DNA from: Glutamicibacter uratoxydans | Lineage (GTDB): Bacteria > Actinomycetota > Actinomycetes > Actinomycetales > Micrococcaceae | DNA length: 64,000 nt | Direction: 5' to 3' | Assembly: GCF_006539925.1 (NCBI RefSeq) | Contig: NZ_BJNY01000002.1 | Coordinates: 124,001-188,000 of the forward strand | Part shown: positions 1-64,000 of the stretch, in pieces | Position numbering within the stretch: position 1 is the stretch's first letter | How the letters are laid out: every line of letters starts with the position of its first letter | Made by a program: the position numbers and the translations under genes | Notes under the pieces: generated by a model | Database searches by the model: none | Seen by the model: the letters and a program-made list of their open reading frames with translations, nothing else | What the model was told of the DNA's origin: nothing

Positions 1-26
1 AGGGGAGAACTTGAAAAGTGGTCTGT

Positions 27-60
27 AGGGGTGCGCCCGAACAGTACCGGGCGCACCCCT
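27..60. terminator. Perfect 13-bp inverted repeat, probable terminator
   Basis: A perfect 13-bp stem (27-39 with 48-60) encloses an 8-nt loop. It lies at the left edge, ahead of the first gene, and probably ends transcription of a gene outside the window. There is no clear T-run on the + strand after it, so a bidirectional or weak terminator, or a protein-binding palindrome, remains possible. Confidence 0.55.
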
Positions 61-88
61 GGCGGTCATACCAGAAAGGAAACGCGCT

Positions 89-346
89 ATGCGCCAAACA
101 TTGCTACATCTGCATCTGGACGATGAACAGATCGATGATCTGAATTCGGCGCTATGCACCTACCGGGATCACTTCATCGAACTTGCCGAGTCCAGCATGG
201 ACGCTGTCACCCCGCTGGCCCAGGAGAACGCCAAATACTGGCAAGACAAAGTCCGCCAGGTACAAGAGCTGATCGACAAGATCAATGACGAGCTCTATGG
301 ACATCAGGAAAGAGGCAGCGCCAGAAAACCCAGTGCGGCCATCTAG
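89..346 (+). CDS. Small hypothetical protein (85 aa)
   Basis: I do not recognise a family. The 85-residue product is charged and predicted mostly helical, with no signal peptide or membrane segment, and ends in a basic Ser/Arg/Lys-rich tail. The start is supported by an AAAGGA ribosome-binding site about 9 nt ahead of the ATG. It stands alone behind a stem-loop and faces the convergent APC permease gene. A small cytosolic protein with a coiled-coil tendency is all that can be said. Confidence 0.6.
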   Translation: MRQTLLHLHLDDEQIDDLNSALCTYRDHFIELAESSMDAVTPLAQENAKYWQDKVRQVQELIDKINDELYGHQERGSARKPSAAI

Positions 347-407
347 CCGGATAGGCCCACGTGATAGCCGAAGCCGGCATGGCCATGCATTGGCCGCCGA
401 ACGGAAA

Positions 408-476
408 AATGCCATTGGCATCCACTGGAGATGAAACTCGTCCTGAGAGTATTCACCAGCGGGTGCCAATGGCATT
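408..476. repeat. Paired palindromes TGCCATTGGCA / TGCCAATGGCA between convergent genes
   Basis: Two 13-bp arms (408-420 and 464-476) are perfect reverse complements 43 nt apart, and each arm contains an 11-bp near-palindrome of its own (TGCCA-N-TGGCA). The pair sits between the small gene ending at 346 and the permease stop at 483. It may be a long-stem bidirectional terminator or two binding sites. A further short palindrome lies at 381-395. Confidence 0.5.
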
Positions 477-482
477 GCTGAC

Positions 483-2006
483 TTAGGCGTTCTCTTCCAC
501 CTTCACATACCTGGTTTCAGGCTTCGAGGTGTAGAAGGACTCGCGGCGCTTGCGCGCACCGATCAGGAATACCGCGCCGAGCAGCAGGATGCCTGCACCC
601 ACCAGGAACACCAATCCCATGCCGCCGATCTCGGTGCCCGAGCCGTAGGCGGGATCCAGCGAGTCGACGATGGTCTGGCCGAACACCGCCACCAGCGCAA
701 TGCCTCCCAGCAGCGGCGCCAGCCCGCGGGTGAAGAAGTTGCGCGCCGAGGCGAACAGCGTGTGCCGGAAGTACCAGACGCAGGCGAACGCGGTGATGCC
801 GTAGTAGAAGCAGATCATCATGCCCAGCGCCAGGATCGTATCATTGAGCACGTTCGTGGACACGAAGCGCATCAGCGCGTAGAACCCGGTGGAGATCACC
901 GCCGCGACAATCGTGGAGAAGGCAGGGGTTCCGAACTTCGGGTGGATGCGGGTGAAGGCCTGCGGCAGCGCGCCGTGGTGGCCCATGGCCAGCATGGAGC
1001 GGGCCGGCGAAATCATGGTGGACTGCAGCGAAGCGGCGCAGGAGGCCAAGGTGGCCAGCGAGAGCAGGATCGCCGCCGGGCCCATGACCGGACCGGCCAA
1101 GGCTGCGAAGACATTGCCGATGCTCTCGGGGTTCGCCAGGCCCAGCCCGGTGTCCCCCACGCCGGCGTAAACCGTGGCGGCCACGGAAGTCAGCAGGTAG
1201 ATGCCCAGCACGATCACCGCGGTGAACCCGGCGGCCAGGCCGGAGGTGCGCTCGCCGTTCTTGGTTTCTTCGTTCATCGACAGGCAGACGTCCCAGCCCC
1301 AGAAGGCGAAGATCGACAGGCTCAGGCCGATGGCCATGGCGGAGAAGGAGTCGATGCCCATCGGGTTGAACCACTCGAAGGAGAAGTCGACAGCCGGGGC
1401 GGCCTTGGAGAAGGCGGCGATGGAGAACCACACCAGCAGCACTACCTGGAAGCCGACCAGCAGGTACTGCACCAGCGAGGCCGCATGCAGGCCGCGCACC
1501 GAAACCCACGTGGCGCCGAGCATGAATACCAGGCAGGTGGCCACGTTGATCCACGGGTTCGCCGCCAACTCGGCCAGCGAATCATTGCCGGTGAGCTGGG
1601 CGAGGAACAGGTAGAAGAAGTCCACCGCCACGCCGGCCAGGTTGGAGAGCACGATGATGTTCGCCGCCAGCATGCCCCAGCCGCCCATCCAGCCGGCGCG
1701 CGGCCCGAAAGCCCGCCATACCCAGGTGAAGGTGGTGCCGTTGTCAGGCATGGCGCGGTTCAGCTCGCGGTAGCCCAGGGCCACCAGGAACATCGGGATG
1801 AACCCGACGATGAAGATTGCCGGCAAGTGCGTGCCCACTGCTTCGGCGGTGGGGCCGAGCGTGCTTGCCACCACATAGCTCGGCGCAATGGTGGAGACGC
1901 CGATGACGATTGCGGTGAACAGGCCGATCTGCCCCGCGGTCAGGCCCTTGCCGGTCTCGGTGACCGGGGTGGTGCTCAGCTTGCTGGTCTTCGCCGCGCC
2001 GTTCAT
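483..2006 (-). CDS. APC-family amino acid/polyamine permease
   Basis: A 507-residue integral membrane protein with about 12-14 hydrophobic helices starting near residue 25, typical of amino acid-polyamine-organocation transporters of the PuuP-like type. The N-terminal helix carries the family pattern I-G-V-S-T-I-A-P. It shares a duplicated palindromic operator with the agmatine enzymes 3-4 kb away, so agmatine, putrescine or a related amine is the likely substrate; this is inference. The ATG at 2006 lacks its own good ribosome-binding site and overlaps the stop of a 15-codon leader reading frame (ATGA), so translation is probably coupled. Confidence 0.85.
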   Translation of the reverse strand: MNGAAKTSKLSTTPVTETGKGLTAGQIGLFTAIVIGVSTIAPSYVVASTLGPTAEAVGTHLPAIFIVGFIPMFLVALGYRELNRAMPDNGTTFTWVWRAFGPRAGWMGGWGMLAANIIVLSNLAGVAVDFFYLFLAQLTGNDSLAELAANPWINVATCLVFMLGATWVSVRGLHAASLVQYLLVGFQVVLLVWFSIAAFSKAAPAVDFSFEWFNPMGIDSFSAMAIGLSLSIFAFWGWDVCLSMNEETKNGERTSGLAAGFTAVIVLGIYLLTSVAATVYAGVGDTGLGLANPESIGNVFAALAGPVMGPAAILLSLATLASCAASLQSTMISPARSMLAMGHHGALPQAFTRIHPKFGTPAFSTIVAAVISTGFYALMRFVSTNVLNDTILALGMMICFYYGITAFACVWYFRHTLFASARNFFTRGLAPLLGGIALVAVFGQTIVDSLDPAYGSGTEIGGMGLVFLVGAGILLLGAVFLIGARKRRESFYTSKPETRYVKVEENA

Positions 2007-2050
2007 CGAACAGCCTGTTCGTCGGCGCAGTGTGCGAGTGCGTCCATCAT
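2003..2050 (-). CDS. Candidate 15-codon leader peptide coupled to the permease
   Basis: Starting at 2050, a GGAGG site 5 nt upstream introduces MMDALAHCADEQAVR, which ends in TGA sharing bases with the permease ATG (ATGA). This is the only strong ribosome-binding site in the permease leader. It could deliver ribosomes to the permease start or act as a regulatory leader. Expression is not shown by sequence alone. Confidence 0.45.
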   Translation of the reverse strand: MMDALAHCADEQAVR

Positions 2051-2068
2051 CGGATCCTCCAGGAACTA

Positions 2069-2087
2069 AAACGAATGAAATTCATTT
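2069..2087. promoter_or_regulatory. TetR-type operator 1 of the APC permease
   Basis: AAACGAAT (2069-2076), 3 bp, ATTCATTT (2080-2087) matches the palindrome at the TetR gene with one base changed. It lies just downstream of a plausible permease promoter on the - strand (TTGCCT, 18 bp, TATCAT), where a bound repressor would block transcription. Confidence 0.7.
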
Positions 2088-2125
2088 ACGATGATAGGTT
2101 GTGACCCAGCTCTCAGGCAAGAGGA

Positions 2126-2144
2126 AAACGAATTTCGTTCGTAT
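2126..2144. promoter_or_regulatory. TetR-type operator 2 of the APC permease
   Basis: AAACGAAT (2126-2133), 3 bp, GTTCGTAT (2137-2144) is a second, weaker copy of the same palindrome; AACGAA-T-TTCGTT inside it is a perfect shorter palindrome. It lies just upstream of the permease -35 region. Confidence 0.6.
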
Positions 2145-2460
2145 AATTTTCTTGACGCGGCGATCCAGTCGTCAGCTCTTCAAAACTCCGGCACGACAGG
2201 GGCCCAAGTACTCCTCGGCTCCAGTCACTCATCTGCCATAGGATCCGCCCAATCTTTCACATCTCTCGGCTGAGCCGAACCACGTCTCGCTGTTACCATA
2301 TATAGAAGAGAAAACAGTACTGATCCGATGCCCGGTGACTTCAAAAGCATCGCTCATCAGCTTGTAGCCGTCGCGCCGAACTGGACGGCTTTATCAAATC
2401 ATCCATCGATGCCAACTTCGGTCCGCGAGCATTGCACCTTGCAGCGAGGAGGAAGCAGCT
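2145..2460. other. Intergenic region without a gene
   Basis: This 316-bp stretch between the permease operators and the ImmA-like gene shows no convincing coding sequence. It is more A/T-rich by eye than the flanks and ends with a strong GAGGAGG ribosome-binding site serving the start at 2461. The left boundary of the inserted ImmA/toxin segment should lie here, but I see no direct repeats or attachment site. Confidence 0.5.
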
Positions 2461-3951
2461 ATGACAGCTTTATATGTCGATGTTGCCCCCAGCCTTCTCC
2501 GCTGGGCTGTTGCCCGTGCCGGCTGGGATGCGGAAACCACCGCACGCCGAGCACCGAAATTTGACGACTGGATTGAAGGCAGAAAGCGCCCCACTTTCAA
2601 GCAGATCGAAAAGTTCGCCAATGACACCCACGCTCCCCTGGGGCTGCTCTTTCTGAAGGAACCTCCGGTTGAAACAGTTCCGATTCCAGACATGCGCACG
2701 TTGGGTAACGAGCGGCTCTCCCAACCATCTGCAGATCTGCTCGACACCATATACCTTTGCCAGGAACATCAAGACTGGTACCGAGACTACGCAATCGAAC
2801 AAGGTGCCGAAAAACTATCGTTCGTCGGTTCCTCTTCGGCAGCCGATGACCCAGAAATCGTTGCCGGCTTTATTCGGAAGGCACTGCGCTTCGAACCATC
2901 CACGCGCGCTGAATTTCCTACGTGGGAGGAATCTCTCCGCCAGCTGATCATCCGAATTGAAGAGCTCGGTGTTCTCGTCAAGGTCAGTGGCATCGTCGGC
3001 TCCAACACGCAACGCAAGCTCAAGACCGATGAGTTCCGAGGGTTCGTACTCGCCGATGAAATTGCGCCGCTAATCTTCGTCAACGGCGCTGATACCAAAG
3101 CCGGACAGATCTTCACGCTCATTCACGAGTTCGCTCATCTATACCTCGGTGAGAGCGCGCTCTCCGATTCCGCACTAGGTAGGCCCAGCACCTCCACACA
3201 TGAACTCTGGTGCAATAAAGTAGCCGCCGAAGTGCTAGTTCCTCGCGCCTTGCTCAGCAAGGACTTCACCGGCACCGTGACCAGTGAAGAGTTGAACAGG
3301 CTGGCTCGACGCTACAAGGTCAGCACTCTCGTAGTCCTCAAGAGCATCTTCGATGCGGGCTTCCTGACTTGGGAACAGTATCAAGAACACTACAGTGACG
3401 AATTCAAGCGGATCATGGAGCTAGTGGCCGCTCGCAAGTCTGAGAGCGGTGGGAATTACTACTACACCCAACCCATTCGGCTAAGTCGCCAGTTCGCTCA
3501 GGCAGTACTCTCTAGCACTTTGCAGGGAGAGACGACATTTCGCGATGCCTACCAGATGCTGGGAACCAAAAAAACACGAGACGTTCATGGGTCTAGCGGA
3601 ACAGCTGGGGGTCGCCTGATGTACCTCGTGGATGCAAACGTCCTCATCGAAGCGAAGAACCGCTACTACGCATTCGATATTGCGCCCGGGTTCTGGGCTT
3701 GGTTGGACCAAGCCCATGCCCAGCATCTAGCCTGCTCAATCGAGGCGGTACGCCAAGAACTATTAGCCGGAGCTGACGAGTTGTCCCAGTGGGCCAGGGC
3801 ACGCCCTGATTTCTTCCGTCCTATGGATGCTCAGACGGTAGCCCAATTTTCGGATCTCACCACCTGGGCGCAAAGCAGGCAGTACCAGCAGTCGGCGCTC
3901 AACGCATTCACTGGCAACGATGCAGATTACCTTTTGATCGCGCATGCATGA
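2461..3951 (+). CDS. ImmA/IrrE metallopeptidase read through into a PIN-like (DUF4411) domain
   Basis: Residues 1-70 resemble the Xre-like helix-turn-helix that precedes ImmA/IrrE domains. Residues 120-330 are the zinc peptidase, with HEFAH at 222-226 and a third ligand probably at E257. Normally such a gene ends and a separate DUF4411 PIN-like toxin gene follows. Here the frame runs on through an A7 run (3568-3574) into the toxin at residue 387. One base fewer in the run would give a natural ImmA ending (FMGLAEQLGVA) with TGA overlapping the toxin ATG (TGATG). The fusion is thus best explained by a one-base insertion, a sequencing error, or slippage at the A-run. A strong GAGGAGG supports the start. 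Confidence 0.75.
   Translation: MTALYVDVAPSLLRWAVARAGWDAETTARRAPKFDDWIEGRKRPTFKQIEKFANDTHAPLGLLFLKEPPVETVPIPDMRTLGNERLSQPSADLLDTIYLCQEHQDWYRDYAIEQGAEKLSFVGSSSAADDPEIVAGFIRKALRFEPSTRAEFPTWEESLRQLIIRIEELGVLVKVSGIVGSNTQRKLKTDEFRGFVLADEIAPLIFVNGADTKAGQIFTLIHEFAHLYLGESALSDSALGRPSTSTHELWCNKVAAEVLVPRALLSKDFTGTVTSEELNRLARRYKVSTLVVLKSIFDAGFLTWEQYQEHYSDEFKRIMELVAARKSESGGNYYYTQPIRLSRQFAQAVLSSTLQGETTFRDAYQMLGTKKTRDVHGSSGTAGGRLMYLVDANVLIEAKNRYYAFDIAPGFWAWLDQAHAQHLACSIEAVRQELLAGADELSQWARARPDFFRPMDAQTVAQFSDLTTWAQSRQYQQSALNAFTGNDADYLLIAHA
3568..3574 (+). other. A7 homopolymer at the ImmA/toxin junction
   Basis: Seven A residues occupy codons AAA-AAA-A. Removing one A, or a +1 slip, restores an ImmA-like C-terminus ending at TGA 3617-3619. 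This is the probable frameshift or slippage site. Confidence 0.65.
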
Positions 3952-4104
3952 GCCCACGGCCACACGGTGGTCACTCACGAGATTCCTCAGCCAAACTCAA
4001 AGAAACGTGTACTGATTCCAGACGCATGCACAGCCATGGGCGTCGAGTATGCCAACACATTCACGATGCTGCGCAAGACCAAAGCCCGCTTCAACCTCAG
4101 CTAA
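3619..4104 (+). pseudogene. DUF4411 PIN-like toxin gene interrupted by an in-frame TGA
   Basis: The ATG at 3619 overlaps the expected ImmA stop. The product begins MYLVDANVLIEAKNRYY, a PIN-like nuclease start with the first conserved Asp. The TGA at 3949-3951 interrupts it after LLIAHA, but the same frame continues to 4104 with family-like text (AHGHTVVTHE, then NSKKRVLIPDAC and MLRKTKARFNLS). A CGA-to-TGA change would explain the break. A truncated product of about 110 aa would lose the C-terminal strands of the fold, so the toxin is probably inactive. Confidence 0.7.
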
Positions 4105-4204
4105 ACGAAGCGCATCGACGAGGCTGTCCCTCCTAAAAACGAAAGCCGCATGAACTGCGCTCTTGCCAGGGCAGGCAGTGGTTCGTCCCTGCCTTAAAGG
4201 GCAC

Positions 4205-4244
4205 AGCGGCGGAGCGCGCCCGCAAAGGGGCGCGCTCCACCGCT
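4205..4244. terminator. Terminator downstream of agmatine deiminase
   Basis: GGAGCGCGCCC (4211-4221) pairs with GGGCGCGCTCC (4228-4238) around a 6-nt loop, extended by AGCGG/CCGCT after one mismatch. It lies 30 bp beyond the deiminase stop on the - strand. Confidence 0.7.
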
Positions 4245-4273
4245 GGTAATGATCCTGCGTGCGTTCGGCTCGC

Positions 4274-5296
4274 CTAGACCGCAGGAACCTGCTGGGTAAT
4301 GCAGTGGATTCCGCCGCCGCGCGCGTAGAGCTCGGTGGCGTCCACGGCCACGACCTCGCGGCCTGGGTAGGCGTCGGCGAGGATCTTGGCCGCAACTGCA
4401 TCATTCTCGTCGTTGAATGCGCAGGCGATCACGCCGCCGTTGGTGACCAGGTGGTTGATGTAGGAATAGTCCACCCAGCCTTCCTCGTCGCGCAGGGTCT
4501 TCGGCGCAGGGACGCCGATCAGCTGCAGCTTGCGGCCCTTGGCATCCGTTGCGGCCTCCAAGGTGGCGCGCACCTGGGCGGAGATCTCGAAGTCCGGGTG
4601 CTCCGGGTTCTGCTGGTCGTGGTACAGCACCACGCCGGGGGCCGGGAAGCAGGCAACGATGTCCACGTGCCCGCGGGTGCCGAACTCCTCGTTGTCGCGG
4701 GTCAGCCCGCGGTCCAGCCAGATGACCTTCTCTACGCCCAGCTGCGTAGCGAACTCCGCTTCGATGTCAACCTCAGTTGCATTCGGGTTGCGCCCTGGAT
4801 CAAGCTGCACGCTGCGGGTGGCGAGCATGGTGCCCTCGCCGTCCACATGGATGCCGCCGCCCTCGTTGGTGATCGATGCCTGCACGCGGGTGGTGCTTTC
4901 AAGCTCCGCCACCGCGGCGGCGATCTTGGAGTCCTTGCCCCAGGCGGCCCAGGACTGGGCGCCCCAGCCGTTGAAGTTCCAGTCGATGGCCGCCAGTGCG
5001 CCGTTGCCATCGCGCACGAAGGTCGGGCCGATGTCGCGCATCCATGCGTCATCCAGCTCGCGCAGCTCGTAGGCCACCGCATCGCCCAGATGGCGGCGGG
5101 CGTCGGCCTCGGCCGATGGGTCGACCACCATGGTCACCGGGGTGAACTTTGCGACGGCGCGGGCGACGTTAGCCCAGGTGGTGCGTGCCGCCTCGGCGTC
5201 CTCCGCGGTATCCCCCAGCGTGTAGCCGCTGGACGGGAAGGCCATGTAAATGCGCTCGTGAGCTTCGGTTTCCGCCGGCATGAAGAACTTAGACAT
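4274..5296 (-). CDS. aguA: Agmatine deiminase
   Basis: Hydrolyses agmatine to N-carbamoylputrescine and ammonia in the cytosol. The 340-residue product shows the family features: the early FMPAETE-H start, the DDAWMRDIGPTFV block, the NEGGGIHVDGEG block, and the C-terminal GGGIHC with catalytic Cys at about 332. I place the start at 5296 because it overlaps the stop of the upstream amidase gene by 8 nt (ATGTCTAA) and the family begins there; 12 extra upstream codons are open but unlikely. Transcribed after aguB in a two-gene operon and closed by the stem at 4205-4244. Confidence 0.93.
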   Translation of the reverse strand: MSKFFMPAETEAHERIYMAFPSSGYTLGDTAEDAEAARTTWANVARAVAKFTPVTMVVDPSAEADARRHLGDAVAYELRELDDAWMRDIGPTFVRDGNGALAAIDWNFNGWGAQSWAAWGKDSKIAAAVAELESTTRVQASITNEGGGIHVDGEGTMLATRSVQLDPGRNPNATEVDIEAEFATQLGVEKVIWLDRGLTRDNEEFGTRGHVDIVACFPAPGVVLYHDQQNPEHPDFEISAQVRATLEAATDAKGRKLQLIGVPAPKTLRDEEGWVDYSYINHLVTNGGVIACAFNDENDAVAAKILADAYPGREVVAVDATELYARGGGIHCITQQVPAV

Positions 5297-6269
5297 GAGA
5301 GTCTTCCTTCTGCTCGCCGAGCTCCGAGTCATTGCGCTGCTGCGTCATGGCCGCGTAGGTCTCCGGGCGGCGGGTGCGCAGGAACGGGAAGAGGGTCAGC
5401 CAGTCACGGCGTGCATCCAGGTCAAGGGTTGCCACCAGCACTGCCGACTCGTCGCGCGGTGCGCGGGCCAGGATGCGGCCGTAAGGGTCAGAGATGAAGG
5501 AAGAGCCGTAGAAGGTCAGCGCACCCTCTTCGCCCCAGCGGTTTGGAACCACCATGAACAAGCCGTTGGCGATGCCGTTGCCGACGATGGTCTGGCGCCA
5601 CAGCGGCTCGGTGTCGAAGTCCGGATGGTCCGGCTCGGAGCCGATGGCGGTCGGGTAGGCCAGCAGGTCGGCACCCGCCAGCGAGTAGATGCGCGGAGGC
5701 TCGCTGAACCATTCGTCCCAGCAGGTCGGCAGGCCCATGGCCAGATCGCCCAGGGCTTCGATCTTGTGGACCGGGTACGGATCTTCGACAGGGCCCTCGC
5801 GGAAGTACTTGTCTTCGTAGTAGCCGGCGGTGCGCGGAATGTGCAGCTTGTTGGTCAGCGCGACAATCTCACCCTCAGGGGAGACGACCACGGCGGTGTT
5901 CAGGCCCAGGCCGTCCTCGGCCGGCGCCTTGCGGAACAGCGAGATGTGCACGTGCAGGTTGTACTTGGCAGCCATTTCGCGGGCGAAGGCCACGGTGGGG
6001 CCGGTCTCAAGATCCTCGGCGGTCTCGTCGGCGGCTTCAGGATTCGGCACCACGAAGGCAGGGTACTTACTCAGGGTCACTTCTGGCAGGTAGACGATCT
6101 GCGCACCATGGGATGCGGCACGGGAAATGCCGTCTTCCAATTCGCCGCGCAGTTCCTGCGGATCCTCATGCCAGCGGTGCTGGACCAGCGCAACGGTGAT
6201 TTCGCCGCGCTCTGGAGCCTCAACGCGAGCCAGCGACTCCGGAGCGGTGAGTGCAAGTATTTCCTTCAT
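5289..6269 (-). CDS. aguB: N-carbamoylputrescine amidohydrolase
   Basis: A nitrilase-superfamily enzyme of 326 residues that converts N-carbamoylputrescine to putrescine, CO2 and ammonia. The Glu-Lys-Cys triad is visible at E63 (VYLPEV), K141 (TNKLHIPRT) and C183 (LPTCWDEWF). It is the first gene of the operon with aguA and its start follows a GGAGAG ribosome-binding site. A perfect 11-bp-arm palindrome lies 18 nt upstream, between the likely TATAGT -10 and the gene, so the divergent TetR protein probably represses it. Together the two enzymes make putrescine from agmatine without releasing urea. Confidence 0.93.
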   Translation of the reverse strand: MKEILALTAPESLARVEAPERGEITVALVQHRWHEDPQELRGELEDGISRAASHGAQIVYLPEVTLSKYPAFVVPNPEAADETAEDLETGPTVAFAREMAAKYNLHVHISLFRKAPAEDGLGLNTAVVVSPEGEIVALTNKLHIPRTAGYYEDKYFREGPVEDPYPVHKIEALGDLAMGLPTCWDEWFSEPPRIYSLAGADLLAYPTAIGSEPDHPDFDTEPLWRQTIVGNGIANGLFMVVPNRWGEEGALTFYGSSFISDPYGRILARAPRDESAVLVATLDLDARRDWLTLFPFLRTRRPETYAAMTQQRNDSELGEQKEDSHV

Positions 6270-6286
6270 GGGGTGCTCTCCAAGAA

Positions 6287-6311
6287 TTTAAACGAATATG
6301 ATTCGTTTAAA
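6287..6311. promoter_or_regulatory. TetR operator at aguB (perfect palindrome)
   Basis: TTTAAACGAAT (6287-6297), ATG, ATTCGTTTAAA (6301-6311) is a perfect palindrome with 11-bp arms and a 3-bp centre. It is the best copy of the motif seen four times in the window. Confidence 0.8.
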
Positions 6312-6343
6312 ACTATAGGCAGGCTTCGACCCGCGCGCAAGGG

Positions 6344-6366
6344 TTAAACGAATGTTTTTCGTTTAA
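6344..6366. promoter_or_regulatory. TetR operator at the tetR-like gene
   Basis: TTAAACGAAT (6344-6353), GTT, TTTCGTTTAA (6357-6366) has one mismatch between arms. It sits 46 bp ahead of the regulator start, which suggests autoregulation. Confidence 0.75.
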
Positions 6367-6412
6367 GTTCGATATGCTCTAATCAGCAGGAAATCCAGGA
6401 AGGCTGAAAACC

Positions 6413-7021
6413 ATGGCACGCCCCTCAAAGCCAAAGCTCAATACCGACATCATCGCCAAGGCGGCGCTGGCACTGGTGGACAAGCATGGAGAATTCACCC
6501 TTCCGCAGCTGGCCAAGGCGCTGTCGGTCAGCGCCTCCTCGCTGTACAACCATGTGCAGGGTAAAGATGAGATCGTCGAGCTCATGCGCGGCCACGCCAT
6601 GTCAGCCATCAAGCTGCCCGAGGCCCAAGACGGGGATTGGCAGCAGACGGTGCGGGACATCGCCACCGCCTATTGGGATTCCTACTCGAAGCACCCGCGG
6701 CTGATCCCCCTGCTCACCAGCCATACCGTGCGCGACCGCACCACCCTGCGCGTCTACGATGCGCTGGCCGAGGCCTTCGCCCAGGCAGGATTCGCGCCGG
6801 AGCAGCGGCTGCAAGTCATCACCATCGTCGATTCCTTTGTGCTCGGCTCCGCACTGGATGCAGCTGCTCCGGAGCAGGTATGGGAAGCCGACGATACCTC
6901 CAGCCCTCAATTCAAGGAAGCCCTGGAAGCAGGCCTGCCCCTCGCACAGCGCGCAGAGGTCACTTTCCTGATGGGTCTGGACGTGATCCTAAACGGACTC
7001 TCGGCTGTTCCGCGCGCCTAG
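6413..7021 (+). CDS. TetR-family repressor of the agmatine module
   Basis: A 202-residue one-component regulator. The N-terminal helix-turn-helix (about residues 12-58, with LPQLAKALSVSASSLYNHVQGKDEI) is typical of TetR, and the C-terminal part resembles the TetR_C ligand/dimer domain. It is divergent from aguB-aguA with two copies of the palindrome in the 143-bp gap, and two more copies precede the APC permease. I infer that it represses enzymes and transporter until agmatine or a related amine binds. A GGAAGG site precedes the ATG. Its stop overlaps the stop of the convergent signal peptidase gene by 4 bp. Confidence 0.88.
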   Translation: MARPSKPKLNTDIIAKAALALVDKHGEFTLPQLAKALSVSASSLYNHVQGKDEIVELMRGHAMSAIKLPEAQDGDWQQTVRDIATAYWDSYSKHPRLIPLLTSHTVRDRTTLRVYDALAEAFAQAGFAPEQRLQVITIVDSFVLGSALDAAAPEQVWEADDTSSPQFKEALEAGLPLAQRAEVTFLMGLDVILNGLSAVPRA

Positions 7022-8091
7022 TGCGGTGTGCAGGTCAGCCGCCTATTGGACCCCAAGAGGCCAGCAGTTGCATGCACCTGGGTGAAACTCACCGGTCTCG
7101 ACTGCCACGAATCGTAATTTGCGTAGATGGCGACGGTAAACGTTCGGTCGAATCCGACCAATAGGTCAAGCAGCGCACCGAGCAGGCTATTGCTGGAAGT
7201 AATGCTCGTGCTGTAGCTGCGCACCGAAGCCGCCAACGTTTCGCTCTTGATCGCTGTGCTTCCGTTGAGCTGTCCCGTCACGAGAAAACTTGTGGGTGCA
7301 ATGCCTGTCGTTCCCCAGTTGAATCTGATGGTTTCACCGTTGCCCTGAACGTTCGTGCAGGTCACATTGGCTGGTGGCGCAAGCGTTGCAGCCTGCAGGT
7401 ATCCCGCAGCCCTTGCACTGCCCAAGAATGCTGCCTGGGTACTTTGCGGTGCAGGGACTTTCAACCCTATGCCTACCATGCACATCGCCACCGCACCTAT
7501 AAGCAGTACGTTCCTCAGCGGTGCATGTCTTGCAGTTTTCGAATCTAGTGATGGCTTCAGCGCACCTGAGTCCTTGCGCTTCTTACTGGGCAGGTTTCTT
7601 CCATCTCCGTCGTTCGGCCCATTCTTTTGTCCCACCGCCCCAAAAGCCACGTACAACAGATAGGCGCACAACAACCCACCCAGAAAATAGGCCCACGGCT
7701 GACTCATCCAAGACACCACAGAACCCAACAGCGGAACGCTGAAGATCAGCTTATCGACCGTGGTGACAGGGTAAGGCTGTAGATCGGCAACGGGATTGGC
7801 GTCGCCTTTAAGCACCAAGCCCTCGGGAAGAATCTCAACGACCCGGTGGGTGATCCGTGCATCCGCGCTGGTCTGAACCGAAACGATGTCTCCGGCGGCA
7901 ATCTCATTCACGTTTGCCGGCACCGCGATGCCCAGTGAGCCGGTCGGAATCATCGGGCCCATTGAACCGCTGGCGAACATCAACGGCTTCAATCCGAAGA
8001 GCACCGAGGCCAGGGCAAAGAACAGGCAGACGACTCCCAGCACCGCCCCCAGATTCAGCGCCGCCGACTGGATAGTTCTTTTGCTGACCAT
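7018..8091 (-). CDS. SipW-type signal peptidase I fused to a cargo-like exported domain
   Basis: Residues 1-155 form a signal peptidase of the SipW/ER type: a membrane helix at 8-32, catalytic Ser at S43 (SGSMGP), His instead of Lys at H82 (THRV), a GDAN box near 96-99, and a second helix at about 133-153. A basic linker follows. Residues 193-211 are another hydrophobic helix followed by TQAAFLGSARA, which looks like an alternate-type signal peptide, and then about 130 residues of probable beta-sandwich. The peptidase therefore seems joined to one of its own substrates. Start at 8091 (ATG, TGAGATG with the previous stop); upstream in-frame codons overlap the previous gene and are rejected. 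Confidence 0.8.
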   Translation of the reverse strand: MVSKRTIQSAALNLGAVLGVVCLFFALASVLFGLKPLMFASGSMGPMIPTGSLGIAVPANVNEIAAGDIVSVQTSADARITHRVVEILPEGLVLKGDANPVADLQPYPVTTVDKLIFSVPLLGSVVSWMSQPWAYFLGGLLCAYLLYVAFGAVGQKNGPNDGDGRNLPSKKRKDSGALKPSLDSKTARHAPLRNVLLIGAVAMCMVGIGLKVPAPQSTQAAFLGSARAAGYLQAATLAPPANVTCTNVQGNGETIRFNWGTTGIAPTSFLVTGQLNGSTAIKSETLAASVRSYSTSITSSNSLLGALLDLLVGFDRTFTVAIYANYDSWQSRPVSFTQVHATAGLLGSNRRLTCTPH

Positions 8092-8092
8092 C

Positions 8093-8671
8093 TCAGGACC
8101 CGACCGAGGCGGTGAAAACGACGTCGATCTTCGTTGCCGCGCCCTGCAGGTTATTAGCGGCGGCCGTCGGCAACGAATACTGCACACAGTAAGTCTCCGA
8201 TCCATTGGGCGCCAGCTGAGCTGGTCTGGCCGCCGGTGCGTCGAATGCCGCCCCGGATGCTTTGGAAATGACTGGTGTTCCACCGGTGCATGTTGCCGCG
8301 GGTGCAGTGCCGGTAATGCTTGCCCCGCTGCGCACCGAAACTTGCATCGCCTTCCCCAATTCATATTGGGAGGACTCGGTGATGGCACCCTGCATTGAGT
8401 AGGAGACCGCCACCGAACTGCTGTTCTTTACCGTCACCAAGGCAGCAGCGCTTGCACCCGGGTACCAATCTGTACCCGTAATCGGCACGGTGTAGGTGCT
8501 GGTGGTTGCGGAAGTAGCATTGGCCCCCACACCCAGCGACACTGTTGCCGCGGTAATGCTCGTGGTGGCCGTTGCAGTTCCAGTCCAGGCAGCTAAGGTG
8601 GTCACTGTTCCGAAACCAACAAGCAAGCCTAGGGACAGCAGCGCTTTAATCTTTGTCGATCGGTTGCTCAC
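8093..8671 (-). CDS. Exported protein with SipW-dependent (alternate-type) signal peptide
   Basis: A 192-residue secreted protein. The N-terminus is basic, then hydrophobic (LLSLGLLVGFGTVTTLAAW), the pattern seen in TasA/camelysin-like substrates of SipW peptidases, followed by a Thr/Ser/Ala-rich predicted beta-sandwich. Two Cys residues in the C-terminal half could form a disulfide. The GTG start at 8671 overlaps the preceding stop (GTGA). As the fifth gene of the operon it is likely processed by one of the two encoded peptidases. Function in a surface fibre or matrix is inference. Confidence 0.78.
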   Translation of the reverse strand: MSNRSTKIKALLSLGLLVGFGTVTTLAAWTGTATATTSITAATVSLGVGANATSATTSTYTVPITGTDWYPGASAAALVTVKNSSSVAVSYSMQGAITESSQYELGKAMQVSVRSGASITGTAPAATCTGGTPVISKASGAAFDAPAARPAQLAPNGSETYCVQYSLPTAAANNLQGAATKIDVVFTASVGS

Positions 8672-9276
8672 TCTGAGTTTCCTCTCCCGCTGGAATTATC
8701 GCCGTGCGTGCGGCAACAGACTTTGAGGCTGATCATTCCAGCAGCAGTCAGGGCTAGTCCCATGATCAGCGGCCACGAATTAAAACCTGCATCAGACAGA
8801 TGATCAGGGGCCTGCGGATTTGCCTCACCTTCGGTCGAAAGTTCACTGGATCGAACTTGCAGTTGCAGTTGCTCGGTCCTGTCAGCCGACGAATTCCCGG
8901 CGTCCTCCGGCAGTTCTACCTGCAGTGCCACCCATGCCTTCTCTTGCGGTGCCAGCTGAAACCTAGATTCTCCAATGGTCGTGAATTCCATTGCCGATTC
9001 TACTTCTGGCCGTTTCGGTGTCACTGCCATTTCAACTTTGCTGGAATGGTCGTTGCGAATCCAGATACCACCGGCCAATCTGTCGCCGGGAACTAACCGG
9101 TCCGGGCCGTCAAAAATAGAGCCAGGATGGTCGGTAAAACTCCGGCCATCATTGCTGAAGCTAACTGAATTGCCGTCAGACTCGTTGGCCATGCTCGGCA
9201 CAGCGGCGAGGCAGAGGGCTACCAAGGCTAGCGCAGTACTCACACCCAATTTGTTCGCCCTTTCCAGGAGATTCAC
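8668..9276 (-). CDS. Secreted membrane-anchored protein of the SipW operon
   Basis: A 202-residue protein with a signal peptide (about residues 8-29, ending near AVPSMA), an extracellular domain of about 140 residues with predicted beta strands, and a C-terminal membrane helix (SWPLIMGLALTAAGMI) followed by a short cytoplasmic tail. There is no LPXTG motif. The GTG start at 9276 overlaps the upstream stop (GTGA) and follows GGAGGAG. I do not recognise the family; position between the peptidase and a cargo gene suggests a surface anchor or assembly partner. Confidence 0.75.
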   Translation of the reverse strand: MNLLERANKLGVSTALALVALCLAAVPSMANESDGNSVSFSNDGRSFTDHPGSIFDGPDRLVPGDRLAGGIWIRNDHSSKVEMAVTPKRPEVESAMEFTTIGESRFQLAPQEKAWVALQVELPEDAGNSSADRTEQLQLQVRSSELSTEGEANPQAPDHLSDAGFNSWPLIMGLALTAAGMISLKVCCRTHGDNSSGRGNSE

Positions 9277-9842
9277 GACTCCTCCTTCTTGCGGCGATCG
9301 CGTATTGCTCCAGCAAACATCACCAGGGAATAGGTCGATAAACCGACAACGGCTGTCCAAGTAAGCCAGGTACGCTGCTGTCCGGTGAGAGTTGAATTCA
9401 CATAGCCGAGCCATGGCAGTGAATACCAAAGCCTTCCTCGAACTTGCTCGCTCCGCACAGGGTCATCATCAACGTTGTTTGCGTCTCCACGAGTTATCAG
9501 CCTCTTGCTGCCGTCAACCTTCGACTCGATACCCACGACTCGGTGCGTCACGACCTTCGGCTTGCCGGATTCCAGCTGATAGGTCACCACATCTCCAGCA
9601 CGAATCTGATCGAAGGGCACCGGTTTGACCACGATAAATTCACCGGGCGGAAAATTAGGGCGCATGGATCCTGTCAGCACGGTATAAGTTGCCGCCCCGC
9701 CGATCCTTGGGATCACGATCATTACCGCGATCAGCAGGACCACAACAAATAGGACAAGCCAAGAAACAATTTGCCCAATCCACCAGAATGCTCCGGTCTT
9801 TGCTCGCTTGCCGTGGTGCCGCCGCAGAGTTGAGGTGTTCAC
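9273..9842 (-). CDS. SipW-type signal peptidase I
   Basis: A 189-residue membrane peptidase with helices at about residues 18-45 and 155-175. The catalytic Ser-His pair is visible at S59 (LTGSMRP) and H100 (VTHRV), with the GDANN box at D120. The use of His rather than Lys marks the SipW/ER/archaeal type rather than the LepB type. The GTG start at 9842 overlaps the previous stop (GTGA). Its substrates are most likely the alternate-signal proteins encoded in the same operon. Confidence 0.9.
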   Translation of the reverse strand: MNTSTLRRHHGKRAKTGAFWWIGQIVSWLVLFVVVLLIAVMIVIPRIGGAATYTVLTGSMRPNFPPGEFIVVKPVPFDQIRAGDVVTYQLESGKPKVVTHRVVGIESKVDGSKRLITRGDANNVDDDPVRSEQVRGRLWYSLPWLGYVNSTLTGQQRTWLTWTAVVGLSTYSLVMFAGAIRDRRKKEES

Positions 9843-10429
9843 AATTGCTGCCCCACGAATCTCAAGACGAGTTTCAATTTTCCACCGGAAGCCTGCTGCG
9901 AAGCATTGGAAGGAAGTGCCACACGGACGCACAGCGACTCGGACGTGTTTGCGCCCGTCCCTGCCGCGAGGACTCGGTTCTGGCTAAATTTCGTATTGCT
10001 CCCAAGCGGGCCAGAATAGAGGAGCTGGCCGGTTAGCGCGGCGTCGGCGGCGCAATCCTTCGGGTTCATTCCCGCATAAATTGAGAGCAGGCTCTGCTCA
10101 GCAAGCGACCTGTCTGCGGCGGTGGCATTGGCCGGTGCACTGACAGCGTCAACGAGGTTGTAGCGCAAGTCCACTGAGCCGGAGTTGAGAACCTCCAGGG
10201 GCGCCTGGGAGAACTTTCCCGGCCAGAGGTTTGCGTCGTCCAATTGGCTAAAGTTCAACGTGCCGCTGCTCTGGCCGCCAGCTGCCAACATCAGCTTCAA
10301 CGATCCGGTAGTCATTGCACCGGCATCGATTTCATTATTGACGCGCCACGAAGCGACCGTGCCCTGGGCGCTTAGACCAAGCGCCAAGATCACGGTCGCG
10401 ACAAAGAGTACTTTAAGCTGTTTCGGCAT
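9839..10429 (-). CDS. Exported protein with SipW-dependent signal peptide
   Basis: A 196-residue secreted protein starting MPKQLKVLF with a hydrophobic segment ending in GTVASW and then DAGAMTTGSLKL, a layout shared with the first gene of the operon (GTVALW, DAGQIDTGHLNL). The rest is predicted beta-rich and has two Cys. The start at 10429 is 22 nt after the previous stop; an open extension of 14 codons upstream is less likely. It is probably cut by the SipW-type peptidase encoded next. Confidence 0.78.
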   Translation of the reverse strand: MPKQLKVLFVATVILALGLSAQGTVASWRVNNEIDAGAMTTGSLKLMLAAGGQSSGTLNFSQLDDANLWPGKFSQAPLEVLNSGSVDLRYNLVDAVSAPANATAADRSLAEQSLLSIYAGMNPKDCAADAALTGQLLYSGPLGSNTKFSQNRVLAAGTGANTSESLCVRVALPSNASQQASGGKLKLVLRFVGQQL

Positions 10430-10451
10430 TGCTCTCACAAGAACAGTCAGC

Positions 10452-11006
10452 TTATGGGCGCACCTGGTCAAGCGTCAGCGACAGGTTGGATAGGTCTACG
10501 CTCTGATCCATGGTGGACGACGGCGTCGACCCGGTGGTGCCTTCGGCAAACCCTACGGTAATACTGACTGGAACGTCGTAGTTTCCTTCATCAGCAAAGG
10601 AGATGACGTTTCCGCTTTTCACCAGTCCCGCAGCGCTCGCGTCTGCATCGACGGTGACAGTGACCTGACCGGCCAATGAAGCTGGAATTGCATCTAGAGT
10701 TCCTACCTTCAGTGCACCCTGCAGGTTCTTGCCCGCAGCCGCGATGCTCGCGGTCTGGGTGAACTTGACCGTATCGCCTGGGACCAGTTTGAAGTCGCTT
10801 ACGTTGGTGATAGGTTCCGGTGCAGCGGCATCACTAATATCGCTCCACTGTCCGTCCGTTCCAAGGGTGAGATTTAGGTGCCCGGTGTCAATCTGCCCGG
10901 CATCGACGGTATCGGTACTCTGCCACAGTGCAACAGTTCCTGCGCCTCCCAGCAGCAATGCGCCTGCAGCGACAGCAGCAATAGTCGCTTTGGTTACTTT
11001 CTTCAT
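10452..11006 (-). CDS. Exported protein with SipW-dependent signal peptide (first gene of operon)
   Basis: A 184-residue secreted protein. The signal begins MKKVTKATIAAVAAGALLLG and ends in GTVALWQSTD, the alternate-type pattern; the mature part is acidic, Cys-free and predicted beta-sandwich (TasA-like in layout). GAGG lies about 12 nt before the ATG at 11006. As the promoter-proximal gene it is likely the most abundant product and could be the main structural subunit; that role is inferred. Confidence 0.78.
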   Translation of the reverse strand: MKKVTKATIAAVAAGALLLGGAGTVALWQSTDTVDAGQIDTGHLNLTLGTDGQWSDISDAAAPEPITNVSDFKLVPGDTVKFTQTASIAAAGKNLQGALKVGTLDAIPASLAGQVTVTVDADASAAGLVKSGNVISFADEGNYDVPVSITVGFAEGTTGSTPSSTMDQSVDLSNLSLTLDQVRP

Positions 11007-11029
11007 AAGAAATGCATCCTCAAGATAAG

Positions 11030-11081
11030 AGTGTCCCGCTGACACTTCTTCAAGTACAACGCATCAGTTATTTAAGGTCAA
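11030..11081 (-). promoter_or_regulatory. Promoter and palindrome ahead of the SipW operon
   Basis: On the - strand TTGACC (11081-11076), 17 bp and TGTACT (11058-11053) form a plausible sigma-70-type promoter. Just downstream AGTGTC-CCGCT-GACACT (11030-11046) is a 6-bp-arm palindrome in the leader, a possible operator. Confidence 0.45.
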
Positions 11082-11328
11082 TAGATTATTAAACTATTCC
11101 GGCATTCACAAGTTAAGATTATCTCCAACAACCGACAACAGATATTTCTAACAGCACACTGTTGCGGGCTGTCCGATGGGGCGCTAGCCGACGGCAGCGG
11201 ACAACGCCGAGTCCCCACAAAGTCTCGCCAACGTGCACATCTTTGTGCATGCCTTTCGAAAGCAGGGCGAAGTACATACACCCATAACTTGTCGCCGCTG
11301 GCCTAACGCCGCAAAGACAGCTTGCGGT
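11082..11328. other. Intergenic region without a gene
   Basis: An A/T-rich left half (about 11080-11160) and a GC-richer right half show no convincing coding sequence, RNA gene or strong hairpin. It separates the SipW operon promoter from the convergent-in-series glutaminase unit. Confidence 0.5.
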
Positions 11329-11874
11329 TCAGCGTTCGGAATACCGACTATCAGGAGTCAGAGGTTCATCCCCGTGGCGCCAGTCAGGGGAATAGAAGCC
11401 GACCCCGTCGAGCAGGCTCAGCGCCTGGGCCGCCGGATACCAGGAGATCTGAAGGGGATCCGCAAATGCCTGCAGCTTCTCTAAGGTCTTGAAGCTGAAT
11501 TCGGTGTCGGCCGGAGGGCGAAAAGGCTGGTTGTCGCTGATCCGCAAGAAGCCGAGGTCGTATCCGATGATGCTGGCCAGCATCTGGTGGGCTGAAAGCT
11601 CTACCCAGCTCGAACTCCTTTCATAAGCCAAGTACCAGGTTGGCAGCCCTTCGACTTCGAGCATCACATAGTGGTTTTTGAAATCTCCTGCGTGCGCGAA
11701 ACCGAGGAAATCCGCTTGCCCTCGGCCGATATTCCACATCGCGGGTCCGGGATCTGCAGCCGGCGGTGCCGACAGCTCGATCGCTTCCAGCCGCTGGATG
11801 TACAGGGCGCGCCGGAGCCCCAGGATTTCCTCGTTCAGCTGCTTCCTGCCGCGGCGGCGCCCCTTGAAGAACAT
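11329..11874 (-). CDS. Hypothetical protein downstream of glutaminase (181 aa)
   Basis: I do not recognise the family. The product begins with a basic stretch (GRRRGRKQ), then a helical segment and a globular domain rich in aromatic residues (MWNIGRG, NHYVMLEVEGLP, WYLAYERSSSW). It has no signal peptide or membrane helix. It starts 15 nt after the glutaminase stop, so the two are probably co-transcribed. Codon choice matches the neighbours. Confidence 0.65.
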   Translation of the reverse strand: MFFKGRRRGRKQLNEEILGLRRALYIQRLEAIELSAPPAADPGPAMWNIGRGQADFLGFAHAGDFKNHYVMLEVEGLPTWYLAYERSSSWVELSAHQMLASIIGYDLGFLRISDNQPFRPPADTEFSFKTLEKLQAFADPLQISWYPAAQALSLLDGVGFYSPDWRHGDEPLTPDSRYSER

Positions 11875-11889
11875 TGCCGTCTGCCGGCT

Positions 11890-12921
11890 CTAGCCGCGCC
11901 GCTCGGGAGCGGAAGCAAACAGGTTCAGGCCCATGGCGCGCGAAAGATGGCCGATGGCCAGCTGGGCGCGCACCGAGTTGCCCGCCATGTCCAGCAGCGG
12001 AGAGAACGCCCCGATGGCGCCCTTGCCCGGAGCCACCGCGACGATGCCTCCCGAGACGCCCGACTTGGCGGGAATTCCGATCTCGAAAAGCCAGTCCCCC
12101 GAACGCTCGTAGAGGCCGTTGGTTGCCACCGTGGCGAGGGTATCGCGGCAGACGTCCGCACTGACCACCCGCTGGCCAGTCACCGGGTTGATCCCGCCGT
12201 CGGCAAGCGTCGCGCCCATGACAGCCAGGTCGTTGGCCGTGATGTTCAGCGAACACTGCTTGGTGTAGACGTCCACCGCGTTCAGCGGGTCGCCTTCCAA
12301 TCGGCCGTAGCTTTTGAGCAGGCGCCCCAGCGCCTTGTTGCGCTCATTGGCCTCGGATTCAGACTCGTAGACTTCATCGTCCAGGATCAGCGGGCGTCCT
12401 GCGAATGCCGACAGGCCTTCGCGCACGTTCTCCCATTTTTTGGCAGAGCTCTTGCCCGGAATCATTTCGGTGGTGGCAATCGCTCCGGCATTGACCATCG
12501 GATTCATCGGGTGGCCGTTATTCAGCTCGACGGCCATCACCGAGTTGAAGGGCATGCCGGTGTTGTTCACGCCGATCCGCTCGTGCACTGCCTCATGGCC
12601 GTGCTCCTGCAGCACCAGCGCATAGACGAACATCTTGGAAATGGACTGGATGGAGAACTGGTGTTTGCAGTCCCCTACGCCGTGCAGCGAACCGCCCACA
12701 TGGGACATCGCTATGGCGAAAGTTTCGGGGTTGGCCTGCCCCAGCACCGGAATGTAGTGGGCCAGCAGGCCGTCGTCGACTTCGGAGTAGCGGTCATGGG
12801 CTTCAAGCAACAGCTCGTCAATGCGGTTGTGCTCCAGGGTGCCGGTAGACACCTGTTGTACAACGTCATCGAAATCGGTGGGAATATTTTCATTCCCGTC
12901 CGAGGTGTAGCTCATAACCAC
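11890..12921 (-). CDS. glsA: Glutaminase (serine-dependent beta-lactamase fold)
   Basis: Deamidates L-glutamine to L-glutamate and ammonia in the cytosol. The 343-residue product has the S-x-x-K motif at S93-K96 (SIQSISKMF), the N-x-G-x-P and NPMVNAGAI blocks, and the conserved C-terminal KSGVSGG. Length is slightly above the usual 305-310 because of extra residues at both ends. A GTG at 12921 follows AGGA by 6 nt; an ATG two codons later is also possible. It is divergent from the thioesterase gene. Confidence 0.92.
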   Translation of the reverse strand: MVMSYTSDGNENIPTDFDDVVQQVSTGTLEHNRIDELLLEAHDRYSEVDDGLLAHYIPVLGQANPETFAIAMSHVGGSLHGVGDCKHQFSIQSISKMFVYALVLQEHGHEAVHERIGVNNTGMPFNSVMAVELNNGHPMNPMVNAGAIATTEMIPGKSSAKKWENVREGLSAFAGRPLILDDEVYESESEANERNKALGRLLKSYGRLEGDPLNAVDVYTKQCSLNITANDLAVMGATLADGGINPVTGQRVVSADVCRDTLATVATNGLYERSGDWLFEIGIPAKSGVSGGIVAVAPGKGAIGAFSPLLDMAGNSVRAQLAIGHLSRAMGLNLFASAPERRG

Positions 12922-13103
12922 CTATTTCCTGCTAGTTTCCGTGTTTGCTCGACGCCTCGACACTATCAACAACATTCCTAGCTGGCACGAGTTTTCACGC
13001 CGGTTTACGCCAGTATTCGCAATGGTCTTGTCACATGTGTTTTCACTGACATTGTGCAGGAGCTTACAGCGGCGTGAGGCTTGCCTGACCTAGCATTTCT
13101 TAT

Positions 13104-13526
13104 ATGGCTAAGGGTATTACTTTTCACACGCGCAAATGGGTCCGCCCAGAAGACTTGAACGCAAACGGCACACTGTTCGGCGGCAGCCTGCTGCGCTGGA
13201 TCGACGAAGAAGCTGCGATCTACTCGATCATCCAGCTGGGCAACAAGCACGTCGTCACCAAGTTCATGTCAGAGATCAACTTCATCGCCTCGGCCCGCGA
13301 AGGCGACCTGATCGAAATGGGCCTGACCGCGATCGACTTCGGCCGTACCTCCATCACCCTGCGGGCAGAGGTCCGCAACATCTTCACCCAGGAATCGATC
13401 CTGACCATCGAGAAGCTGGTCTTCGTGAACATGGGCGAAGACGGCAAGCCGGAACCGCACGGCTACGACCACATCACCTACACCCGCGACCGTATCCCGC
13501 TGGAAATCACCAAGGCCCTGATCTAG
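13104..13526 (+). CDS. Acyl-CoA thioesterase (hotdog fold, YciA-like)
   Basis: A 140-residue single hotdog domain that hydrolyses acyl-CoA thioesters. The conserved NANGTLFGGSLLRWIDE segment (about residues 19-35), with the Asn/Gly turn and the catalytic Asp in WIDE, and the later MSEINFIASAREGD block are typical of YciA/BACH thioesterases. It is monocistronic and followed by a strong stem terminator. Chain-length preference cannot be read from sequence. Confidence 0.88.
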   Translation: MAKGITFHTRKWVRPEDLNANGTLFGGSLLRWIDEEAAIYSIIQLGNKHVVTKFMSEINFIASAREGDLIEMGLTAIDFGRTSITLRAEVRNIFTQESILTIEKLVFVNMGEDGKPEPHGYDHITYTRDRIPLEITKALI

Positions 13527-13576
13527 GTTTCCCCTCGATACCCTCAGCCCTCGCGGTTGTTGGTTTGAACTGCTTC

Positions 13577-13621
13577 TTCGCCTGCGGCGCCCGCACCTTC
13601 CTTGCGGATGCCGCAGGCGAA
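13577..13621 (+). terminator. Terminator after the thioesterase
   Basis: TTCGCCTGCGGC (13577-13588) pairs perfectly with GCCGCAGGCGAA (13610-13621), with an inner CCGCA/TGCGG helix; an A-run follows on the + strand, so it may also work on the other strand. Confidence 0.65.
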
Positions 13622-13730
13622 AAACGTTAACGCCCAATTCACCCAAAAGCATTGCGCTGACGTGCAACTTCTAGGAGAGTATTGCCCGACCTGTTTAACC
13701 GCCGTCTGGGCCGCAGCAAAGGACACCCCT

Positions 13731-14153
13731 ATGAGCCAGATGATCTTCGTCAATCTTCCGACCGCCGACCTTGAACGGGCCGACAAGTTCTACTCCTCGC
13801 TCGGCTTCACGAAGAACGACACCTTCTCCGATGAGAACGCGACCTCATGGATCATTGCAGAGAACATCCTCGTCATGGTGCTGCGCGATGAATTCTTCGC
13901 CAGCTTCCTGGTCAACGGCGATGCCCCGGTCACCGGCACCGGCGGCCGCGAATGCCTGAACGCGCTCTCCGCCGACACCCGTGAGGGCGTGGACAAATTC
14001 GTCGCCGATGCGCTGGCAGGCGGCGGCGCCGTCTACCGCCCGGCCGACGAGCCGTTCCCCGGCATGTACCAGGCGGCAGTGCAGGACCCGGACGGACACG
14101 TCTGGGAGATCGCATGGATGAGCCCCCAGGCCATGGAAAACCCGGGCGCCTAG
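13731..14153 (+). CDS. VOC-superfamily protein (glyoxalase/bleomycin-resistance fold)
   Basis: A 140-residue vicinal-oxygen-chelate protein with two beta-alpha-beta-beta-beta repeats: IFVNLPTADLERADKFYSSLGF at the start and MYQAAVQDPDGHVWEIAWM near the end, where the Glu is a usual metal ligand. Proteins of this subtype are often annotated as extradiol dioxygenase-like or glyoxalase-like; the true substrate is unknown. The start at 13731 is chosen because AAAGGA precedes it and the fold begins there. Confidence 0.85.
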   Translation: MSQMIFVNLPTADLERADKFYSSLGFTKNDTFSDENATSWIIAENILVMVLRDEFFASFLVNGDAPVTGTGGRECLNALSADTREGVDKFVADALAGGGAVYRPADEPFPGMYQAAVQDPDGHVWEIAWMSPQAMENPGA

Positions 14154-14983
14154 CCGGACCGTGAATTCCGTAGTTCCGCGCGGGCCTTCTGGCGTGCGCG
14201 GAACTGCTTTTTCATGCCCTTTGCCGGATACATCGGCACGGCCCAGCGCGGTTCAAGCTCATCGCCCAGCGTCACCCCGCGCAGCCTGCGCCCGAACATC
14301 GGCAGCACCCACTGCGCCAGCCACTCGACATCGCGCCGCACCGCCTGCACCGGCCCCATGCGCGTCGATTCGCCCAGCGGCTCGAAGACCAACTGGTGCC
14401 GCGCCCCGAGGATCTCCAGAATCCTGATGGCCATATAGCGGTGCCCTGCCCGGTTCATGTGCAGCTTGTCCACGTCCCACATGCGGTGGTCCTTGTAGAT
14501 CTGCCACGACCAGTAGTCCACCAGCGTGATGGCTTCGGGATGCTTGGCGGCGATCAGCCGAACCCGCTCGTTGAACTTCCAGTTGCGGTATTTGAAGGGC
14601 GCCAGCGCCGGATGCACCGGGATGTCGAACCCGGTAAACAGCAGGACCTGCGCCCCGCAGGCTGCGAGCCTGTCCACCGCGGCCTCATAGCGGTCCAGGA
14701 AGCTTCCCATGTCCTGGCGCAGCTCAAGGATGTCGTTGCCGCCTGCATAAAAGCTGACCACCGTGGGATTCATGGCGATCGCCGCGTCGATCTGCTCCTC
14801 GACGATCGAATCCAGCCGCCGGCTGCGCAGGGCAAGGTTCGCGTACTGCCAACTCGGATCAAGCTTGGACAGCTGCTTGGCCACGCGGTCGGCCCAGCCC
14901 CGCACCCCGTTGGGCAGGCGCGGCTCCCAGTCCCCCACGCCCTCGGTAAACGAGTCTCCCAGCGCCACAAATAATCTGCCCAC
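14150..14983 (-). CDS. SGNH/GDSL-type hydrolase
   Basis: A lipase/esterase-fold hydrolase. Block I (LFVALGDSFTEGVGD) supplies the catalytic Ser, block III is GGNDI, and DKLHMNRAGH gives the catalytic Asp/His. The C-terminal 80 residues are basic and contain an extra segment typical of the actinobacterial members. No clear ribosome-binding site is seen; I choose GTG 14983 because the fold starts directly after it, but GTG 15052 is also open. The stop overlaps that of the VOC gene by 4 bp. Confidence 0.83.
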   Translation of the reverse strand: MGRLFVALGDSFTEGVGDWEPRLPNGVRGWADRVAKQLSKLDPSWQYANLALRSRRLDSIVEEQIDAAIAMNPTVVSFYAGGNDILELRQDMGSFLDRYEAAVDRLAACGAQVLLFTGFDIPVHPALAPFKYRNWKFNERVRLIAAKHPEAITLVDYWSWQIYKDHRMWDVDKLHMNRAGHRYMAIRILEILGARHQLVFEPLGESTRMGPVQAVRRDVEWLAQWVLPMFGRRLRGVTLGDELEPRWAVPMYPAKGMKKQFRARQKARAELRNSRSG

Positions 14984-15130
14984 AACCCACAGGCTAGGAA
15001 AGTTCGGCAACCGCACGGTGGCCGGCGGCCAAACTGCCGGTGAATCGTCCACCGGGATTCGGGTTTTCCATAACCAACTACTACGGATCCCTCGGTGTTC
15101 GAAGTTTGCAGCTCAAATTAAGGTTGAACC

Positions 15131-16408
15131 ATGACTTCAACACAGCAGGGAATCCCGGGCATGCTGCCAGCTCGGCCGGGCCTGAGATTCTGGCCCACCC
15201 TCCTCCAACTGGCAGCGCTTGGCACCTTCGGCGTGGTGTTCATTTCTCTCCTTGCCGCCTGGTTCGCCGCAGGCCTGGGCTTCACCCTGCTGCTGGGACT
15301 GGGGCTGGTCCTGCTCACCGGGCTGCTCTACGCCGTCTTCGGCACTGCCCGCATGGAGAACCGCCGCATTGCAGAGCTCTACGGGCTGCCTGTGCCAGAC
15401 CTGTTCTGGATCCCCCAGCAGGCTCCGGGCTTCGGCCCCTGGGTCCGTTCGCTGCTCAAGAACCTGGGCCACGGGCGGATGTGGGCGGCCTTCGGCAGCT
15501 TCGCAGTCTCCTGCTTCCTGGGCGCCACGATGCTCGGCGGGATCGAATGGGCGGTGCGCCTGGGCATCACCGCGTTCGCCCCGCTGACCGAAGCAGAGAC
15601 GATTACCGGCCCCTTCGGCCTATCGGTGGCCGCCGCCGACGCGCCGTGGATGGCGCTGGTCGGCGTGCTCGGCGCCGGATTGGCGGTGGGAATGATCTTC
15701 CTGCACCGCGTGATCACCGTGTCGATCATCGGCTCCAGCGCCCTGCAGACCCAGCTGACCGAGCGCGTTCGCACCACCACGGTGCAGCGCGAAGGAGCGC
15801 TGCGGGCCGCCGAACTTGAACGCGCCCGCATTGAACGCGACCTGCACGACGGGGTCCAGCCCCGGCTGGTCTCCGTGGCCATGACTCTGGGCCTGGCCCA
15901 CCAGCAGATCGACACCGACCCACAGCAGGCCAAGGCGCTGGTGGCGGAGGCGCATGCCTCGACCAAGTCAGCCATCACCGAGCTGCGCCAGCTCACCCGC
16001 GGCATCTACGCCTCAGTGCTCGACGACCGCGGACTGGACGCCGCACTGTCTGCCATCGCCGGCCGCTCGCACATCCCGGTGCAGCTCGACGTGCAGCTCT
16101 CCGGGCGCTACGCCCGCCACGCGGAAGCAGCGCTCTACTTTGCCATCGCCGAAGCGCTGACCAATGCGGCCAAGCACTCGCGGGCCTCAAGCTGCCGGGT
16201 CACGGTGCGCGAACGCAATGATGAGAACGGGCAGCGCACCCTGTGGGCCCGCATCGAAGACAACGGCACCGGAGGCGCAAGCATCACCCCGGGCGGCGGG
16301 CTCGACGGCATCGCCAACAGGGTCGCCGCGGCCGGCGGAACATTCACCTTGGACAGCCCGCAGGGCGGCCCAACTGCACTGGAGGTCAACGTGCCATGCG
16401 CGTCCTAA
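15131..16408 (+). CDS. Sensor histidine kinase, LiaS/NarL-partner type
   Basis: A 425-residue membrane kinase with four hydrophobic helices in the first 200 residues and little extracellular loop, an HisKA_3 dimerisation domain with phospho-acceptor H239 (IERDLHDGVQ), and an ATPase domain with the N box (EALTNAAKH) and a G box (GGGLDGIANR). This intramembrane-sensing layout fits cell-envelope stress kinases. Its stop lies 13 nt inside the response regulator gene, so the two are translationally coupled. Confidence 0.9.
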   Translation: MTSTQQGIPGMLPARPGLRFWPTLLQLAALGTFGVVFISLLAAWFAAGLGFTLLLGLGLVLLTGLLYAVFGTARMENRRIAELYGLPVPDLFWIPQQAPGFGPWVRSLLKNLGHGRMWAAFGSFAVSCFLGATMLGGIEWAVRLGITAFAPLTEAETITGPFGLSVAAADAPWMALVGVLGAGLAVGMIFLHRVITVSIIGSSALQTQLTERVRTTTVQREGALRAAELERARIERDLHDGVQPRLVSVAMTLGLAHQQIDTDPQQAKALVAEAHASTKSAITELRQLTRGIYASVLDDRGLDAALSAIAGRSHIPVQLDVQLSGRYARHAEAALYFAIAEALTNAAKHSRASSCRVTVRERNDENGQRTLWARIEDNGTGGASITPGGGLDGIANRVAAAGGTFTLDSPQGGPTALEVNVPCAS

Positions 16409-17085
16409 TCTGCGAAGACTCGGTACTGCTGCGCGAGGGCCTGGTGCGCCTGCTGGCCCATACCGGGCACCAGGTGGTGGCAGATCTGCCGGATGCCAGC
16501 GGGCTCATGGACTTCCTTGAGCAGGCCGCACCGGACAGCTTCCCCCAGATCTGCATCCTGGATGTCAGGCTCCCGCCGACCTACACGGACGAGGGCATCA
16601 GGGCGGCGCTGGCCATCCGCGCCCGCTTCCCCGACCTGCCGCTGCTGGTGCTCTCCCAATATGTGGAGGAACGCTACGCATCGGAGCTGATCGCCGCGCA
16701 GTCCGGTTCCCTGGGCTACCTGCTCAAGGACCGCGTGGCTGATGTTTCGGACTTCATCGCCTCGCTGGAGCAGATCGCCGGCGGCGGCACCGTACTGGAC
16801 CAGGAAGTGGTGGCACAGCTGTTGACCAGGAGAAACCACGACGCCAAGATGCAGCAGCTGACCGACCGCGAGCGCACGGTGCTGGCAGCCCTGGCCGAAG
16901 GCAAATCCAACCAGGCCATCGCCTCCCTGCTCTTCCTCTCCGAGGCGAGCGTTGAAAAGTACATCACTTCCATCTTCCAGAAGCTCGGCTTGGAAGCAGA
17001 CGGAACGGGCAACCGGCGCGTGCTGGCGGCCCTGGCCCACATCGAAAACCTGGGCACCACCCGCACAGACAGGACAAACCCATGA
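16396..17085 (+). CDS. LuxR/NarL-type response regulator
   Basis: A 229-residue regulator with a receiver domain (phospho-acceptor D56 in ILDVRLPP, conserved Lys in YLLKDRV) and a C-terminal LuxR helix-turn-helix (LTDRERTVLAALAEGKSNQ to VEKYITSIFQKLGL). The ATG at 16396 is inside the kinase gene end. It is partnered with the kinase and overlaps the next gene by 4 nt (ATGA), forming a three-gene unit. Confidence 0.93.
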   Translation: MRVLICEDSVLLREGLVRLLAHTGHQVVADLPDASGLMDFLEQAAPDSFPQICILDVRLPPTYTDEGIRAALAIRARFPDLPLLVLSQYVEERYASELIAAQSGSLGYLLKDRVADVSDFIASLEQIAGGGTVLDQEVVAQLLTRRNHDAKMQQLTDRERTVLAALAEGKSNQAIASLLFLSEASVEKYITSIFQKLGLEADGTGNRRVLAALAHIENLGTTRTDRTNP

Positions 17086-17939
17086 GCACGCCGACCATGA
17101 ACCCGCTGCCTCCCGCACAGACAGCCCCACGCGGCTCGGCCAAGCCGCTGAACATCATCCTTGCGGTCTTGGGCGTGATCGCCCTGATGACCATGCTGAT
17201 CAGCACCACCCGCCAGGCAATTGCCACGCTGAATACCAGCCACGTGGTGCAGAGCGTGGATGCCAAGGGCGTCACCTCCCTGGACGTGGCGGCAACCACT
17301 GGCACTTTCACTCTGGAATTCGCCCCCACCGACCAGGCGGTGCTCGACGTCCGCAGTTCCAATGGCAAGGAATGGTCTCTGGAACGCAACGGGCAGAGCC
17401 TTGAAGTCCGACCGCCAGCTGACTGGTTCAACTTCTGCTTCTTCGGCTGCACCAAGGACGACAACCAGATCACCTTGACCCTGCCGCAGGAGCTGAACGA
17501 CGGCAGCGTTGATGCGAAGTTCAACCTGGGCGCAGGACAGTTCAACGCAGACGGCAACTTCAATCACCTGAAGATCGACGTCAGCGCCGGATTGCTGCTG
17601 CTCAATGGCTCGGCGGCAAACCTCGATGTGAATCTCGGCGCCGGCCGAGCAGATATGAACCTGTCGGATGTCAAGCAGGCCAAGTTGGATGTTTCTGCCG
17701 GAAGACTTGATGCGAAGCTCTCCGGCACCGCTCCCGAGCAGATCGACGGCCGAGTCAGCGCCGGCCTGCTGCAGCTGACCGTCCCCGACACCACCTACAA
17801 GGTGGCCAGCAGCTCCTCGGCAGGCAGCATCGACAACGGCCTGCAGACCTCAAGCTCGTCGCCGCGGACCATCAGCGTCACGACCTCGGCAGGCAGCGCG
17901 GTGCTGCTTCCCGGCGGAGCGCCGACGAACAGCAAGTAG
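17082..17939 (+). CDS. Membrane-anchored toastrack-like (DUF4097/LiaF C-terminal type) protein
   Basis: A 285-residue protein with one membrane helix at about residues 24-46 and an extracytoplasmic domain of short repeating beta segments (FNLGAGQFNADG, KIDVSAGLLLLNG, VNLGAGRADMNL, LDVSAGRLDAKL, RVSAGLLQLTV). Such repeats are typical of the toastrack/adhesin-like sheet found with LiaRS and PspC systems. Overlap with the response regulator gene suggests it is a signalling partner that senses or modulates the kinase; this is inference. Confidence 0.75.
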   Translation: MSTPTMNPLPPAQTAPRGSAKPLNIILAVLGVIALMTMLISTTRQAIATLNTSHVVQSVDAKGVTSLDVAATTGTFTLEFAPTDQAVLDVRSSNGKEWSLERNGQSLEVRPPADWFNFCFFGCTKDDNQITLTLPQELNDGSVDAKFNLGAGQFNADGNFNHLKIDVSAGLLLLNGSAANLDVNLGAGRADMNLSDVKQAKLDVSAGRLDAKLSGTAPEQIDGRVSAGLLQLTVPDTTYKVASSSSAGSIDNGLQTSSSSPRTISVTTSAGSAVLLPGGAPTNSK

Positions 17940-17962
17940 CCGCGGCAAACCGCAGATAACGC

Positions 17963-18008
17963 GAGAGCCCGGACGAGGGTGGAATCTTCCACCCTCGTCC
18001 GGGCTCTC
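17963..18008. terminator. Bidirectional terminator with a 22-bp perfect stem
   Basis: Positions 17963-17984 pair without mismatch with 17987-18008. It separates the convergent toastrack-like gene and pspA and is the longest perfect stem in the window. Confidence 0.85.
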
Positions 18009-18059
18009 TTGCTGCCGAGAAGAACTCGGTGCGTTTCTTTCGCGGCTTTGGTAGAAGTT

Positions 18060-18890
18060 CTAGGCCTGGTTCTTCTTCATGGCAGCGAGGCGCGCTTCGA
18101 TTTCAGACATTTCGGGAGCACCGGCTTCCAGCGCCTGCGCCCCGTCGGCTTCTTCAAGAATGTCGGCTGCCGGCGCGTTGACTGCCTTCATCGCCGCCAA
18201 ACGGGCCTCCACCTCGGTGGCGGCGCCCAAGTCTTCCAACGCTGCGAACTGCGAATCCAGCGAGGAAGCAGCAAGTTCAGCGGCCCCGCGGACCTTGGCC
18301 TCGTCTTCGCGGATCTTCTGCTCGAAGCGGCTGATCTCGCTGCTTGGGTCGTTGATGTCCAGGGCCTTGATGGTGTCCATCATCTGGTTCTGGGTCTTGG
18401 CATTGCGGGCGCGGGCCACCAGCTCATCGCGCTTGGAAACCAGTTCCTGGCGCTTGGTCTGCATGGTGTTCAGGCCGGCCTTGAGCTTCTCGACCACTTC
18501 GTTCTGCGTGCCCACGGTTGCGGCCAGCGCATTGGCTTTCTTTTCCGCGGCCATCTGGCGCTGGATGGCAACGGTAGCCAGCTGGTTGAACTTGTCCTGG
18601 TTGGCAGTGTCCCCTGCAGCGGCGAATTCTTCGGCCTTGTTCGAGGCGGCCAGGGCCTTGGAGCCCCAGTCCTTGGCTTCGGTCTGCGCCTTGGCCAGGT
18701 CGTCTTCTGCCATGCGCAGATTGCCGATGGTCTGGGCGACAGCCTGCTCCGCTTCTGCGATGTTGTTGGTGTAGTCGCGGACCGTCTGGTCGAGCATCTT
18801 CTTCGGATCTTCCAGCGCGTCAATTGCCGCATTGGCGTTGGCTTTGCCGATGCCGAAAATGCGAGCCCAAATTGATTGTTTCTTGGCCAC
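18060..18890 (-). CDS. pspA: Phage shock protein A (PspA/IM30 family)
   Basis: A 276-residue, almost entirely helical, Ala/Glu/Lys/Gln-rich protein that assembles on damaged cytoplasmic membrane. The N-terminus (SIWARIFGIGKANANAAIDALEDPKKMLDQ) is the classic amphipathic helix plus first hairpin of PspA. It ends with a repeated EIEARLAAMK-like peptide (also EVEARLAAMKA at about residue 225). GTG start at 18890 with AGGGAAG upstream. Convergent with the LiaSR-like genes, consistent with a membrane-stress locus. Confidence 0.92.
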   Translation of the reverse strand: MAKKQSIWARIFGIGKANANAAIDALEDPKKMLDQTVRDYTNNIAEAEQAVAQTIGNLRMAEDDLAKAQTEAKDWGSKALAASNKAEEFAAAGDTANQDKFNQLATVAIQRQMAAEKKANALAATVGTQNEVVEKLKAGLNTMQTKRQELVSKRDELVARARNAKTQNQMMDTIKALDINDPSSEISRFEQKIREDEAKVRGAAELAASSLDSQFAALEDLGAATEVEARLAAMKAVNAPAADILEEADGAQALEAGAPEMSEIEARLAAMKKNQA

Positions 18891-19215
18891 GTGACTTCCC
18901 TTCGTTTTGCATGTTTAACTCTAGGGGAAGTGGTTTCGGTTCCCGAATTCTGCGGTGCTTTTCTTCTCAAGCCTCCTGCGATTCTGAGTAAAAAGTGGTG
19001 GTGGAATGTCGGGTACCTGTCAGAAGGCAAGGCGCCGAACATGGCCAGACCTTCCGAAAAGATCCACAAAATCGCTAGTCAGATTAAGATTTACTACTGG
19101 CGGAAAACATGACACGCTTCATTGGAAGGCTTCAGGCCTTCGCTGGCCACGTTGACACTGCAACTGTGAGCTCAATAGCGTGAAGCCAAACCTCAGCGCC
19201 TCACCGGGAAGAGCC
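18891..19215. other. Divergent intergenic region, pspA / proline racemase
   Basis: This 325-bp gap holds no convincing gene. TTGACA at 19152-19157 is a plausible -35 for the + strand gene, followed 17 bp later by a poor -10. A small hairpin GAAGGC-TTCAG-GCCTTC lies at 19125-19141. Confidence 0.4.
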
Positions 19216-20232
19216 ATGAACACCGAGAAATTTCACAGCATCGACTACCACACCGCCGGCGAGCCATTTCGAATCATCACCGAGCTTCCTGTTGTGCTCG
19301 AAGGTGCAGATGTCCCTGCAAAGCGCGTCTTTGCCATGAACGACCCACAGGTTGAGCGCATCCGCAAAATCCTGTGCTTTGAACCGCGAGGCCATGCCGA
19401 CATGTATGGAGGTTTCATCACGGAGCCCAATGACGCAGGAGCGCATTTCGGCGTGCTCTTCTGGCACAAGGACGGCTTTTCCACCGCGTGCGGACACGGA
19501 ACCATCGCACTTGGCATCTGGGCCGTGGAACACGGCAAGGTCACCATCGACCCTTCGGGCGTTACCGATGTGGTGATCGATGTTCCTTCGGGCCGGGTGG
19601 TAGCCCGGGTCCACACGAATGCTTCAGGCGAGGTGACGCACGCCGACTTCATCAACGTGGCGAGCTATGTCCTGGCCAAGGACGTATCCGTGCCGACCGC
19701 ACTGGGCGAGGTCCTGGTGGATGTCACCTTTGGCGGCGCGATCTACGCGCAGCTCGACGCCGCCTCGGTGGGCTTGAGCGTCACCCCGGAGAACTACGGC
19801 AAGATCATCGAGATCGGCCGCGAAATCAAGTGGGCGCTGAACGACTCGGTGCACGCACAGCATCCCAGCGATCCCCGCCTCAGCGGCATCTACGGAACGA
19901 TTGTCTTTGAGGACCTGTCCACCGATTCCCGGGTGACCCAGCGCAATGCCACGGTCTTTGCCGACGGCGAAGTCGACCGCTCCCCCTGCGGGTCGGGCAC
20001 CAGCGCGCGGGTGGCAACGCTGACCGAGCGCGGCGTGCTGGCACCGGGGCAGGTCTTGGAGCATGGATCAATCGTCGGCTCCACTTTCCAAGCTGTCTTC
20101 CTAGAACAGGTACAGGCCAACGGCTACCCTCCGGTGATCCCGCAGGTCACTGGCACTGCCTTCCAGACCGGAGAACATACGTTCATCGTCGACCCGCGCG
20201 ACGACCTCACACCGGGCTTCGTGCTGCGCTAG
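19216..20232 (+). CDS. Proline racemase / hydroxyproline 2-epimerase family enzyme
   Basis: A 338-residue cofactor-independent racemase. Both catalytic cysteines are present: C92 (TACGHGTIALG) and C258 (RSPCGSGTSARVA), so a racemase or 4-hydroxyproline 2-epimerase is favoured over the 3-hydroxyproline dehydratase subtype, in which one Cys is replaced by Thr. The start at 19216 follows GGGAAGAG and matches the family N-terminus (FHSIDYHTAGEP). It stands alone, without the usual dehydrogenase/deaminase partners nearby, so the physiological substrate is open. Confidence 0.87.
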   Translation: MNTEKFHSIDYHTAGEPFRIITELPVVLEGADVPAKRVFAMNDPQVERIRKILCFEPRGHADMYGGFITEPNDAGAHFGVLFWHKDGFSTACGHGTIALGIWAVEHGKVTIDPSGVTDVVIDVPSGRVVARVHTNASGEVTHADFINVASYVLAKDVSVPTALGEVLVDVTFGGAIYAQLDAASVGLSVTPENYGKIIEIGREIKWALNDSVHAQHPSDPRLSGIYGTIVFEDLSTDSRVTQRNATVFADGEVDRSPCGSGTSARVATLTERGVLAPGQVLEHGSIVGSTFQAVFLEQVQANGYPPVIPQVTGTAFQTGEHTFIVDPRDDLTPGFVLR

Positions 20233-20241
20233 CTGGCGGCG

Positions 20242-20964
20242 CTACTCCTGAAAGTGGCGGGTGAAGCGCCCCGGCGCGTCGAGGAATGAACGCCAGCTGC
20301 GCACCATGTCCAGCTCGTCGTAATTGCTGCGCCGGATTCCCCAATCGCCCAGTTCATAGATGGTTGCCTGGGGCAGCGAGGCGAGAATTGGCGAGTGGGT
20401 GGAGAGGATGACCTGGGATCCGGCGCGCAGCAGGTCGCTGATGTGCGAGAGCAGCATGAGGCAGCCGTTGAATGACAGGGCGGATTCGGCTTCATCGAAG
20501 ATCCACAGGCCGTTGATCGGCGCCCTGTCGGTGAAGAACTCAATGAATGATTCCCCGTGGCTCTGGAAGTTGTGCTTGCCGCGCGAGAGGATCGAATCCA
20601 GGTAGGCGAAGTGCCCGTGCATGGTTTCTGCACGCAGGAAGACCCCTTGGCGCGATCCTCCTGCCGAGCGCACCAGCTGCAGGTGCTCGTTGAGCTTGGA
20701 CTCGGTGGCCTGGGTTTCATGCATGGCATTGACCGTGCCGCCCTCGGCGTTCATTCCGAAGGCCGCGGCGATCGCCTCCACCAAGGTGGACTTGCCGGCG
20801 CCGTTCTCGCCGACCAGGACGGTCAGCGCAGAGAAATCCAGCCCCTCGTCCAGGACTTGGCGCACGGCGGGGATGGTGGCTGGCCATTGGTCCCGTTCCA
20901 GCGGCGGTGCGAGGTGGTGCTCGGTGATCCGCCGCAGCGGAAGCATATCGGCAAATGCGCTCAT
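20242..20964 (-). CDS. AAA-family (ABC/SMC-like) ATPase
   Basis: A 240-residue soluble ATPase with Walker A GENGAGKST at 52-60, Walker B WIFDEAES at about 154-161 and a late H-loop STHSP. It lacks a membrane partner and resembles the small AAA_23/AAA_21 group of uncertain function, sometimes linked to defence or repair. It is convergent with the racemase gene and separated by a terminator from the upstream monooxygenase, so it is probably a single-gene unit. Confidence 0.82.
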   Translation of the reverse strand: MSAFADMLPLRRITEHHLAPPLERDQWPATIPAVRQVLDEGLDFSALTVLVGENGAGKSTLVEAIAAAFGMNAEGGTVNAMHETQATESKLNEHLQLVRSAGGSRQGVFLRAETMHGHFAYLDSILSRGKHNFQSHGESFIEFFTDRAPINGLWIFDEAESALSFNGCLMLLSHISDLLRAGSQVILSTHSPILASLPQATIYELGDWGIRRSNYDELDMVRSWRSFLDAPGRFTRHFQE

Positions 20965-20980
20965 GATCCGACCTTAACAG

Positions 20981-21021
20981 CAGCAGCCGACCATTACCGT
21001 GCAGGTGATGGTCGGCTGCTG
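20981..21021. terminator. Terminator downstream of the FAD monooxygenase
   Basis: An 18-bp stem (20981-20998 with 21004-21021, one wobble) with a 5-nt loop lies 25 bp after the monooxygenase stop. Confidence 0.75.
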
Positions 21022-21046
21022 GACTGGCTGGAGCAGGCCGTAGAGG

Positions 21047-22957
21047 CTAGCCCTTGATGCTGTTTTCCACAGGGATCATGTTGCCGGCGAAGAACTCTGC
21101 GAGCTCTTCGCGTGCGGTCAGCGGGAAGATGCCTGCCACGTACTGGTCCGGGCGGACCACGACGACTGCACCGTCTCGGCTGATCTCGCGGTCGCGGAAG
21201 ATGTCGCGTCCGTGGCCTGCAGAGAAGACCTGGTTGATGTCATGCAGACCGAAGGGAACCTTCAGCGGCTGATAGGTCAGCGGCACGTCGTGCAGCTCCA
21301 CCTCGGTGTAGTCCTGCTGGTAGACGGCCTTCACGTCGAAGACGGCGTCCTCGTCGCCGCCGGCAGGGGTGTAGAGGTTGCGCGGAGAGGCGTCGTCGTT
21401 GGCCCACCAGGCGGCGAAGTCAGCCATGTCGGTGCCTTCCAGCGCCGGAGCGGCGGCGTCGGCGAAGACGTAGACGCGCCAGCGGCCGTCGGCCTCGTGC
21501 AGGTGGCCTAGGTGGCGCCAGCGGTTGTCCGAGCGGCGGATGACCTCGGTGGACTTGAAGCGCTTGCCGATCGGGAAGCCCGGGGCAAGATCTTGGTTGG
21601 CCAGCGAGGTGGTGATCGCAGACTGCGTGTACTGGGTCATGAAGCCGGCAGGGAATTCCTGGGTCTTGGTGTAGTACTTCTCCAGCTCGTCCGGGTCTTC
21701 CCAGTCGTCGACGGACTTGGCCATCAGCGTGGACCATTCCTTGTCGAAGTCGATCAGGTCCTGGGCGATGACCTTGCGCTCTTCGGCGTAGGTGTCCAGC
21801 AGGGAGATCGGCGCGCGGCCTTCCAGCACCGCTGCCAGCTTCCAGCCGAGGTTGAAGCCGTCCTGGATGGAGACGTTCATGCCCTGGCCGGCCTTGGCCG
21901 AGTGGGTGTGGCAGGCGTCGCCCATGATGAACGCGCGGGCACAGCGGGTGCCGCGCTCCTCGTCCTCCACGTCGTCGAAACCGTCGGTGATGCGGTGGGC
22001 TACCTCGTAGACGGAGAACCAGGCGACGTTCTTCACGTCCATGGTGTACGGGTGGATGATGCGGTTCGCGGTGGCGATGATCTCCTCCACCGGGGTGTTG
22101 CGGATGGCGCCGGCGTCTTCCGCGGTCAGCTCGCCCAGGTCCACGTAGAAGCGGACCAGGTAGCCGCCCTCGCGAGGGATCAGCAGGATGTTGCCGGCCT
22201 CGTGGGACTGGATGGAGCACTTGACCTGGATGTCGGGGAAGTCGGTGTTGACCATGACGTCCATGACGCCCCAGGCATGCATGGAGGCATCGCCGTGCAG
22301 CTTGTGGCCCAGCGAGCGGCGCACCTGGCTGCGGGCGCCGTCGCCGCCGACCAGGTACTTGGCCTGAACGGTGCGCTCTTCGCCCGCGCGCTCCCCCGCG
22401 GTGTACTTGATGCGCGCGGTGACAGGGTATTCGGCGTTCGGGTCAATCTGGCAGTCAAGGAACTCGACGCCGTAGTCCGGGACGATCTTGCCCGGGGCGC
22501 GTTCTGCGTCGCGCAGGAAGTAGTCAAGGATGCGCGACTGGTTGACGTAGATGTGCGGGAACTCGCTCATGCCGGTGGAGTCGTCGGCGGCACGGGAGTG
22601 GCGCTTGATGTTCTGCGGGTTTTCCGGATCCGGGGTCCAGAAGCACATTTCAACGTTGCGGTAGGCCTCTTCGATGACCTCGTTGGCGAAGCCGAAAGCC
22701 TGGAAGGTCTCCACGGAGCGGGCCTGGATGCCGTCGGCCTGGCCCACTTCGAGGCGGCCCGGGCGCTGTTCGATGGCGCGGGCGTTGATCGAGGGGAAGC
22801 GCGAAAGCTGTGCGGTGACCACCGAGGCGGCAGGTCCGGTGCCGACGATCAGCACATCCATCTGGTCTGGGATTTCAGTTGGACGGTCAATGCCGTAGCC
22901 TGCGGCTGGCTTGACGCGTGGATCTCCGGAGACATAGCCCCTGTGGTGAATCTGCAT
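21047..22957 (-). CDS. FAD-dependent aromatic monooxygenase (phenol 2-/3-hydroxybenzoate 4-monooxygenase type)
   Basis: A 636-residue group A flavoprotein hydroxylase. The Rossmann GxGxxA/S motif is at about residue 38 (IVGTGPAAS), the mid motif YLVGGDGARSQVR at about 205, and the GDACHTHSAKAGQGMN ribityl-binding motif at about 350. The C-terminal 200 residues are the thioredoxin-like domain seen in phenol hydroxylase and MobA-type 3-hydroxybenzoate 4-monooxygenase. It hydroxylates a phenolic ring using NAD(P)H and O2; exact substrate is uncertain. It is divergent from an IclR regulator with operators in the gap. Confidence 0.88.
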   Translation of the reverse strand: MQIHHRGYVSGDPRVKPAAGYGIDRPTEIPDQMDVLIVGTGPAASVVTAQLSRFPSINARAIEQRPGRLEVGQADGIQARSVETFQAFGFANEVIEEAYRNVEMCFWTPDPENPQNIKRHSRAADDSTGMSEFPHIYVNQSRILDYFLRDAERAPGKIVPDYGVEFLDCQIDPNAEYPVTARIKYTAGERAGEERTVQAKYLVGGDGARSQVRRSLGHKLHGDASMHAWGVMDVMVNTDFPDIQVKCSIQSHEAGNILLIPREGGYLVRFYVDLGELTAEDAGAIRNTPVEEIIATANRIIHPYTMDVKNVAWFSVYEVAHRITDGFDDVEDEERGTRCARAFIMGDACHTHSAKAGQGMNVSIQDGFNLGWKLAAVLEGRAPISLLDTYAEERKVIAQDLIDFDKEWSTLMAKSVDDWEDPDELEKYYTKTQEFPAGFMTQYTQSAITTSLANQDLAPGFPIGKRFKSTEVIRRSDNRWRHLGHLHEADGRWRVYVFADAAAPALEGTDMADFAAWWANDDASPRNLYTPAGGDEDAVFDVKAVYQQDYTEVELHDVPLTYQPLKVPFGLHDINQVFSAGHGRDIFRDREISRDGAVVVVRPDQYVAGIFPLTAREELAEFFAGNMIPVENSIKG

Positions 22958-22991
22958 ATTCTGGCTCCCTTTGAGCGTCGCACAAACATCT

Positions 22992-23032
22992 TTGTCTCTA
23001 TATTTGCGACACGGTTGTAACTATAGATACAA
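22992..23032. promoter_or_regulatory. Tandem IclR-type operators
   Basis: TTGTAACTATAGATACAA (23015-23032) is an 18-bp palindrome with one mismatched pair. TTGTCTCTATATTTGCGA (22992-23009) matches the reverse orientation of it at 14 of 18 positions. The two centres are 23 bp apart, about two helical turns, in the gap between monooxygenase and regulator. Confidence 0.7.
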
Positions 23033-23145
23033 GCCTATCTTTGAAGTACGCTGTCTTCAAGACCTGCATCACAGCACCCTTGGACCTAGGTCACCAAAAG
23101 TGCTTTCGACGCGGGGTTTTCCAGCAGCGATGAAAAGATTGATGT

Positions 23146-23823
23146 ATGAGCACTGCCCCCAAGTCCAATATTGAAGGCGGCTCCCAGACCCTGGGCCGCG
23201 GGCTCCAAGCCCTGACGCTGATCGGCGAAGCGCGCAGCCCGCTCAGCGTCGCAGACCTTGCCGCGCAGCTGGGGATCCACCGCTCCATGGCCTACCGCCT
23301 GGTGAAGACCTTCGAGCAGTACGGGTTCGTCGAGCGCACCGCCTCCGGAGAGCTGGAACTCGGCGCCCGCCTTGGCGCGCTGGCCCGCAATGTCGCCCAG
23401 TCCCTGCAATCGGCCGCCGCGCCGCACCTTGCAGCGCTCAGCGACGAGCTGCTGATGACTTCCCTGCTGGTGGTCTTTGACGGGGAGGAAGCTGTCACCT
23501 TGAGCACCGCTGAGCCGCGCGCGGCGGATGCCACCGTGGCGCAGCGCCCCGGCACCCGCCATCCGATCGACAACGGGGCGCCGGGGCGCGTAATCCGCTC
23601 GCAGCTGCACCCCCAGGACTTCCCCGCCAAGGACTTCGAATCCAGCCATGACGAGGTGATCCCGGGGCTGACCTCGATCGCCGTGCCGCTGGCGCTGCCT
23701 CAGGGCAAGCCGGCGGCCATCGCCGTCATCTACCCGCCGCGCGAGGTGGACGAGGCGAAGGTGGCCTCGGCGCTGCATGAAGCCTCGGCGAAGATTTCCA
23801 CCGCGCTGGGCGTGCGGAGCTAG
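23146..23823 (+). CDS. IclR-family transcriptional regulator
   Basis: A 225-residue regulator with a winged helix-turn-helix (residues 14-75; LSVADLAAQLGIHRSMAYRLVKTFEQYGFVER) and a C-terminal effector domain that is shorter than the usual 170-180 residues. It is divergent from the aromatic monooxygenase, so it probably activates or represses that gene in response to an aromatic compound. Two near-palindromic sites lie between them. Confidence 0.88.
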   Translation: MSTAPKSNIEGGSQTLGRGLQALTLIGEARSPLSVADLAAQLGIHRSMAYRLVKTFEQYGFVERTASGELELGARLGALARNVAQSLQSAAAPHLAALSDELLMTSLLVVFDGEEAVTLSTAEPRAADATVAQRPGTRHPIDNGAPGRVIRSQLHPQDFPAKDFESSHDEVIPGLTSIAVPLALPQGKPAAIAVIYPPREVDEAKVASALHEASAKISTALGVRS

Positions 23824-23984
23824 GCTGTGCAGGCCTCGTTGGAGCAGCCGGCGTCGCGCGGAAGGTAGGTCTCGGTATCCGGAACCTTCTCCCACACAAT
23901 GTGGCGGTGCTGCCCGCAGCGCTGGCATGATGGCGCAAGGTATGTTTTGCGCTCTTCCATGGTGTATGCCCGAAAATCGCCCAT
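23820..23984 (-). CDS. Small zinc-ribbon-like protein (54 aa)
   Basis: The 54-residue product has CQRCG and later CSNEAC, which could bind one zinc. The start at 23984 is supported by GGGAGG 5 nt upstream, so a real gene is likely. Its stop overlaps that of the IclR gene by 4 bp. Family not recognised. Confidence 0.6.
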   Translation of the reverse strand: MGDFRAYTMEERKTYLAPSCQRCGQHRHIVWEKVPDTETYLPRDAGCSNEACTA

Positions 23985-24208
23985 TTCAACCTCCCATAGA
24001 TCATGTTCGACAGCAGCGGCACGGGCCGTGCGGCCGGTCAGGTTCATTCACTCTACGCGCAGAACCCGACCCGGGCTAGGGATCGCCGCAGGCAGTTATC
24101 CACAACAGGTCCGGCCAGAGCCGCGGGGCTCCCGGCGGGCTGTCAGACTGGGGCCAACAGCATCACCGACCGGGCAGCATCCGCCGCCGGCACCGCAAGG
24201 AAGGCATC

Positions 24209-24979
24209 ATGAGCATCTCTGAAACCAAGCTCAACCGCTTGAAGGAACGCATCGCGCTGCTGCTGAACAAGGCAGAAAATACGCCCTACCCTCCCGAGGC
24301 GCAGGCCTTCCAGGAACACGCCGAACGGCTCATGGTCCGCTACGGCATCGGCAAGGCGGAGCTGGATGCGGTGGATGCCAAGCAGGGCAAGAAACAGGAG
24401 CCGATCATCGAGGCCCGCTTCGACATCCGCGGCAGCTACCGGCTGGGCCAGCGCGATGGTCTGAGCGCCATCGGCCAGGCGTTCCCGACGATCACCATGC
24501 TGCAGACCAACTATTCGAACTACTGCCGGCTGTACATCATCGGCCACGAATCAGACGTCAACACCGTCAAGACGCTGTTCTCCTCGCTGCTGGTGCAGGC
24601 GGGCGTGGCGATGAGCCGCTGGTGGGAGGCCGAGGGCAAGATGTGGCCCTGGGAACGCACTGATTCGGAGAAGCGCATCGAGCGCAGGGAGTTCCAGCGC
24701 AGCTTCCTGTTCCAGGTTTCCTCTCGCATCAGGGAACTGTATGCACAGGAAACCGAGCAGTCGGGCAGCGGCACCGAGCTGGTGCTGGTGGGCCGCAAGG
24801 AACAGGTGGATGATTTCGTTTCCGAGCAGTACCCGTTCCTGCAGCGCAGCCGCAACCGCACCGCCGCCGGCAGCGCCGGAGCCATGCTTGCGGGCCGGGT
24901 CGCCGGCAGCCAAGCGCACCTTGGCTTCGAGAAGAGCGTGGGCCAGCAGGGGCCGGCGGCCGGAGAAGTCGCCAGCTAG
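24209..24979 (+). CDS. DUF2786 domain protein
   Basis: A 256-residue soluble protein. The first 50 residues (LNRLKERIALLLNKAENTPYPPEAQAFQEHAERLMVRYGI taken in pieces) match the DUF2786 signature of a Lys-Ala-x(2)-Thr turn followed by an EA-x-AF-x-KA-like helix; the rest is an alpha/beta domain with YIIGHESDV and later a basic segment. These proteins occur in actinobacteria and phages; biochemical role is unknown. The stop overlaps the convergent MFS gene by 4 bp. Confidence 0.72.
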   Translation: MSISETKLNRLKERIALLLNKAENTPYPPEAQAFQEHAERLMVRYGIGKAELDAVDAKQGKKQEPIIEARFDIRGSYRLGQRDGLSAIGQAFPTITMLQTNYSNYCRLYIIGHESDVNTVKTLFSSLLVQAGVAMSRWWEAEGKMWPWERTDSEKRIERREFQRSFLFQVSSRIRELYAQETEQSGSGTELVLVGRKEQVDDFVSEQYPFLQRSRNRTAAGSAGAMLAGRVAGSQAHLGFEKSVGQQGPAAGEVAS

Positions 24980-26223
24980 TGGATTTCGATGCGGTGCTCG
25001 CCCTCGACGTAGCGCGGGCGTCCCGCCATCATTCCGGTGACGGTCTGCAGCACAATGAGGGTGCCGAGCAGCCAGATCGACGGAGTCCATGACTGCGTCA
25101 CCTCATGCAGCGCACCCACCGCGAAAGGGCCCGGGATCGCCAACAGGTAGCCCACCGATTGCCCGAAGGCCGAGAGCTTGGCAACGCCGGCGGCAGTGCG
25201 CGACTTCAAGCCGATCATGGTCAGCGCGAGCGGGAAGTTCGAACCGCAGACGCCCAGCAGCACAGCCCAGAGGTAGGCGCCCTGGACGGGAATGGTCAGC
25301 ATGCCGGCAATCGCGATCATCCCGGCCACGCCGTTGATGATCACCAGCGGACCCTGGTGCGGGAAGCGCGAGGCCAGGGACGGCATCACAAAGGCCAGCG
25401 GCACGCCGACGCCCATGATGATTGCCAAAAGCACGCCCGCCGAAGCCGGATTCACGCCGAGGTCTGTGAAGATCTTCGGAGCCCATCCCATGAAGATGTA
25501 GGCCACCGATGCCTGCATGCCGAAGAAGACCGCGACCCACCAGGCGGTGGCGTTCTTGGACATCGGGCCCACGGGAGTCTGGGTCGACGCCTCTCGCTTC
25601 AGCCCCGCGTTCTTCGCGGCGATCTGCGAGCGCAGCCCAAGGAAGACGATGAGCCAGACAACCAGCGCCGCCAGAGCGGGGATTCCCCAGGCGGCCAGGC
25701 CTACGCGCCAGTTGCCGCCCAGTGCCTCGTTCACCGGCACAGCAACGCCGGCGACCACCGCGGCACCCAGGGAAATCGAGGTGGTGTATGCGCCGGTAAC
25801 CAGCCCCAGCTTGTGCGGGAACCAGCGGTTGACCAGTACCGGCATGAGCACGTTGCCGATGGCAATGCCTGCCAGCGCCAGCGCGGTGCACAGCAGGAAG
25901 GTCCACGTTTCAGGTGCAACGGAGCGCAGCAGGATGCCCACCAGGATGGCGCCCATGGCTCCCATGACCACGAGCTCCGGGCCGCGTTTGCCTGCCAGCT
26001 TGGGCGCGAGCGGCCCGAGCAGCGCAAAGCACAGCGGTGGGACGCCGGTGATGATTCCGGCGATGAAGCCGTTCATCTGCAGGCCTTCGATCGCCGGGCC
26101 CAGCAGTGCACCCAGCGAGGTCACGGCAGGCCTCAGGTTCAACGCCGCTAGGACGATGGCGATCACCAGCAGAACGCTGAAGGTGCGGGAAACAGGAGGG
26201 CGGCTCTTCGATGAATCTAACAT
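24976..26223 (-). CDS. MFS transporter, CynX/NimT-like
   Basis: A 415-residue membrane protein with 12 predicted helices. The first helix-loop (LAALNLRPAVTSLGALLG) is characteristic of the CynX/NimT (cyanate / 2-nitroimidazole) branch of the major facilitator superfamily. Substrate is unknown. It lies 104 bp behind the peptidoglycan gene pair. The start at 26223 is preceded at once by the palindrome GGTATACC and a TAGAAT -10-like hexamer 9 nt upstream, so the leader is very short. Confidence 0.85.
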   Translation of the reverse strand: MLDSSKSRPPVSRTFSVLLVIAIVLAALNLRPAVTSLGALLGPAIEGLQMNGFIAGIITGVPPLCFALLGPLAPKLAGKRGPELVVMGAMGAILVGILLRSVAPETWTFLLCTALALAGIAIGNVLMPVLVNRWFPHKLGLVTGAYTTSISLGAAVVAGVAVPVNEALGGNWRVGLAAWGIPALAALVVWLIVFLGLRSQIAAKNAGLKREASTQTPVGPMSKNATAWWVAVFFGMQASVAYIFMGWAPKIFTDLGVNPASAGVLLAIIMGVGVPLAFVMPSLASRFPHQGPLVIINGVAGMIAIAGMLTIPVQGAYLWAVLLGVCGSNFPLALTMIGLKSRTAAGVAKLSAFGQSVGYLLAIPGPFAVGALHEVTQSWTPSIWLLGTLIVLQTVTGMMAGRPRYVEGEHRIEIH

Positions 26224-26327
26224 GGTATACCAATTCTAATAGCCTAGCTCTGCAACGTCGAGCTTCGAGGCCAAGATCTCACTGCGCAAGAATTCCGCCA
26301 CTCCACACAGCTTTTCCCGTTGGCGTT

Positions 26328-27602
26328 CTACATGCTGCGCGGCGGGAACTTCTTGTACTTCACGTAGTGGTTGACCGCGTTGAGCAGCAGATAGAGCTTG
26401 CGGCGGGGATTCTTCTCCGGAGCAAACTTCAAGGGGTTGGACACCTTGCCGGCCTTGAGCAGCACCGCTGCCTTGCGCCCGGTGTCGCTGTCCAGGAAGC
26501 GGCGCAGCAGCTGATGTGGCAGCACGGTGAACAGCTGCTCGCGGCTCAGCTGCAGCACTCCCGCCGCGGTGTCAACTACCGCGCTGGTCTCGACGCTGTC
26601 CGCGTCGAACTCGGGTCCGAGGAATTCGGTGACGTAGAAGCGGGCCGGGTTCACCCCGGCGGCGGTGAGGTAGAAGTGGTTGCGGCCTAGGCGCGGGTTG
26701 ATCTCGAAGAACTTGATTTTTCCGTCGCGGTGGTCGTACTTCGCATCGATCATGGCGATGCCGCGCCAGCCCAGCTCTTCGAGCATGCGGGCGCCGTCGG
26801 CGGCCATCTGGTCATTGCGCCCAGTGACGATGGCGGCTGAATTGCCCAGCACCAGCGGCGCGTGCTCCTCGATGACCACCTCTCCATAGCCGGCGAAGAT
26901 GACCTTTTCCTCTTGGGTGGCGAAGTAGGTGCACAGGCGCATGGCGTCGTCGCCGCCCGGAACATATTCCTGCAGGATGTAGCCGGAGCGGTAGCCTGCG
27001 CCGTCGATCTTGTTCATCAGCGCTTCGAGCTGGCCGAAGTTCTCAAGGGTGTGGATCTTCTGCTTGCCCTCGAACTTCGCGGCGATCCAGTCCCCCGAGC
27101 TGGACGGCTTGCCGATCAGCGGGAAGGTCAATCCGCCCGCCAATTCGGAAAGCACGTCGCCCGGCCGGTACACGGCGGTGCGCGGGTGGGCGATGTCCAG
27201 GCGGTCGGCGAGCGCGTAGAAGTTCTCCTTCAGCGCGGCGGCCTCGATGACCTCAAGCTGAGGGTACGGGATCGCGTAGTGCTCTTCGAGCGCTGCACGG
27301 TTTTTGGCAATGAGCATGATGTGGAAGTCCAGCGAGCCGAAAAGCATCAACGGGCGCTGCGCCTGGCCCTTGAGCTCCTGGGCCAGCGCGACCAGCGCGT
27401 CGACCACCTTGGCCTCGTCGGCCATGGAGCCGATGGGGCGCAGGTCGATGGCCACCGAGTGCTCGATGACGCCGTTGCCGGAGGCGGGAAGCACCACCGA
27501 GCGCACCTGGTAGGCCTCGTAGAATTCGCGAGCCAGGGTGTAGGTGCCGATGTCTCCGCCCAGGATGACCGGGACGAAGCGCTGGTTTGGATCAATTGCC
27601 AT
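26328..27602 (-). CDS. ATP-grasp carboxylate-amine ligase (Aslfm-like, peptidoglycan cross-bridge)
   Basis: A 424-residue ATP-grasp enzyme with an N-terminal FVPVILGGDIGTYTLAREFYEAY segment, central ATP-binding strands (PLIGKPSSSGDW, YILQEYVPGGDDAMR) and the metal/ATP Glu-Asn pair in FFEINPRLGR. The layout resembles the D-aspartate ligase Aslfm that builds enterococcal cross-bridges. The ribosome-binding site lies in the end of the upstream FemX-like gene 13 nt away, so the two are coupled. I infer that it attaches an acidic amino acid to lipid-linked peptidoglycan precursor. Confidence 0.82.
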   Translation of the reverse strand: MAIDPNQRFVPVILGGDIGTYTLAREFYEAYQVRSVVLPASGNGVIEHSVAIDLRPIGSMADEAKVVDALVALAQELKGQAQRPLMLFGSLDFHIMLIAKNRAALEEHYAIPYPQLEVIEAAALKENFYALADRLDIAHPRTAVYRPGDVLSELAGGLTFPLIGKPSSSGDWIAAKFEGKQKIHTLENFGQLEALMNKIDGAGYRSGYILQEYVPGGDDAMRLCTYFATQEEKVIFAGYGEVVIEEHAPLVLGNSAAIVTGRNDQMAADGARMLEELGWRGIAMIDAKYDHRDGKIKFFEINPRLGRNHFYLTAAGVNPARFYVTEFLGPEFDADSVETSAVVDTAAGVLQLSREQLFTVLPHQLLRRFLDSDTGRKAAVLLKAGKVSNPLKFAPEKNPRRKLYLLLNAVNHYVKYKKFPPRSM

Positions 27603-27615
27603 GGGTGTGCGGTTC

Positions 27616-28758
27616 CTACTTCTTGCGCCAGTTCATGTACTTTTCAAAGGCCCAGGCCAATGGCTTGTTCAGCGCCAGGTCCCATTCACCATTGGTCTGC
27701 ACGATGTCGCAGCCGGTGTTGGTCTTGAACTTGGTCAGCCCCGAAAGGTGGTGCTCCTTGTCCAGGGTGGCGCTGACACCGCCCTGGTCCAAGTAGCGGC
27801 AGCCGGCCGCAATGGAGTCAGCGACCATGTGCTGCATGATGGCCTTGGGCGCAAAGAGCTTGCGCTGCTCGGAAGACGAGGCTCCGTAGAGGTACCAGGC
27901 CAGGTTCGAGGAGCGGATCACGATGGACGCGGCCAGGTCCACTCCCTCGTTGCTGGCGATGTACAGGGTGCAGGAGCCTGGCACTGCGGCATTGAGCACT
28001 GTGTGCATCGTCTCGAAGTAGCTCAGCGGGCGGCCGGTGAATTCCTGGCGGTCCGCGGTGTGATTGTACAGGGCGTGGAAGCGGGCCATGTCCTGGACCT
28101 GGCCGACCTCCACCTTCAGGGTGCTCTTCAGCGCCTTGCGGGTTTCATTGCGGGTGGTGGCCGAGTAGCTTGCCATAACCTGGTCGACGTCCAGCTGGTT
28201 GCCTGCCTCGTCTTGCAGGGCCACGCGGGCGACGTATTCGGGCTGGCCCGCGGCGAAGTCCAGTCCCACGTCTTCCTTGGTGAAGCCGAGCTTGGACAGC
28301 GCGTCATTCAGCGCCAGTGCGGAGGCGGATTCGGAGAGGACTTCAAGGTCGGAGAGCTGTTCGAAGCCTTCCTTGCCCAGGTTCTTGCGCACATCGGCTG
28401 CGCTCCAGGTGCGCACGGTGCGCCCCGGGCCCATCTTCAGGGTGAAGGCTCCGCGGTTCTTCAGGTAGGAGGCCAGCGGGGTCAGCACGGCTTCCGGGTC
28501 AAATTCCGCAAAGTCGATGACCGGGCCGTCGGGAATGTAGGCGAGGGTCTTCTTGATCACCGGTGCGCTGCGGTGCAGCACCAGCGCGGCGCCCACCAGC
28601 TTGTCCCCGTCGAACCAGCCCAGGGATTCGCCGCGCCATCCTGCCTTGACCGCGGCCCATTCCGGCCGCTGCAGGAAGCTGACATCTTGGGCGGTCGCAA
28701 GGAAGGCTGAGTGTTCGGTGCTGGAAATCGGACGCACGTGCAATTCATTGTGGCTCAC
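27616..28758 (-). CDS. FemAB/FemX-family aminoacyltransferase
   Basis: A 380-residue cytosolic enzyme with two GNAT-like subdomains, which transfers amino acids from aminoacyl-tRNA to the Lys side chain of lipid II. Visible marks are FLQRPEWAAVKAGWRGESLG at the start and LAWYLYGASSSEQRKLFAPKA with MADS-like text near residue 295. GTG start at 28758 with AGGA upstream. It is divergent from csoR and coupled to the ATP-grasp gene, together forming a probable cross-bridge pair. Confidence 0.87.
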   Translation of the reverse strand: MSHNELHVRPISSTEHSAFLATAQDVSFLQRPEWAAVKAGWRGESLGWFDGDKLVGAALVLHRSAPVIKKTLAYIPDGPVIDFAEFDPEAVLTPLASYLKNRGAFTLKMGPGRTVRTWSAADVRKNLGKEGFEQLSDLEVLSESASALALNDALSKLGFTKEDVGLDFAAGQPEYVARVALQDEAGNQLDVDQVMASYSATTRNETRKALKSTLKVEVGQVQDMARFHALYNHTADRQEFTGRPLSYFETMHTVLNAAVPGSCTLYIASNEGVDLAASIVIRSSNLAWYLYGASSSEQRKLFAPKAIMQHMVADSIAAGCRYLDQGGVSATLDKEHHLSGLTKFKTNTGCDIVQTNGEWDLALNKPLAWAFEKYMNWRKK

Positions 28759-28803
28759 GGGTGAAATCCTACCGTGTCATACCTCGAGTTACCGGGATTA
28801 GAA

Positions 28804-28847
28804 TACCCCTAGGGGGTACTTGACAAGATACCCCCTAGGGGTATGAT
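28804..28847 (+). promoter_or_regulatory. csoR promoter with two CsoR operators
   Basis: TTGACA-like -35 (28820-28825), 16 bp and TATGAT (28842-28847) form the promoter. Two GC-rich palindromes, TACCCCTAGGGGGTA (28804-28818) and ATACCCCCTAGGGGTAT (28828-28844), match known CsoR-type boxes; the second fills the spacer and touches the -10. Bound CsoR would block RNA polymerase until copper is present. Confidence 0.85.
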
Positions 28848-28853
28848 AGGAGC

Positions 28854-29183
28854 ATGGACACGAACCCAGCACACGATGCGCAGGCGCATCACCACGGCTA
28901 CCACGCCGACAAAGCCGCCCTCCAGCGGCGCCTGAGCCGCATCGAAGGCCAGGTCCGCGGAGTGGCGAAGATGGTTGACGATGACAAGTACTGCATCGAC
29001 ATCCTGACCCAGATCTCCGCGATCAACGCGGCATTGCACAAGGTCAGCGTCCAATTGGTGGAAGACCATATTGGACACTGCGTGGTTGACGCAGCCGCGA
29101 AGTCCCTGGAAACCGGGGATGACTCCTACGTCAACGACAAGATCACCGAAGCGACAGCCGCGATTTCGCGTCTGGTGCGCTGA
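28854..29183 (+). CDS. csoR: Copper-sensing repressor CsoR
   Basis: A 109-residue all-helical repressor. The Cu(I) ligands C47, H72 and C76 keep the 25- and 4-residue spacing of characterised CsoR. The N-terminal tail is His-rich (AHDAQAHHHGYH). The ATG begins 7 nt after the -10, where transcription should start, so the mRNA is probably leaderless; the AGGAG just before it is too close to act as a usual ribosome-binding site. First gene of the copper operon. Confidence 0.93.
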   Translation: MDTNPAHDAQAHHHGYHADKAALQRRLSRIEGQVRGVAKMVDDDKYCIDILTQISAINAALHKVSVQLVEDHIGHCVVDAAAKSLETGDDSYVNDKITEATAAISRLVR

Positions 29184-29240
29184 TCGCGCCCGCCACCCAT
29201 TTTTCCCACACGCCACCCCTACTCGAAAGAGAGCAATATC

Positions 29241-29561
29241 ATGAGCCAGAACTGCGGATGCGGATGCTCCTCCAACAAGGCCGACGAGGCAAATGACCTG
29301 CTGCAGATCATCCCTCGTGCCCAGGCTGCCCCGGTCCAGACCCAGACCGAGGTAAAGATCTCCGGCATGACCTGCGGACACTGCGTGGCATCTGTCACCG
29401 AAGAGCTCAAGGAAATCGCCGGCGTGGACAACGTCGACGTCGTCCTGAACGCTTCGGGCATCTCCACTGCCACGGTCAGCTCCTCCGCCGCCATCAGCGA
29501 AGAGAGCATCCGAAACGCCATCGACGAAGCGGGCTACACAGTCGAGGCAATCAACGCCTAG
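29241..29561 (+). CDS. Copper chaperone (HMA domain)
   Basis: A 106-residue protein with a Cys-rich N-terminus (CGCGC at 5-9) and an HMA ferredoxin-like domain at about 36-104, with the Cu-binding GMTCGHC (C45, C48). It hands Cu(I) to the CopA ATPase encoded next. The extra N-terminal cysteines are unusual for CopZ and may bind additional metal. Confidence 0.88.
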   Translation: MSQNCGCGCSSNKADEANDLLQIIPRAQAAPVQTQTEVKISGMTCGHCVASVTEELKEIAGVDNVDVVLNASGISTATVSSSAAISEESIRNAIDEAGYTVEAINA

Positions 29562-29627
29562 CCGCACCGCGACAAGGCACGCAGCCGCCCCCAAAGGACG
29601 GCTCAAAAAGTGCAAAGGTAACCCCTC

Positions 29628-31901
29628 ATGACTTCCGAAACCCGCCAGGATCCGGCCACGGACCTGCGTACCGTAGACCTTGAAATCCAGGGCATGACCT
29701 GTGCGTCATGCGTCAACCGCGTGGAACGCAAGCTGGGCAAGCTGCCCGGCGTCGTCGCCACCGTGAACCTCCCCCTGGAAAGCGCCAAGGTCCAGGTTCC
29801 GGCAGATATCACCAACGAACAGCTGATCGACACGGTCCAGGCGGCCGGATACTCGGCCAATGTGAAGGCCCCGGCCCACCCGGCGCCCCACACGGAGCAT
29901 GGGCAGCACAGCGCCGAACACGAAGACGCGGAGCACGGCGGCCACGACCATCTGGTCCCCAGCCACCTGCTGCGCCGGCTGATCGTCTCCGCGGTCTTCA
30001 CCATCCCGCTGTTCATCATCTCCATGGTGCCCGCCGCCCAGTTCCCGCATTGGGGATGGGCAGCGTTCGCCCTGGCCACCCCCGTCGTGTTCTACGGCGC
30101 CTGGCCATTCCACAAGGCCGCGGCGGTCAACGCCCGGCACTTCGCCTCCACCATGGACACCCTGGTGTCCCTCGGCGTGCTGGCGGCCTACCTGTTCTCC
30201 GCCGTGCAGCTGCTCATCGATCCGATGATAACAGCGCACATCGGCATGAAGATGAGCGAACATGCGCTCTACTTCGAGACCGCCGGTGTGGTGGCAACCC
30301 TGCTGCTGCTCGGCCGCTACCTGGAGCACCGCGCCAAGAATTCCGCCAGCGACGCACTGAAATCGCTGCTGAACCTGGGCGCCAAGGAAGCAGTGGTGCT
30401 GCGCGACGGCAAGGAAGTGAAGATCCCTGCCGACCAGGTCCAGGTGGGCGACCAATTCATCGTCCGCCCGGGCGAAAAGATCGCCACCGACGGTGTGGTC
30501 ATCGAAGGCTCCAGCGCCGTGGACACCTCGCTGATCACCGGCGAATCGGTGCCGCAGAAGGCCGCCGCGGGCGATGAGGTCACTGGCGCCACGCTGAACA
30601 CCTCCGGCCGTCTGGTCATCCGCGCCACCCGCGTAGGAGCGGATACCACCCTGGCCCAAATGGGACGGCTGGTCTCCGAAGCGCAGTCAGGCAAGGCCCC
30701 GATCGCCCGATTGGCCGACAGGATCTCCGCGGTCTTCGTCCCGATTGTCCTGGGCATTGCCGTGGTGACCTTCCTGGCCTGGTGGCTGGGCACGGGCGAC
30801 GTCTATGCAGCATTCACCGCCGCGGTGGCGGTGCTGGTTATCGCCTGCCCATGTGCACTAGGACTGGCAACACCCATCGGACTGCTGGTGGGCACCGGTC
30901 GCGGCGCCCAGCTGGGCATCCTGATCCGCGGGCCGCAGGCGCTGGAAGACACCCGCAAGCTGGATACCATCGTGCTGGACAAGACCGGCACCGTCACCAC
31001 CGGCGTGATGACCCACCTGGGCACCGCCGCTGTCGACGGCGTAGATCCGGCGCAGGCGCTGGCCCTGGCAGGCGCCGTGGAGCACCACTCTGAACACCCG
31101 ATCGCCCAAGCTATCGCCAAGGCCGCGGCAGCCCAGGGCGAACTGGCCCAGGTCACCGGATTCGACTCGGATCCCGGCGGCGGCGTGCTCGGCTTCATCG
31201 AAGGCCGCAAGGTCGTCGTGGGTCGCGCCAGCTGGCTGGCCGCCCAGGGCACCGAGCTGGACCAGCAGGCCATGGACATGCTCGCCGCGGCAGAGGCAGA
31301 AGGCGCAACCGCCATTCTGGTATCAGTGGATGGCGCGTTCCAGGCGGTGATCTCGGTGGCCGACAAGATCAAGGATTCCAGCGCCGCCGCCATTTCAGAG
31401 CTGCAGCAGCGCGGACTGCGCGTGGTGCTGCTGACCGGCGACAACAAGTCGGTGGCTTCCAAGGTCGCCGCCCAAGTGGGCATCAAGCCTGAGGACGTCT
31501 TCGCCGGGGTCTTCCCGGCTGACAAGGCCAAGGCCATCACCTCCCTGCAGGAGGCGGGACGCGTGGTGGCAATGGTCGGCGACGGCGTGAACGACGCCCC
31601 GGCACTGGCCCAGGCGGACCTTGGCATCGCCATGGGCTCGGGCACCGACGTGGCCATCGAGGCCGCCGACATCACCCTGATGGGCAACGACCTGCACCAG
31701 GTCACACAGGCCATCGACCTGTCGGCCAAGACGCTGTCCACCATCAAGATGAACCTGTTCTGGGCCTTCGCCTACAACACCGCAGGCATCCCGATCGCGG
31801 CCCTGGGGCTGCTGAACCCGATGATCGCCGGCGGCGCCATGGCCGCCAGCTCGGTGCTGGTGGTGCTCAACTCGTTGCGGCTGCTCCGCTTCGGCAAGTA
31901 A
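29628..31901 (+). CDS. copA: Copper-exporting P1B-type ATPase
   Basis: A 757-residue membrane pump that exports Cu(I) with ATP. In order: one HMA domain with GMTCASC (C25, C28), a His-rich linker at about residues 84-110, eight predicted membrane helices, the TGES actuator loop, the CPC metal site at C407-C409 (IACPCALGLATP), the phosphorylated D451 (DKTGTVTT), the SEHP nucleotide motif, and GDGVNDAPAL. Third gene of the csoR operon and closed by a 19-bp stem. Confidence 0.95.
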   Translation: MTSETRQDPATDLRTVDLEIQGMTCASCVNRVERKLGKLPGVVATVNLPLESAKVQVPADITNEQLIDTVQAAGYSANVKAPAHPAPHTEHGQHSAEHEDAEHGGHDHLVPSHLLRRLIVSAVFTIPLFIISMVPAAQFPHWGWAAFALATPVVFYGAWPFHKAAAVNARHFASTMDTLVSLGVLAAYLFSAVQLLIDPMITAHIGMKMSEHALYFETAGVVATLLLLGRYLEHRAKNSASDALKSLLNLGAKEAVVLRDGKEVKIPADQVQVGDQFIVRPGEKIATDGVVIEGSSAVDTSLITGESVPQKAAAGDEVTGATLNTSGRLVIRATRVGADTTLAQMGRLVSEAQSGKAPIARLADRISAVFVPIVLGIAVVTFLAWWLGTGDVYAAFTAAVAVLVIACPCALGLATPIGLLVGTGRGAQLGILIRGPQALEDTRKLDTIVLDKTGTVTTGVMTHLGTAAVDGVDPAQALALAGAVEHHSEHPIAQAIAKAAAAQGELAQVTGFDSDPGGGVLGFIEGRKVVVGRASWLAAQGTELDQQAMDMLAAAEAEGATAILVSVDGAFQAVISVADKIKDSSAAAISELQQRGLRVVLLTGDNKSVASKVAAQVGIKPEDVFAGVFPADKAKAITSLQEAGRVVAMVGDGVNDAPALAQADLGIAMGSGTDVAIEAADITLMGNDLHQVTQAIDLSAKTLSTIKMNLFWAFAYNTAGIPIAALGLLNPMIAGGAMAASSVLVVLNSLRLLRFGK

Positions 31902-31918
31902 GCCACGAACAAGTCCAA

Positions 31919-31960
31919 GGGGCCTGCGGCCCGGTCGGTTTCGACCGGGCCGCAGGCCCC
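31919..31960. terminator. Bidirectional terminator after copA
   Basis: A perfect 19-bp stem (31919-31937 with 31942-31960) and 4-nt loop between the convergent copA and PucR-family genes. Confidence 0.85.
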
Positions 31961-31977
31961 TGACATTTGCTGGCAAC

Positions 31978-33552
31978 TTATATTTCCATCAGCCTATGCA
32001 TGGCCAATGCCAAGTGCAGAGAAGTTCTAGTATCTGCGGATTCCAAGTCGAGTCCAAATTCCTCCTGAAGCCTGCGCAACCGAGCATAGGTGCTCGGCCT
32101 ACTCAGATGGATGGACCGTGAGAGCTCGGCGATATTGCCATTAGAGTTTAGGTAGGCTTCAAGAAAATCCAACAATTCCGGGTCGGATTTCAGCGGCTCC
32201 AGCTGGTCTCGAACAAAATCAATGCCTTCCGAAGTGGCGGCTAACGACTGAATAATCCAGCGAAACCCCAAGTCATGGGCGCGATAGTACTTTTTATGCC
32301 GGCCAATAATACTCAGGGCACCACGGGCAACACGAAATGCATCATCAATTCCACTGTTCGCCACTGCATGCAAAGACTCAACAGAATCGCCCACCCCCAT
32401 GCTCCAGAAGTCAAAGGAGCATTCATCTTCCACTACCTGATAGATCTTTTGCAGAAGATTGGGCACCGCCCCCAGGCCCTCCGCAGCAACCACAATGCCG
32501 ATTGCTTCAGGCCACTGGGTGAGGTCATGCGAGACAACGGCAGGAATCGACTTTCGACGGAACGCAGCACGAAGCCGGCGGATCAGCAACAACTGTTCCT
32601 CGGATCCACCTTGCCCCTCAGCAAAGCACAGCACCACTGGAATGAATTCTTCAGCATTGGCCATGCCATAAAGGCTCAACCGCACCAGAGCTGCTTTTTC
32701 TGACGAGCGTTTCTTGCCGCGCAATTCGGCCACAGAATCTGCCAGCAGTTCCTGCCGAAGCAATTCCAATTGATCGACGCGACCAGGCAGCTTCTCTTCT
32801 AGCGTCCGCGAGAGCTTTTCGAGTACCACAGCAAGTAGAGCTGTTTCTTTCCACAATGGGCTCAGAATACGACCCACTCGCCGGCCTCGTACAGTTACCT
32901 GTCTCTGAATCCACTGCTCCCCAGCGAGCTCAAAACTCTCTTGCTGCAAACCTACTGAACGTAGACGCGACTGCGGGTAGCGAAGCATCTGCTCTATGTC
33001 CAGGCCGCTTTGGAAGAGCACCGCGCAGAGTTCGTCTTCCAATACGATAGGCCGGTTAAGCAGCTCTGCCGTGGTACGCAAAAAGTCCATGGCAGACAAC
33101 TGACCAGCCAAAGGCGAATCCAAGAAGTCGACCACTGCTTCCGGCCCTTTGGAAACCACTGTTGCACGAGACATGTCATGGAAAGCCTCAATAATTTCAA
33201 TAAAGCGGGCGCGATCATCCAAGAGCACTACCGGAAATTCCATTCCAGCTGCAGCAGATCTGAGTGCCGCCTTCGCACCGGCAGCATCAGAAAGAAATGA
33301 GAACACGACTCCCCCGGCACTGGAACGCTCAAGGCCATTCAAGAACGCTGACGCACGTTCAACCGAGTCGTCTAACGCGATGCCGGAACACAAAATGAGC
33401 TCTCCACCTTCAATGAGCCCCATCAAGTCGGCAGACTCGGCAATGTGTATACCATCTACACGATCATCCAGCCGAGCTCCCCCACTCAGAATATGTGGTC
33501 GCGACCTGTTGAGTGCGGGATTTTGGAGCAGGCGGCGAATCGTCAATGCCAT
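31978..33552 (-). CDS. PucR-family transcriptional regulator
   Basis: A 524-residue regulator: PucR N-terminal domain (about 5-130), a central CdaR/GGDEF-like domain, and a C-terminal PucR helix-turn-helix (LEAYLNSNGNIAELSRSIHLSRPSTYARLRRLQEEFG in pieces, about 465-500). The family often controls purine, amine or amino acid catabolism. It is divergent from the small membrane protein / NCS1 permease / dehydrogenases / ureohydrolase operon, so it is the likely regulator. A TTACA-GAG-TGTAA palindrome abuts its ATG. Confidence 0.9.
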   Translation of the reverse strand: MALTIRRLLQNPALNRSRPHILSGGARLDDRVDGIHIAESADLMGLIEGGELILCSGIALDDSVERASAFLNGLERSSAGGVVFSFLSDAAGAKAALRSAAAGMEFPVVLLDDRARFIEIIEAFHDMSRATVVSKGPEAVVDFLDSPLAGQLSAMDFLRTTAELLNRPIVLEDELCAVLFQSGLDIEQMLRYPQSRLRSVGLQQESFELAGEQWIQRQVTVRGRRVGRILSPLWKETALLAVVLEKLSRTLEEKLPGRVDQLELLRQELLADSVAELRGKKRSSEKAALVRLSLYGMANAEEFIPVVLCFAEGQGGSEEQLLLIRRLRAAFRRKSIPAVVSHDLTQWPEAIGIVVAAEGLGAVPNLLQKIYQVVEDECSFDFWSMGVGDSVESLHAVANSGIDDAFRVARGALSIIGRHKKYYRAHDLGFRWIIQSLAATSEGIDFVRDQLEPLKSDPELLDFLEAYLNSNGNIAELSRSIHLSRPSTYARLRRLQEEFGLDLESADTRTSLHLALAMHRLMEI

Positions 33553-33619
33553 TTACAGAGTGTAACACCGCTCACATTCAAACAATTACAGATCACTTGT
33601 TGCTTAGGTCACATTCAAA
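33553..33619. promoter_or_regulatory. Candidate PucR binding region
   Basis: It contains TTACAGAGTGTAA (33553-33565) and two direct copies of TCACATTCAAA (33572-33582 and 33609-33619), 37 bp apart. The arrangement in the divergent gap suggests regulator sites, but no consensus is known to me. Confidence 0.4.
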
Positions 33620-33723
33620 AAGGAAGATTGATACATACCAACGAACTACTAAACACCACTAGTCAGCGATGGTATTTTCCGCTCTCTCCAACAGGAGTCA
33701 GCAAACTGTACCTCCCAGATCAA

Positions 33724-33765
33724 GCGTGCCGCCTTCTGTGCCTTGCAGTGCCAACGGCGGCACGC
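33724..33765 (+). other. Hairpin in the leader of the NCS1 permease operon
   Basis: GCGTGCCGCC (33724-33733) pairs perfectly with GGCGGCACGC (33756-33765) around 22 nt that can pair further. It ends 33 nt ahead of the first start codon. No T-run follows, so a structured leader is more likely than a terminator; no known riboswitch class is recognised. Confidence 0.4.
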
Positions 33766-33798
33766 GACGATCGACTTTCCCGTAAAGAAGTAGCCTCC

Positions 33799-33987
33799 AT
33801 GAACACCGCAAGTTCACACAATGTCACAGCCGAGGAGCTGGAATTCCAAACTGAACGAAACACTGTCTGCGACTCGTTCGCCGGACAAGAAGGCCACTAC
33901 CAACCAGGTCAGCTGACTCGCGTTGAATACCTCGCAGTGGGCTTTTTGCTTGTTGCTACGTACATCTTCACTCTCGTCGTTCAATAG
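33799..33987 (+). CDS. Small single-helix membrane protein (62 aa)
   Basis: A 62-residue product with a polar, acidic N-terminal half (cytoplasmic) and one C-terminal membrane helix (VEYLAVGFLLVATYIFTLVV). An AAGAAG sequence about 9 nt ahead of the ATG is a modest ribosome-binding site. It is encoded 50 bp ahead of the NCS1 permease in the same direction, so it may be an accessory subunit; it is not a known component. A longer upstream reading frame from 33445 is open but overlaps the regulator and promoter. Confidence 0.55.
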   Translation: MNTASSHNVTAEELEFQTERNTVCDSFAGQEGHYQPGQLTRVEYLAVGFLLVATYIFTLVVQ

Positions 33988-34037
33988 CCGTTCTTCGGAT
34001 GCTGCAAAGCACCCGTCTCATCTGAAATCGAGTTTTT

Positions 34038-35495
34038 ATGGACTACACCATCGAAGCTGAGCGTGGCAGAGCTCCTCTGCCACCCAGCAAGAGATTATGG
34101 GGATTCTGGGAATACACCTGGGCAAATGCTGCACTGGCAATTGCCACTTGGGGCTTCCTTATCGGTGGATCACTCTCGCTTGTTGTCGACGTCAAGAATG
34201 GCCTATTGGCCATCATTACTGGAAATATCCTCGGCGTTCTACTGGTCGGCTTGGCTGTTTCTATCAGCGCCGGCAAGTACGGAACCGAACAATATACGTT
34301 CATGCGTAGCGTCTTCGGACACAACGGCAGCCGACTCATCTATTTTTTCGCGATGATCCTGCTCACCGTGGGCTGGCTAGTTGTCCTCGGCATCATGTTT
34401 GGACGCTCGATTGACTCTGCCATCAGCGTCGTCGCAGAGCGCGACCCACAGCCATCCGGTTGGCATATCTACCTCATTACGCTGGTTGCCATCGCAATCA
34501 CAGCATTTATCGTCGCCAAGGGGCCGACCTCGATCAAGGTCTTCAACACCATCGTTGCGCCGGCCTTGTTCTTGGTCATGGGACTGATGATCTACATCTT
34601 CTTGAAGGATTCGAGCGTCAGCGAAATCCTGGCGCTGCCAGCGTTGGGACAGCCGTTTGACTCCCATGCAGTGAACTTCATGATCGCAGTGGAAATCAAT
34701 ATTGCTGCAGGTTTCTCATGGTGGCCGTACATCGGAAATCTCTCCCGCATCACCAAGAATGAGCGCGTAGCATTCTGGCCAAACTTGATTGGAATTGGCC
34801 TGGCTGCATCCCTCGGTGAGGCAGTCGGACTGATCGGTGCCATCAAGTTCGGAAATGCGGATCCCACTCAATGGATGACAGAAGCTGGCGGACTCTGGCT
34901 AAGTTTCGTTGTGCTGCTTTTCGTAGCCTTCGCCAATGTCACCAGCATGGCAAACATCCTCTACACCGCAGTTGTGGGCTTGCGCCAGATGTTCGACGCC
35001 ATACTCAAGAAATTCAGTTGGGAATGGCTAGTAGTTGGTTTCTGTCTTGTTCCAGCAATCACCCTGTTTGTCCTCCCTGGTCTCTACGACGGCTTCCTAA
35101 CCTTCCTCGTATGGACGGCGGCTCTCTACAGCGCGCTGACCGGCATCATGATCGTTGACTATTTTGTCCTGCGCCGACAGCATGTGGAACTCAAAGACCT
35201 CTTCGTCGAAGGAAAATCTTCCCGCTACTACTTCACGGCAGGGTTCAATCTGGCATCTATGGCAGCACTGGTTCTTGGATGCATCGTATTCACGGTGACT
35301 TTCAATCCACTGACTTTCGAACACACCAGCTACTTCCGGTTCACCACAGCTTCGCTGCTGGCCGCCGCAGTATCCGCCGTCCTGTACTGGATCTTCTCAC
35401 TTGTATTCACTTTGCCCCGCAAACAAGGCGGATACTCCGATTTCGAACAACTGACACACCACCATTTCACCAAGGAGCTGAAGAGCAATGACTGA
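34038..35495 (+). CDS. NCS1-family permease (cytosine/purine/hydantoin/allantoin type)
   Basis: A 485-residue membrane protein with 12 predicted helices. The opening (PPSKRLWGFWEYTWANAALAIATWGFLIGG in pieces) is the NCS1 signature, where W-x(2)-N/A helices line the substrate site. Family substrates are nitrogen-rich small molecules. Its context with a ureohydrolase and two dehydrogenases favours a guanidino or similar N-rich compound. The stop overlaps the dehydrogenase start by 8 nt, so translation is coupled. Confidence 0.9.
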   Translation: MDYTIEAERGRAPLPPSKRLWGFWEYTWANAALAIATWGFLIGGSLSLVVDVKNGLLAIITGNILGVLLVGLAVSISAGKYGTEQYTFMRSVFGHNGSRLIYFFAMILLTVGWLVVLGIMFGRSIDSAISVVAERDPQPSGWHIYLITLVAIAITAFIVAKGPTSIKVFNTIVAPALFLVMGLMIYIFLKDSSVSEILALPALGQPFDSHAVNFMIAVEINIAAGFSWWPYIGNLSRITKNERVAFWPNLIGIGLAASLGEAVGLIGAIKFGNADPTQWMTEAGGLWLSFVVLLFVAFANVTSMANILYTAVVGLRQMFDAILKKFSWEWLVVGFCLVPAITLFVLPGLYDGFLTFLVWTAALYSALTGIMIVDYFVLRRQHVELKDLFVEGKSSRYYFTAGFNLASMAALVLGCIVFTVTFNPLTFEHTSYFRFTTASLLAAAVSAVLYWIFSLVFTLPRKQGGYSDFEQLTHHHFTKELKSND

Positions 35496-36501
35496 AACCA
35501 TGTTGGCCGCTTACTACACCGAAGACAACGCACCGCTGGAGCTGCGTCAGACCAGCATCCCTACCCCTGGCAAGGGCGAGGTGCTGATCCAGATGGCAAG
35601 CTGCGGCGTCTGCCATACCGACGTCCACTTCTGGAAGGGCGAAGACGAGCTACCCCGTGAAAAGCCTGCCATCCTGGGCCATGAGGGCGTAGGAATAGTC
35701 GTCGCCCAGGGCGAAGGCGTAGAACTGGAAGCAGGCACTCGCGTCGGCGTCGGGTTCGTCTACCAGGCCTGCGGCACCTGCCGCGAATGCCGTCGCGGTT
35801 TTGAAACCTACTGCCGCAACTCCCAGGCCACCGGCGTTCACGTGGACGGATGCTTCTCCGAATACGTAGTCGCGCCTGCTGACTGGGTCACCTTGATTCC
35901 CGAAGAGCTTTCCAGCGAAGAGGCCGCTCCGCTGCTGTGCGCCGGGGTCACCGCCTTCAGCGCCGTACGCAAGGCCCAGCTTGAGCCCAACTCGGTAGTG
36001 GTCATCTTCGGCCTAGGCGGACTGGGCCAGTACGCGATCCAGTGCGCCACCCTCTACGGTGCCAAGGTCATCGGCATCGATCTGGACCCTGCCAAGCTTG
36101 AAACCGCCAAGGAACTGGGCGCCTACGCCGCCTACACCCCGGGCGACGAGGCCGTGGCGGCCATCCAGGCGCTGGGCGGTGCAGACGCCTGCCTCAGCTT
36201 CGCTCCGTCCCCACAGGTCTTCCGCAGCATGTTCGACCTCGCCGCACCGACCGCCCGCTTCATCCAGGTCGCCCTACCGAACAAGCCGCTCAGCTTCGCC
36301 GCTGCGGAAATCATCGACCTGGGCATCACGATCATCGGCAGCGCCGATGGCACCCGCCTGGAGCGCGACCAAGTCATGCAGCTTGCCAAGGAAGGCAAGA
36401 TCCGCTCCACCATCAAGACCCTGCCTTTTACTGAGATCAACGACGCCTTCAGCGCCCTCGACGCCGGCGCGGCCGAGGGCCGCCTGGTCGTCACCTACTA
36501 A
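35488..36501 (+). CDS. Zinc-dependent alcohol dehydrogenase
   Basis: A 337-residue medium-chain dehydrogenase oxidising an alcohol with NAD(P). Catalytic zinc ligands are C39, H64 and C151; the four structural zinc cysteines are C95, C98, C101 and C109. The Rossmann motif GLGGLGQYA is at about 172-180, followed by an acidic residue (D in IGIDLD) that favours NAD. Between the NCS1 permease and an aldehyde dehydrogenase, it probably makes the first oxidation step on an imported alcohol. Confidence 0.92.
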   Translation: MTETMLAAYYTEDNAPLELRQTSIPTPGKGEVLIQMASCGVCHTDVHFWKGEDELPREKPAILGHEGVGIVVAQGEGVELEAGTRVGVGFVYQACGTCRECRRGFETYCRNSQATGVHVDGCFSEYVVAPADWVTLIPEELSSEEAAPLLCAGVTAFSAVRKAQLEPNSVVVIFGLGGLGQYAIQCATLYGAKVIGIDLDPAKLETAKELGAYAAYTPGDEAVAAIQALGGADACLSFAPSPQVFRSMFDLAAPTARFIQVALPNKPLSFAAAEIIDLGITIIGSADGTRLERDQVMQLAKEGKIRSTIKTLPFTEINDAFSALDAGAAEGRLVVTY

Positions 36502-36524
36502 AGACCAAGGACCGGTAAACCACT

Positions 36525-38069
36525 ATGAATGCCAACGCAGCAACGGAAGCCAGCATGAAAACCTTCCAGACTCCGACGGACTACCTCGACGCCTACGAGG
36601 TCCCGCAGAACGTACGAGAATTCCTTTTCCGCAGCCACGAGCTGTTCATCAACGGCCAGTGGAAACCTGCCGCCGACGGCGCCACCGCAGCGGTGATCGA
36701 GCCTTCCACCCGCCAGCAGATCTCCACCATCGCCAGCGCCACCGTCGAAGACCTCGACGAGGCAGTCAACGCTGCACGCCAGGCCTTTGAAAGCAGCACC
36801 TGGACCTCGCAGACCCCACTGGCCCGCGAACGCCAGCTGCAGCGCCTGGCAGACCTGATCGAGGAGCACGCCGAAGAACTGGCAATCCTCGAGTCGCTGG
36901 ATGTCGGCAAGCCACTGGCCGAAGCAGAAATGGACATCGCCGGCACTGTCGACACCTTCCGCTACTTCTCCGGCTGGGCTTCGAAGATCTCCGGACGCAG
37001 CTCCGAACCGGCAGGCCTGGACGGCAACTACGTCACCTACACCCGCAAGGAACCTGTGGGAGTAATCGGCGTCATCGTCCCGTGGAACTTCCCGCTGCAG
37101 ACCCTTGCCTGGAAGCTGGGCGCAGCGCTGGCCGTGGGCTGCACCACCGTCGTCAAGCCGCCGGAGCTGACCTCGCTGACTACCCTGCGCTTCGCCGAGC
37201 TGGTCAAGGAAGCTGGCCTGCCCGACGGTGTGGTAAACATCCTCACCGGCAAGGGCTCCACCGTCGGCGCGGCACTCGCGGCGCACCCGGGCATCGACAA
37301 GGTCACCTTCACCGGGTCGACCAAGACCGGCGAGTCCGTGGGCCATGCAGCCCTGGAAAACGTCACCCGCATGACCCTTGAGCTCGGCGGCAAGTCAGCA
37401 GTGCTGGTCTTCGAGGACTGCGACATTGACGCGGCAGTAGAGGAAGTCGCCTTCGGCATCTTCTTCAACGCCGGCCAGATCTGCGATGCGGGCTCCCGGC
37501 TCTATGTCCAGGAATCCATCTACGACGAGTTCATGGCCAAGCTTGTTGACAACGCCAAGGCTTGGAAGCTTGGCCCGGGCCTCGATGCTGAATCGACCAT
37601 CGGCCCGCTGGTCTCCGAGTCTCAGTACCGCACGGTGACCTCCTACATCGAGGCCGGCGTTGCCGAGGGCGCCAAGCTGCTGTGCGGCGGCCCAGTGGAC
37701 GAGGGCACCAGCAACTACGTGGCGCCAGTCATCTTCGGAGACTGCACCAACTCCATGAAGATCGTGCAGGAAGAGATCTTCGGCCCGGTGCTCGTGGCCC
37801 AGCGCTTCTCCACCCAGGAGGAAGCTCTGGCTTTGGCTAACGACAGCGAATACGGCCTGGCCGCCACGATCTACTCGCAGTCGTTGAACCGCGTGCACCA
37901 GCTGTCAAAGGACCTGAAGGCCGGATCCATCTACGTCAACGCGCAGAGCTCCATCGACCCTGCGATGCCTTTCGGCGGCTACAAGAAGTCAGGCTTCGGC
38001 CGGGACCTGGGTGCAGAGCAGCTTGACTACGTCACCGAAACCAAGACCGTTTGGATCACCCTCCCATAG
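36525..38069 (+). CDS. NAD-dependent aldehyde dehydrogenase
   Basis: A 514-residue ALDH-superfamily enzyme. PWNFPLQTLAWK, the Glu of LELGGKSAVLVF and the catalytic C320 (GQICDAGSR) are all present. It is related to betaine/gamma-guanidinobutyraldehyde-type dehydrogenases by its length and motifs, though the substrate is not fixed by sequence. It follows the alcohol dehydrogenase by 23 nt and precedes the ureohydrolase, consistent with oxidising the aldehyde to the acid. Confidence 0.92.
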   Translation: MNANAATEASMKTFQTPTDYLDAYEVPQNVREFLFRSHELFINGQWKPAADGATAAVIEPSTRQQISTIASATVEDLDEAVNAARQAFESSTWTSQTPLARERQLQRLADLIEEHAEELAILESLDVGKPLAEAEMDIAGTVDTFRYFSGWASKISGRSSEPAGLDGNYVTYTRKEPVGVIGVIVPWNFPLQTLAWKLGAALAVGCTTVVKPPELTSLTTLRFAELVKEAGLPDGVVNILTGKGSTVGAALAAHPGIDKVTFTGSTKTGESVGHAALENVTRMTLELGGKSAVLVFEDCDIDAAVEEVAFGIFFNAGQICDAGSRLYVQESIYDEFMAKLVDNAKAWKLGPGLDAESTIGPLVSESQYRTVTSYIEAGVAEGAKLLCGGPVDEGTSNYVAPVIFGDCTNSMKIVQEEIFGPVLVAQRFSTQEEALALANDSEYGLAATIYSQSLNRVHQLSKDLKAGSIYVNAQSSIDPAMPFGGYKKSGFGRDLGAEQLDYVTETKTVWITLP

Positions 38070-38098
38070 GGCTATTGAAAAAGAAAAGGAGAACCATC

Positions 38099-39049
38099 AT
38101 GGTTGATTTCACTCCAGTTGGCCCCGTGGCTGCAACAGAAGTTCCCCGCTATGCAGGGCTGGGCACCTTCGCCCGACTGCCGCAGCTGGGTTCAGTACCG
38201 GACTACGACGTAGCAATCGTCGGTGTTCCCTTCGACGGTGGCACGTCCTTCCGTCCGGGCGCCCGCTTCGGCCCATCGCATGTCCGCGAGGCCTCGCGCC
38301 TGCTGCGCCCGGGCTACCACCCCGAGCTGCAGACCACCGCAGTCGACACTGCACAGTTCGTCGACGCCGGCGACCTATCCTGCACTCCCTATGACAACGT
38401 GCTAGCGGTCCAGCAGATTCAGGAACAGGCGACCCGATTGGTCGGCAAGGACAAGACGGTGATCGCTATCGGCGGCGACCACACCATCGCTCTTCCGATG
38501 ATCCGCGCCACCGCCGCGGTGCACGGTCCGGTAGCCCTGCTGCACTTCGATGCACATCTGGACACCTGGGACACCTATTTCGGCGAGGAGATCACCCACG
38601 GCACCATGTTCCGCCGTGCCTTCGAAGAAGGGCTGCTGGTGGAGGACCGCTCCATGCATGTTGGAATCCGCGGCCCGGTGTACGACAAGGACGATTTCAT
38701 CCGGGACCACGAGTTCGGGTTCCAGATCCTGCGCTGCTCGGACATCGACACCCTAGGTGTGCCTGCGGTGATCGAACGGATCAAGGAGCGCATCGGCGAC
38801 ACCCCGGTGTACCTATCCATCGACATCGACGTGCTCGACCCGGCCTACGCTCCGGGCACCGGCACCCCAGAAATGGGCGGCATGCACTCACGCGAGATCC
38901 TGCAGACCCTGCGCGGCTTGAGCTCGCTGAACATCGTCGGAGCCGACGTCGTGGAGGTGGCCCCGGCCTACGACCACGCGGATATCACCTCGCTGGCCGC
39001 CGCCACCCTGGTCTTCGAAATGATGTCACTGTTGACCACAGAAAAATAG
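38099..39049 (+). CDS. Ureohydrolase (agmatinase/guanidinobutyrase family)
   Basis: A 316-residue dinuclear-metal enzyme that releases urea from a guanidino compound. Metal ligands H128 (GGDH), D151, H153, D155 (HFDAHLDTWD), D242 and D244 (SIDIDVLD) are intact. The THGTMFRRAFEEG loop resembles guanidinobutyrase-type members. AAAGGAG precedes the ATG at 38099; sixteen upstream codons overlap the dehydrogenase end and are not used. Because a complete agmatine deiminase route is encoded at 4-6 kb, I favour a guanidino acid such as 4-guanidinobutyrate rather than agmatine. Confidence 0.88.
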   Translation: MVDFTPVGPVAATEVPRYAGLGTFARLPQLGSVPDYDVAIVGVPFDGGTSFRPGARFGPSHVREASRLLRPGYHPELQTTAVDTAQFVDAGDLSCTPYDNVLAVQQIQEQATRLVGKDKTVIAIGGDHTIALPMIRATAAVHGPVALLHFDAHLDTWDTYFGEEITHGTMFRRAFEEGLLVEDRSMHVGIRGPVYDKDDFIRDHEFGFQILRCSDIDTLGVPAVIERIKERIGDTPVYLSIDIDVLDPAYAPGTGTPEMGGMHSREILQTLRGLSSLNIVGADVVEVAPAYDHADITSLAAATLVFEMMSLLTTEK

Positions 39050-39058
39050 CCTGAGCAA

Positions 39059-39098
39059 GAGCCGCGGCCGATTCGATCGTTCGAATCGGCCGCGGCTC
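39059..39098. terminator. Bidirectional terminator after the ureohydrolase
   Basis: A perfect 18-bp stem (39059-39076 with 39081-39098), 4-nt loop, followed by TGGTTTT on the + strand. Confidence 0.85.
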
Positions 39099-39105
39099 CA
39101 TGGTT

Positions 39106-40599
39106 TTAACAGCTGTACCCGTCATGGCGCAGTGCGCGCACCATGTAGTTCACCGCATCGGGCATGTGTCCTGCATCGGTCGCCGCGAAGCCGATGAGCA
39201 GCGCTGGCGGCAGGCTGCGTTCTAGAAGGTAATCGCCCAAGGCATAGGTGTAGACCCCCTTGTCTGCAAGCTGCGCGGCCAGCCGTTGGTCGTCTACCGT
39301 GCTAGGCAGCCAGCCGATGACGTGCATTCCTGCATCCACCGCCTCTGCCCGGATAAACGATCCCAGCTGATTCCTCAACTCACGCAGCAGCGCTTCCTGC
39401 CGCTGCGCATAGGTTTTCCGGCTACGGCGCACATGCGTGTTCAAATGGCCCTCGCGGATGAAATCCGCCGTCGCTGCCTGCATCAGCGTTGCAGGAGCTC
39501 GACCTGTCACCGAGATTGCAGTAGCAAATGAGTCCACCAAGTCTTCGGGAAGCACGACGTAGCCCACACGAATCGACGGGAACATGATCTTGCTGAACGA
39601 GCCCACGTGGACGACGTGCTGTCCCCGGTCGAGCTCGTAGAGCGACGGCAAACGGGAACCGCGATAACGCAGTTCACTGTCGCAGTCATCTTCGATGAGC
39701 CAGCTTCCCTGCTCATTGGCCCATGCCACCCAGTCCATCCGCCGGGCCAGCGACATCTGCACCCCTAGAGGGTGCTGGCGGGAGGGAGTCAAGAACATCA
39801 ACCGCCCCGCAGGCAGCTCATTGGGCATCTGTGCCAAGTCCGCACCGCACTCGTCGATCGGTACTGGGAGAACCCTACATCCGTTGGCCAGCATGGCTGC
39901 GGACGCGGCGATATGGCCAGGTTCTTCCATCCAAACTTCGTCCCCAGGGTCGGTCATCATGAGCATCAGTGCATTAATTGCCTGCTGCGCCCCCGAGGTG
40001 ATCACGATCTGCTCAACCGCTGCATCGATCCCCCGCGAATCGCGCAGGTAGTCGGCGACTGCTTCCCGCAGCGGCCGGTGACCAAGCGCCTCCGGGTAAC
40101 CGAGCATTTCAATCGATTGCTCTTCACTGTGCCTTCCGATCAGGCGTTTCCACACCGACGTCGGAAAGAGGTCGATTCCCACCTGGCTTGCGACGAATGA
40201 TTCAGGATCTTCGGGGTTCCAAGAGGGCGAAGTCTGACGCTGCAGATCGCTGCCTCTGGTCGAGGCCGACAGTCCAGCGCGGCTCGATAACTCCGGCCGG
40301 CGAACTTCCGGGGCGGTGACTGCCTCGTTGAGCCACTCGTTCCCCACATAGGTGCCGTCTCCGGCCCTAGATCGGAGGAAGCCTTCGCTGGTCAGGATCT
40401 GAAAAGCATTGACCATGGTAATCCTGGAAACGCCGAGCTCCATGCCAAGTGTGCGTGTCGAGGGAAGTCGTGTTCCTCCGGGCAGGTCTCCGGTGAGGAT
40501 CATATTGCGGATTTGCGTGTAGATCTGCCGATGAATCGGCGCTTTGCTACCGCGATCCAAGACCAGCCCTCCCAGAAGCCTGCCGCCTTCGCCTTTCAT
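39106..40599 (-). CDS. MocR-type regulator (GntR helix-turn-helix + aminotransferase fold)
   Basis: A 497-residue PLP-dependent regulator. Residues 12-80 are a GntR winged helix (PIHRQIYTQIRNMILTGDL, SRITMVNAFQILTSEGFL); residues 130-490 are a class I aminotransferase-like domain with the PLP lysine in GSFSKIMFPSIRVGY. The start at 40599 is preferred, since upstream in-frame starts fall within a terminator stem and the MFS gene end. The ligand is probably an amino compound; the gene lies between the ureohydrolase operon and the MFS/isomerase pair. Confidence 0.88.
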   Translation of the reverse strand: MKGEGGRLLGGLVLDRGSKAPIHRQIYTQIRNMILTGDLPGGTRLPSTRTLGMELGVSRITMVNAFQILTSEGFLRSRAGDGTYVGNEWLNEAVTAPEVRRPELSSRAGLSASTRGSDLQRQTSPSWNPEDPESFVASQVGIDLFPTSVWKRLIGRHSEEQSIEMLGYPEALGHRPLREAVADYLRDSRGIDAAVEQIVITSGAQQAINALMLMMTDPGDEVWMEEPGHIAASAAMLANGCRVLPVPIDECGADLAQMPNELPAGRLMFLTPSRQHPLGVQMSLARRMDWVAWANEQGSWLIEDDCDSELRYRGSRLPSLYELDRGQHVVHVGSFSKIMFPSIRVGYVVLPEDLVDSFATAISVTGRAPATLMQAATADFIREGHLNTHVRRSRKTYAQRQEALLRELRNQLGSFIRAEAVDAGMHVIGWLPSTVDDQRLAAQLADKGVYTYALGDYLLERSLPPALLIGFAATDAGHMPDAVNYMVRALRHDGYSC

Positions 40600-40647
40600 C
40601 CTTGCCTCGCTGTCTTGAGCTATGTGCTGTCCTCTCAACAATGCAAA

Positions 40648-40695
40648 GGACGGGGAAATATCAGAATACAGTTGCATTCTGATACGTCCCCGTCC
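40648..40695 (-). terminator. 48-bp inverted repeat after the MFS gene
   Basis: Nested arms GGACGGGG (40648-40655) with CCCCGTCC (40688-40695) and TATCAGAAT (40659-40667) with ATTCTGATA (40676-40684) are both perfect, with a 3-nt internal loop between and 8-nt terminal loop. On the - strand TTTG follows. It lies 26 nt after the MFS stop and ahead of the MocR gene, so it is a terminator or attenuator; the inner arms could also bind a regulator. Confidence 0.7.
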
Positions 40696-40721
40696 AGGAA
40701 ATCTTCGGCGATGAACCGCCG

Positions 40722-41993
40722 CTATGCAGCCATTGTGGCCGTTTTCTTCCTGCGCGCCATTCGGGCCACGGTAAAGGCCACACCGCTGCCAATCACCGCC
40801 AACGCGCACATGATCATGAACACGGTGTAGTAACCGGTAGTTCCTGGATTGGCGTCCAAAATCGCACCGTAGATCAGGAATCCGAACATACCCGGGGCAT
40901 AACCGATAAGACTAGCGATGCCGAATGCGGTGCCGCTAATTTCCTCCGGGATCCCCACTTCGTCCATCGGCGCCCAGAAAACTCCACGCATGGAGAAGAC
41001 GATGACGGAGAACAGCAGACACATGATCATTGCCGCAACGGTAAAGTTCGACGTTTTGGGAAGAAGAATAATGACTGCCATGACTGGCAGGAGTGCAAGG
41101 AAAGAGAAACCGATGTATCGGCTCGAGCTCTTGAACTTCTTGTCAGCTAGGAACCCGCCCATCGGGCCGCCGAGGATTTTCAGCCCATACTGGTTAATAA
41201 TTCCGAAGACTCCAACTAGGGCGGTCGGCAGGCCGTAGACGTCGGAGAGGAAAGGAATAAAGTAGGTCAGGCCCACGTACACGATATAAACCATGAATAC
41301 TGTCAGACTCACCAGCCAAAGCTGTGGCAGCTTTGCAACAATCTTGAAGGCTTCGAAGACTTTCAGTTTGTCCTGTTTCGCTTCGGTGGCTTCCACGCTT
41401 GGGGTTTCAGATGAATCCCGGAGCAGGAAGAACAAGAGGATGCCGATAGCAATATCGATCACTGCATAGGTAATGATCGCAGCCCTGAAACCTGCGATCC
41501 CCGAGCCCAAAAGTACAAAGATGCCCAAGGCCGAGAAGGCAACGATGGTATCGACAATTCCGCGTCCGCCTTCGAGGAAGCCGAACATCCGGCCCTGTTC
41601 TTCCTTGCCGCCAAGCTGGCGAACACTCTTGAGCAACGCCGGCCAGAACAGGCAGTCGGAGCATACCGCCAGAAGTGCAAAGATTACCGTCAGGACGCTA
41701 AAGGTGGGGAAGGTGCTCATGTACAGACCGAGTAGACCTGCACCGATCAATCCGGCGCTGATGACCGTGCGTGTACGGAAGCGGTCTGCCAGGAATCCTC
41801 CGACAACAAACAATGCTGTCGCCACAATGGAATTTACACTGAGCAACAGGCCAATCTCTGTATTGGTTAGGCCGAGATGGTCCTGCATGGGGACATAGAA
41901 GACGTCTTTGAGATTTGCCAGTTTGTAGATTGTTCCGCCGCCCATAACGAGCAATGCGAATCTCCCCCATTTAGCCTTTGCAGTCATCGTCAT
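40722..41993 (-). CDS. MFS transporter
   Basis: A 423-residue membrane protein with 12 predicted helices and the intracellular loop GGFLADRFRTRT after helix 2 and GGFLADKKFKS after helix 8, standard major-facilitator signatures. It resembles the OPA / NarK-like branches, and no substrate can be named. The ATG shares one base with the stop of the TIM-barrel gene (TAATG), so the two are coupled. Confidence 0.85.
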   Translation of the reverse strand: MTMTAKAKWGRFALLVMGGGTIYKLANLKDVFYVPMQDHLGLTNTEIGLLLSVNSIVATALFVVGGFLADRFRTRTVISAGLIGAGLLGLYMSTFPTFSVLTVIFALLAVCSDCLFWPALLKSVRQLGGKEEQGRMFGFLEGGRGIVDTIVAFSALGIFVLLGSGIAGFRAAIITYAVIDIAIGILLFFLLRDSSETPSVEATEAKQDKLKVFEAFKIVAKLPQLWLVSLTVFMVYIVYVGLTYFIPFLSDVYGLPTALVGVFGIINQYGLKILGGPMGGFLADKKFKSSSRYIGFSFLALLPVMAVIILLPKTSNFTVAAMIMCLLFSVIVFSMRGVFWAPMDEVGIPEEISGTAFGIASLIGYAPGMFGFLIYGAILDANPGTTGYYTVFMIMCALAVIGSGVAFTVARMARRKKTATMAA

Positions 41994-43096
41994 TACAGGT
42001 TCTCCTCTTGCTCTTCTTCAAATGATGCGGTGTGGTTTTCTGAGGCCAAGTAGCACATGGCAATTTCGCGCAGCTGAGCCAGGAGGCCGCGTACATAGGT
42101 CAATTGGTTGACCGCCCATCGAGGCTCCTCGATCAGCATCTGTTCTAGAGACAGCCCTTTCGGCAAATCGGTCGTGCTCAGATCTCGGTAGGCGATGAAC
42201 GGGTCGGGCCCATCGGTCGCGGTGCGGAATGCAGGAGCGCGGTAGTGGTTCTCCTGTTCAAGGGCAAAGGCAATGAGCTGGTGTTCAGCATCGCCAAGTA
42301 GCAGAAGTTCAAGAAGCATTCTTGGGCTTGGCATATCGTCTTCAGAGCTTCCCTGCAGAACCCCTCGATGACCATAACCTGCTCCTTCAGGGATGATCTT
42401 GATTCCCTTCAAATGCACCTGGCGAATATGCGGCGCCAAATGATTCAACGCTTCCATCGGGCGTTCGTGGGCGTTGATCATATTGCCGAAGTCGAAGAGC
42501 GCGTGAAGTCTTGGATGATCGGCTCGTTCTAGCGCTTGGGCTATTTCATAGCTCTTGAACTCTTCATGCTGTTCAAAATAGAACTGCAAATCGTGCTGGT
42601 CAGCTATGGCGATGAGATATTGCAGATCTGCATCAACGGTTTTAAGAACTTCGGACAAATAGCCCTCATACCGCGAGTACACGCGAATGTGCTCGACTTT
42701 AAGGATGCGCGCAATTCGGACTACTTCATCAACGTCGGCCTTCCGAGTGCTGCTGATCTCCAGATGTACCCGAAGATTCAGCTTGGCCGCCTTGGCTCCA
42801 AACTCTCGGAGTTCTTCGTCTGACGCTTGGCCTAAGCTACGTTCTTCGCCATCCAAAAGGTGGATGCAGACTCCTGCTAATTCGTGGTCGAACGCATAGG
42901 TCAATAAGTCAACGGGGCGGAAATCTCCATAGGTGAAGTTTCCCAGCAGTGCATATGCGTGCGCGAACAGCGGAATGTCGTCGATTCGCTGAACCAACTT
43001 AGTCGCGAGCTCTCGCGTTAGGCTCGGAATCTCTTCGATCTCTTCCGGACTGAGGTTCGTAGACAAGATTTCTACGAAGCGCTGCTCTAGCCCCAT
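41993..43096 (-). CDS. Sugar phosphate isomerase/epimerase-like TIM-barrel protein
   Basis: A 367-residue protein of the xylose isomerase-like TIM-barrel (AP endonuclease 2) group. Metal-binding residues of the family are suggested by HLEIS, QHEEF (Glu), LFDFGN (Asp), VHLKGI (His) and ALEQE (Glu) in barrel order. Residues 280-367 are an additional helical tail. GGGAG 6 nt upstream fixes the start at 43096; the ATG at 43117 has no such site. It probably isomerises or dehydrates a sugar-like compound imported by the coupled MFS protein. Confidence 0.8.
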   Translation of the reverse strand: MGLEQRFVEILSTNLSPEEIEEIPSLTRELATKLVQRIDDIPLFAHAYALLGNFTYGDFRPVDLLTYAFDHELAGVCIHLLDGEERSLGQASDEELREFGAKAAKLNLRVHLEISSTRKADVDEVVRIARILKVEHIRVYSRYEGYLSEVLKTVDADLQYLIAIADQHDLQFYFEQHEEFKSYEIAQALERADHPRLHALFDFGNMINAHERPMEALNHLAPHIRQVHLKGIKIIPEGAGYGHRGVLQGSSEDDMPSPRMLLELLLLGDAEHQLIAFALEQENHYRAPAFRTATDGPDPFIAYRDLSTTDLPKGLSLEQMLIEEPRWAVNQLTYVRGLLAQLREIAMCYLASENHTASFEEEQEENL

Positions 43097-43636
43097 TTTC
43101 AACTCCCTATCATTCAAGTGTCATGCGTCACCTATCGTGTGGCCTTTCATTTTTAGCAAAGGAACAGTACGCAAGGTATGTCCATTATTCGCAATGCTGT
43201 TAATACCAATTTTGATTTCATCCGTTTGGCTGGTTCGACAGCAAAACAAAAAGCAGGCCACCGAATTTTGGTACGACAACCTTCTATCCACCAGCTGCTG
43301 CGGAATTGTCCAACTTGCCTGATTCTGTTCATCCCAGTGGGATCCCTGGTGGGAATGCGCGGCATCCCGGTCTACACTTGGCCCTTCATTCTCACCACGC
43401 GGCTGACTCTCATCATCTTCAGCTTCATTCCCGGAGTGAAACGCACCTAGGCAACCATCCGCAGATCAACCAAAACCGCTTCAAATCCTCAATAAATTTC
43501 GTCAAGCGTAAAACGTGTGGTCAGCCGAACGTCTGCGAATCCCGGCGAACGTCCATTAACCCGAAAATCAAAAAAGCGACTTGCGTCACTTCACTTTTCC
43601 TGCGCATACTGTGATGGCAATCACTGCAAAGCCGTT
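43097..43636. other. Intergenic region, promoter of riboswitch transcript
   Basis: This 540-bp A/T-richer stretch holds no convincing gene; short open frames on both strands lack ribosome-binding sites. Near 43583 TTGCGT, 18 bp, CATACT could be the promoter of the riboswitch transcript. Confidence 0.4.
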
Positions 43637-43834
43637 GACGCGTGGCGGGAGAGATCCGACCTAAGCCAAGGCGGGCGCCGTAGGAGCAATTCCTCCCCGG
43701 GAAACTCTCAGGCATCCGTACCGCCGCGAGCAGGCACATCTGGAAAGCAGCATGTTTCAGCGCATGCTCACCGAAGGAGCAAGTTTCGCCCAGTAGTCGG
43801 AGCGAAATGAAAACTCTCAGGTACGTCAACAGAT
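43637..43834 (+). ncRNA. Tandem glycine riboswitch (gcvT motif)
   Basis: Two aptamers of the glycine class lie in series. Aptamer 1 (about 43637-43729) has GGGAGAG, the CGCCGTAGGAGCAA-like element and GAAACTCTCAGGCA. Aptamer 2 (about 43738-43834) has ACCGAAGGAGCAA and AAAACTCTCAGGTA, and ATCTG/CAGAT closes its outer stem. The linker is short, as usual. It precedes a CycA-like glycine/alanine/serine permease by about 200 nt. A GCAGAC/GTCTGC hairpin (43898-43926) may belong to the expression platform, but no U-run is seen. Confidence 0.9.
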
Positions 43835-44041
43835 TGGGGAGGACATCAGAACAGTGCCGCACTCACGGGCCTACGTCGATGTTCTTCCGTTGCAGCTGCA
43901 GACCCTGCTTGAGCGCTTGCGTCTGCCGCCGCCAAAACCAGGAGAACGCCCAATCGACAGCGCCTGCTGAAGCGATCAACCGGCAGCGCCTGCCTGCGAG
44001 AGCTTCGAGTGCGGGACCTCCCACACCTGGAAGGCACCAGA

Positions 44042-45544
44042 TTGAGCACCAATAGTTCTGCAGAGAACCTCGAACGCGGTCTATCCAACCGCCACATCCA
44101 GCTCATCGCAATCGGCGGCGCCATCGGCACCGGCTTGTTCATGGGCTCCGGCAAGACCATCTCCGTCGCAGGCCCCTCGGTCATCTTCGTCTACATGATC
44201 ATCGGCTTCATGCTCTTCTTCGTCATGCGCGCCATGGGCGAGCTGCTGTTGAGCAACTTGAACTACAAGACCTTCGCCGACTTTGCCGGCGACCTGCTGG
44301 GCCCTTGGGCCGCATTCTTCACCGGCTGGACCTACTGGTTCTGCTGGGTGGTCACGGGCATCGCCGACGTGGTGGCCATCGCCCACTACGTAGCCTTCTG
44401 GTGGGGCGACCTGCCGCTGTGGATTCCAGCCCTGGCCTGCATTGCACTGCTGCTGGTCCTGAACCTCGCTACAGTGAAGGCCTTCGGCGAGACCGAGTTC
44501 TGGTTTGCGCTGATCAAGATCGTCGCCATTGCAGCGCTGATCGTCGTCGGCCTAGTCATGATCATCACCGGCTTCGAGCACAACTCGGCCACCGCTTCCG
44601 TTTCCAACCTTTGGACCAACGGCGGCATGTTCCCGACCGGCTTTATGGGCTTCGTCGCAGGCTTCCAGATCGCTGTCTTCGCCTTCGTCGGCATCGAGCT
44701 GGTCGGCACCACCGCCGCCGAAACCAAGGACCCGGAAAAGACCCTTCCCAAGGCCATCAATTCCATCCCGGTGCGCATCCTGTTCTTCTACGTGGGCGCG
44801 CTGCTGATCCTGATGACCGTTGAACCATGGAACTTGTTCTCCTCCGAGGAATCCCCGTTCGTCGGAATGTTCGCTTTGGCCGGACTGGCTGGTGCCGCAG
44901 GCATCATCAACTTCGTGGTGCTCACCTCCGCCACCTCCAGCGCAAACTCTGGCATCTACTCCACCTCGCGCATGCTGCGCGGCCTGGCTTTGGAAGGCGA
45001 TGCACCCAAGGGCTTCGCGAAGCTTTCCGAGCGCAAGGTACCGCGCAATGCGCTGATGTTCTCCTGCATGTTCCTGCTCGCAGGCGTCGTCCTGCTCTAC
45101 AGCGGCGACTCGGTCATGACCGCCTTCACCATGGTCACCACCGTTTCAGCACTGTGCTTCATGTTCGTGTGGACCATCATCCTGCTCAGCTACCTGGTGT
45201 TCCGCGCGCGCCGTCCGCACCTGCACGATGCAAGCATCTTCAAGATGCCTGGCGGCAAATTCATGCCATATGTGGTGCTGGCATTCTTCGTCTTCATCCT
45301 GTGGGCGCTGACCACGCAGGCCGATACGCTCACCGCCATGGTGGTCACCCCGATCTGGTTCCTGATCTTGGGCATCGGCTATATGTTTGTCCGCCGCAAT
45401 CCAAAGCACGCGGCCCTGCGCAACGCACACGCCGCCAAGGTGGCCGATGAGCGCTATGAGGCGGCTGCCTACCGAGATGCCCTGGCATTCAACGCCCGCG
45501 GCATGAAGGACGCGCAGGAAGACGCTAAGGAGCCTGTCGCCTAG
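44042..45544 (+). CDS. cycA: D-serine/D-alanine/glycine transporter, CycA-like (APC family)
   Basis: A 500-residue permease with 12 predicted helices. LSNRHIQLIAIGGAIGTGLFMGSG (read in two halves) at the N-terminus and the GELLLSNLNYKTFADFA segment are typical of the CycA subgroup of amino acid permeases. I choose the TTG at 44042 because GGAAGG lies 7 nt upstream; a GTG at 44009 is the alternative. The glycine riboswitch in its leader supports glycine (and alanine/serine) as substrate. A stem terminator follows. Confidence 0.88.
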   Translation: MSTNSSAENLERGLSNRHIQLIAIGGAIGTGLFMGSGKTISVAGPSVIFVYMIIGFMLFFVMRAMGELLLSNLNYKTFADFAGDLLGPWAAFFTGWTYWFCWVVTGIADVVAIAHYVAFWWGDLPLWIPALACIALLLVLNLATVKAFGETEFWFALIKIVAIAALIVVGLVMIITGFEHNSATASVSNLWTNGGMFPTGFMGFVAGFQIAVFAFVGIELVGTTAAETKDPEKTLPKAINSIPVRILFFYVGALLILMTVEPWNLFSSEESPFVGMFALAGLAGAAGIINFVVLTSATSSANSGIYSTSRMLRGLALEGDAPKGFAKLSERKVPRNALMFSCMFLLAGVVLLYSGDSVMTAFTMVTTVSALCFMFVWTIILLSYLVFRARRPHLHDASIFKMPGGKFMPYVVLAFFVFILWALTTQADTLTAMVVTPIWFLILGIGYMFVRRNPKHAALRNAHAAKVADERYEAAAYRDALAFNARGMKDAQEDAKEPVA

Positions 45545-45569
45545 CGCTTCATCCTGCTGGCAATGTCGT

Positions 45570-45610
45570 GGGCCGGCGGCCGCTTCCACATTGGAGGCAG
45601 CCGCCGGCCC
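45570..45610. terminator. Terminator after cycA
   Basis: GGGCCGGCGGC (45570-45580) pairs with GCCGCCGGCCC (45600-45610), with an inner TTCCA/TGGAG pairing. Confidence 0.7.
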
Positions 45611-45941
45611 ATAACTCGTAATGGCTACGAAAATTGATTCGCTCATTCGCAGTGGCTGCGCCTCATGCTCGCCGGGCGAGACGAAGGCAACTGGTTTGCT
45701 TCCCGGTTGTCCAGCGATGACAACGTCTTGATCGCGGCTGGCTTGCTCCAGCACCTGAGCGTATTTTTGCCCATGGAGCTGAGTAGCTCATGTTGCGCAG
45801 GCTCTCTCCTCCTACTACTAATTGCCCGGAGCAGTAGGCCTCGGCGGCCCCTGCTGGGCAATGTCTGTCAGTCCTAGGAAGCCGAAATGTGGAATGCGAT
45901 GATGGCTCCGAAACCACCGGGGACTTTTCAGGGGGAAAAGA
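45611..45941. other. Intergenic region without a gene
   Basis: This 331-bp gap between cycA and the pterin dehydratase shows only short unsupported frames on both strands. AGGGGGAAAAGA about 6 nt ahead of 45942 is the ribosome-binding site of the next gene. Confidence 0.4.
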
Positions 45942-46265
45942 ATGGCTGATACCGGCCCACTGCCAAAAATTCAGGTTCAAGAGCACTTGGACCAGCTGCC
46001 GGAATGGCAGCTGGACGCGACAGGACTGCGTGCTGCCTACCGTTTCGAATCCACGGCGACGGCACTTGAATTCATCGCGAGCGCGGGCCTGGCCGCAGAG
46101 CAGCAGAACCACCACCCGAAAATCGTCTGGTGCTATGAGAATGTGCAGGCAGAAATCGCTGTCAACCGCATCCATGGCGCCGCGGAACGCGATTTCCGAC
46201 TGGCTTTGCGCATCAGCGGCATCGCCGCCGAGCTGGGAGCCGTCCCCGACGATCCGGAAACATGA
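45942..46265 (+). CDS. phhB: Pterin-4-alpha-carbinolamine dehydratase
   Basis: A 107-residue single-domain enzyme that dehydrates 4a-hydroxytetrahydropterin or a related molybdopterin intermediate. The family signature is nearly complete: H57-H58-P59 and later H78 in NHHPKIVWCYENVQAEI...RIHG. Usual length for bacterial PCD is 95-115. Strong AGGGGGA site upstream. No aromatic amino acid hydroxylase gene is seen nearby. Confidence 0.88.
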   Translation: MADTGPLPKIQVQEHLDQLPEWQLDATGLRAAYRFESTATALEFIASAGLAAEQQNHHPKIVWCYENVQAEIAVNRIHGAAERDFRLALRISGIAAELGAVPDDPET

Positions 46266-46283
46266 AAGTTACCGGCCTTCGCG

Positions 46284-47297
46284 TCAGCGACGAAGGCTTG
46301 AACTCCGCGGCCTGAATTTGGCCCTGCGCAAGACTGGGCCGCTGGGCTCGCGCTCTTCCATCCGCTCAATGAGTAGATTCAGCGCATCCGCGCAGACCTC
46401 ATTGGGATTCAATTGGATCGCACTGATCGCAGGCCGACTGAATCGAGCGGCCTCTGAATCCGAGCCCGTTGCAACCAATAGTTCTCCTGGGACATCAACG
46501 CCTTGGTCTAATGCCGCAGTCACGATGCCGACAGCATGGCGAGCGGTCATGGCGTAGATTGCATCGGTCTTGTTCTGTGGCCAGAGCTTGTCGAAGAGTC
46601 CTACCGCCCCGGCAACGCCGCTTGATTCATCGAGCACGTGCACCTGCGGCTGAACCCCTTGCGCCGCGCACCATGTTCTATAGGCCTGCTCGCTGCTCAC
46701 ATTCCACGAGTTCTCGCTCTCGCCTCGCAATAGCGAAGGATGCTGCGCACCTTGGCGCCGAAAATGTTCCATCACCTGCAGGCAGCTTTCCGCATCGTCT
46801 TCCGAGGCCCACGAACGGAAGCCCGCCTGGCTCGGGTCAAAGCCGATGCAGGCATAGGGAATTTCCCTGTTGTCCAGCAGTTCAAGAACCGGGTCACCGC
46901 TTTGTGGCGACACGATGATGTAGCCGTCCAAGGCAAGTGAAATCGCGGGAATGCTCGCACCGGTCAAATCAGGAAGCACCACCGGCGCCAGGCCACGCTG
47001 CAGCGCCAGAGCGCTCAAGGTGCTGATGGTCCGGTCAAAAGCATCAATTCCCGGGAGGAAGTATTCGCCAAGCAGATCCAGCGAACGGTTCACAATGCCA
47101 ATGGCCCCCAGCCGGGACCGGCGGAGGCCCCGCGCCAGCGCGTCCGCTTGGTAGCCGATGTGCTCGGCGGTAGCGATGATGTGCTCGCGCGTCGCCTGGC
47201 TCAGTGTTCCCTTGCCGTTCAGGGCGAAGGAAACCGCCGCGATGGAGACATTCGCGGCCTTCGCCACATCATGAATCGTTGTCTTTTTTGCCTTCAC
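46284..47297 (-). CDS. LacI-family transcriptional regulator
   Basis: A 337-residue repressor with an N-terminal LacI helix-turn-helix (TTIHDVAKAANVSIAAVSFALNGKG) and a periplasmic-binding-protein-like effector domain. GTG starts at 47297 or 47300 are equally possible. It is divergent from the C45 hydrolase / MHS transporter pair, with a perfect 14-bp palindrome between. The ligand is unknown. Confidence 0.9.
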   Translation of the reverse strand: MKAKKTTIHDVAKAANVSIAAVSFALNGKGTLSQATREHIIATAEHIGYQADALARGLRRSRLGAIGIVNRSLDLLGEYFLPGIDAFDRTISTLSALALQRGLAPVVLPDLTGASIPAISLALDGYIIVSPQSGDPVLELLDNREIPYACIGFDPSQAGFRSWASEDDAESCLQVMEHFRRQGAQHPSLLRGESENSWNVSSEQAYRTWCAAQGVQPQVHVLDESSGVAGAVGLFDKLWPQNKTDAIYAMTARHAVGIVTAALDQGVDVPGELLVATGSDSEAARFSRPAISAIQLNPNEVCADALNLLIERMEEREPSGPVLRRAKFRPRSSSLRR

Positions 47298-47365
47298 CAC
47301 GGCTGCCCGGCACCCCTTTTTCCTAGTCACCAGCGAGATTTGCAAAACCCTTGAAAACACATTGT

Positions 47366-47379
47366 ATAAAACGTTTTAT
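47366..47379. promoter_or_regulatory. LacI-type operator
   Basis: ATAAAACGTTTTAT is a perfect 14-bp palindrome with the central CG step that is typical of LacI-family operators, placed midway between the regulator and its probable target operon. Confidence 0.75.
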
Positions 47380-47433
47380 GTCCTTAATGTGTTACTCAGC
47401 TTACAACCCCACTGCAACTCGCCAAGGATTTTT

Positions 47434-48504
47434 GTGCATCTTCATCCACTACATACGACGACCCTCGACCCAGCTGAGCGCGGCCGAGTCATCGCTTCAA
47501 CCTACGGTCCATTCATCATGCGGAATGTCTACGACTATCTGGAGCATTTCGCCAGCCTGAAAATCTCGTCCAGCACGGTGCGTTCAATTGCCGAGAACAG
47601 CCACAAGGCACTGCTCGCTTGGGACCAGTCTCTTGCCGTCGAGCTGGAGGCACAGGCCAAAGAGCTGGACATCGAGTTGTGGCAGCTGGGGGCGTTGAAC
47701 GCACGCACCGAGGTTCTTGCCGCCGCACCGCCGAGCAAGGAAGGCGAATGCTCCACCGCAGTCTTCGTTCCCCGGCAGGGCGCACCCGCAACATTCCAAA
47801 CCTGGGACTGGCATCCGCATCTTGCATTCGACGGCCTGCTGCATGAACTCAAATCCGGAACGGGCCGCAGCGTGAAGCTCTTCACCGAATTCGGCATCAA
47901 TGGAAAGATCGGAGTGAATTCCAGCGGACTGGGCGTCCACTTCAACATCCTGGCGCACGCAAATGACAACGCCTCCGGCGGGGTTCCGGTGCATTCGATT
48001 GCGCGTTCTGTCCTTGAACGTGCAGGCAGCATCGACGAAGCCATAGCCCTCACCGAAAACATCGTTGTCAGCGCCTCCACGGTGCTCACGCTCGTCCAAG
48101 GCGAGCAGCAGCCTCAAGCAGCGAGCATCGAGTTCAGCCCCAGCGGCCGCCGCGTCGTCAATCGCACGACTAATGGCTGGGCGCTGCACACCAACCATTT
48201 CCTCGACGGCGACCTGTTTGCCGGCGACGTCATGCCAGCCGACTCGACCACGGCAGAACGCTATGACTACCTTGCCCAGCGCACCCCGGGACATGAGCCG
48301 GGATCTGCCAAGGAGATCGCAGACCTCTTGGCAAGCTCCGGCGCAGAGGCGCCGGTGCTGTGCATGGCACCGGAAGCTGGAAAACCAGCAACTGAACAGT
48401 GGGAAACCCTGTTGAGCATCGGGCTGGACACCGAAAAATTCGCACTGCACTACTTCAACGGCAATCCCGATGCCGCGGCCCGCACCGGGTTGAAGACCTT
48501 CTAG
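47434..48504 (+). CDS. C45-type acyltransferase/amidohydrolase (Ntn hydrolase)
   Basis: A 356-residue protein of the peptidase C45 family, related to fungal isopenicillin N acyltransferase. These enzymes self-cleave to expose an N-terminal Cys; the candidate is C106 in GECSTAVF, preceded by the family NARTE. They hydrolyse or transfer acyl amides; the substrate here is unknown. GTG 47434 is chosen because AAGGA lies 5 nt upstream. It is followed by an MHS transporter after 15 nt, so an imported N-acyl compound is likely. Confidence 0.83.
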   Translation: MHLHPLHTTTLDPAERGRVIASTYGPFIMRNVYDYLEHFASLKISSSTVRSIAENSHKALLAWDQSLAVELEAQAKELDIELWQLGALNARTEVLAAAPPSKEGECSTAVFVPRQGAPATFQTWDWHPHLAFDGLLHELKSGTGRSVKLFTEFGINGKIGVNSSGLGVHFNILAHANDNASGGVPVHSIARSVLERAGSIDEAIALTENIVVSASTVLTLVQGEQQPQAASIEFSPSGRRVVNRTTNGWALHTNHFLDGDLFAGDVMPADSTTAERYDYLAQRTPGHEPGSAKEIADLLASSGAEAPVLCMAPEAGKPATEQWETLLSIGLDTEKFALHYFNGNPDAAARTGLKTF

Positions 48505-48519
48505 CCGCCAAGGACAACA

Positions 48520-49815
48520 ATGAACACCATTCAAGCACCGGATAAGCCGGCGATCAGCGCCCGCCGGATCTTCATGATCGCGGGCTTTGGCACCGCCTTG
48601 GAATTCTACGATTTCACCGTCTACGGGCTGGCAGCCGCGCTGGTCTTCCCAAAACTCTTCTTCCCCGACTTCGACCCTCTGGTTGGCACCATCATCGCCT
48701 TCGCCGCGTTCGGCTCCGGGTTCCTTGCCCGGCCGCTGGGAGGCATTGTCTTCGGGCACTTCGGCGACAAGCATTCGCGCCGTACGGTGCTGATTACCAC
48801 CCTGACGATCATGGGCGCTTCAACCTTCCTGATCGGCTGCCTCCCGAGCTACCAGAGCCTGGGCATCGCCGCACCGATCCTGCTGGTGGTGCTGCGGCTG
48901 CTGCAGGGCTTCTCTGCCGGCGGCGAATGGGGCGGCGCCTCGCTGACAGGAGTTGAGAATGCTCCCGAACAGCGCCGCGGCCTCTTTGGCAGCTTCACCT
49001 CCATGGGCATCGGCCTGGGCAGCTTGATCGGTTCCGGCGTTTTCGCGCTGCTGACCCTGATGCCCGAAGATCTGCTGTTCTCCTTCGGATGGCGGGTAGC
49101 CTTCTGGCTGGGCGGCGCCTTGGTGGTCGTAGGCCTCTTTGCCCGGCGCCGCATGCCAGAAGAAAAGCCGGCCGCAGATGCTCACAAGGGCGCCCCGCTG
49201 CTCGAAGCGCTGCGCAAGCACCCCAAGCAGATTCTGCTGGCCATCGGCATTGCCTACGGGTACAACACCATCGCCTACATCGGTTCGATCTTCACCGTGA
49301 CCTACGCAGAACAGCGCGACTACTCCCCGACCGTTTCGATGCTGCTCCAGGTCGTCGGCGCCGCGGTCTTCGTCATCTCGGCCCCCATAATGGGAGCGCT
49401 GTCGGATCGCCACGGACGCAAAAAGGTCATTGGCTGGGGCACCGCAATTTACGCGGCGGTGTTCTTCATGTTCTTCCCCATGGTGGATGCGCACATCGCC
49501 TGGATGGTGATCCTCGCCTACGCCCTGGTGAACATCTTCATGGCGGCCCCGCAGGGCTGCATCCCGGCGTTCCTTTCGGAGCAGTTCCCGCGGGAAACCC
49601 GCATGTCAGCCATCAGCGCCACGTACCAGACCGGCGCCGCGCTCGGCGGCGGCACGGCGGCTACTGTCGCGGCGGCGCTGTTCACGTTCATGGGCGGCAA
49701 CCCGCTGGGCGTTGGGCTGTACACAGCCTTCGCGGCGCTGGTGCTGATCCTCTGTGCGGCAGGCCTGCGTGAAACCCACAAGGTGAAAACCCGTGATCTG
49801 GGACTAGCCGCCTAG
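48520..49815 (+). CDS. MHS-family MFS transporter
   Basis: A 431-residue permease of the metabolite:H+ symporter group (shikimate, proline/betaine, citrate, alpha-ketoglutarate types). EFYDFTVYGLAAALVFPKLFFP after helix 1 and ARPLGGIVFGHFGDKHSRRTVL, in two pieces, are the subgroup signatures. Co-transcribed with the C45 hydrolase and presumably repressed by the LacI protein, it likely imports the hydrolase substrate. Confidence 0.9.
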   Translation: MNTIQAPDKPAISARRIFMIAGFGTALEFYDFTVYGLAAALVFPKLFFPDFDPLVGTIIAFAAFGSGFLARPLGGIVFGHFGDKHSRRTVLITTLTIMGASTFLIGCLPSYQSLGIAAPILLVVLRLLQGFSAGGEWGGASLTGVENAPEQRRGLFGSFTSMGIGLGSLIGSGVFALLTLMPEDLLFSFGWRVAFWLGGALVVVGLFARRRMPEEKPAADAHKGAPLLEALRKHPKQILLAIGIAYGYNTIAYIGSIFTVTYAEQRDYSPTVSMLLQVVGAAVFVISAPIMGALSDRHGRKKVIGWGTAIYAAVFFMFFPMVDAHIAWMVILAYALVNIFMAAPQGCIPAFLSEQFPRETRMSAISATYQTGAALGGGTAATVAAALFTFMGGNPLGVGLYTAFAALVLILCAAGLRETHKVKTRDLGLAA

Positions 49816-49825
49816 CTGTAATCCT

Positions 49826-49861
49826 ATCGCGGTGTCGCCGAATATCCGGCGGCACCGCGAT
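49826..49861. terminator. Bidirectional terminator
   Basis: A 16-bp stem with one wobble (49826-49840 with 49846-49861) between the convergent MHS and EamA transporter genes. Confidence 0.75.
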
Positions 49862-49878
49862 GCGCGCTTAAAGCCTGC

Positions 49879-50853
49879 TTATTTGATGCGGGTGGAGCGC
49901 AGCTCGTCGATGCGCACCAGCACAACTCCGCCAACGATCAGCAGGCCGCCGAGCAGCTGCACCGGCCCGGGCAGCTCAGCGAGCAGCAGCCAAGCCCAGA
50001 GCACCGCGAAGAGCACCTCGGTCAGCGAGATGAAGCTTGCCACCTTGGAACCCAGCGCGCGGGCTGCCATCACGCCGGTGGTGTAGGAGAACACCGTGGC
50101 GATCAGGATCAGGCCGGTCAGCGCCAGCCACCACGGAGTTTCATAGCCGGCGAAGGAGCCGGAGCCGGTGGAGAATTCCATGGGCAGGATCCCGAAGGCG
50201 CCCACCACCACCATGGCCAGCGCGCCGATGGCCATGCCGCCGGCAGAAAGCATGATCGGAGGCAGTGCACCATCCACCCGGGCGCTGATGAAGAAGTACA
50301 CCGTCAGGCCCACCGCGGCGCCCAGGCCCCAGAGCACGCCGATCGGGTCGATCTTTGAGGTGCCAGTCAGGTCAAGCACCGCGATCAATCCGCCCAGCGC
50401 CAGCAGGGTGCCCAGGATCGTCGCAATGGACGGCCGCTTCTTGTGCCGCATCCACAACACCAGCACAATCAGCACCGGTGCCAGGTACTCAAGCAGCAGC
50501 GCCACTCCGACATCCAGCCGCTGCACCGCAAGGAAATAGCACAGCTGGCAGGCGCCCACGCCGAATAGGCCGAAGAGCAGGATCGAGACCCAGTTGGTGC
50601 GCAGCAGGGTCCAGCGCCCGCGCATGGCAAGCAGCGCCGGAATGGCCAGCACCAGGGCGGCGCCGGCCATGCGCGCGGTCACCGCGGCTACCGGAGACCA
50701 GCCCGCCTCGAACAATCCCCTGGCAAAGGTGCCGGAGATGCCGAAAGCCGCCGAAGAAGCCAGGGCGATCCAGACTCCCATTGCAGAGCTTGAAGCGCGT
50801 TGGGGTTCAGCGGACAGGACAGATGAATCCGCGGAATCCGGGGACTGAGACAT
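49879..50853 (-). CDS. EamA/DMT-superfamily transporter
   Basis: A 324-residue membrane protein with ten predicted helices formed by two EamA repeats (GISGTFARGLFEAGWSPVAAVTARM in the first, ALGSKVASFISLTEVLFAVLWAW in the second). Members export amino acids or metabolites; substrate is unknown. It is divergent from the CGNR zinc-finger gene with 127 bp between, a common pairing of regulator and exporter, though not shown here by a palindrome. Confidence 0.88.
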   Translation of the reverse strand: MSQSPDSADSSVLSAEPQRASSSAMGVWIALASSAAFGISGTFARGLFEAGWSPVAAVTARMAGAALVLAIPALLAMRGRWTLLRTNWVSILLFGLFGVGACQLCYFLAVQRLDVGVALLLEYLAPVLIVLVLWMRHKKRPSIATILGTLLALGGLIAVLDLTGTSKIDPIGVLWGLGAAVGLTVYFFISARVDGALPPIMLSAGGMAIGALAMVVVGAFGILPMEFSTGSGSFAGYETPWWLALTGLILIATVFSYTTGVMAARALGSKVASFISLTEVLFAVLWAWLLLAELPGPVQLLGGLLIVGGVVLVRIDELRSTRIK

Positions 50854-50980
50854 AGTGCGGTGCGACCTTTAAAAATACGAGCCGCCGGCTGCGAAACCGG
50901 CGGTGATGAATCCATATGTTCCAGACGATACGGTTAGGCTGGAAGAGCAGTCAATCCGCTAGCGCGTTCAGGACCGAATT

Positions 50981-51538
50981 ATGACATTTGCCCCCGATAT
51001 CGAAGCCTCGCTCAAGCTGGTCGTGAACCTTTTGAACACCGAGGTGCAGATCGTCGACATGCTCTCCACCGTGGCTGACCTCGACGAATTCTTGGACTCG
51101 CAGAACTTCACCGGCGCCCGCGCCCATAACCAGGCGGAGCTGCGCTCCATCCGCCAGCTGCGTTCGCAGCTCAAGAGCATCTGGACCGCCAGTGAAGAGG
51201 ACGCTGTCTTCCGCGTCAACCAGATCCTGCGCACGGCCAATGCCCAGCCGCAGCTGGTGAAGACCGAGAAGCTCGGCTACCACCTGCATGCCACGACCAC
51301 CAGCAACCCGCTCTACGACCGCTTTGCGGTGGACGCGGCGATGGCGCTGGCTGAGGTGATCCGCTCTGGAGGCCTGGAACGCCTGCGGATCTGCGCTTCC
51401 TCCGACTGCAACAACGCGCTGCTGGACCTGTCCCGCAACCGCTCCAAGCTGTACTGCGACGCGGGCAACTGCGCCAACCGCGAGCATGTGCGCGCCTACC
51501 GGGCGCGCAAGGCCAAGAAGACTCCACCGGCCGGCTAG
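50981..51538 (+). CDS. CGNR zinc-finger (ABATE domain) regulator
   Basis: A 185-residue protein. The C-terminal CGNR motif (CASSDCNN at about 148-155, then LYCDAGNCANREHVRAYRAR) binds zinc and likely DNA; the N-terminal about 130 residues form the ABATE stress-sensing domain. The family is predicted to be transcriptional regulators in actinobacteria. The EamA exporter gene is divergent and may be its target. Confidence 0.85.
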   Translation: MTFAPDIEASLKLVVNLLNTEVQIVDMLSTVADLDEFLDSQNFTGARAHNQAELRSIRQLRSQLKSIWTASEEDAVFRVNQILRTANAQPQLVKTEKLGYHLHATTTSNPLYDRFAVDAAMALAEVIRSGGLERLRICASSDCNNALLDLSRNRSKLYCDAGNCANREHVRAYRARKAKKTPPAG

Positions 51539-51547
51539 CAGCCTTGT

Positions 51548-52138
51548 CTAGGGCGCGGTCCAGCCCTCGGCGGCATTGCGCAGGTTCTGCTCGAGCCGTT
51601 CGTCGTATTCATCGGTGCTGTCCGGCAGCTCAAACTGTCCCTGCAATGATTGGACTTCCACTGCACCGGCAGAGCTCATCTTCAGCGCTGCGGGGTCCGA
51701 TGCTTCGTGCTCGGGCCAAATCAAGATGAGCAGCCGCTCCATTCGCGGGTCTTGCCGCGAGCTGGGCTCCTGCCCATCGGCAAATCCCAGCCCCGATCGG
51801 TGGATCCTCAGCCTGTATCCGCCGGCAGCAGTGCCGTCGATGACGGGTTCAGGATCTTCGCCGCGGTCGTCCCAGCCATTGACCACCCAGGCCTCGTCAC
51901 CGGCAGCCTTAACTCCGCTGACTTCCGCGATGTCTTCCCACGAGTCATCCACTTCAGTCCGGCTTGGCAGCACGGAAGACTCGATATGCACCGGCCCGTA
52001 CTGGGTCGCCACGTGGATTCCAAGGGTGGTGTTCCCAAAAACCGTCACGAGCCCCGAGTACGTTCCGATGGTCCCGCTGGGGGCATAGATGCCCTCCAAA
52101 TACAGCGCTCCGTAGGCTGTCTGCGCGAAATAGCTCAT
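51548..52138 (-). CDS. Hypothetical protein (196 aa)
   Basis: I do not recognise a family. The product is acidic, rich in Trp, Asp and Glu, with no signal peptide or membrane helix. The first 120 residues read as beta strands (LYLEGIYAPSGTIGTYSG; VHIESSVLPS), and there is a probable helical C-terminal tail. The ATG at 52138 is preferred over one at 52144. It is convergent with the CGNR gene, with 9 bp between stops. Confidence 0.6.
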   Translation of the reverse strand: MSYFAQTAYGALYLEGIYAPSGTIGTYSGLVTVFGNTTLGIHVATQYGPVHIESSVLPSRTEVDDSWEDIAEVSGVKAAGDEAWVVNGWDDRGEDPEPVIDGTAAGGYRLRIHRSGLGFADGQEPSSRQDPRMERLLILIWPEHEASDPAALKMSSAGAVEVQSLQGQFELPDSTDEYDERLEQNLRNAAEGWTAP

Positions 52139-52269
52139 TTGCATTCCATTCTTGACTCGTCGGCCACAGTATCGAATGCTTTGACCGCGCCTCTCGCATT
52201 TAGGTGCTCTTCAACCCTAAGATAATCACACAACCGTCTTACCGGGTTGTCGCGTCGAAAGGGCAGGTC

Positions 52270-52578
52270 ATGACCGAAGAAACACACGCATCCGCCGATT
52301 ACGAGGCACGCCTGGAAGCAGTGGAAGCCAGTCCGCTGAAGGCCGCCGGACGCTGGGTCGTTGCACTGGCCTCAGCCACCTTGGGCGACGGCGAGTTCGA
52401 AGCCAACGAGCCGCAGGTAGTGGTCCATTCACGGGTCGACGATTCGGTGCTGCTGAGCATCCATACCGCAAGCTTGGAAGAGGCGGAGCGCCTCATCGTC
52501 CAGATCCGCGAAGATCTGGAATCGATGACCATCGAGGAATTCAAGGACGAGTGGGAAGCGGCCAACGACAACCGCTGA
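52270..52578 (+). CDS. Hypothetical protein (102 aa)
   Basis: A short soluble acidic protein with a beta-alpha layout (KAAGRWVVALASATLGDGEF, SVLLSIHTASLEEAERLIVQIREDLESM in parts). No catalytic motif or membrane helix is visible. AAGGGCAGG precedes the ATG at 52270; an upstream extension to 52204 is open but unsupported. It ends in a stem terminator. No family recognised. Confidence 0.6.
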   Translation: MTEETHASADYEARLEAVEASPLKAAGRWVVALASATLGDGEFEANEPQVVVHSRVDDSVLLSIHTASLEEAERLIVQIREDLESMTIEEFKDEWEAANDNR

Positions 52579-52601
52579 TCAGCCCCTCCTATTCATGCAA
52601 T

Positions 52602-52634
52602 AGTGCAGGCCTAGACCAAGTCTGGGCCTGCACT
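52602..52634. terminator. Bidirectional terminator
   Basis: A 15-bp stem with one wobble (52602-52616 with 52620-52634) and 3-nt loop between convergent small genes. Confidence 0.75.
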
Positions 52635-52638
52635 GCGT

Positions 52639-52821
52639 TTAGCCCTGCTTGTTGGCCTTCTTGATAGCCAGTGCGGCCAGGCTGATTCCCAAAGCCAAGA
52701 AGGTAACCAGCACCAGGAGCAGTCCCCAAGGATCGGGGATGCGTTCATTCCAGGCAAGAACCATCGAAGCGAGGAACGCGGCGGCCAGGATGCCGATGAT
52801 GTTCCGCTTGATGGTGTCCAT
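52639..52821 (-). CDS. Small membrane protein (60 aa)
   Basis: A 60-residue protein with two hydrophobic helices (IIGILAAAFLASMVLAW and WGLLLVLVTFLALGISLAALAI) separated by a short polar loop, and a basic C-terminus. It starts 6 nt after the RraA-like gene stop, so it is probably co-transcribed. Family not recognised. Confidence 0.6.
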   Translation of the reverse strand: MDTIKRNIIGILAAAFLASMVLAWNERIPDPWGLLLVLVTFLALGISLAALAIKKANKQG

Positions 52822-52827
52822 CGGCTT

Positions 52828-53304
52828 CTACCTCTCTACCAGGACGCCGTCGAGGTCGGCGTAGACCATAGCTCCGGGGCGGATCTGGACATCCCCGATG
52901 GTGATGACTTCATCCACCACCCCGTGGCCGCGCTTGACAGTCTTGCGCGGATTGCTGCCCAGCGCCTTGATGCCCAGCTGCAGCTCGGCCAGCGCAGTGC
53001 GGTCGCGGACCACTCCGTAGATCAGCACGCCGGCCCAGCCGTTGGCTTCGGCGTTGGCGGCGATCATGTCCCCCATCAGCGCATAGCGCAGCGAGCCGCC
53101 GCCGTCGACCACCAGCACCGCGCCGTTGCCCGGGAAGCTGAGCGTCTCCTTGACCAGGCCGTTGTCTTCATGGCATTTGATGGTGCGCGCCGGGCCGTGG
53201 AAGGACAGCCGCCCGCCGAAGTCCTGGAACTGGATGCTGATGGATTGGAGCTGGTCTCCATACTGGTCGTAGAGATCGGCCGTGCTAATCGGGTCCTGCT
53301 GCAT
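52828..53304 (-). CDS. RraA-like protein
   Basis: A 158-residue protein of the RraA / HMG-aldolase fold (trimeric). The core GPARTIKCHEDN, GGGSLRYALMGDMIAANAEANGW and GVVRDRTAL segments are those of RraA-family proteins; DRT supplies the Arg/Asp site of the aldolase branch. Whether it binds RNase E or acts as a 4-hydroxy-4-methyl-2-oxoglutarate/oxaloacetate lyase is not decided by sequence. GGAGG supports the start at 53304; longer in-frame extension upstream is rejected. Confidence 0.85.
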   Translation of the reverse strand: MQQDPISTADLYDQYGDQLQSISIQFQDFGGRLSFHGPARTIKCHEDNGLVKETLSFPGNGAVLVVDGGGSLRYALMGDMIAANAEANGWAGVLIYGVVRDRTALAELQLGIKALGSNPRKTVKRGHGVVDEVITIGDVQIRPGAMVYADLDGVLVER

Positions 53305-53373
53305 GCTGCCTCCTGCACAAAATTTGTGGCCTGCCTTACTCCACAGCCTAGTTGATGGGCCAGCAGATGCGGC

Positions 53374-53414
53374 AATGGCCCGAAGGTCACGCGCGTGCGT
53401 GGCTTCGGGCCATT
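53374..53414. terminator. Terminator after the APC permease
   Basis: AATGGCCCGAAG (53374-53385) pairs perfectly with CTTCGGGCCATT (53403-53414). It is 15 bp beyond the stop of the permease on the - strand. Confidence 0.75.
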
Positions 53415-53428
53415 GGCGACGGGCTTGG

Positions 53429-54901
53429 CTAGAGCGCCAGCTCCTCTTGGTACTGCTGTTCATCCAGCGCGCCCAGGCGCGAATTGCGCCGGCCGTAGAT
53501 GAAGTAAATGCCGATGCCCACAGCCATCCAGATCGCGAACACGATCCAGGTGATGACCGCCAAGTTGAACATCAGGTACAGGCAGGCGGCGATGCCCAAA
53601 ACCGGCACCACGGGGTACAGCGGCACGCGGAATGAGCGCGGGGCCTCGGGCTGGGTCTTGCGCAGGTACATGACCGAGACGCTGACCAGCGCGAAGGCGA
53701 ACAGGGTGCCGATGCTGGTGGCTTCTGCCAGCTGGCCCAGCGGGATCAGCGCCGCGGTGACTGCGACAACCAGGCCGGTGACCAGGGTGCCTGCCCGCGG
53801 GGTGGAGGTCTTGGCAGAGACGCGTCCGAAGATGCTAGGCATCAGCCCGTCGCGGGACATGGAGAACAGGATGCGGGTCTGGCCGTAGAGCACGGTGAGC
53901 ACCACGGAGATGATCGCGATGACCGCGCATACGGCGAAGAGCAGCACCAGCCAGCGCTGGCCGGTGATTTCAGAGACGATCTGCACCAGGGCGGCCTCCG
54001 AGTCGGAGAACCATTCCCAGTTGCGCGCTCCCACTGCGGCTACTGCCACCAGCACGTACAGCGCGGTGACCAGCGCCATGGCGATCATGATGGCGCGCGG
54101 CAGATCTCGCTGCGGGTTCTTGGCTTCCTCGCCGGCAGTGGAGGCGGCGTCGAAGCCGATGTAGGAGAAGAACACCATGGACGCGGCTCCGCTGACGCCG
54201 GCGATGCCCATTGGCATCAGCGGCTCGAAGTTGCCCGAGTCGAAGGCGGTGAAGGCGACGATCACGAAGAAGATCAGGATGGCGATCTTGATCAGCACCA
54301 TGATGGTGTTCGCCGTGGCCGATTCCTTGGCGCCGCGCAGCAACAGGGCGGTGGCAAGCACCACGACCAGCAGGGCCGGCAGGTTGATGATGCCGCCCTC
54401 GGCCGGTCCGTTGGCCAGGGCATCAGGCAGCGAGAGCCCGAAGATCTGCAGGGTCTGGTTCACGTACGCGCCGGCACCCACCGCCACCGCGGCGGCGGAC
54501 ACTGCGTATTCGAGCACCAGGCACCAGCCGCAGATCCATGCGATGCCTTCGCCCAGGGTTGCATAGGAATAGGAGTAGCTGGAACCGGAGACCGGGACCA
54601 TGCCCGCCATCTCGGCGTAGGACACTGCGCAGAGCAGCGCGGTGACGCCGGCGATCACGAAGGCCAGCCAGGTGGCGGGGCCTGCCTGCGGCACCGCTTC
54701 GCCCAGGATCACCAGGATGCCGGTGCCCAGGGTGGCGCCTACGGAGATCATCACCAGCTGCACCACGCCTAGGGACCGCTTGAGCTGGCCCATGCCATTG
54801 GATGCCGCGTCGCGGGACATCGCCGCAATCGACTTGCGGCGCATCAGCTGGCGGCCCAGCGGGGTTTCAGTCGGCGTCATGCCGCTACCGGTACTACTCA
54901 C
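53429..54901 (-). CDS. APC-family amino acid permease (CAT/YfnA-like)
   Basis: A 490-residue membrane protein with 12-14 helices. SLGVVQLVMISVGATLGTGILVILG at residues 38-62 (two pieces) and the later VFFSYIGFDAASTAGEEAKNP are marks of the cationic amino acid transporter subgroup. The GTG at 54901 follows TAAGGA by 5 nt; the upstream in-frame ATG at 54958 overlaps the terminator of the next gene. Substrate is not fixed; it forms a single-gene unit bounded by two terminators. Confidence 0.9.
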   Translation of the reverse strand: MSSTGSGMTPTETPLGRQLMRRKSIAAMSRDAASNGMGQLKRSLGVVQLVMISVGATLGTGILVILGEAVPQAGPATWLAFVIAGVTALLCAVSYAEMAGMVPVSGSSYSYSYATLGEGIAWICGWCLVLEYAVSAAAVAVGAGAYVNQTLQIFGLSLPDALANGPAEGGIINLPALLVVVLATALLLRGAKESATANTIMVLIKIAILIFFVIVAFTAFDSGNFEPLMPMGIAGVSGAASMVFFSYIGFDAASTAGEEAKNPQRDLPRAIMIAMALVTALYVLVAVAAVGARNWEWFSDSEAALVQIVSEITGQRWLVLLFAVCAVIAIISVVLTVLYGQTRILFSMSRDGLMPSIFGRVSAKTSTPRAGTLVTGLVVAVTAALIPLGQLAEATSIGTLFAFALVSVSVMYLRKTQPEAPRSFRVPLYPVVPVLGIAACLYLMFNLAVITWIVFAIWMAVGIGIYFIYGRRNSRLGALDEQQYQEELAL

Positions 54902-54964
54902 GTGTTTCCTTAGGTTGTTCTGCGTTTCTGCGTCCTTGCAGAAAACGGCTGCACACACGACAAA

Positions 54965-55002
54965 GCGCTGGAATCCTCCTTGAAGTCGGAGAATCCCAGC
55001 GC
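54965..55002 (-). terminator. Terminator after the small membrane protein gene
   Basis: A 15-bp stem with two wobble pairs (54965-54979 with 54988-55002) followed by TTTG on the - strand; it closes the 55992-55031 gene pair. Confidence 0.7.
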
Positions 55003-55030
55003 CTAGCCATGCGTGGTCAATTTTTTATGA

Positions 55031-55363
55031 TCAGTCTTCGAACTTCTTGTCTGGATCGGCCGAGGATCGGTTCACGCCGGTTCCCTTGCCTAGCTCAGGA
55101 TCATTTTCCTTTGACGCCATGGTCAGAACGGAGATGACCAGCAGGCACACAATGAACGCGATGCCGAAGCAGGCAAGCCCAATGTCCAGGCGGATTGGAT
55201 TCTCCGATCCACCGGTCGAGCTGATCATGCCGACGACGCCGGAGACGATCGCCATGACCAAGGAGAAGCTCAGTGGGCCCTTGATGGATTGGCTCCACGG
55301 CTGCTTCTTCTTCGGGTTGTTTCCCACCGAAAACTCCGTTTCTACTTTTTCTGAAGACATCAA
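55031..55363 (-). CDS. Small two-helix membrane protein (110 aa)
   Basis: Two membrane helices (LSFSLVMAIVSGVVGMIS and IGLACFGIAFIVCLLVISVLTM) between a polar N-terminal tail and an acidic/basic C-terminal tail. It starts 2 nt after the HdeD-like gene stop, so the two are coupled. Family not recognised; a partner role to the upstream six-helix protein is plausible. Confidence 0.7.
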   Translation of the reverse strand: MMSSEKVETEFSVGNNPKKKQPWSQSIKGPLSFSLVMAIVSGVVGMISSTGGSENPIRLDIGLACFGIAFIVCLLVISVLTMASKENDPELGKGTGVNRSSADPDKKFED

Positions 55364-55365
55364 GT

Positions 55366-55992
55366 CTAGTCGTTCCCCTCGATCTCGGGGGCCGCTTCCG
55401 CAGGGGAAGCTTTCATTTCATGGCGGTGTCCAAAGCCTGCGATAAGTCCAAAGACCGCCAGGACGATTGCGCCGCCGCCGATGATGCCGAACATTGCGTG
55501 GGCATCCATCTGGTAGCCGACCACTGCGGCGGCCGCGACTACCAGTGAAACGACGCCGCTGACCAGCTGGTTGCGGAACGGCGGGAACTGGTGGCGCAGC
55601 GTGAAGAAGACGTAGAGTTCGGTCAAGCCGGCGGCCAGGAAGGCGAAAGCGGCGATGAATCCGATCCACATGGGCGTCGTGACGAAGATGGTGGCGATGC
55701 CCGCAATAAGCATCAGTCCCGCACCCAGCGCATAGGCGCCGCGGGATTTCTCCGGCGCACTGTCGACGGTGACGTACTGCCACATGAACACACCGGTCAG
55801 CACCAAGAATGCGGCGGTGGAGTAGGCCAGAACCTTGGCGTCCGCGCCAATCCAGAAGATCGAGAGCAGTGCATACAGCAGTGCTGTACCGCCGCGCAGC
55901 AGAACTGGGCGGAAGACATCTTGAGCTTGGGCTGGGGTGGTTTTTGGTGCTGGCACAATTTCCATTCTACCGGCCATAGAAGTATCTGCCAC
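55366..55992 (-). CDS. HdeD/DUF308-like six-helix membrane protein
   Basis: A 208-residue protein with six evenly spaced helices from about residue 30 and paired-helix repeats, as in HdeD/DUF308 proteins. Some actinobacterial relatives are mislabelled acyl-CoA synthetases; no such motif is present. ATG at 55992 is used, with an alternative 9 codons downstream. It is first in a two-gene unit. Confidence 0.75.
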   Translation of the reverse strand: MADTSMAGRMEIVPAPKTTPAQAQDVFRPVLLRGGTALLYALLSIFWIGADAKVLAYSTAAFLVLTGVFMWQYVTVDSAPEKSRGAYALGAGLMLIAGIATIFVTTPMWIGFIAAFAFLAAGLTELYVFFTLRHQFPPFRNQLVSGVVSLVVAAAAVVGYQMDAHAMFGIIGGGAIVLAVFGLIAGFGHRHEMKASPAEAAPEIEGND

Positions 55993-56360
55993 TTCGGCCG
56001 GGCTTAATCACATTTGCCTGTGACCAGCCTGGCCGACGGCATCCAATCGTGGAACGCAGGCAGGAAAGTGTGCGTTGTGCACATCCCGCCGTGCTCGCTG
56101 ACTGCGGTCTGATGCTGCTAAGCACAATGGATTCTGGCGCACGGCGCTCAATTACAGAAAAGAACACGACCGCGCACTTAAATGTAGGTTCTTACATTGT
56201 TCTGCACGGAAGTCGCGAACACCGCTCGCTTCACCGTGTTCAAGATGAAATCTCGCTCCGGATGCGGGCATGAACCGGTGATACGGGAACAACTCGAAGC
56301 AGCCTATCGAGCTGCTCGTTTTCTGATTAATGAGGCTAAACGAAGCTGGGCACAAAGTCG
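55993..56360. other. Intergenic region without a gene
   Basis: No convincing gene is seen in this 368-bp gap. It holds an inverted repeat AATGTA-GGTTCT-TACATT (56181-56198) and, near the oxidase stop, a CGAAGCAGC / GCTGCTCG imperfect stem (56295-56318) that may be a weak terminator for the oxidase gene. Confidence 0.4.
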
Positions 56361-57581
56361 CTACTTGCGGCGGCGAATCAAGTCCGGAGTCAGATCTTTG
56401 ATCGTGGCTGCGCCCATCAGCTGCATGTTGACTTCAATCTCCTTGGCCAACAATTCAATGGCTCGCGAAACTCCCTGCTCACCTCCGGCCATCAGGCCGT
56501 AGAGGTATGCCCTGCCGATCAGGACAAAGTCCGCTCCTGCGCAGAGAGACGCGACGATATCAGCACCAGACATGATGCCCGAGTCCATGATGATCTCCAT
56601 GTCGTCGCCAACCTCGGCACGCACTTCCTGCAGAGCTTCGAAAGCGATCGGTGCGCGGTCCAACTGGCGCCCACCGTGATTGGAAACCACCAGGCCATCA
56701 GCGCCGGCAGCCTTGGACTTTGCAGCATCCTCAGTGGTGAGCACGCCCTTGACGAAGAGCTTGCCCTTCCACAATTTGCGGATCCATTTCAGGTCTTCAA
56801 AGTCGAGCGAAGAATCGAACATGGAGTTGATGATGGTCGGAAGATCGGCGGAAGTATCCGAGAGCGACGCAAACTTGAGCGAATCAGTGGTCAGGAAGTT
56901 GAACCACCATTCGGGACGATAGGAAGCGTCAAGAACAGTCTTCAAGGTCAGCTCCGGCGGGATCTTCATGCCATTGCGGGTATCGCGCAACCGCTGTCCT
57001 GCCACCGGAGTGTCAACGGTGACCAGTAGGGTGTCATAGCCTGCCGCGGCGGCACGCTCGACCAATGCCTTGGACTTTTCTCGGTCCTTCCATAGATACA
57101 GCTGGAACCACTTGCGACCTTCGGGTGCCGCCTGAGCAACCTCTTCGATTGACCGGGTACCCATGGTGGACAGGCTGAAGGGGATTCCCGCCTTGGCAGC
57201 CGCCTTGGACCCACCGATCTCGCCCTCGGACTGCATGAATCGTGTGAATCCAGTCGGCGCAATGCCGAAAGGAAGCGCCGATTCTCCACCGGCGATAGTG
57301 GTAGATAGATCCGAGTGTGCTGTTCCGTGCAGGATCCGAGGCAGCAGCTCGACCGAGTCGAAGACTTCGCGGGCCCGGCTGGCGGTGATTTCGCGTCCGG
57401 CCGCGCCGTCCACATAGTCGAAGGCAGAGGTCGGGGTGCGGCGCTTGGCGATTTTGCGCAGGTCCCATATATCTGCGGCGGAAGACAACCGCGCTGCCCT
57501 GCGATCGAGGGAAGGCATCTTGAACCTCATCAGGCTGACCAGTTCTTTGACATCTGGAATTTGGCGGTTGAGGTTTCCCAT
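56361..57581 (-). CDS. lldD: FMN-dependent alpha-hydroxyacid oxidase/dehydrogenase (LldD-like)
   Basis: A 406-residue flavoenzyme that oxidises a 2-hydroxyacid such as L-lactate to the 2-oxoacid. The active-site His/Arg pair is H302 and R305 (VSNHGGRQLDRAP), with Y56 (AFDYVDGA), and FMN-contacting segments GIAPTGFTRF and FQLYLW. Lactate is most likely but glycolate or mandelate are possible. It is downstream of an MHS transporter (50-nt gap) under a divergent GntR regulator. Confidence 0.9.
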   Translation of the reverse strand: MGNLNRQIPDVKELVSLMRFKMPSLDRRAARLSSAADIWDLRKIAKRRTPTSAFDYVDGAAGREITASRAREVFDSVELLPRILHGTAHSDLSTTIAGGESALPFGIAPTGFTRFMQSEGEIGGSKAAAKAGIPFSLSTMGTRSIEEVAQAAPEGRKWFQLYLWKDREKSKALVERAAAAGYDTLLVTVDTPVAGQRLRDTRNGMKIPPELTLKTVLDASYRPEWWFNFLTTDSLKFASLSDTSADLPTIINSMFDSSLDFEDLKWIRKLWKGKLFVKGVLTTEDAAKSKAAGADGLVVSNHGGRQLDRAPIAFEALQEVRAEVGDDMEIIMDSGIMSGADIVASLCAGADFVLIGRAYLYGLMAGGEQGVSRAIELLAKEIEVNMQLMGAATIKDLTPDLIRRRK

Positions 57582-57631
57582 AAAAATTTCCTTCTACGTT
57601 CGGGACTAATAAATGCTCTTTGTGCTGCCTG

Positions 57632-58945
57632 CTAATAACGCGTCGTATTGCCGATCCGTACTCCTACAAAGATGGCCATAGCTGATGCAAAGCAGCACAG
57701 TGCCAAGTATCCAGCAGGCAAAATGATTGACCCGCCGCCTAGGTCCAAGAGCGCTGCAGCAATCAGTGGCGAAAGCCCCGCTACCAAAGCACCGTTGAGC
57801 TCTCGCGCAATAGCGATACCGGAAAATCTCACAGATACAGGGAACAGTTCTGTGAGGAATGCACCCTGTGCGCCCGAGGTACAGGGAATCACCAATGCGT
57901 ATCCCACTGCAACAGCTACGAATCCAAAGATGAACTCGCCCGAAGAAAGAAGTAAGAAGATGGGATATGCCAGAATAACGCCGCTGATATTACCTGCTGC
58001 AAGAATCTTGGCGGAGCCATACCTGTCTGCAAGCAGACCTCCCACAGGAGTCAGAATCACCGAGACTAGCGAGCCCAAGGTGACTGCCAGCAAGGCAGCT
58101 GTTCTGTCCATTCCGGAGGTGACCATGAAGCTGATCGAAAAGACAGCGATGATGTAGTTCACCGCGTTGTGTCCGGTAATGGCGAAGAAGCCCAGAATCA
58201 CACGACGCCAGTGGGACGTGAAGACCTCGCGCAGCGGAAGCTGTGCTTCCTTGCTCTTGCTCCGTGCCTTAGCCATCGCCAGAGCATATTCAGGAGTCTC
58301 TTCCAATTTATTGCGAATATAGATCGCGACGAGAAACAGCAAAGCCGAAATCAGGAACGGTATTCTCCACGCCCACCCAAGGAGGGCCTCTTCGCCGGGA
58401 ATAGATACTAGGAAGAAACAGACGGTGGCTAGCGCAATTCCCAACGGTGGCGTTGCCAGCACGAACGATGTGTATAGCCCACGACGCTTGGGATCGGCGT
58501 ACTCTGCGACTAGCGTCATCGCTCCGGTGAGTTCTGCTCCAGCACCAAAACCTTGAATTAGTCGGAAAATCACCAGAAGTATGACCGCCCAGGTGCCCCA
58601 GGTGTTGGCCGTGGGCAGCAAACCGACACCGACGGTAGCGACTCCCATCAAGATAACCGATAGCAGCATTGCTGGCCGGCGGCCGAAACGGTCCCCGAGG
58701 TGTCCAATGACTACTCCTCCGAGCGGCCTAGCTATGAAGCCCACCGCAAAAGTCGCGAAAGCGGCAATGGATGCAGCCGACTCACCTGCGCTGGCAAAGA
58801 AAAGCGGGCCGATGACTACGGAAGCAGCGGCGCCATAGAGAGCATAGTCGTACCATTCAATGGTTGTTCCAAGAACGGACGCTAGAAGCGCCCTGCGACG
58901 GTTCTTGTCGCGTTGTTCGATTGCGATGCGATCAACTAATGCCAT
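57632..58945 (-). CDS. MHS-family MFS transporter
   Basis: A 437-residue permease with 12 helices. TTIEWYDYALYGAAASVVIGP after helix 1 and ARPLGGVVIGHLGDRFGRRPAML (pieces) are metabolite:H+ symporter signatures. In this operon with the hydroxyacid oxidase it probably imports the 2-hydroxyacid. The start at 58945 is chosen by alignment with the family N-terminus. A perfect palindrome lies 38 bp upstream. Confidence 0.88.
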   Translation of the reverse strand: MALVDRIAIEQRDKNRRRALLASVLGTTIEWYDYALYGAAASVVIGPLFFASAGESAASIAAFATFAVGFIARPLGGVVIGHLGDRFGRRPAMLLSVILMGVATVGVGLLPTANTWGTWAVILLVIFRLIQGFGAGAELTGAMTLVAEYADPKRRGLYTSFVLATPPLGIALATVCFFLVSIPGEEALLGWAWRIPFLISALLFLVAIYIRNKLEETPEYALAMAKARSKSKEAQLPLREVFTSHWRRVILGFFAITGHNAVNYIIAVFSISFMVTSGMDRTAALLAVTLGSLVSVILTPVGGLLADRYGSAKILAAGNISGVILAYPIFLLLSSGEFIFGFVAVAVGYALVIPCTSGAQGAFLTELFPVSVRFSGIAIARELNGALVAGLSPLIAAALLDLGGGSIILPAGYLALCCFASAMAIFVGVRIGNTTRY

Positions 58946-58982
58946 ATGCCAACCTCGTCTTCGCCGAAGCATCTAAGATACC

Positions 58983-58996
58983 TGAAATATATTTCA
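58983..58996. promoter_or_regulatory. GntR-type operator (perfect 14-bp palindrome)
   Basis: TGAAATATATTTCA is a perfect palindrome in the gap between the MHS transporter and the divergent GntR/FadR regulator, a likely binding site for that protein. Confidence 0.65.
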
Positions 58997-59091
58997 ACCA
59001 AGACTAGAGTGTTCTAGGGGGCTTTTGTGAACTAGGTCCCAATGTTACATATAAAAATTCCGTGCCCTCCGTGGTGGAAGATTGGGGATTC

Positions 59092-59730
59092 ATGGCCGGC
59101 TCTCTGTCAGAGCAGCTGACTACACAGCTGCGAGAACGCATCAACCGGGGCGAGCTGGCACCCGGTTCGTTGATCATAGAACCGGCCCTCGCCCAGGAAT
59201 TTAATGTCTCCAAGACCCCTGTTCGAGAATCCCTTAGACAGCTGACCAGCGAAGGTCTTTTACAGATTCTGCCGAAGAAGGGCTATCTAGTTCGAGCCGT
59301 CTCCATGAGCGATGTCTATGAAGTCGTCGAGATGCGCATTCTTCTGGAGCCGCATGTCAGCGGTCAAGTCGCCCGGATCCACAGTGCCGAACTCATTAAC
59401 GAGCTCCATGCTCTTCTAGACAAGCAGGAGTCGTTAGCGAAAAGCGATCCCATCGCTTCAATGCATGCAGCTCGTCAATTCCATTCCGCGCTGAGCAATG
59501 CTTCACGCAACTCCCGTATCGTGGCCACACTTGATACATGCCTAGCCCAAACCGCACGTGCCCACTACGTGCTTCCTTCCATGCAGCCTTATATGTCGCA
59601 ATCAGGTGAGCTGTCCGAGCATCGAGGAATTCTCGATGCCATTGAAGCATCCGATCCTCAAACAGCAGAATCGAGAATGCGCGAACATCTTAATTCCATT
59701 CGGACTGCAATGCTTGGTTCAAACATCTAG
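59092..59730 (+). CDS. GntR-family regulator, FadR subfamily
   Basis: A 212-residue regulator with a GntR winged helix (residues 5-70; LTTQLRERINRGELAPGSLI, NVSKTPVRESLRQLTSEGLL) and a helical FCD effector domain with the metal-site Asp/His residues typical of the family. ATG at 59092 has GGGG 4 nt upstream; an in-frame GTG at 59062 is possible. It is divergent from the MHS transporter and hydroxyacid oxidase, which it probably controls. Confidence 0.88.
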   Translation: MAGSLSEQLTTQLRERINRGELAPGSLIIEPALAQEFNVSKTPVRESLRQLTSEGLLQILPKKGYLVRAVSMSDVYEVVEMRILLEPHVSGQVARIHSAELINELHALLDKQESLAKSDPIASMHAARQFHSALSNASRNSRIVATLDTCLAQTARAHYVLPSMQPYMSQSGELSEHRGILDAIEASDPQTAESRMREHLNSIRTAMLGSNI

Positions 59731-59877
59731 CTGGTGGAATAGCACACTAGTACTTAACGCCACTGGCACTTGGACTTTGACGATCGATACGGGCGGCTGT
59801 CCGGTTCTCACGTTCCCTTGTGCGGAAAGGTAATCCAACCTATGGTGATGGTGCCTGCGTAGGAGGGAGCCCGGCCA

Positions 59878-60513
59878 ATGCTCTTTGCATTCCACAATTC
59901 AATGCAGATCTTGGAAGTAGCAGTTGCCCAAAACAGTAGTTCCTCCCCGAACCAGCAAAGCATGACTTTCTGGGACATCATCGCTGCGTTGGCGCCGTGG
60001 GCGGCCTTCCTGACGGCGGTAGTTGTTGCTGGCATCGCGTGGAAAACTCTGCAGCATCAACGGGCTAATGATGCGCGCACCGAGTGGTGGAGGCGGACAC
60101 AATGGGCGCTGGAATCTACCGCTTCCAAGGATTCGAGGCTGCAGAGGATCGGCGGCGAGGTGCTCAAAAGCTTGGCTCTGAGCAATCTGACCAGCCCTGA
60201 AGACAAGCAGCTGCTCGACTCGGTCTGGCAGGAGTCATCGACCCAAATGAATGACCATAGAATCGCCCAATTGCTGTCGGACTCGGTCCGAGGCTCGAAC
60301 GCAACGAACAAAGCCTCAGCGGGCGGGGTCGAGCAGCCAGAAGATAGGCCCTATGATCCAGCCAACCGTATCGAAGTCCTGGACACTCTTCGCAGGGAGA
60401 TCCAGGCAGCTCAGCTCAAGGTGGTACTCGACCAGGAACTGGGCCGCCCAACATCAGACGCAGTAAAGAAGCTGGCCGCGATGCCGCTGCCCCGCGACGA
60501 ATCGTCCCGGTGA
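59878..60513 (+). CDS. Hypothetical single-helix membrane protein
   Basis: A protein of about 200 residues with one membrane helix (ALAPWAAFLTAVVVAGIAW at about 36-54) and a soluble, helical, charged C-terminal region that includes an E-W-W-R-R-T segment after the helix. ATG 59878 or 59902 can be used. Its stop is 2 bp from the stop of the convergent MATE gene. Family not recognised. Confidence 0.6.
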   Translation: MLFAFHNSMQILEVAVAQNSSSSPNQQSMTFWDIIAALAPWAAFLTAVVVAGIAWKTLQHQRANDARTEWWRRTQWALESTASKDSRLQRIGGEVLKSLALSNLTSPEDKQLLDSVWQESSTQMNDHRIAQLLSDSVRGSNATNKASAGGVEQPEDRPYDPANRIEVLDTLRREIQAAQLKVVLDQELGRPTSDAVKKLAAMPLPRDESSR

Positions 60514-60515
60514 GC

Positions 60516-61856
60516 TTAGGCGCCCAGCCGCATCCATGCGGTGCGGCGGGCACGCAGGTGCAAGGTCAATCCGCGCATTGCCATGTAGCCAAGGGCGAAG
60601 GATACCCAGATCCACACCAGTGAGGTCTGCGGGTCATGGGTGAATTCCTGGACCGCCCAGAGCATCGGTGCATAAACCGCCAGATTCAGTACTCCGACCA
60701 GACCCAGATAGCGCGCATCGCCCGCGCCGATCAGCACGCCGTCGAGCACGAAGACCAATCCGCACAATGGCTGGGACAGCGCCAGCACCCACAGGCCAAC
60801 GGTCGTCAGGGAACGGATCTGTTCATCGGTGGTGAAGATCATCGGGAAGACCCATGAGGTCGCCAGCAGGAATAACCCGGTGGCAATGCCAAAGTAGATG
60901 CCCCACCGACTCATGATGCCGGTGAGCCTGCGGACCTGCTCGGCATCTCCCTGCCCCAGCTCCTTGCCGATCATTGCCTGGGCGGCGATGGCCAGGGCGT
61001 CGAGTGCGAAGGCCAGGAAGGAGAAGATGGTGAATACCAGCTGGTGAGAGGCAAGGGTCTGCTCGCCGGCGTTGGTCGCCACCATGACCGTCAACAGCAG
61101 GGCCGCGCGCATGGTCAGGTTGCGCAGCATCAGCCAAGAGCCGACCTGGCCGGTGGAGATGAACCCCGACCAGCTCGGTGCCATGGACACATGCTGTTCC
61201 ACGATTCTGGGCAAGATCAGCCACAGATAGACGACGGCCATGATCCACTGCGAGATCGAAGTTCCCAGCGCCGCCCCGGCTACAGACATGTCAAGTCCGT
61301 AGACGAACGCGAAGTTCAGAATGATGTTCAGGCCGAACCCTGCGGTGGCTACGACCAGAGGCGTTTTGGTGTCCTGCATGCCTCGCAGTACGCCGGTGGC
61401 AGCCAGCACCAGCAGCATGGCGGTCAGTCCGGGCAGCGAATAGTGGATGTAGTCCACCGCGAAGCTGGCGGTCTCGCCCTGCCCGCCCATGGCCGCAACC
61501 AGCGGCCCGGCGGTGAAATAGCCGAGCACCGTAAGCACGATGCCCAAGACCACAGCGAACCACATGCCGTCGCGCCCGGCTGCCATGGCTTTGCCTGGCT
61601 GGCCTGCACCGAGTGCGCGGGCCACCGCCGGCGTGGTGGCATAGGCCAGGAATATCATCAGGCCCACCGCGGTCTGCAGCACCGTGGTGCCCAACGCCGC
61701 ACCTGCCAGTTCGGCGACTCCCAGGTGCCCCACAATCGCCGAGTCAGCGATGAGGAAAAGCGGTTCGGCGATCAGTGCACCCAGCGCCGGCACTGCAAGC
61801 GCGAGGATCTGCCGGGAAATGCTGCGGCTGGATTCAGTGGGAGTCGATGAAGTCAC
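60516..61856 (-). CDS. MATE-family efflux transporter (DinF-like)
   Basis: A 446-residue antiporter with 12 predicted helices in two bundles. LAVPALGALIAEPLFLIADSAIVGHLG at the start and GVLRGMQDTKTPLVV in the second bundle entry are DinF/MATE marks. A GTG at 61856 or an ATG at 61898 can start it; neither has a good ribosome-binding site, and TACAGT 7 nt ahead of the GTG could be a -10 of a leaderless transcript. Exports drugs or metabolites; substrate unknown. Confidence 0.85.
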   Translation of the reverse strand: MTSSTPTESSRSISRQILALAVPALGALIAEPLFLIADSAIVGHLGVAELAGAALGTTVLQTAVGLMIFLAYATTPAVARALGAGQPGKAMAAGRDGMWFAVVLGIVLTVLGYFTAGPLVAAMGGQGETASFAVDYIHYSLPGLTAMLLVLAATGVLRGMQDTKTPLVVATAGFGLNIILNFAFVYGLDMSVAGAALGTSISQWIMAVVYLWLILPRIVEQHVSMAPSWSGFISTGQVGSWLMLRNLTMRAALLLTVMVATNAGEQTLASHQLVFTIFSFLAFALDALAIAAQAMIGKELGQGDAEQVRRLTGIMSRWGIYFGIATGLFLLATSWVFPMIFTTDEQIRSLTTVGLWVLALSQPLCGLVFVLDGVLIGAGDARYLGLVGVLNLAVYAPMLWAVQEFTHDPQTSLVWIWVSFALGYMAMRGLTLHLRARRTAWMRLGA

Positions 61857-62029
61857 GCAGTTAACTGTACGAAGAGCGAAAGTCGAACTCCATTTCATCT
61901 CGCCGACTGGGATCAGGCTGCTGCAGATGGCAGCGAGCAGCTTTGCTCTTCCCTTGCCTAGTGCCCGCAATTAGGATCAAGCCATAGCCGATTTATTCTT
62001 CCCTGCTTTGCGCCTGCCTGAAGGAAACC

Positions 62030-62878
62030 ATGACTGATCAATCAACAGATTCGACCAAAATTCTCCATTGGCAATGCGCCGGCTGCGCCGTTGAATATCC
62101 GCCAGGTCCCCAGCCCACCGGGCTGTGTCCTATCTGCGCTGATGAGCGGCAGTACATTCCCGGCGGCGTCCAGCGCTGGGTCAGCACCGAAGAGCTGGTC
62201 GCTTCCGGTCTTCAGGTCGAGTTCACGCATCTAGAGCCCGGGCTGACCGCATTGACCTGCGATGGCGTGGGCATTGGGCAAAGCGCGCTGCTGATAGAAA
62301 CTGCCAACGGCTGCCTGCTCTTCGATGTTCCCGGGCTAATCACGGAAGCCGCGGTGCAGTACATCCGGGCACGCGGCCCGCTGCTGGGGATCGTTGCCAG
62401 CCACCCGCACATGTACGGAGTGCAGCAGCAATACAGCCAGGCATTCGACGATGCCCCGATCTACGTTGCCAGCAAGGACGCCGAATGGGTCCAATATTCT
62501 TCGGAGGCCATCCGGCTGTGGGACGAGCCCTTTGAGGTAGCCACGGGCATCTGGCTGCATCAAGTCGGCGGTCACTTCATGGGCAGCACCGTCGCTGTGT
62601 GGAGCGCGGGCGCCGAGGGCCGCGGCGTGCTGCTGGCAGGGGATGCGATCTTCCCTGTGGCGGATGGCAATGTCACCTTCCTGCGCAGCTATCCCAATCG
62701 CATCCCGCTCTCGGCGGCGGTGGTTCGCCGGATCGCCGCCCAAGCGGGCGCCTTGGAGTTCGACCGCCTCTACAACAATTTCTCCGGCACTGTCCCCAGC
62801 GACGCCCATCAGATTGTCCAGTACTCAGCCGAACGCTATGCACGCTGGGTCTCGGGCGAATACGACGCACTCACATAA
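62030..62878 (+). CDS. Metallo-beta-lactamase-fold protein with N-terminal zinc ribbon
   Basis: A 282-residue protein. C16, C19, C33 and C36 form a zinc ribbon. The MBL core follows, but the usual HxHxDH is replaced by H125-P-H127-M-Y-G, so two of the metal ligands are missing; a later His in QVGGHFMG and Asp in LLAGDAIFP are kept. It may bind one metal or use another chemistry. A weak relationship to rubredoxin-like fused MBL proteins is possible. It is divergent from MATE. Confidence 0.78.
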   Translation: MTDQSTDSTKILHWQCAGCAVEYPPGPQPTGLCPICADERQYIPGGVQRWVSTEELVASGLQVEFTHLEPGLTALTCDGVGIGQSALLIETANGCLLFDVPGLITEAAVQYIRARGPLLGIVASHPHMYGVQQQYSQAFDDAPIYVASKDAEWVQYSSEAIRLWDEPFEVATGIWLHQVGGHFMGSTVAVWSAGAEGRGVLLAGDAIFPVADGNVTFLRSYPNRIPLSAAVVRRIAAQAGALEFDRLYNNFSGTVPSDAHQIVQYSAERYARWVSGEYDALT

Positions 62879-62911
62879 TATTCCTGCAACAGAATATAGT
62901 GTTTGATCTAA

Positions 62912-64000
62912 TTATTTAACAGGTTTCTGGCTCAGGAACGAAGCTAGGATCAGGGCAATGACCTGCAGCCCTCCAACGCACAGGACCACCATGGCCCAGC
63001 CGCTGTTCATGAACGGGATGCCGATCATCCATCCCAGAAGCGAAGAACCGACATAGTAGAAGAGGTTGTACAAGCTGGCGGCCTGCGCCCGGGCTTCGGC
63101 CGCCAAGACCGGAACCCAGCCGCTGGCCACAGCATGGGCGGCAAAGAACCCTGCGGTGAAGACCAGCAAACCGCAGATGATCACGATGAAGTTGCTGCCC
63201 AGCGTTGCGAGCAGACCGAGGAAGCTGAGCAGGATGCTCAGCCGCAGCGTGTTCATGCGTCCGAGCTTGGCGACGAGCCTTCCGCTGGCCACCGACGTGT
63301 AGGTGCCCGAAAGATAGGCCAGAAACACTAGCGCGGCCCATGAGGTGGGAATCAAGAACGGCGGGGCCTCAAGCCTGAAGGCCAGGTAGTTGTACACGGC
63401 CACGAATCCGCCCATGAGCAAAAAGCCCTGGGCATAGACCAGCACGGTTTTGCCGCGGAATGCCTGCCCGAATTTTGCGACGACCTCACCGAGGCTCCGG
63501 CCCCGGATGGGCGCAAAGCCTTGCGGCTTGGGCGCCTTCAGCAGAAAGAAGAGGGCGGCGACGACTGCCATGATGCTCACCGCAGCAACACCCCAGCGCC
63601 AGCCTGCCGGCTCGCCGACGAAGCTGGCCAGCAATCGCCCGGCCAGCCCGCCCAGCGTGGTCCCGGAGATGTAGGTTCCGCTGGCCACTGCCACGGCGCG
63701 GGCGCTGACCTCGTCGGCGAGAAATGCCAGAGCGCTGCCCGGGACGCCTGCCAACGCGATCCCTTCGAGGAAGCGCAGCGCGACCAGCAGTTGGAAGTTC
63801 GGGGCAGCGGCGCAGAGCAGGCCTAGGAATACCGAAGAAACCAGCGCAATGCTGATGACCTTGCGCCGCCCGATGCCATCGGACACGATGGCCCACGGCG
63901 TCACCGCCAGCGCCAGGCCGAAGGTCGCTGCAGAGACTGTCAGGGCCGCGTCGGAGGAGGAGACCTGGAAGTTCTGCGCGATGACCGGCAGCAGCCCCTG
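62912..64000 (-). CDS. MFS transporter, 5' end missing (YnfM-like)
   Basis: The reading frame is open from the right edge (64000) to the stop at 62912 and covers 362 residues, about 11 predicted helices, including the loop VSDGIGRRKVISIAL after helix 2 and GRLVAKLGRMNTLRLS after helix 8. The N-terminus with helix 1 lies outside the window. The layout resembles the arabinose-efflux-like YnfM group. Substrate unknown. Confidence 0.85.
   Translation of the reverse strand, partial: QGLLPVIAQNFQVSSSDAALTVSAATFGLALAVTPWAIVSDGIGRRKVISIALVSSVFLGLLCAAAPNFQLLVALRFLEGIALAGVPGSALAFLADEVSARAVAVASGTYISGTTLGGLAGRLLASFVGEPAGWRWGVAAVSIMAVVAALFFLLKAPKPQGFAPIRGRSLGEVVAKFGQAFRGKTVLVYAQGFLLMGGFVAVYNYLAFRLEAPPFLIPTSWAALVFLAYLSGTYTSVASGRLVAKLGRMNTLRLSILLSFLGLLATLGSNFIVIICGLLVFTAGFFAAHAVASGWVPVLAAEARAQAASLYNLFYYVGSSLLGWMIGIPFMNSGWAMVVLCVGGLQVIALILASFLSQKPVK

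Follow-up and report, generated by a model that had tools for sequence, protein, structure and literature searches.

Six genes lying together in the genome of Glutamicibacter uratoxydans are proposed here to form an operon dedicated to the export, processing and wall anchoring of TasA-like donor-strand filaments, a reading to which we give a probability of about 0.58. TasA-type donor-strand fibres have been studied in Bacillus, Clostridium and archaea. The operon described here encodes three small cargo proteins (C1, C2 and C3), a signal peptidase (SipA), a tail-anchored protein and a second signal peptidase carrying a fused fourth cargo (SipB-C4).

Operon layout and distribution

All six ORFs are carried by the minus strand, between positions 7018 and 11006 of the 64,000-nt stretch of DNA that was analysed (the window; Table 1). 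The ORF coordinates confirmed the single operon with three GTGA overlaps that had been read from the letters alone, at 9839-9842 (C2/SipA), 9273-9276 (SipA/anchor) and 8668-8671 (anchor/C3), and the overlaps are kept in relatives. When 15 related loci were compared, a 4-base overlap was observed at the C2/SipA junction in 14/14 loci having C2, at the SipA/anchor junction in 15/15 and at the anchor/C3 junction in 12/15; these overlaps are ATGA, or GTGA in two cases, and since the same junctions overlap across the 15 loci they exceed chance. A sequence scan found neither a promoter-like site upstream of C1 nor a terminator-like site downstream of SipB.

Table 1. Genes, domains and predicted motifs of the operon (window positions; all on the minus strand)
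Feature	Positions	Protein residues	Remarks
C1, SipW-type cargo, TIGR04089 family	10452..11006		ATG start, 184 aa
C1 motif TVALW	10923-10937	24-28	predicted cleavage motif
C2, SipW-type cargo, homologue of C3	9839..10429		ATG start, 196 aa
C2 motif TVASW	10346-10360	24-28	predicted cleavage motif
SipA, SipW/ER-type signal peptidase, Ser-His	9273..9842		GTG start
Anchor protein, C-terminal TM	8668..9276		GTG start
Sorting-like motif LSDAG of the anchor protein	8785-8799	160-164	LxxTG in 15 other aligned relatives
C3, probable TasA/camelysin-superfamily cargo (by its relatives)	8093..8671		GTG start, 192 aa
C3 motif TLAAW	8585-8599	25-29	predicted cleavage motif
SipB-C4, second SipW/ER-type peptidase with fused fourth cargo	7018..8091		ATG start
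Hydrophobic segment ahead of C4	7444..7518	about 192-216 of SipB	read as internal SipW-type signal; tail TM in relatives
TQAAF of the fused cargo	7426..7440	218-222 of SipB	predicted cleavage motif
C4, fibronectin type III-like domain	7018..7425		two conserved Cys

The arrangement had been ascribed to this lineage, which was not borne out: a lineage-specific operon is ruled out by relatives in several actinobacterial orders, found in 80 named loci of Glutamicibacter, Rhodococcus, Gordonia, Nocardioides, Aeromicrobium and others. Both peptidase genes lie less than 4 kb apart on the same strand in 69 of these loci, and C3 stands immediately before SipB in 75/80, a count that is favoured by the use of SipB to fetch the loci. 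In 26/80 all six genes stand in exactly this order, and 14/80 have the order without C2. Within the genus, 12 of 17 relatives have the six-gene order (L033-L044), with SipB interrupted by a stop in L037; one (G013) carries a variant without C2, and among the remaining four genomes the SipB search gave no match in three and a single weaker match in G007. In Rhodococcus erythropolis (L076), C1, C2, SipA, C3 and SipB are accompanied by an anchor-like gene on the opposite strand. A search of genome contigs with the single SipB protein returned 46 stretches and no relative, and in a phylum sample of 119 genomes two close matches above the TIGR02228 cut-off were found only in the window genome; no prevalence is claimed from this, because most of the sampled genomes belong to other classes and the scores of SipB-type proteins lie close to that cut-off. 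Among the matches listed by our literature searches, no paper dealt with such an actinobacterial operon.

Peptidases, cargos and anchor protein

The presence of two Ser-His SipW-type peptidases, as claimed by the sequence-only reading, was confirmed by the matches of SipA (97.6 bits) and SipB (56.0 bits) to TIGR02228 (ER/archaeal-type signal peptidase I; cut-off 51.85), and by the conservation of both residues. Neither protein reached the Bacillus SipW equivalog NF046067 (72.1 and 40.3 bits, respectively; cut-off 190), and Pfam searches with the six window proteins gave no useful match besides the SipA peptidase domain. In a trimmed SipA and SipB set, from which rows without the GSM motif had been dropped (24/77 SipA and 4/91 SipB), the Ser is found in 142/142 and the His in 141/142 rows (one gap); the GDxN Asp is also conserved across the relatives. 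A recheck of all 168 peptidase rows found the Ser motif missing in one split-gene fragment and the His pattern missing in two rows. The genome also encodes three ordinary signal peptidases I, all on other contigs.

A T-x-A-x-[W/F] motif at the predicted cut is common to all four cargos, the cut positions being a reading of this motif alone. The pattern [TS]xAx[WFY] follows the hydrophobic stretch in 81/86 C1, 53/53 C2, 90/91 C3 and 45/68 SipB tails (it is absent from 23/68 of the latter), and in the controls it was found in 0/61 anchor N-termini, 0/77 SipA N-terminal TM segments and 1/68 SipB N-terminal TM segments. Chance occurrences of such motifs are also seen within proteins, at C3 residue 139, SipB 319 and anchor 161. 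The GTV-x(1-3)-W pattern described before fits C1 (GTVALW) and C2 (GTVASW), but C3 reads GTV-TTLAA-W. The SipW-type signal model TIGR04088 (cut-off 19) recognised C1 at 26.9 bits; the C3 protein gave no match in the model search, and in a six-frame search C3 stayed below the cut-off with 17.5 bits, these two being the only matches in the genome. According to the consulted parts of PMC10269814, cleavage by LepB is inefficient when P2' is aromatic, and the LepB block of TasA was traced to a Trp at P2. The P2 residues of C1, C2, C3 and C4 are V, V, L and Q; since the cargos are without the P2 Trp of TasA, the aromatic P2' may protect them less than supposed.

C1 is a member of TIGR04089 (exp_by_SipW_III; 137.9 bits, cut-off 60), which we take to be the RER_14450 family and which to our knowledge has no known function; the matches listed in literature searches under its names concern Bacillus. 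C2 scored 16.9 bits with this model, below the cut-off, and C3 gave no match. A TIGR04089 match at E≤0.1 was found for 14/15 members of the C2 family, and C2 and C3 are homologous (hhalign E 3.4e-22 over 181 columns).

Judged by the sequences of its relatives, C3 probably belongs to the TasA/camelysin superfamily. In a hand-picked alignment (the window's C3, 63/89 C3 stretches and 4 others; n=68), 52 members matched PF12389 Camelysin at E≤0.1 (best 2.9e-9), and 15/68 did so for the TasA model and 15/68 for TIGR04090 BsaA; the window's C2 and C3 matched neither Camelysin nor TasA. When 10 C3 members were searched singly with PF12389, four were above its 22.5-bit cut-off, five matched below it and one gave no match. 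The C3 profile matched AbpX in the PDB (E 5.8e-4), below an Ig-like flagellar protein, and TasA (E 0.073-0.093), two TasA segments being weak singly (10.8 and 3.2 bits), while no useful match was obtained with C1, C2 or the anchor protein. Together, the family matches and the profile matches to AbpX and TasA support the kinship to TasA suggested earlier. As to PF12389 itself, the model is named metallo-endopeptidase, and a role of the cargo as an active camelysin protease was considered and set aside; PF12389 matched in 10/58 genomes searched, and neither in the window's own genome nor in 16/17 same-genus relatives.

The AF2 models of C1 (pLDDT 79.8) and C3 (pLDDT 73.7) are beta-rich. In Foldseek searches, the AbpA bundling pilus (7ueg) ranked 4 for C1 and 3 for C3 (TM 0.35-0.38); the TM values of the AbpA and TasA matches are about 0.3-0.4, with other beta-sandwiches ranked equally high. 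The C1 model had no match at E≤0.001, and the best match of C3 was the insecticidal toxin Cry4Aa (E 6.0e-4), with TasA at rank 50. All aligned C1 and C2 sequences share a Pro-Gly box without exception, and in C3 its conservation is at least 90%; TasA has, as far as PMC10151520 was consulted, a conserved 'proline box' in its protomer interface, close to A28/F29.

The anchored protein noted earlier is indeed tail-anchored, with an ordinary-looking signal peptide, a soluble domain of no known family and a C-terminal TM; its sorting-like motif, LPXTG-like in relatives and degenerate in the window, had been overlooked. The LPXTG model TIGR01167 (cut-off 15.9) gave no match to the window's protein and was passed by 3/7 relatives (L047 20.5, L046 17.4 and L045 16.9), with L084 (14.4) and L040 (12.7) below the cut-off and L041 and L104 without match. 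Class E and class C sortases are encoded in the genome, both on other contigs. A sortase-built pilus was rejected, C1-C3 being without LPXTG and the operon without a sortase.

The SipB-C4 fusion

Three SipW-type cargos had been counted, and C1, C2 and C3 are present, but there are four, the one fused to SipB having been overlooked. The peptidase part of SipB covers about residues 1-150, and a long fused tail is present in 68/91 SipB ORFs. A profile of 21 C4 domains, from a hand-picked alignment of the window's C4, 19/68 long tails and L047, matches fibronectin-III chains of the PDB (best E 8.4e-10); Pfam fn3 was found in only 3/21 members and did not match the window's C4. A C4 profile from which the signal had been left out found C4 as a separate gene in some relatives: L047 (E 1.9e-10) and L048 (E 3.3e-5) have signals of their own, AAWTD and AAWSD respectively, and matches adjoin short SipB genes in L102, L101, L093 and L111 (E 8.8e-5 to 1.2e-3). 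The separate ORFs of L081, L098, L107 and L121 that overlap a short SipB gene at its end were rejected as unfused C4, the profile being silent there at E≤10. A recent chance fusion is unlikely, fused as well as separate forms being found in several genera. A signal model built from C1-C3 gave -2.7 bits for the window's SipB tail and less than 5 bits for 40/68 tails.

Proposed mechanism, alternatives and known systems

The surface fibre or matrix envisaged by the sequence-only reading is a reasonable inference rather than something demonstrated here. In the mechanism that we propose, C1, C2, C3 and the C4 domain would cross the membrane via SipW-type signals, and the aromatic residue at the second position behind the predicted cut (which follows the Ala of T-x-A-x-[W/F]) would make them poor substrates for the three ordinary signal peptidases; SipA and SipB are therefore proposed to cut the cargos, C1 and C2 being assigned to SipA, and C3 together with C4, the tail of SipB itself, to SipB. 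Cutting would free an N-terminal strand starting near the aromatic residue, and subunits of the C2/C3 type, and probably C1, would polymerise by inserting this strand into the next subunit, as in TasA, for which the consulted parts of PMC9674648 give donor-strand residues 28-38, and in archaeal bundling pilins. The Fn3-like C4 could act as a complete-fold starter or cap, a role comparable to that of TapA. Attachment of the fibre to the cell would fall to the tail-anchored protein, which in relatives is a substrate of the sortase type.

The same secretion route could instead deliver monomeric or coat-forming surface proteins (an adhesin or a protective layer) and no donor-strand filaments, in line with the weak predicted-fold matches, the lack of a significant TasA match for the window's C2 and C3 individually and no function being known to us for TIGR04089; we consider this unlikely, given that C3-family members match the TasA, BsaA and Camelysin models and that the counterparts of TasA interface parts, namely the Pro-Gly box and the aromatic residue at the start, are among the most conserved positions. 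Still more improbable is a local accident of duplication that left two redundant peptidase copies. Both do pass the same model, and most of the operon is duplicated in tandem in Aeromicrobium loci, but in the tree SipA and SipB form two wholly separate clades (support 1.0, 0/142 misplaced) with loci from several orders, and the C3-SipB modules that have no SipA in the fetched stretch (L112, L114, L124, L130 and L134) argue for a division of labour.

Within the filament reading, we tentatively suggest, while holding it rather doubtful, that SipB-C4 joins a signal peptidase in cis to the substrate that it cuts, making it a membrane-tethered nucleator that couples processing and nucleation: it would trim C3 and, late or in a regulated manner, its own Fn3 tail, whose N-terminal strand from the aromatic residue would start or end the TasA-like fibre. 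If true, a single protein, SipB-C4, would combine TapA and SipW, and this would be conserved in several orders of actinobacteria. It is a serious possibility, short of probable, that this tail is never cut off and that the second hydrophobic segment simply anchors the protein in the membrane, C4 then being a permanent membrane-bound docking or assembly domain, which is compatible with a fibre operon. The weak signal of the window's tail, the LAAG.D or LAAPL.. that a Rhodococcus subgroup has where the aromatic site stands, and the occurrence of the long tail in most SipB genes are consistent with an uncut tail, whereas the cleavage pattern kept in 45/68 tails and the separate C4 genes, which in L047 and L048 have their own signals, point to cutting.

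The operon resembles tapA-sipW-tasA of Bacillus subtilis, as far as PMC9674648, PMC10151520 and PMC10269814 were consulted, in having an ER-type signal peptidase gene beside a TasA-like cargo and SipW-type signals whose cut is followed by an aromatic residue; TapA, the accessory protein there, has a complete Ig-like fold and is also processed by SipW. It differs in its two diverged peptidases, neither reaching NF046067, in having an Fn3 cargo as a fused part of SipB besides the three small cargos, and in its LPXTG-like anchor protein. In the sipW-bsaABCRSD operon of Clostridium perfringens, SipW is likewise found with several small secreted proteins, and BsaA polymerises and requires SipW for release; that operon, however, has one peptidase and a two-component system inside it, and the consulted parts of PMC7395162 mention no peptidase-cargo fusion. 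In the sipW-tasA/calY region of Bacillus cereus, with CapP, the authors' model has SipW process two TasA-type subunits as well as an accessory protein, but there is one peptidase and, in the consulted parts of PMC13082335, no mention of an LPXTG-like partner. The similarity to the archaeal bundling pili AbpA/AbpX is weak, the C3 profile matching AbpX and the C1 and C3 models listing AbpA. TIGR04089, finally, includes C1 but names a protein family, neither an operon nor a function, and our proposal gives this family a testable function. The comparison suggests that many actinobacteria, including Rhodococcus and relatives, keep a richer version of these systems, in which two peptidases that diverged long ago are accompanied by a fusion of peptidase and substrate and by a partner for anchoring to the wall. 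In such a system, genetics can separate the pairing of peptidases with cargos from the nucleation of fibres and from their attachment to the wall.

The SipB tail and a fourth cargo

The sequence-only reading counted three cargos in this operon; this number has to be raised, a fourth cargo, C4, fused to the second peptidase, SipB, having been overlooked. SipB is 357 aa long, with about 207 aa beyond residue 150. Among the 80 named actinobacterial loci (kept out of 110 retrieved by SipB, so that their counts overstate the C3-SipB pairing and are no measure of the system's phylum-wide prevalence), 68 of 91 SipB ORFs carry a tail of more than 120 aa. In the same-genus genome G013 (locus L047), a SipB of 186 aa is followed by a separate gene for a 170-aa protein with the signal AAWTDTAQASAG, and the fourth-cargo gene is likewise separate in L048. 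A C4 profile built without the signal and without L047 matched, among 5,805 ORFs, the separate genes of L047 (E 1.9e-10) and L048 (3.3e-5), together with separate ORFs adjoining short SipB genes in L102, L101, L093 and L111 (8.8e-5 to 1.2e-3). It did not match the proteins adjoining SipB in L081, L098, L107 and L121. These proteins are 305-376 aa long and bear a SipW-like signal, with an aromatic residue in L107 only; each overlaps a short SipB gene at its end, and another kind of cargo may occupy the C4 position here.

When the PDB was searched with a profile of 21 C4 domains, fibronectin-III chains were matched with a best E of 8.4e-10; Pfam fn3 was detected in 3 of these 21 domains. The motif [TS]xAx[WFY] was found in 45 of 68 SipB tails, against a mean of 7 and a maximum of 15 in 200 shuffles, and the C1-C3 signal profile reached at least 5 bits in 28 of 68 tails; the same score was reached by 1 of 340 shuffled tails and by no control segment (229 in all: 61 anchor, 91 SipB N-terminal and 77 SipA). 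The tail of SipB in the window has the motif TQAAF, yet scores -2.7 bits with this profile. With the SipW-type signal model TIGR04088, three of 10 C4-signal fragments (one separate gene and two fused tails) gave 17.8-18.2 bits, below the cut-off of 19, and no match was obtained for the window's fragment and the six others. Fibronectin-III matches and signal evidence together lead us to describe the SipB tail as an Fn3-like domain preceded by an internal signal of SipW type. This peptidase-substrate fusion is the most novel part of the system.

An in-frame stop lies between SipB and the Fn3 cargo in L056 (G. ardleyensis) and L037, splitting the fusion either naturally or through damage. In seven Rhodococcus loci (L066, L067, L069, L078, L079, L082 and L085), the SipB tail shows LAAG where an aromatic residue would be expected at the cut, and processing of the fused domain may accordingly differ in these loci. 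In four other Rhodococcus loci (L095, L103, L110 and L129), two C3-SipB pairs lie one after the other and the long tail is confined to the last SipB; the C3-SipB module duplicates as a unit.

Peptidases, anchor and neighbourhood

The ORFs read in the window confirm the six genes and the three GTGA overlaps proposed from the sequence, with a spacing of 22 bases between C1 and C2 and of one base between C3 and SipB. Our data show that this two-peptidase SipW-type system, with its TasA-superfamily cargo and its fusion of peptidase and substrate, is real and conserved. In a sample of 97 genomes drawn from the genus, its family and its order, in which 20 regions were examined, both peptidases occurred in one such operon in 13 genomes of the genus and in G040 and G042. 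On one side of the operon the window has what we take to be genes for glutaminase and thioesterase, and on the other what we take to be genes for TetR and agmatine deiminase; 10 of 12 six-gene loci of the genus share both flanks, and in L037 and L038 the glutaminase/thioesterase flank alone was visible within the stretch taken. Four Aeromicrobium loci (L099, L109, L123 and L126) contain most of the operon in two copies, head to tail.

Coordinates of the operon and of further features observed
Feature	Sequence	Positions	Strand
Six-gene operon	window	7018-11006	minus
Single ORF with two putative domains	window	2461-3951	plus
SipA as two overlapping ORFs	L081, Gordonia spumicola	5276-6297	
SipB and Fn3 cargo split by a stop	L056, G. 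ardleyensis	6932-8125	
LPLTG protein directly before a class C sortase	L054, own genome, contig C6	134-2031	

Both SipA and SipB match the ER/archaeal-type signal peptidase model, and neither reaches the cut-off of the Bacillus SipW equivalog. We built a tree from 54 SipA and 88 SipB peptidase domains (142 in all, including the window's two, rows without the GSM motif being left out, namely 24 of 77 SipA and 4 of 91 SipB), in which the two groups were separated without error with a support of 1.0. The serine motif was seen in all 168 peptidases except one fragment of the split SipA gene of L081 (a frameshift or an error), and the histidine pattern in all except the other L081 fragment and L116. 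The pair is therefore old and not a recent duplication.

The anchor protein has an ordinary-looking signal peptide, the aromatic motif being found in none of 61 anchor-like proteins, then a soluble domain, for which the PDB profile search gave no match, and lastly a TM segment at the C-terminal end. Of 16 aligned anchor proteins, 15 carry LxxTG ahead of that segment, and only the window's has LSDAG instead, with which attachment through the membrane only would be expected; canonical LPxTG is present in Nocardioides, Aeromicrobium and others and absent from many Rhodococcus relatives. The own genome encodes class E and class C sortases, both outside the operon. A protein with an LPLTG and TM end lies immediately before the class C sortase, and this pair is a separate sortase-type pilus locus. 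Elsewhere in the window, a single ORF appears to combine a putative antitoxin-type protein of the XRE/ImmA-like kind with a putative PIN-like domain (MYLVDANVLIEA...), which would be either a fused toxin-antitoxin or a frame effect.

Cargos and comparison with TasA

C2 is homologous with C3 along its full length, and C1 aligns with C2 across residues 1-125 and with C3 across residues 17-84 only, the shared signal accounting for part of both alignments. Among 68 C3-family members, at E<=0.1, matches were obtained for PF12389 (Camelysin) in 52, TIGR04088 in 60, TIGR04089 (the family of C1) in 44, and TasA NF046066 and BsaA TIGR04090 in 15 each. Eight of nine Pfam matches of individual members begin at residue 17-21 and end at 94-101, covering the signal and first strands. 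The window's C3 alone gave no PF12389 match; we count it in the TasA/camelysin superfamily because it is homologous to the members that match. In the PDB, the C3 profile matched an Ig-like flagellar protein best (1.4e-4), then AbpX (5.8e-4 and 5.4e-3) and TasA (0.073 and 0.093); with A3, a smaller C3 alignment, AbpX (0.13 and 0.16) gave the sole two matches up to E 1. TasA aligns with the C3 profile at the start (TFASGTLDL...KPGD) and at the end (QGNSIKLQFSFEATQ), each piece weak, and we take the occurrence of the two segments in order as a point in favour of homology. AF2 models of C1 and C3 (pLDDT 79.8 and 73.7) gave weak structural matches.

Read from the motif, the cuts would fall at TVA|LW, TVA|SW, TLA|AW and TQA|AF in C1, C2, C3 and C4, so that W or F stands two places past the predicted cut in all four window cargos. 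The abstract of PMC10269814 describes E. coli LepB as inefficient on proteins with an aromatic residue at that place and, in B. subtilis, TasA as cut by SipW, with a Trp at P2 that blocks the active site; in contrast to TasA, the window cargos have no Trp at P2. Three ordinary signal peptidases I are encoded in the own genome, on other contigs, and no TIGR04088-type signal was found there outside the operon at E<=0.1.

In C1, C2 and C3, the best-conserved positions include the aromatic residue and those of a Pro-Gly box. In TasA, the donor strand consists of residues from 28 on, according to a section of PMC9674648, and a conserved proline box contacts A28/F29 at the protomer interface, according to a section of PMC10151520. 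By analogy, we infer that the Pro-Gly box of C1-C3 may correspond to the TasA proline box, and the mode of action of the whole system is likewise read by comparison with Bacillus.
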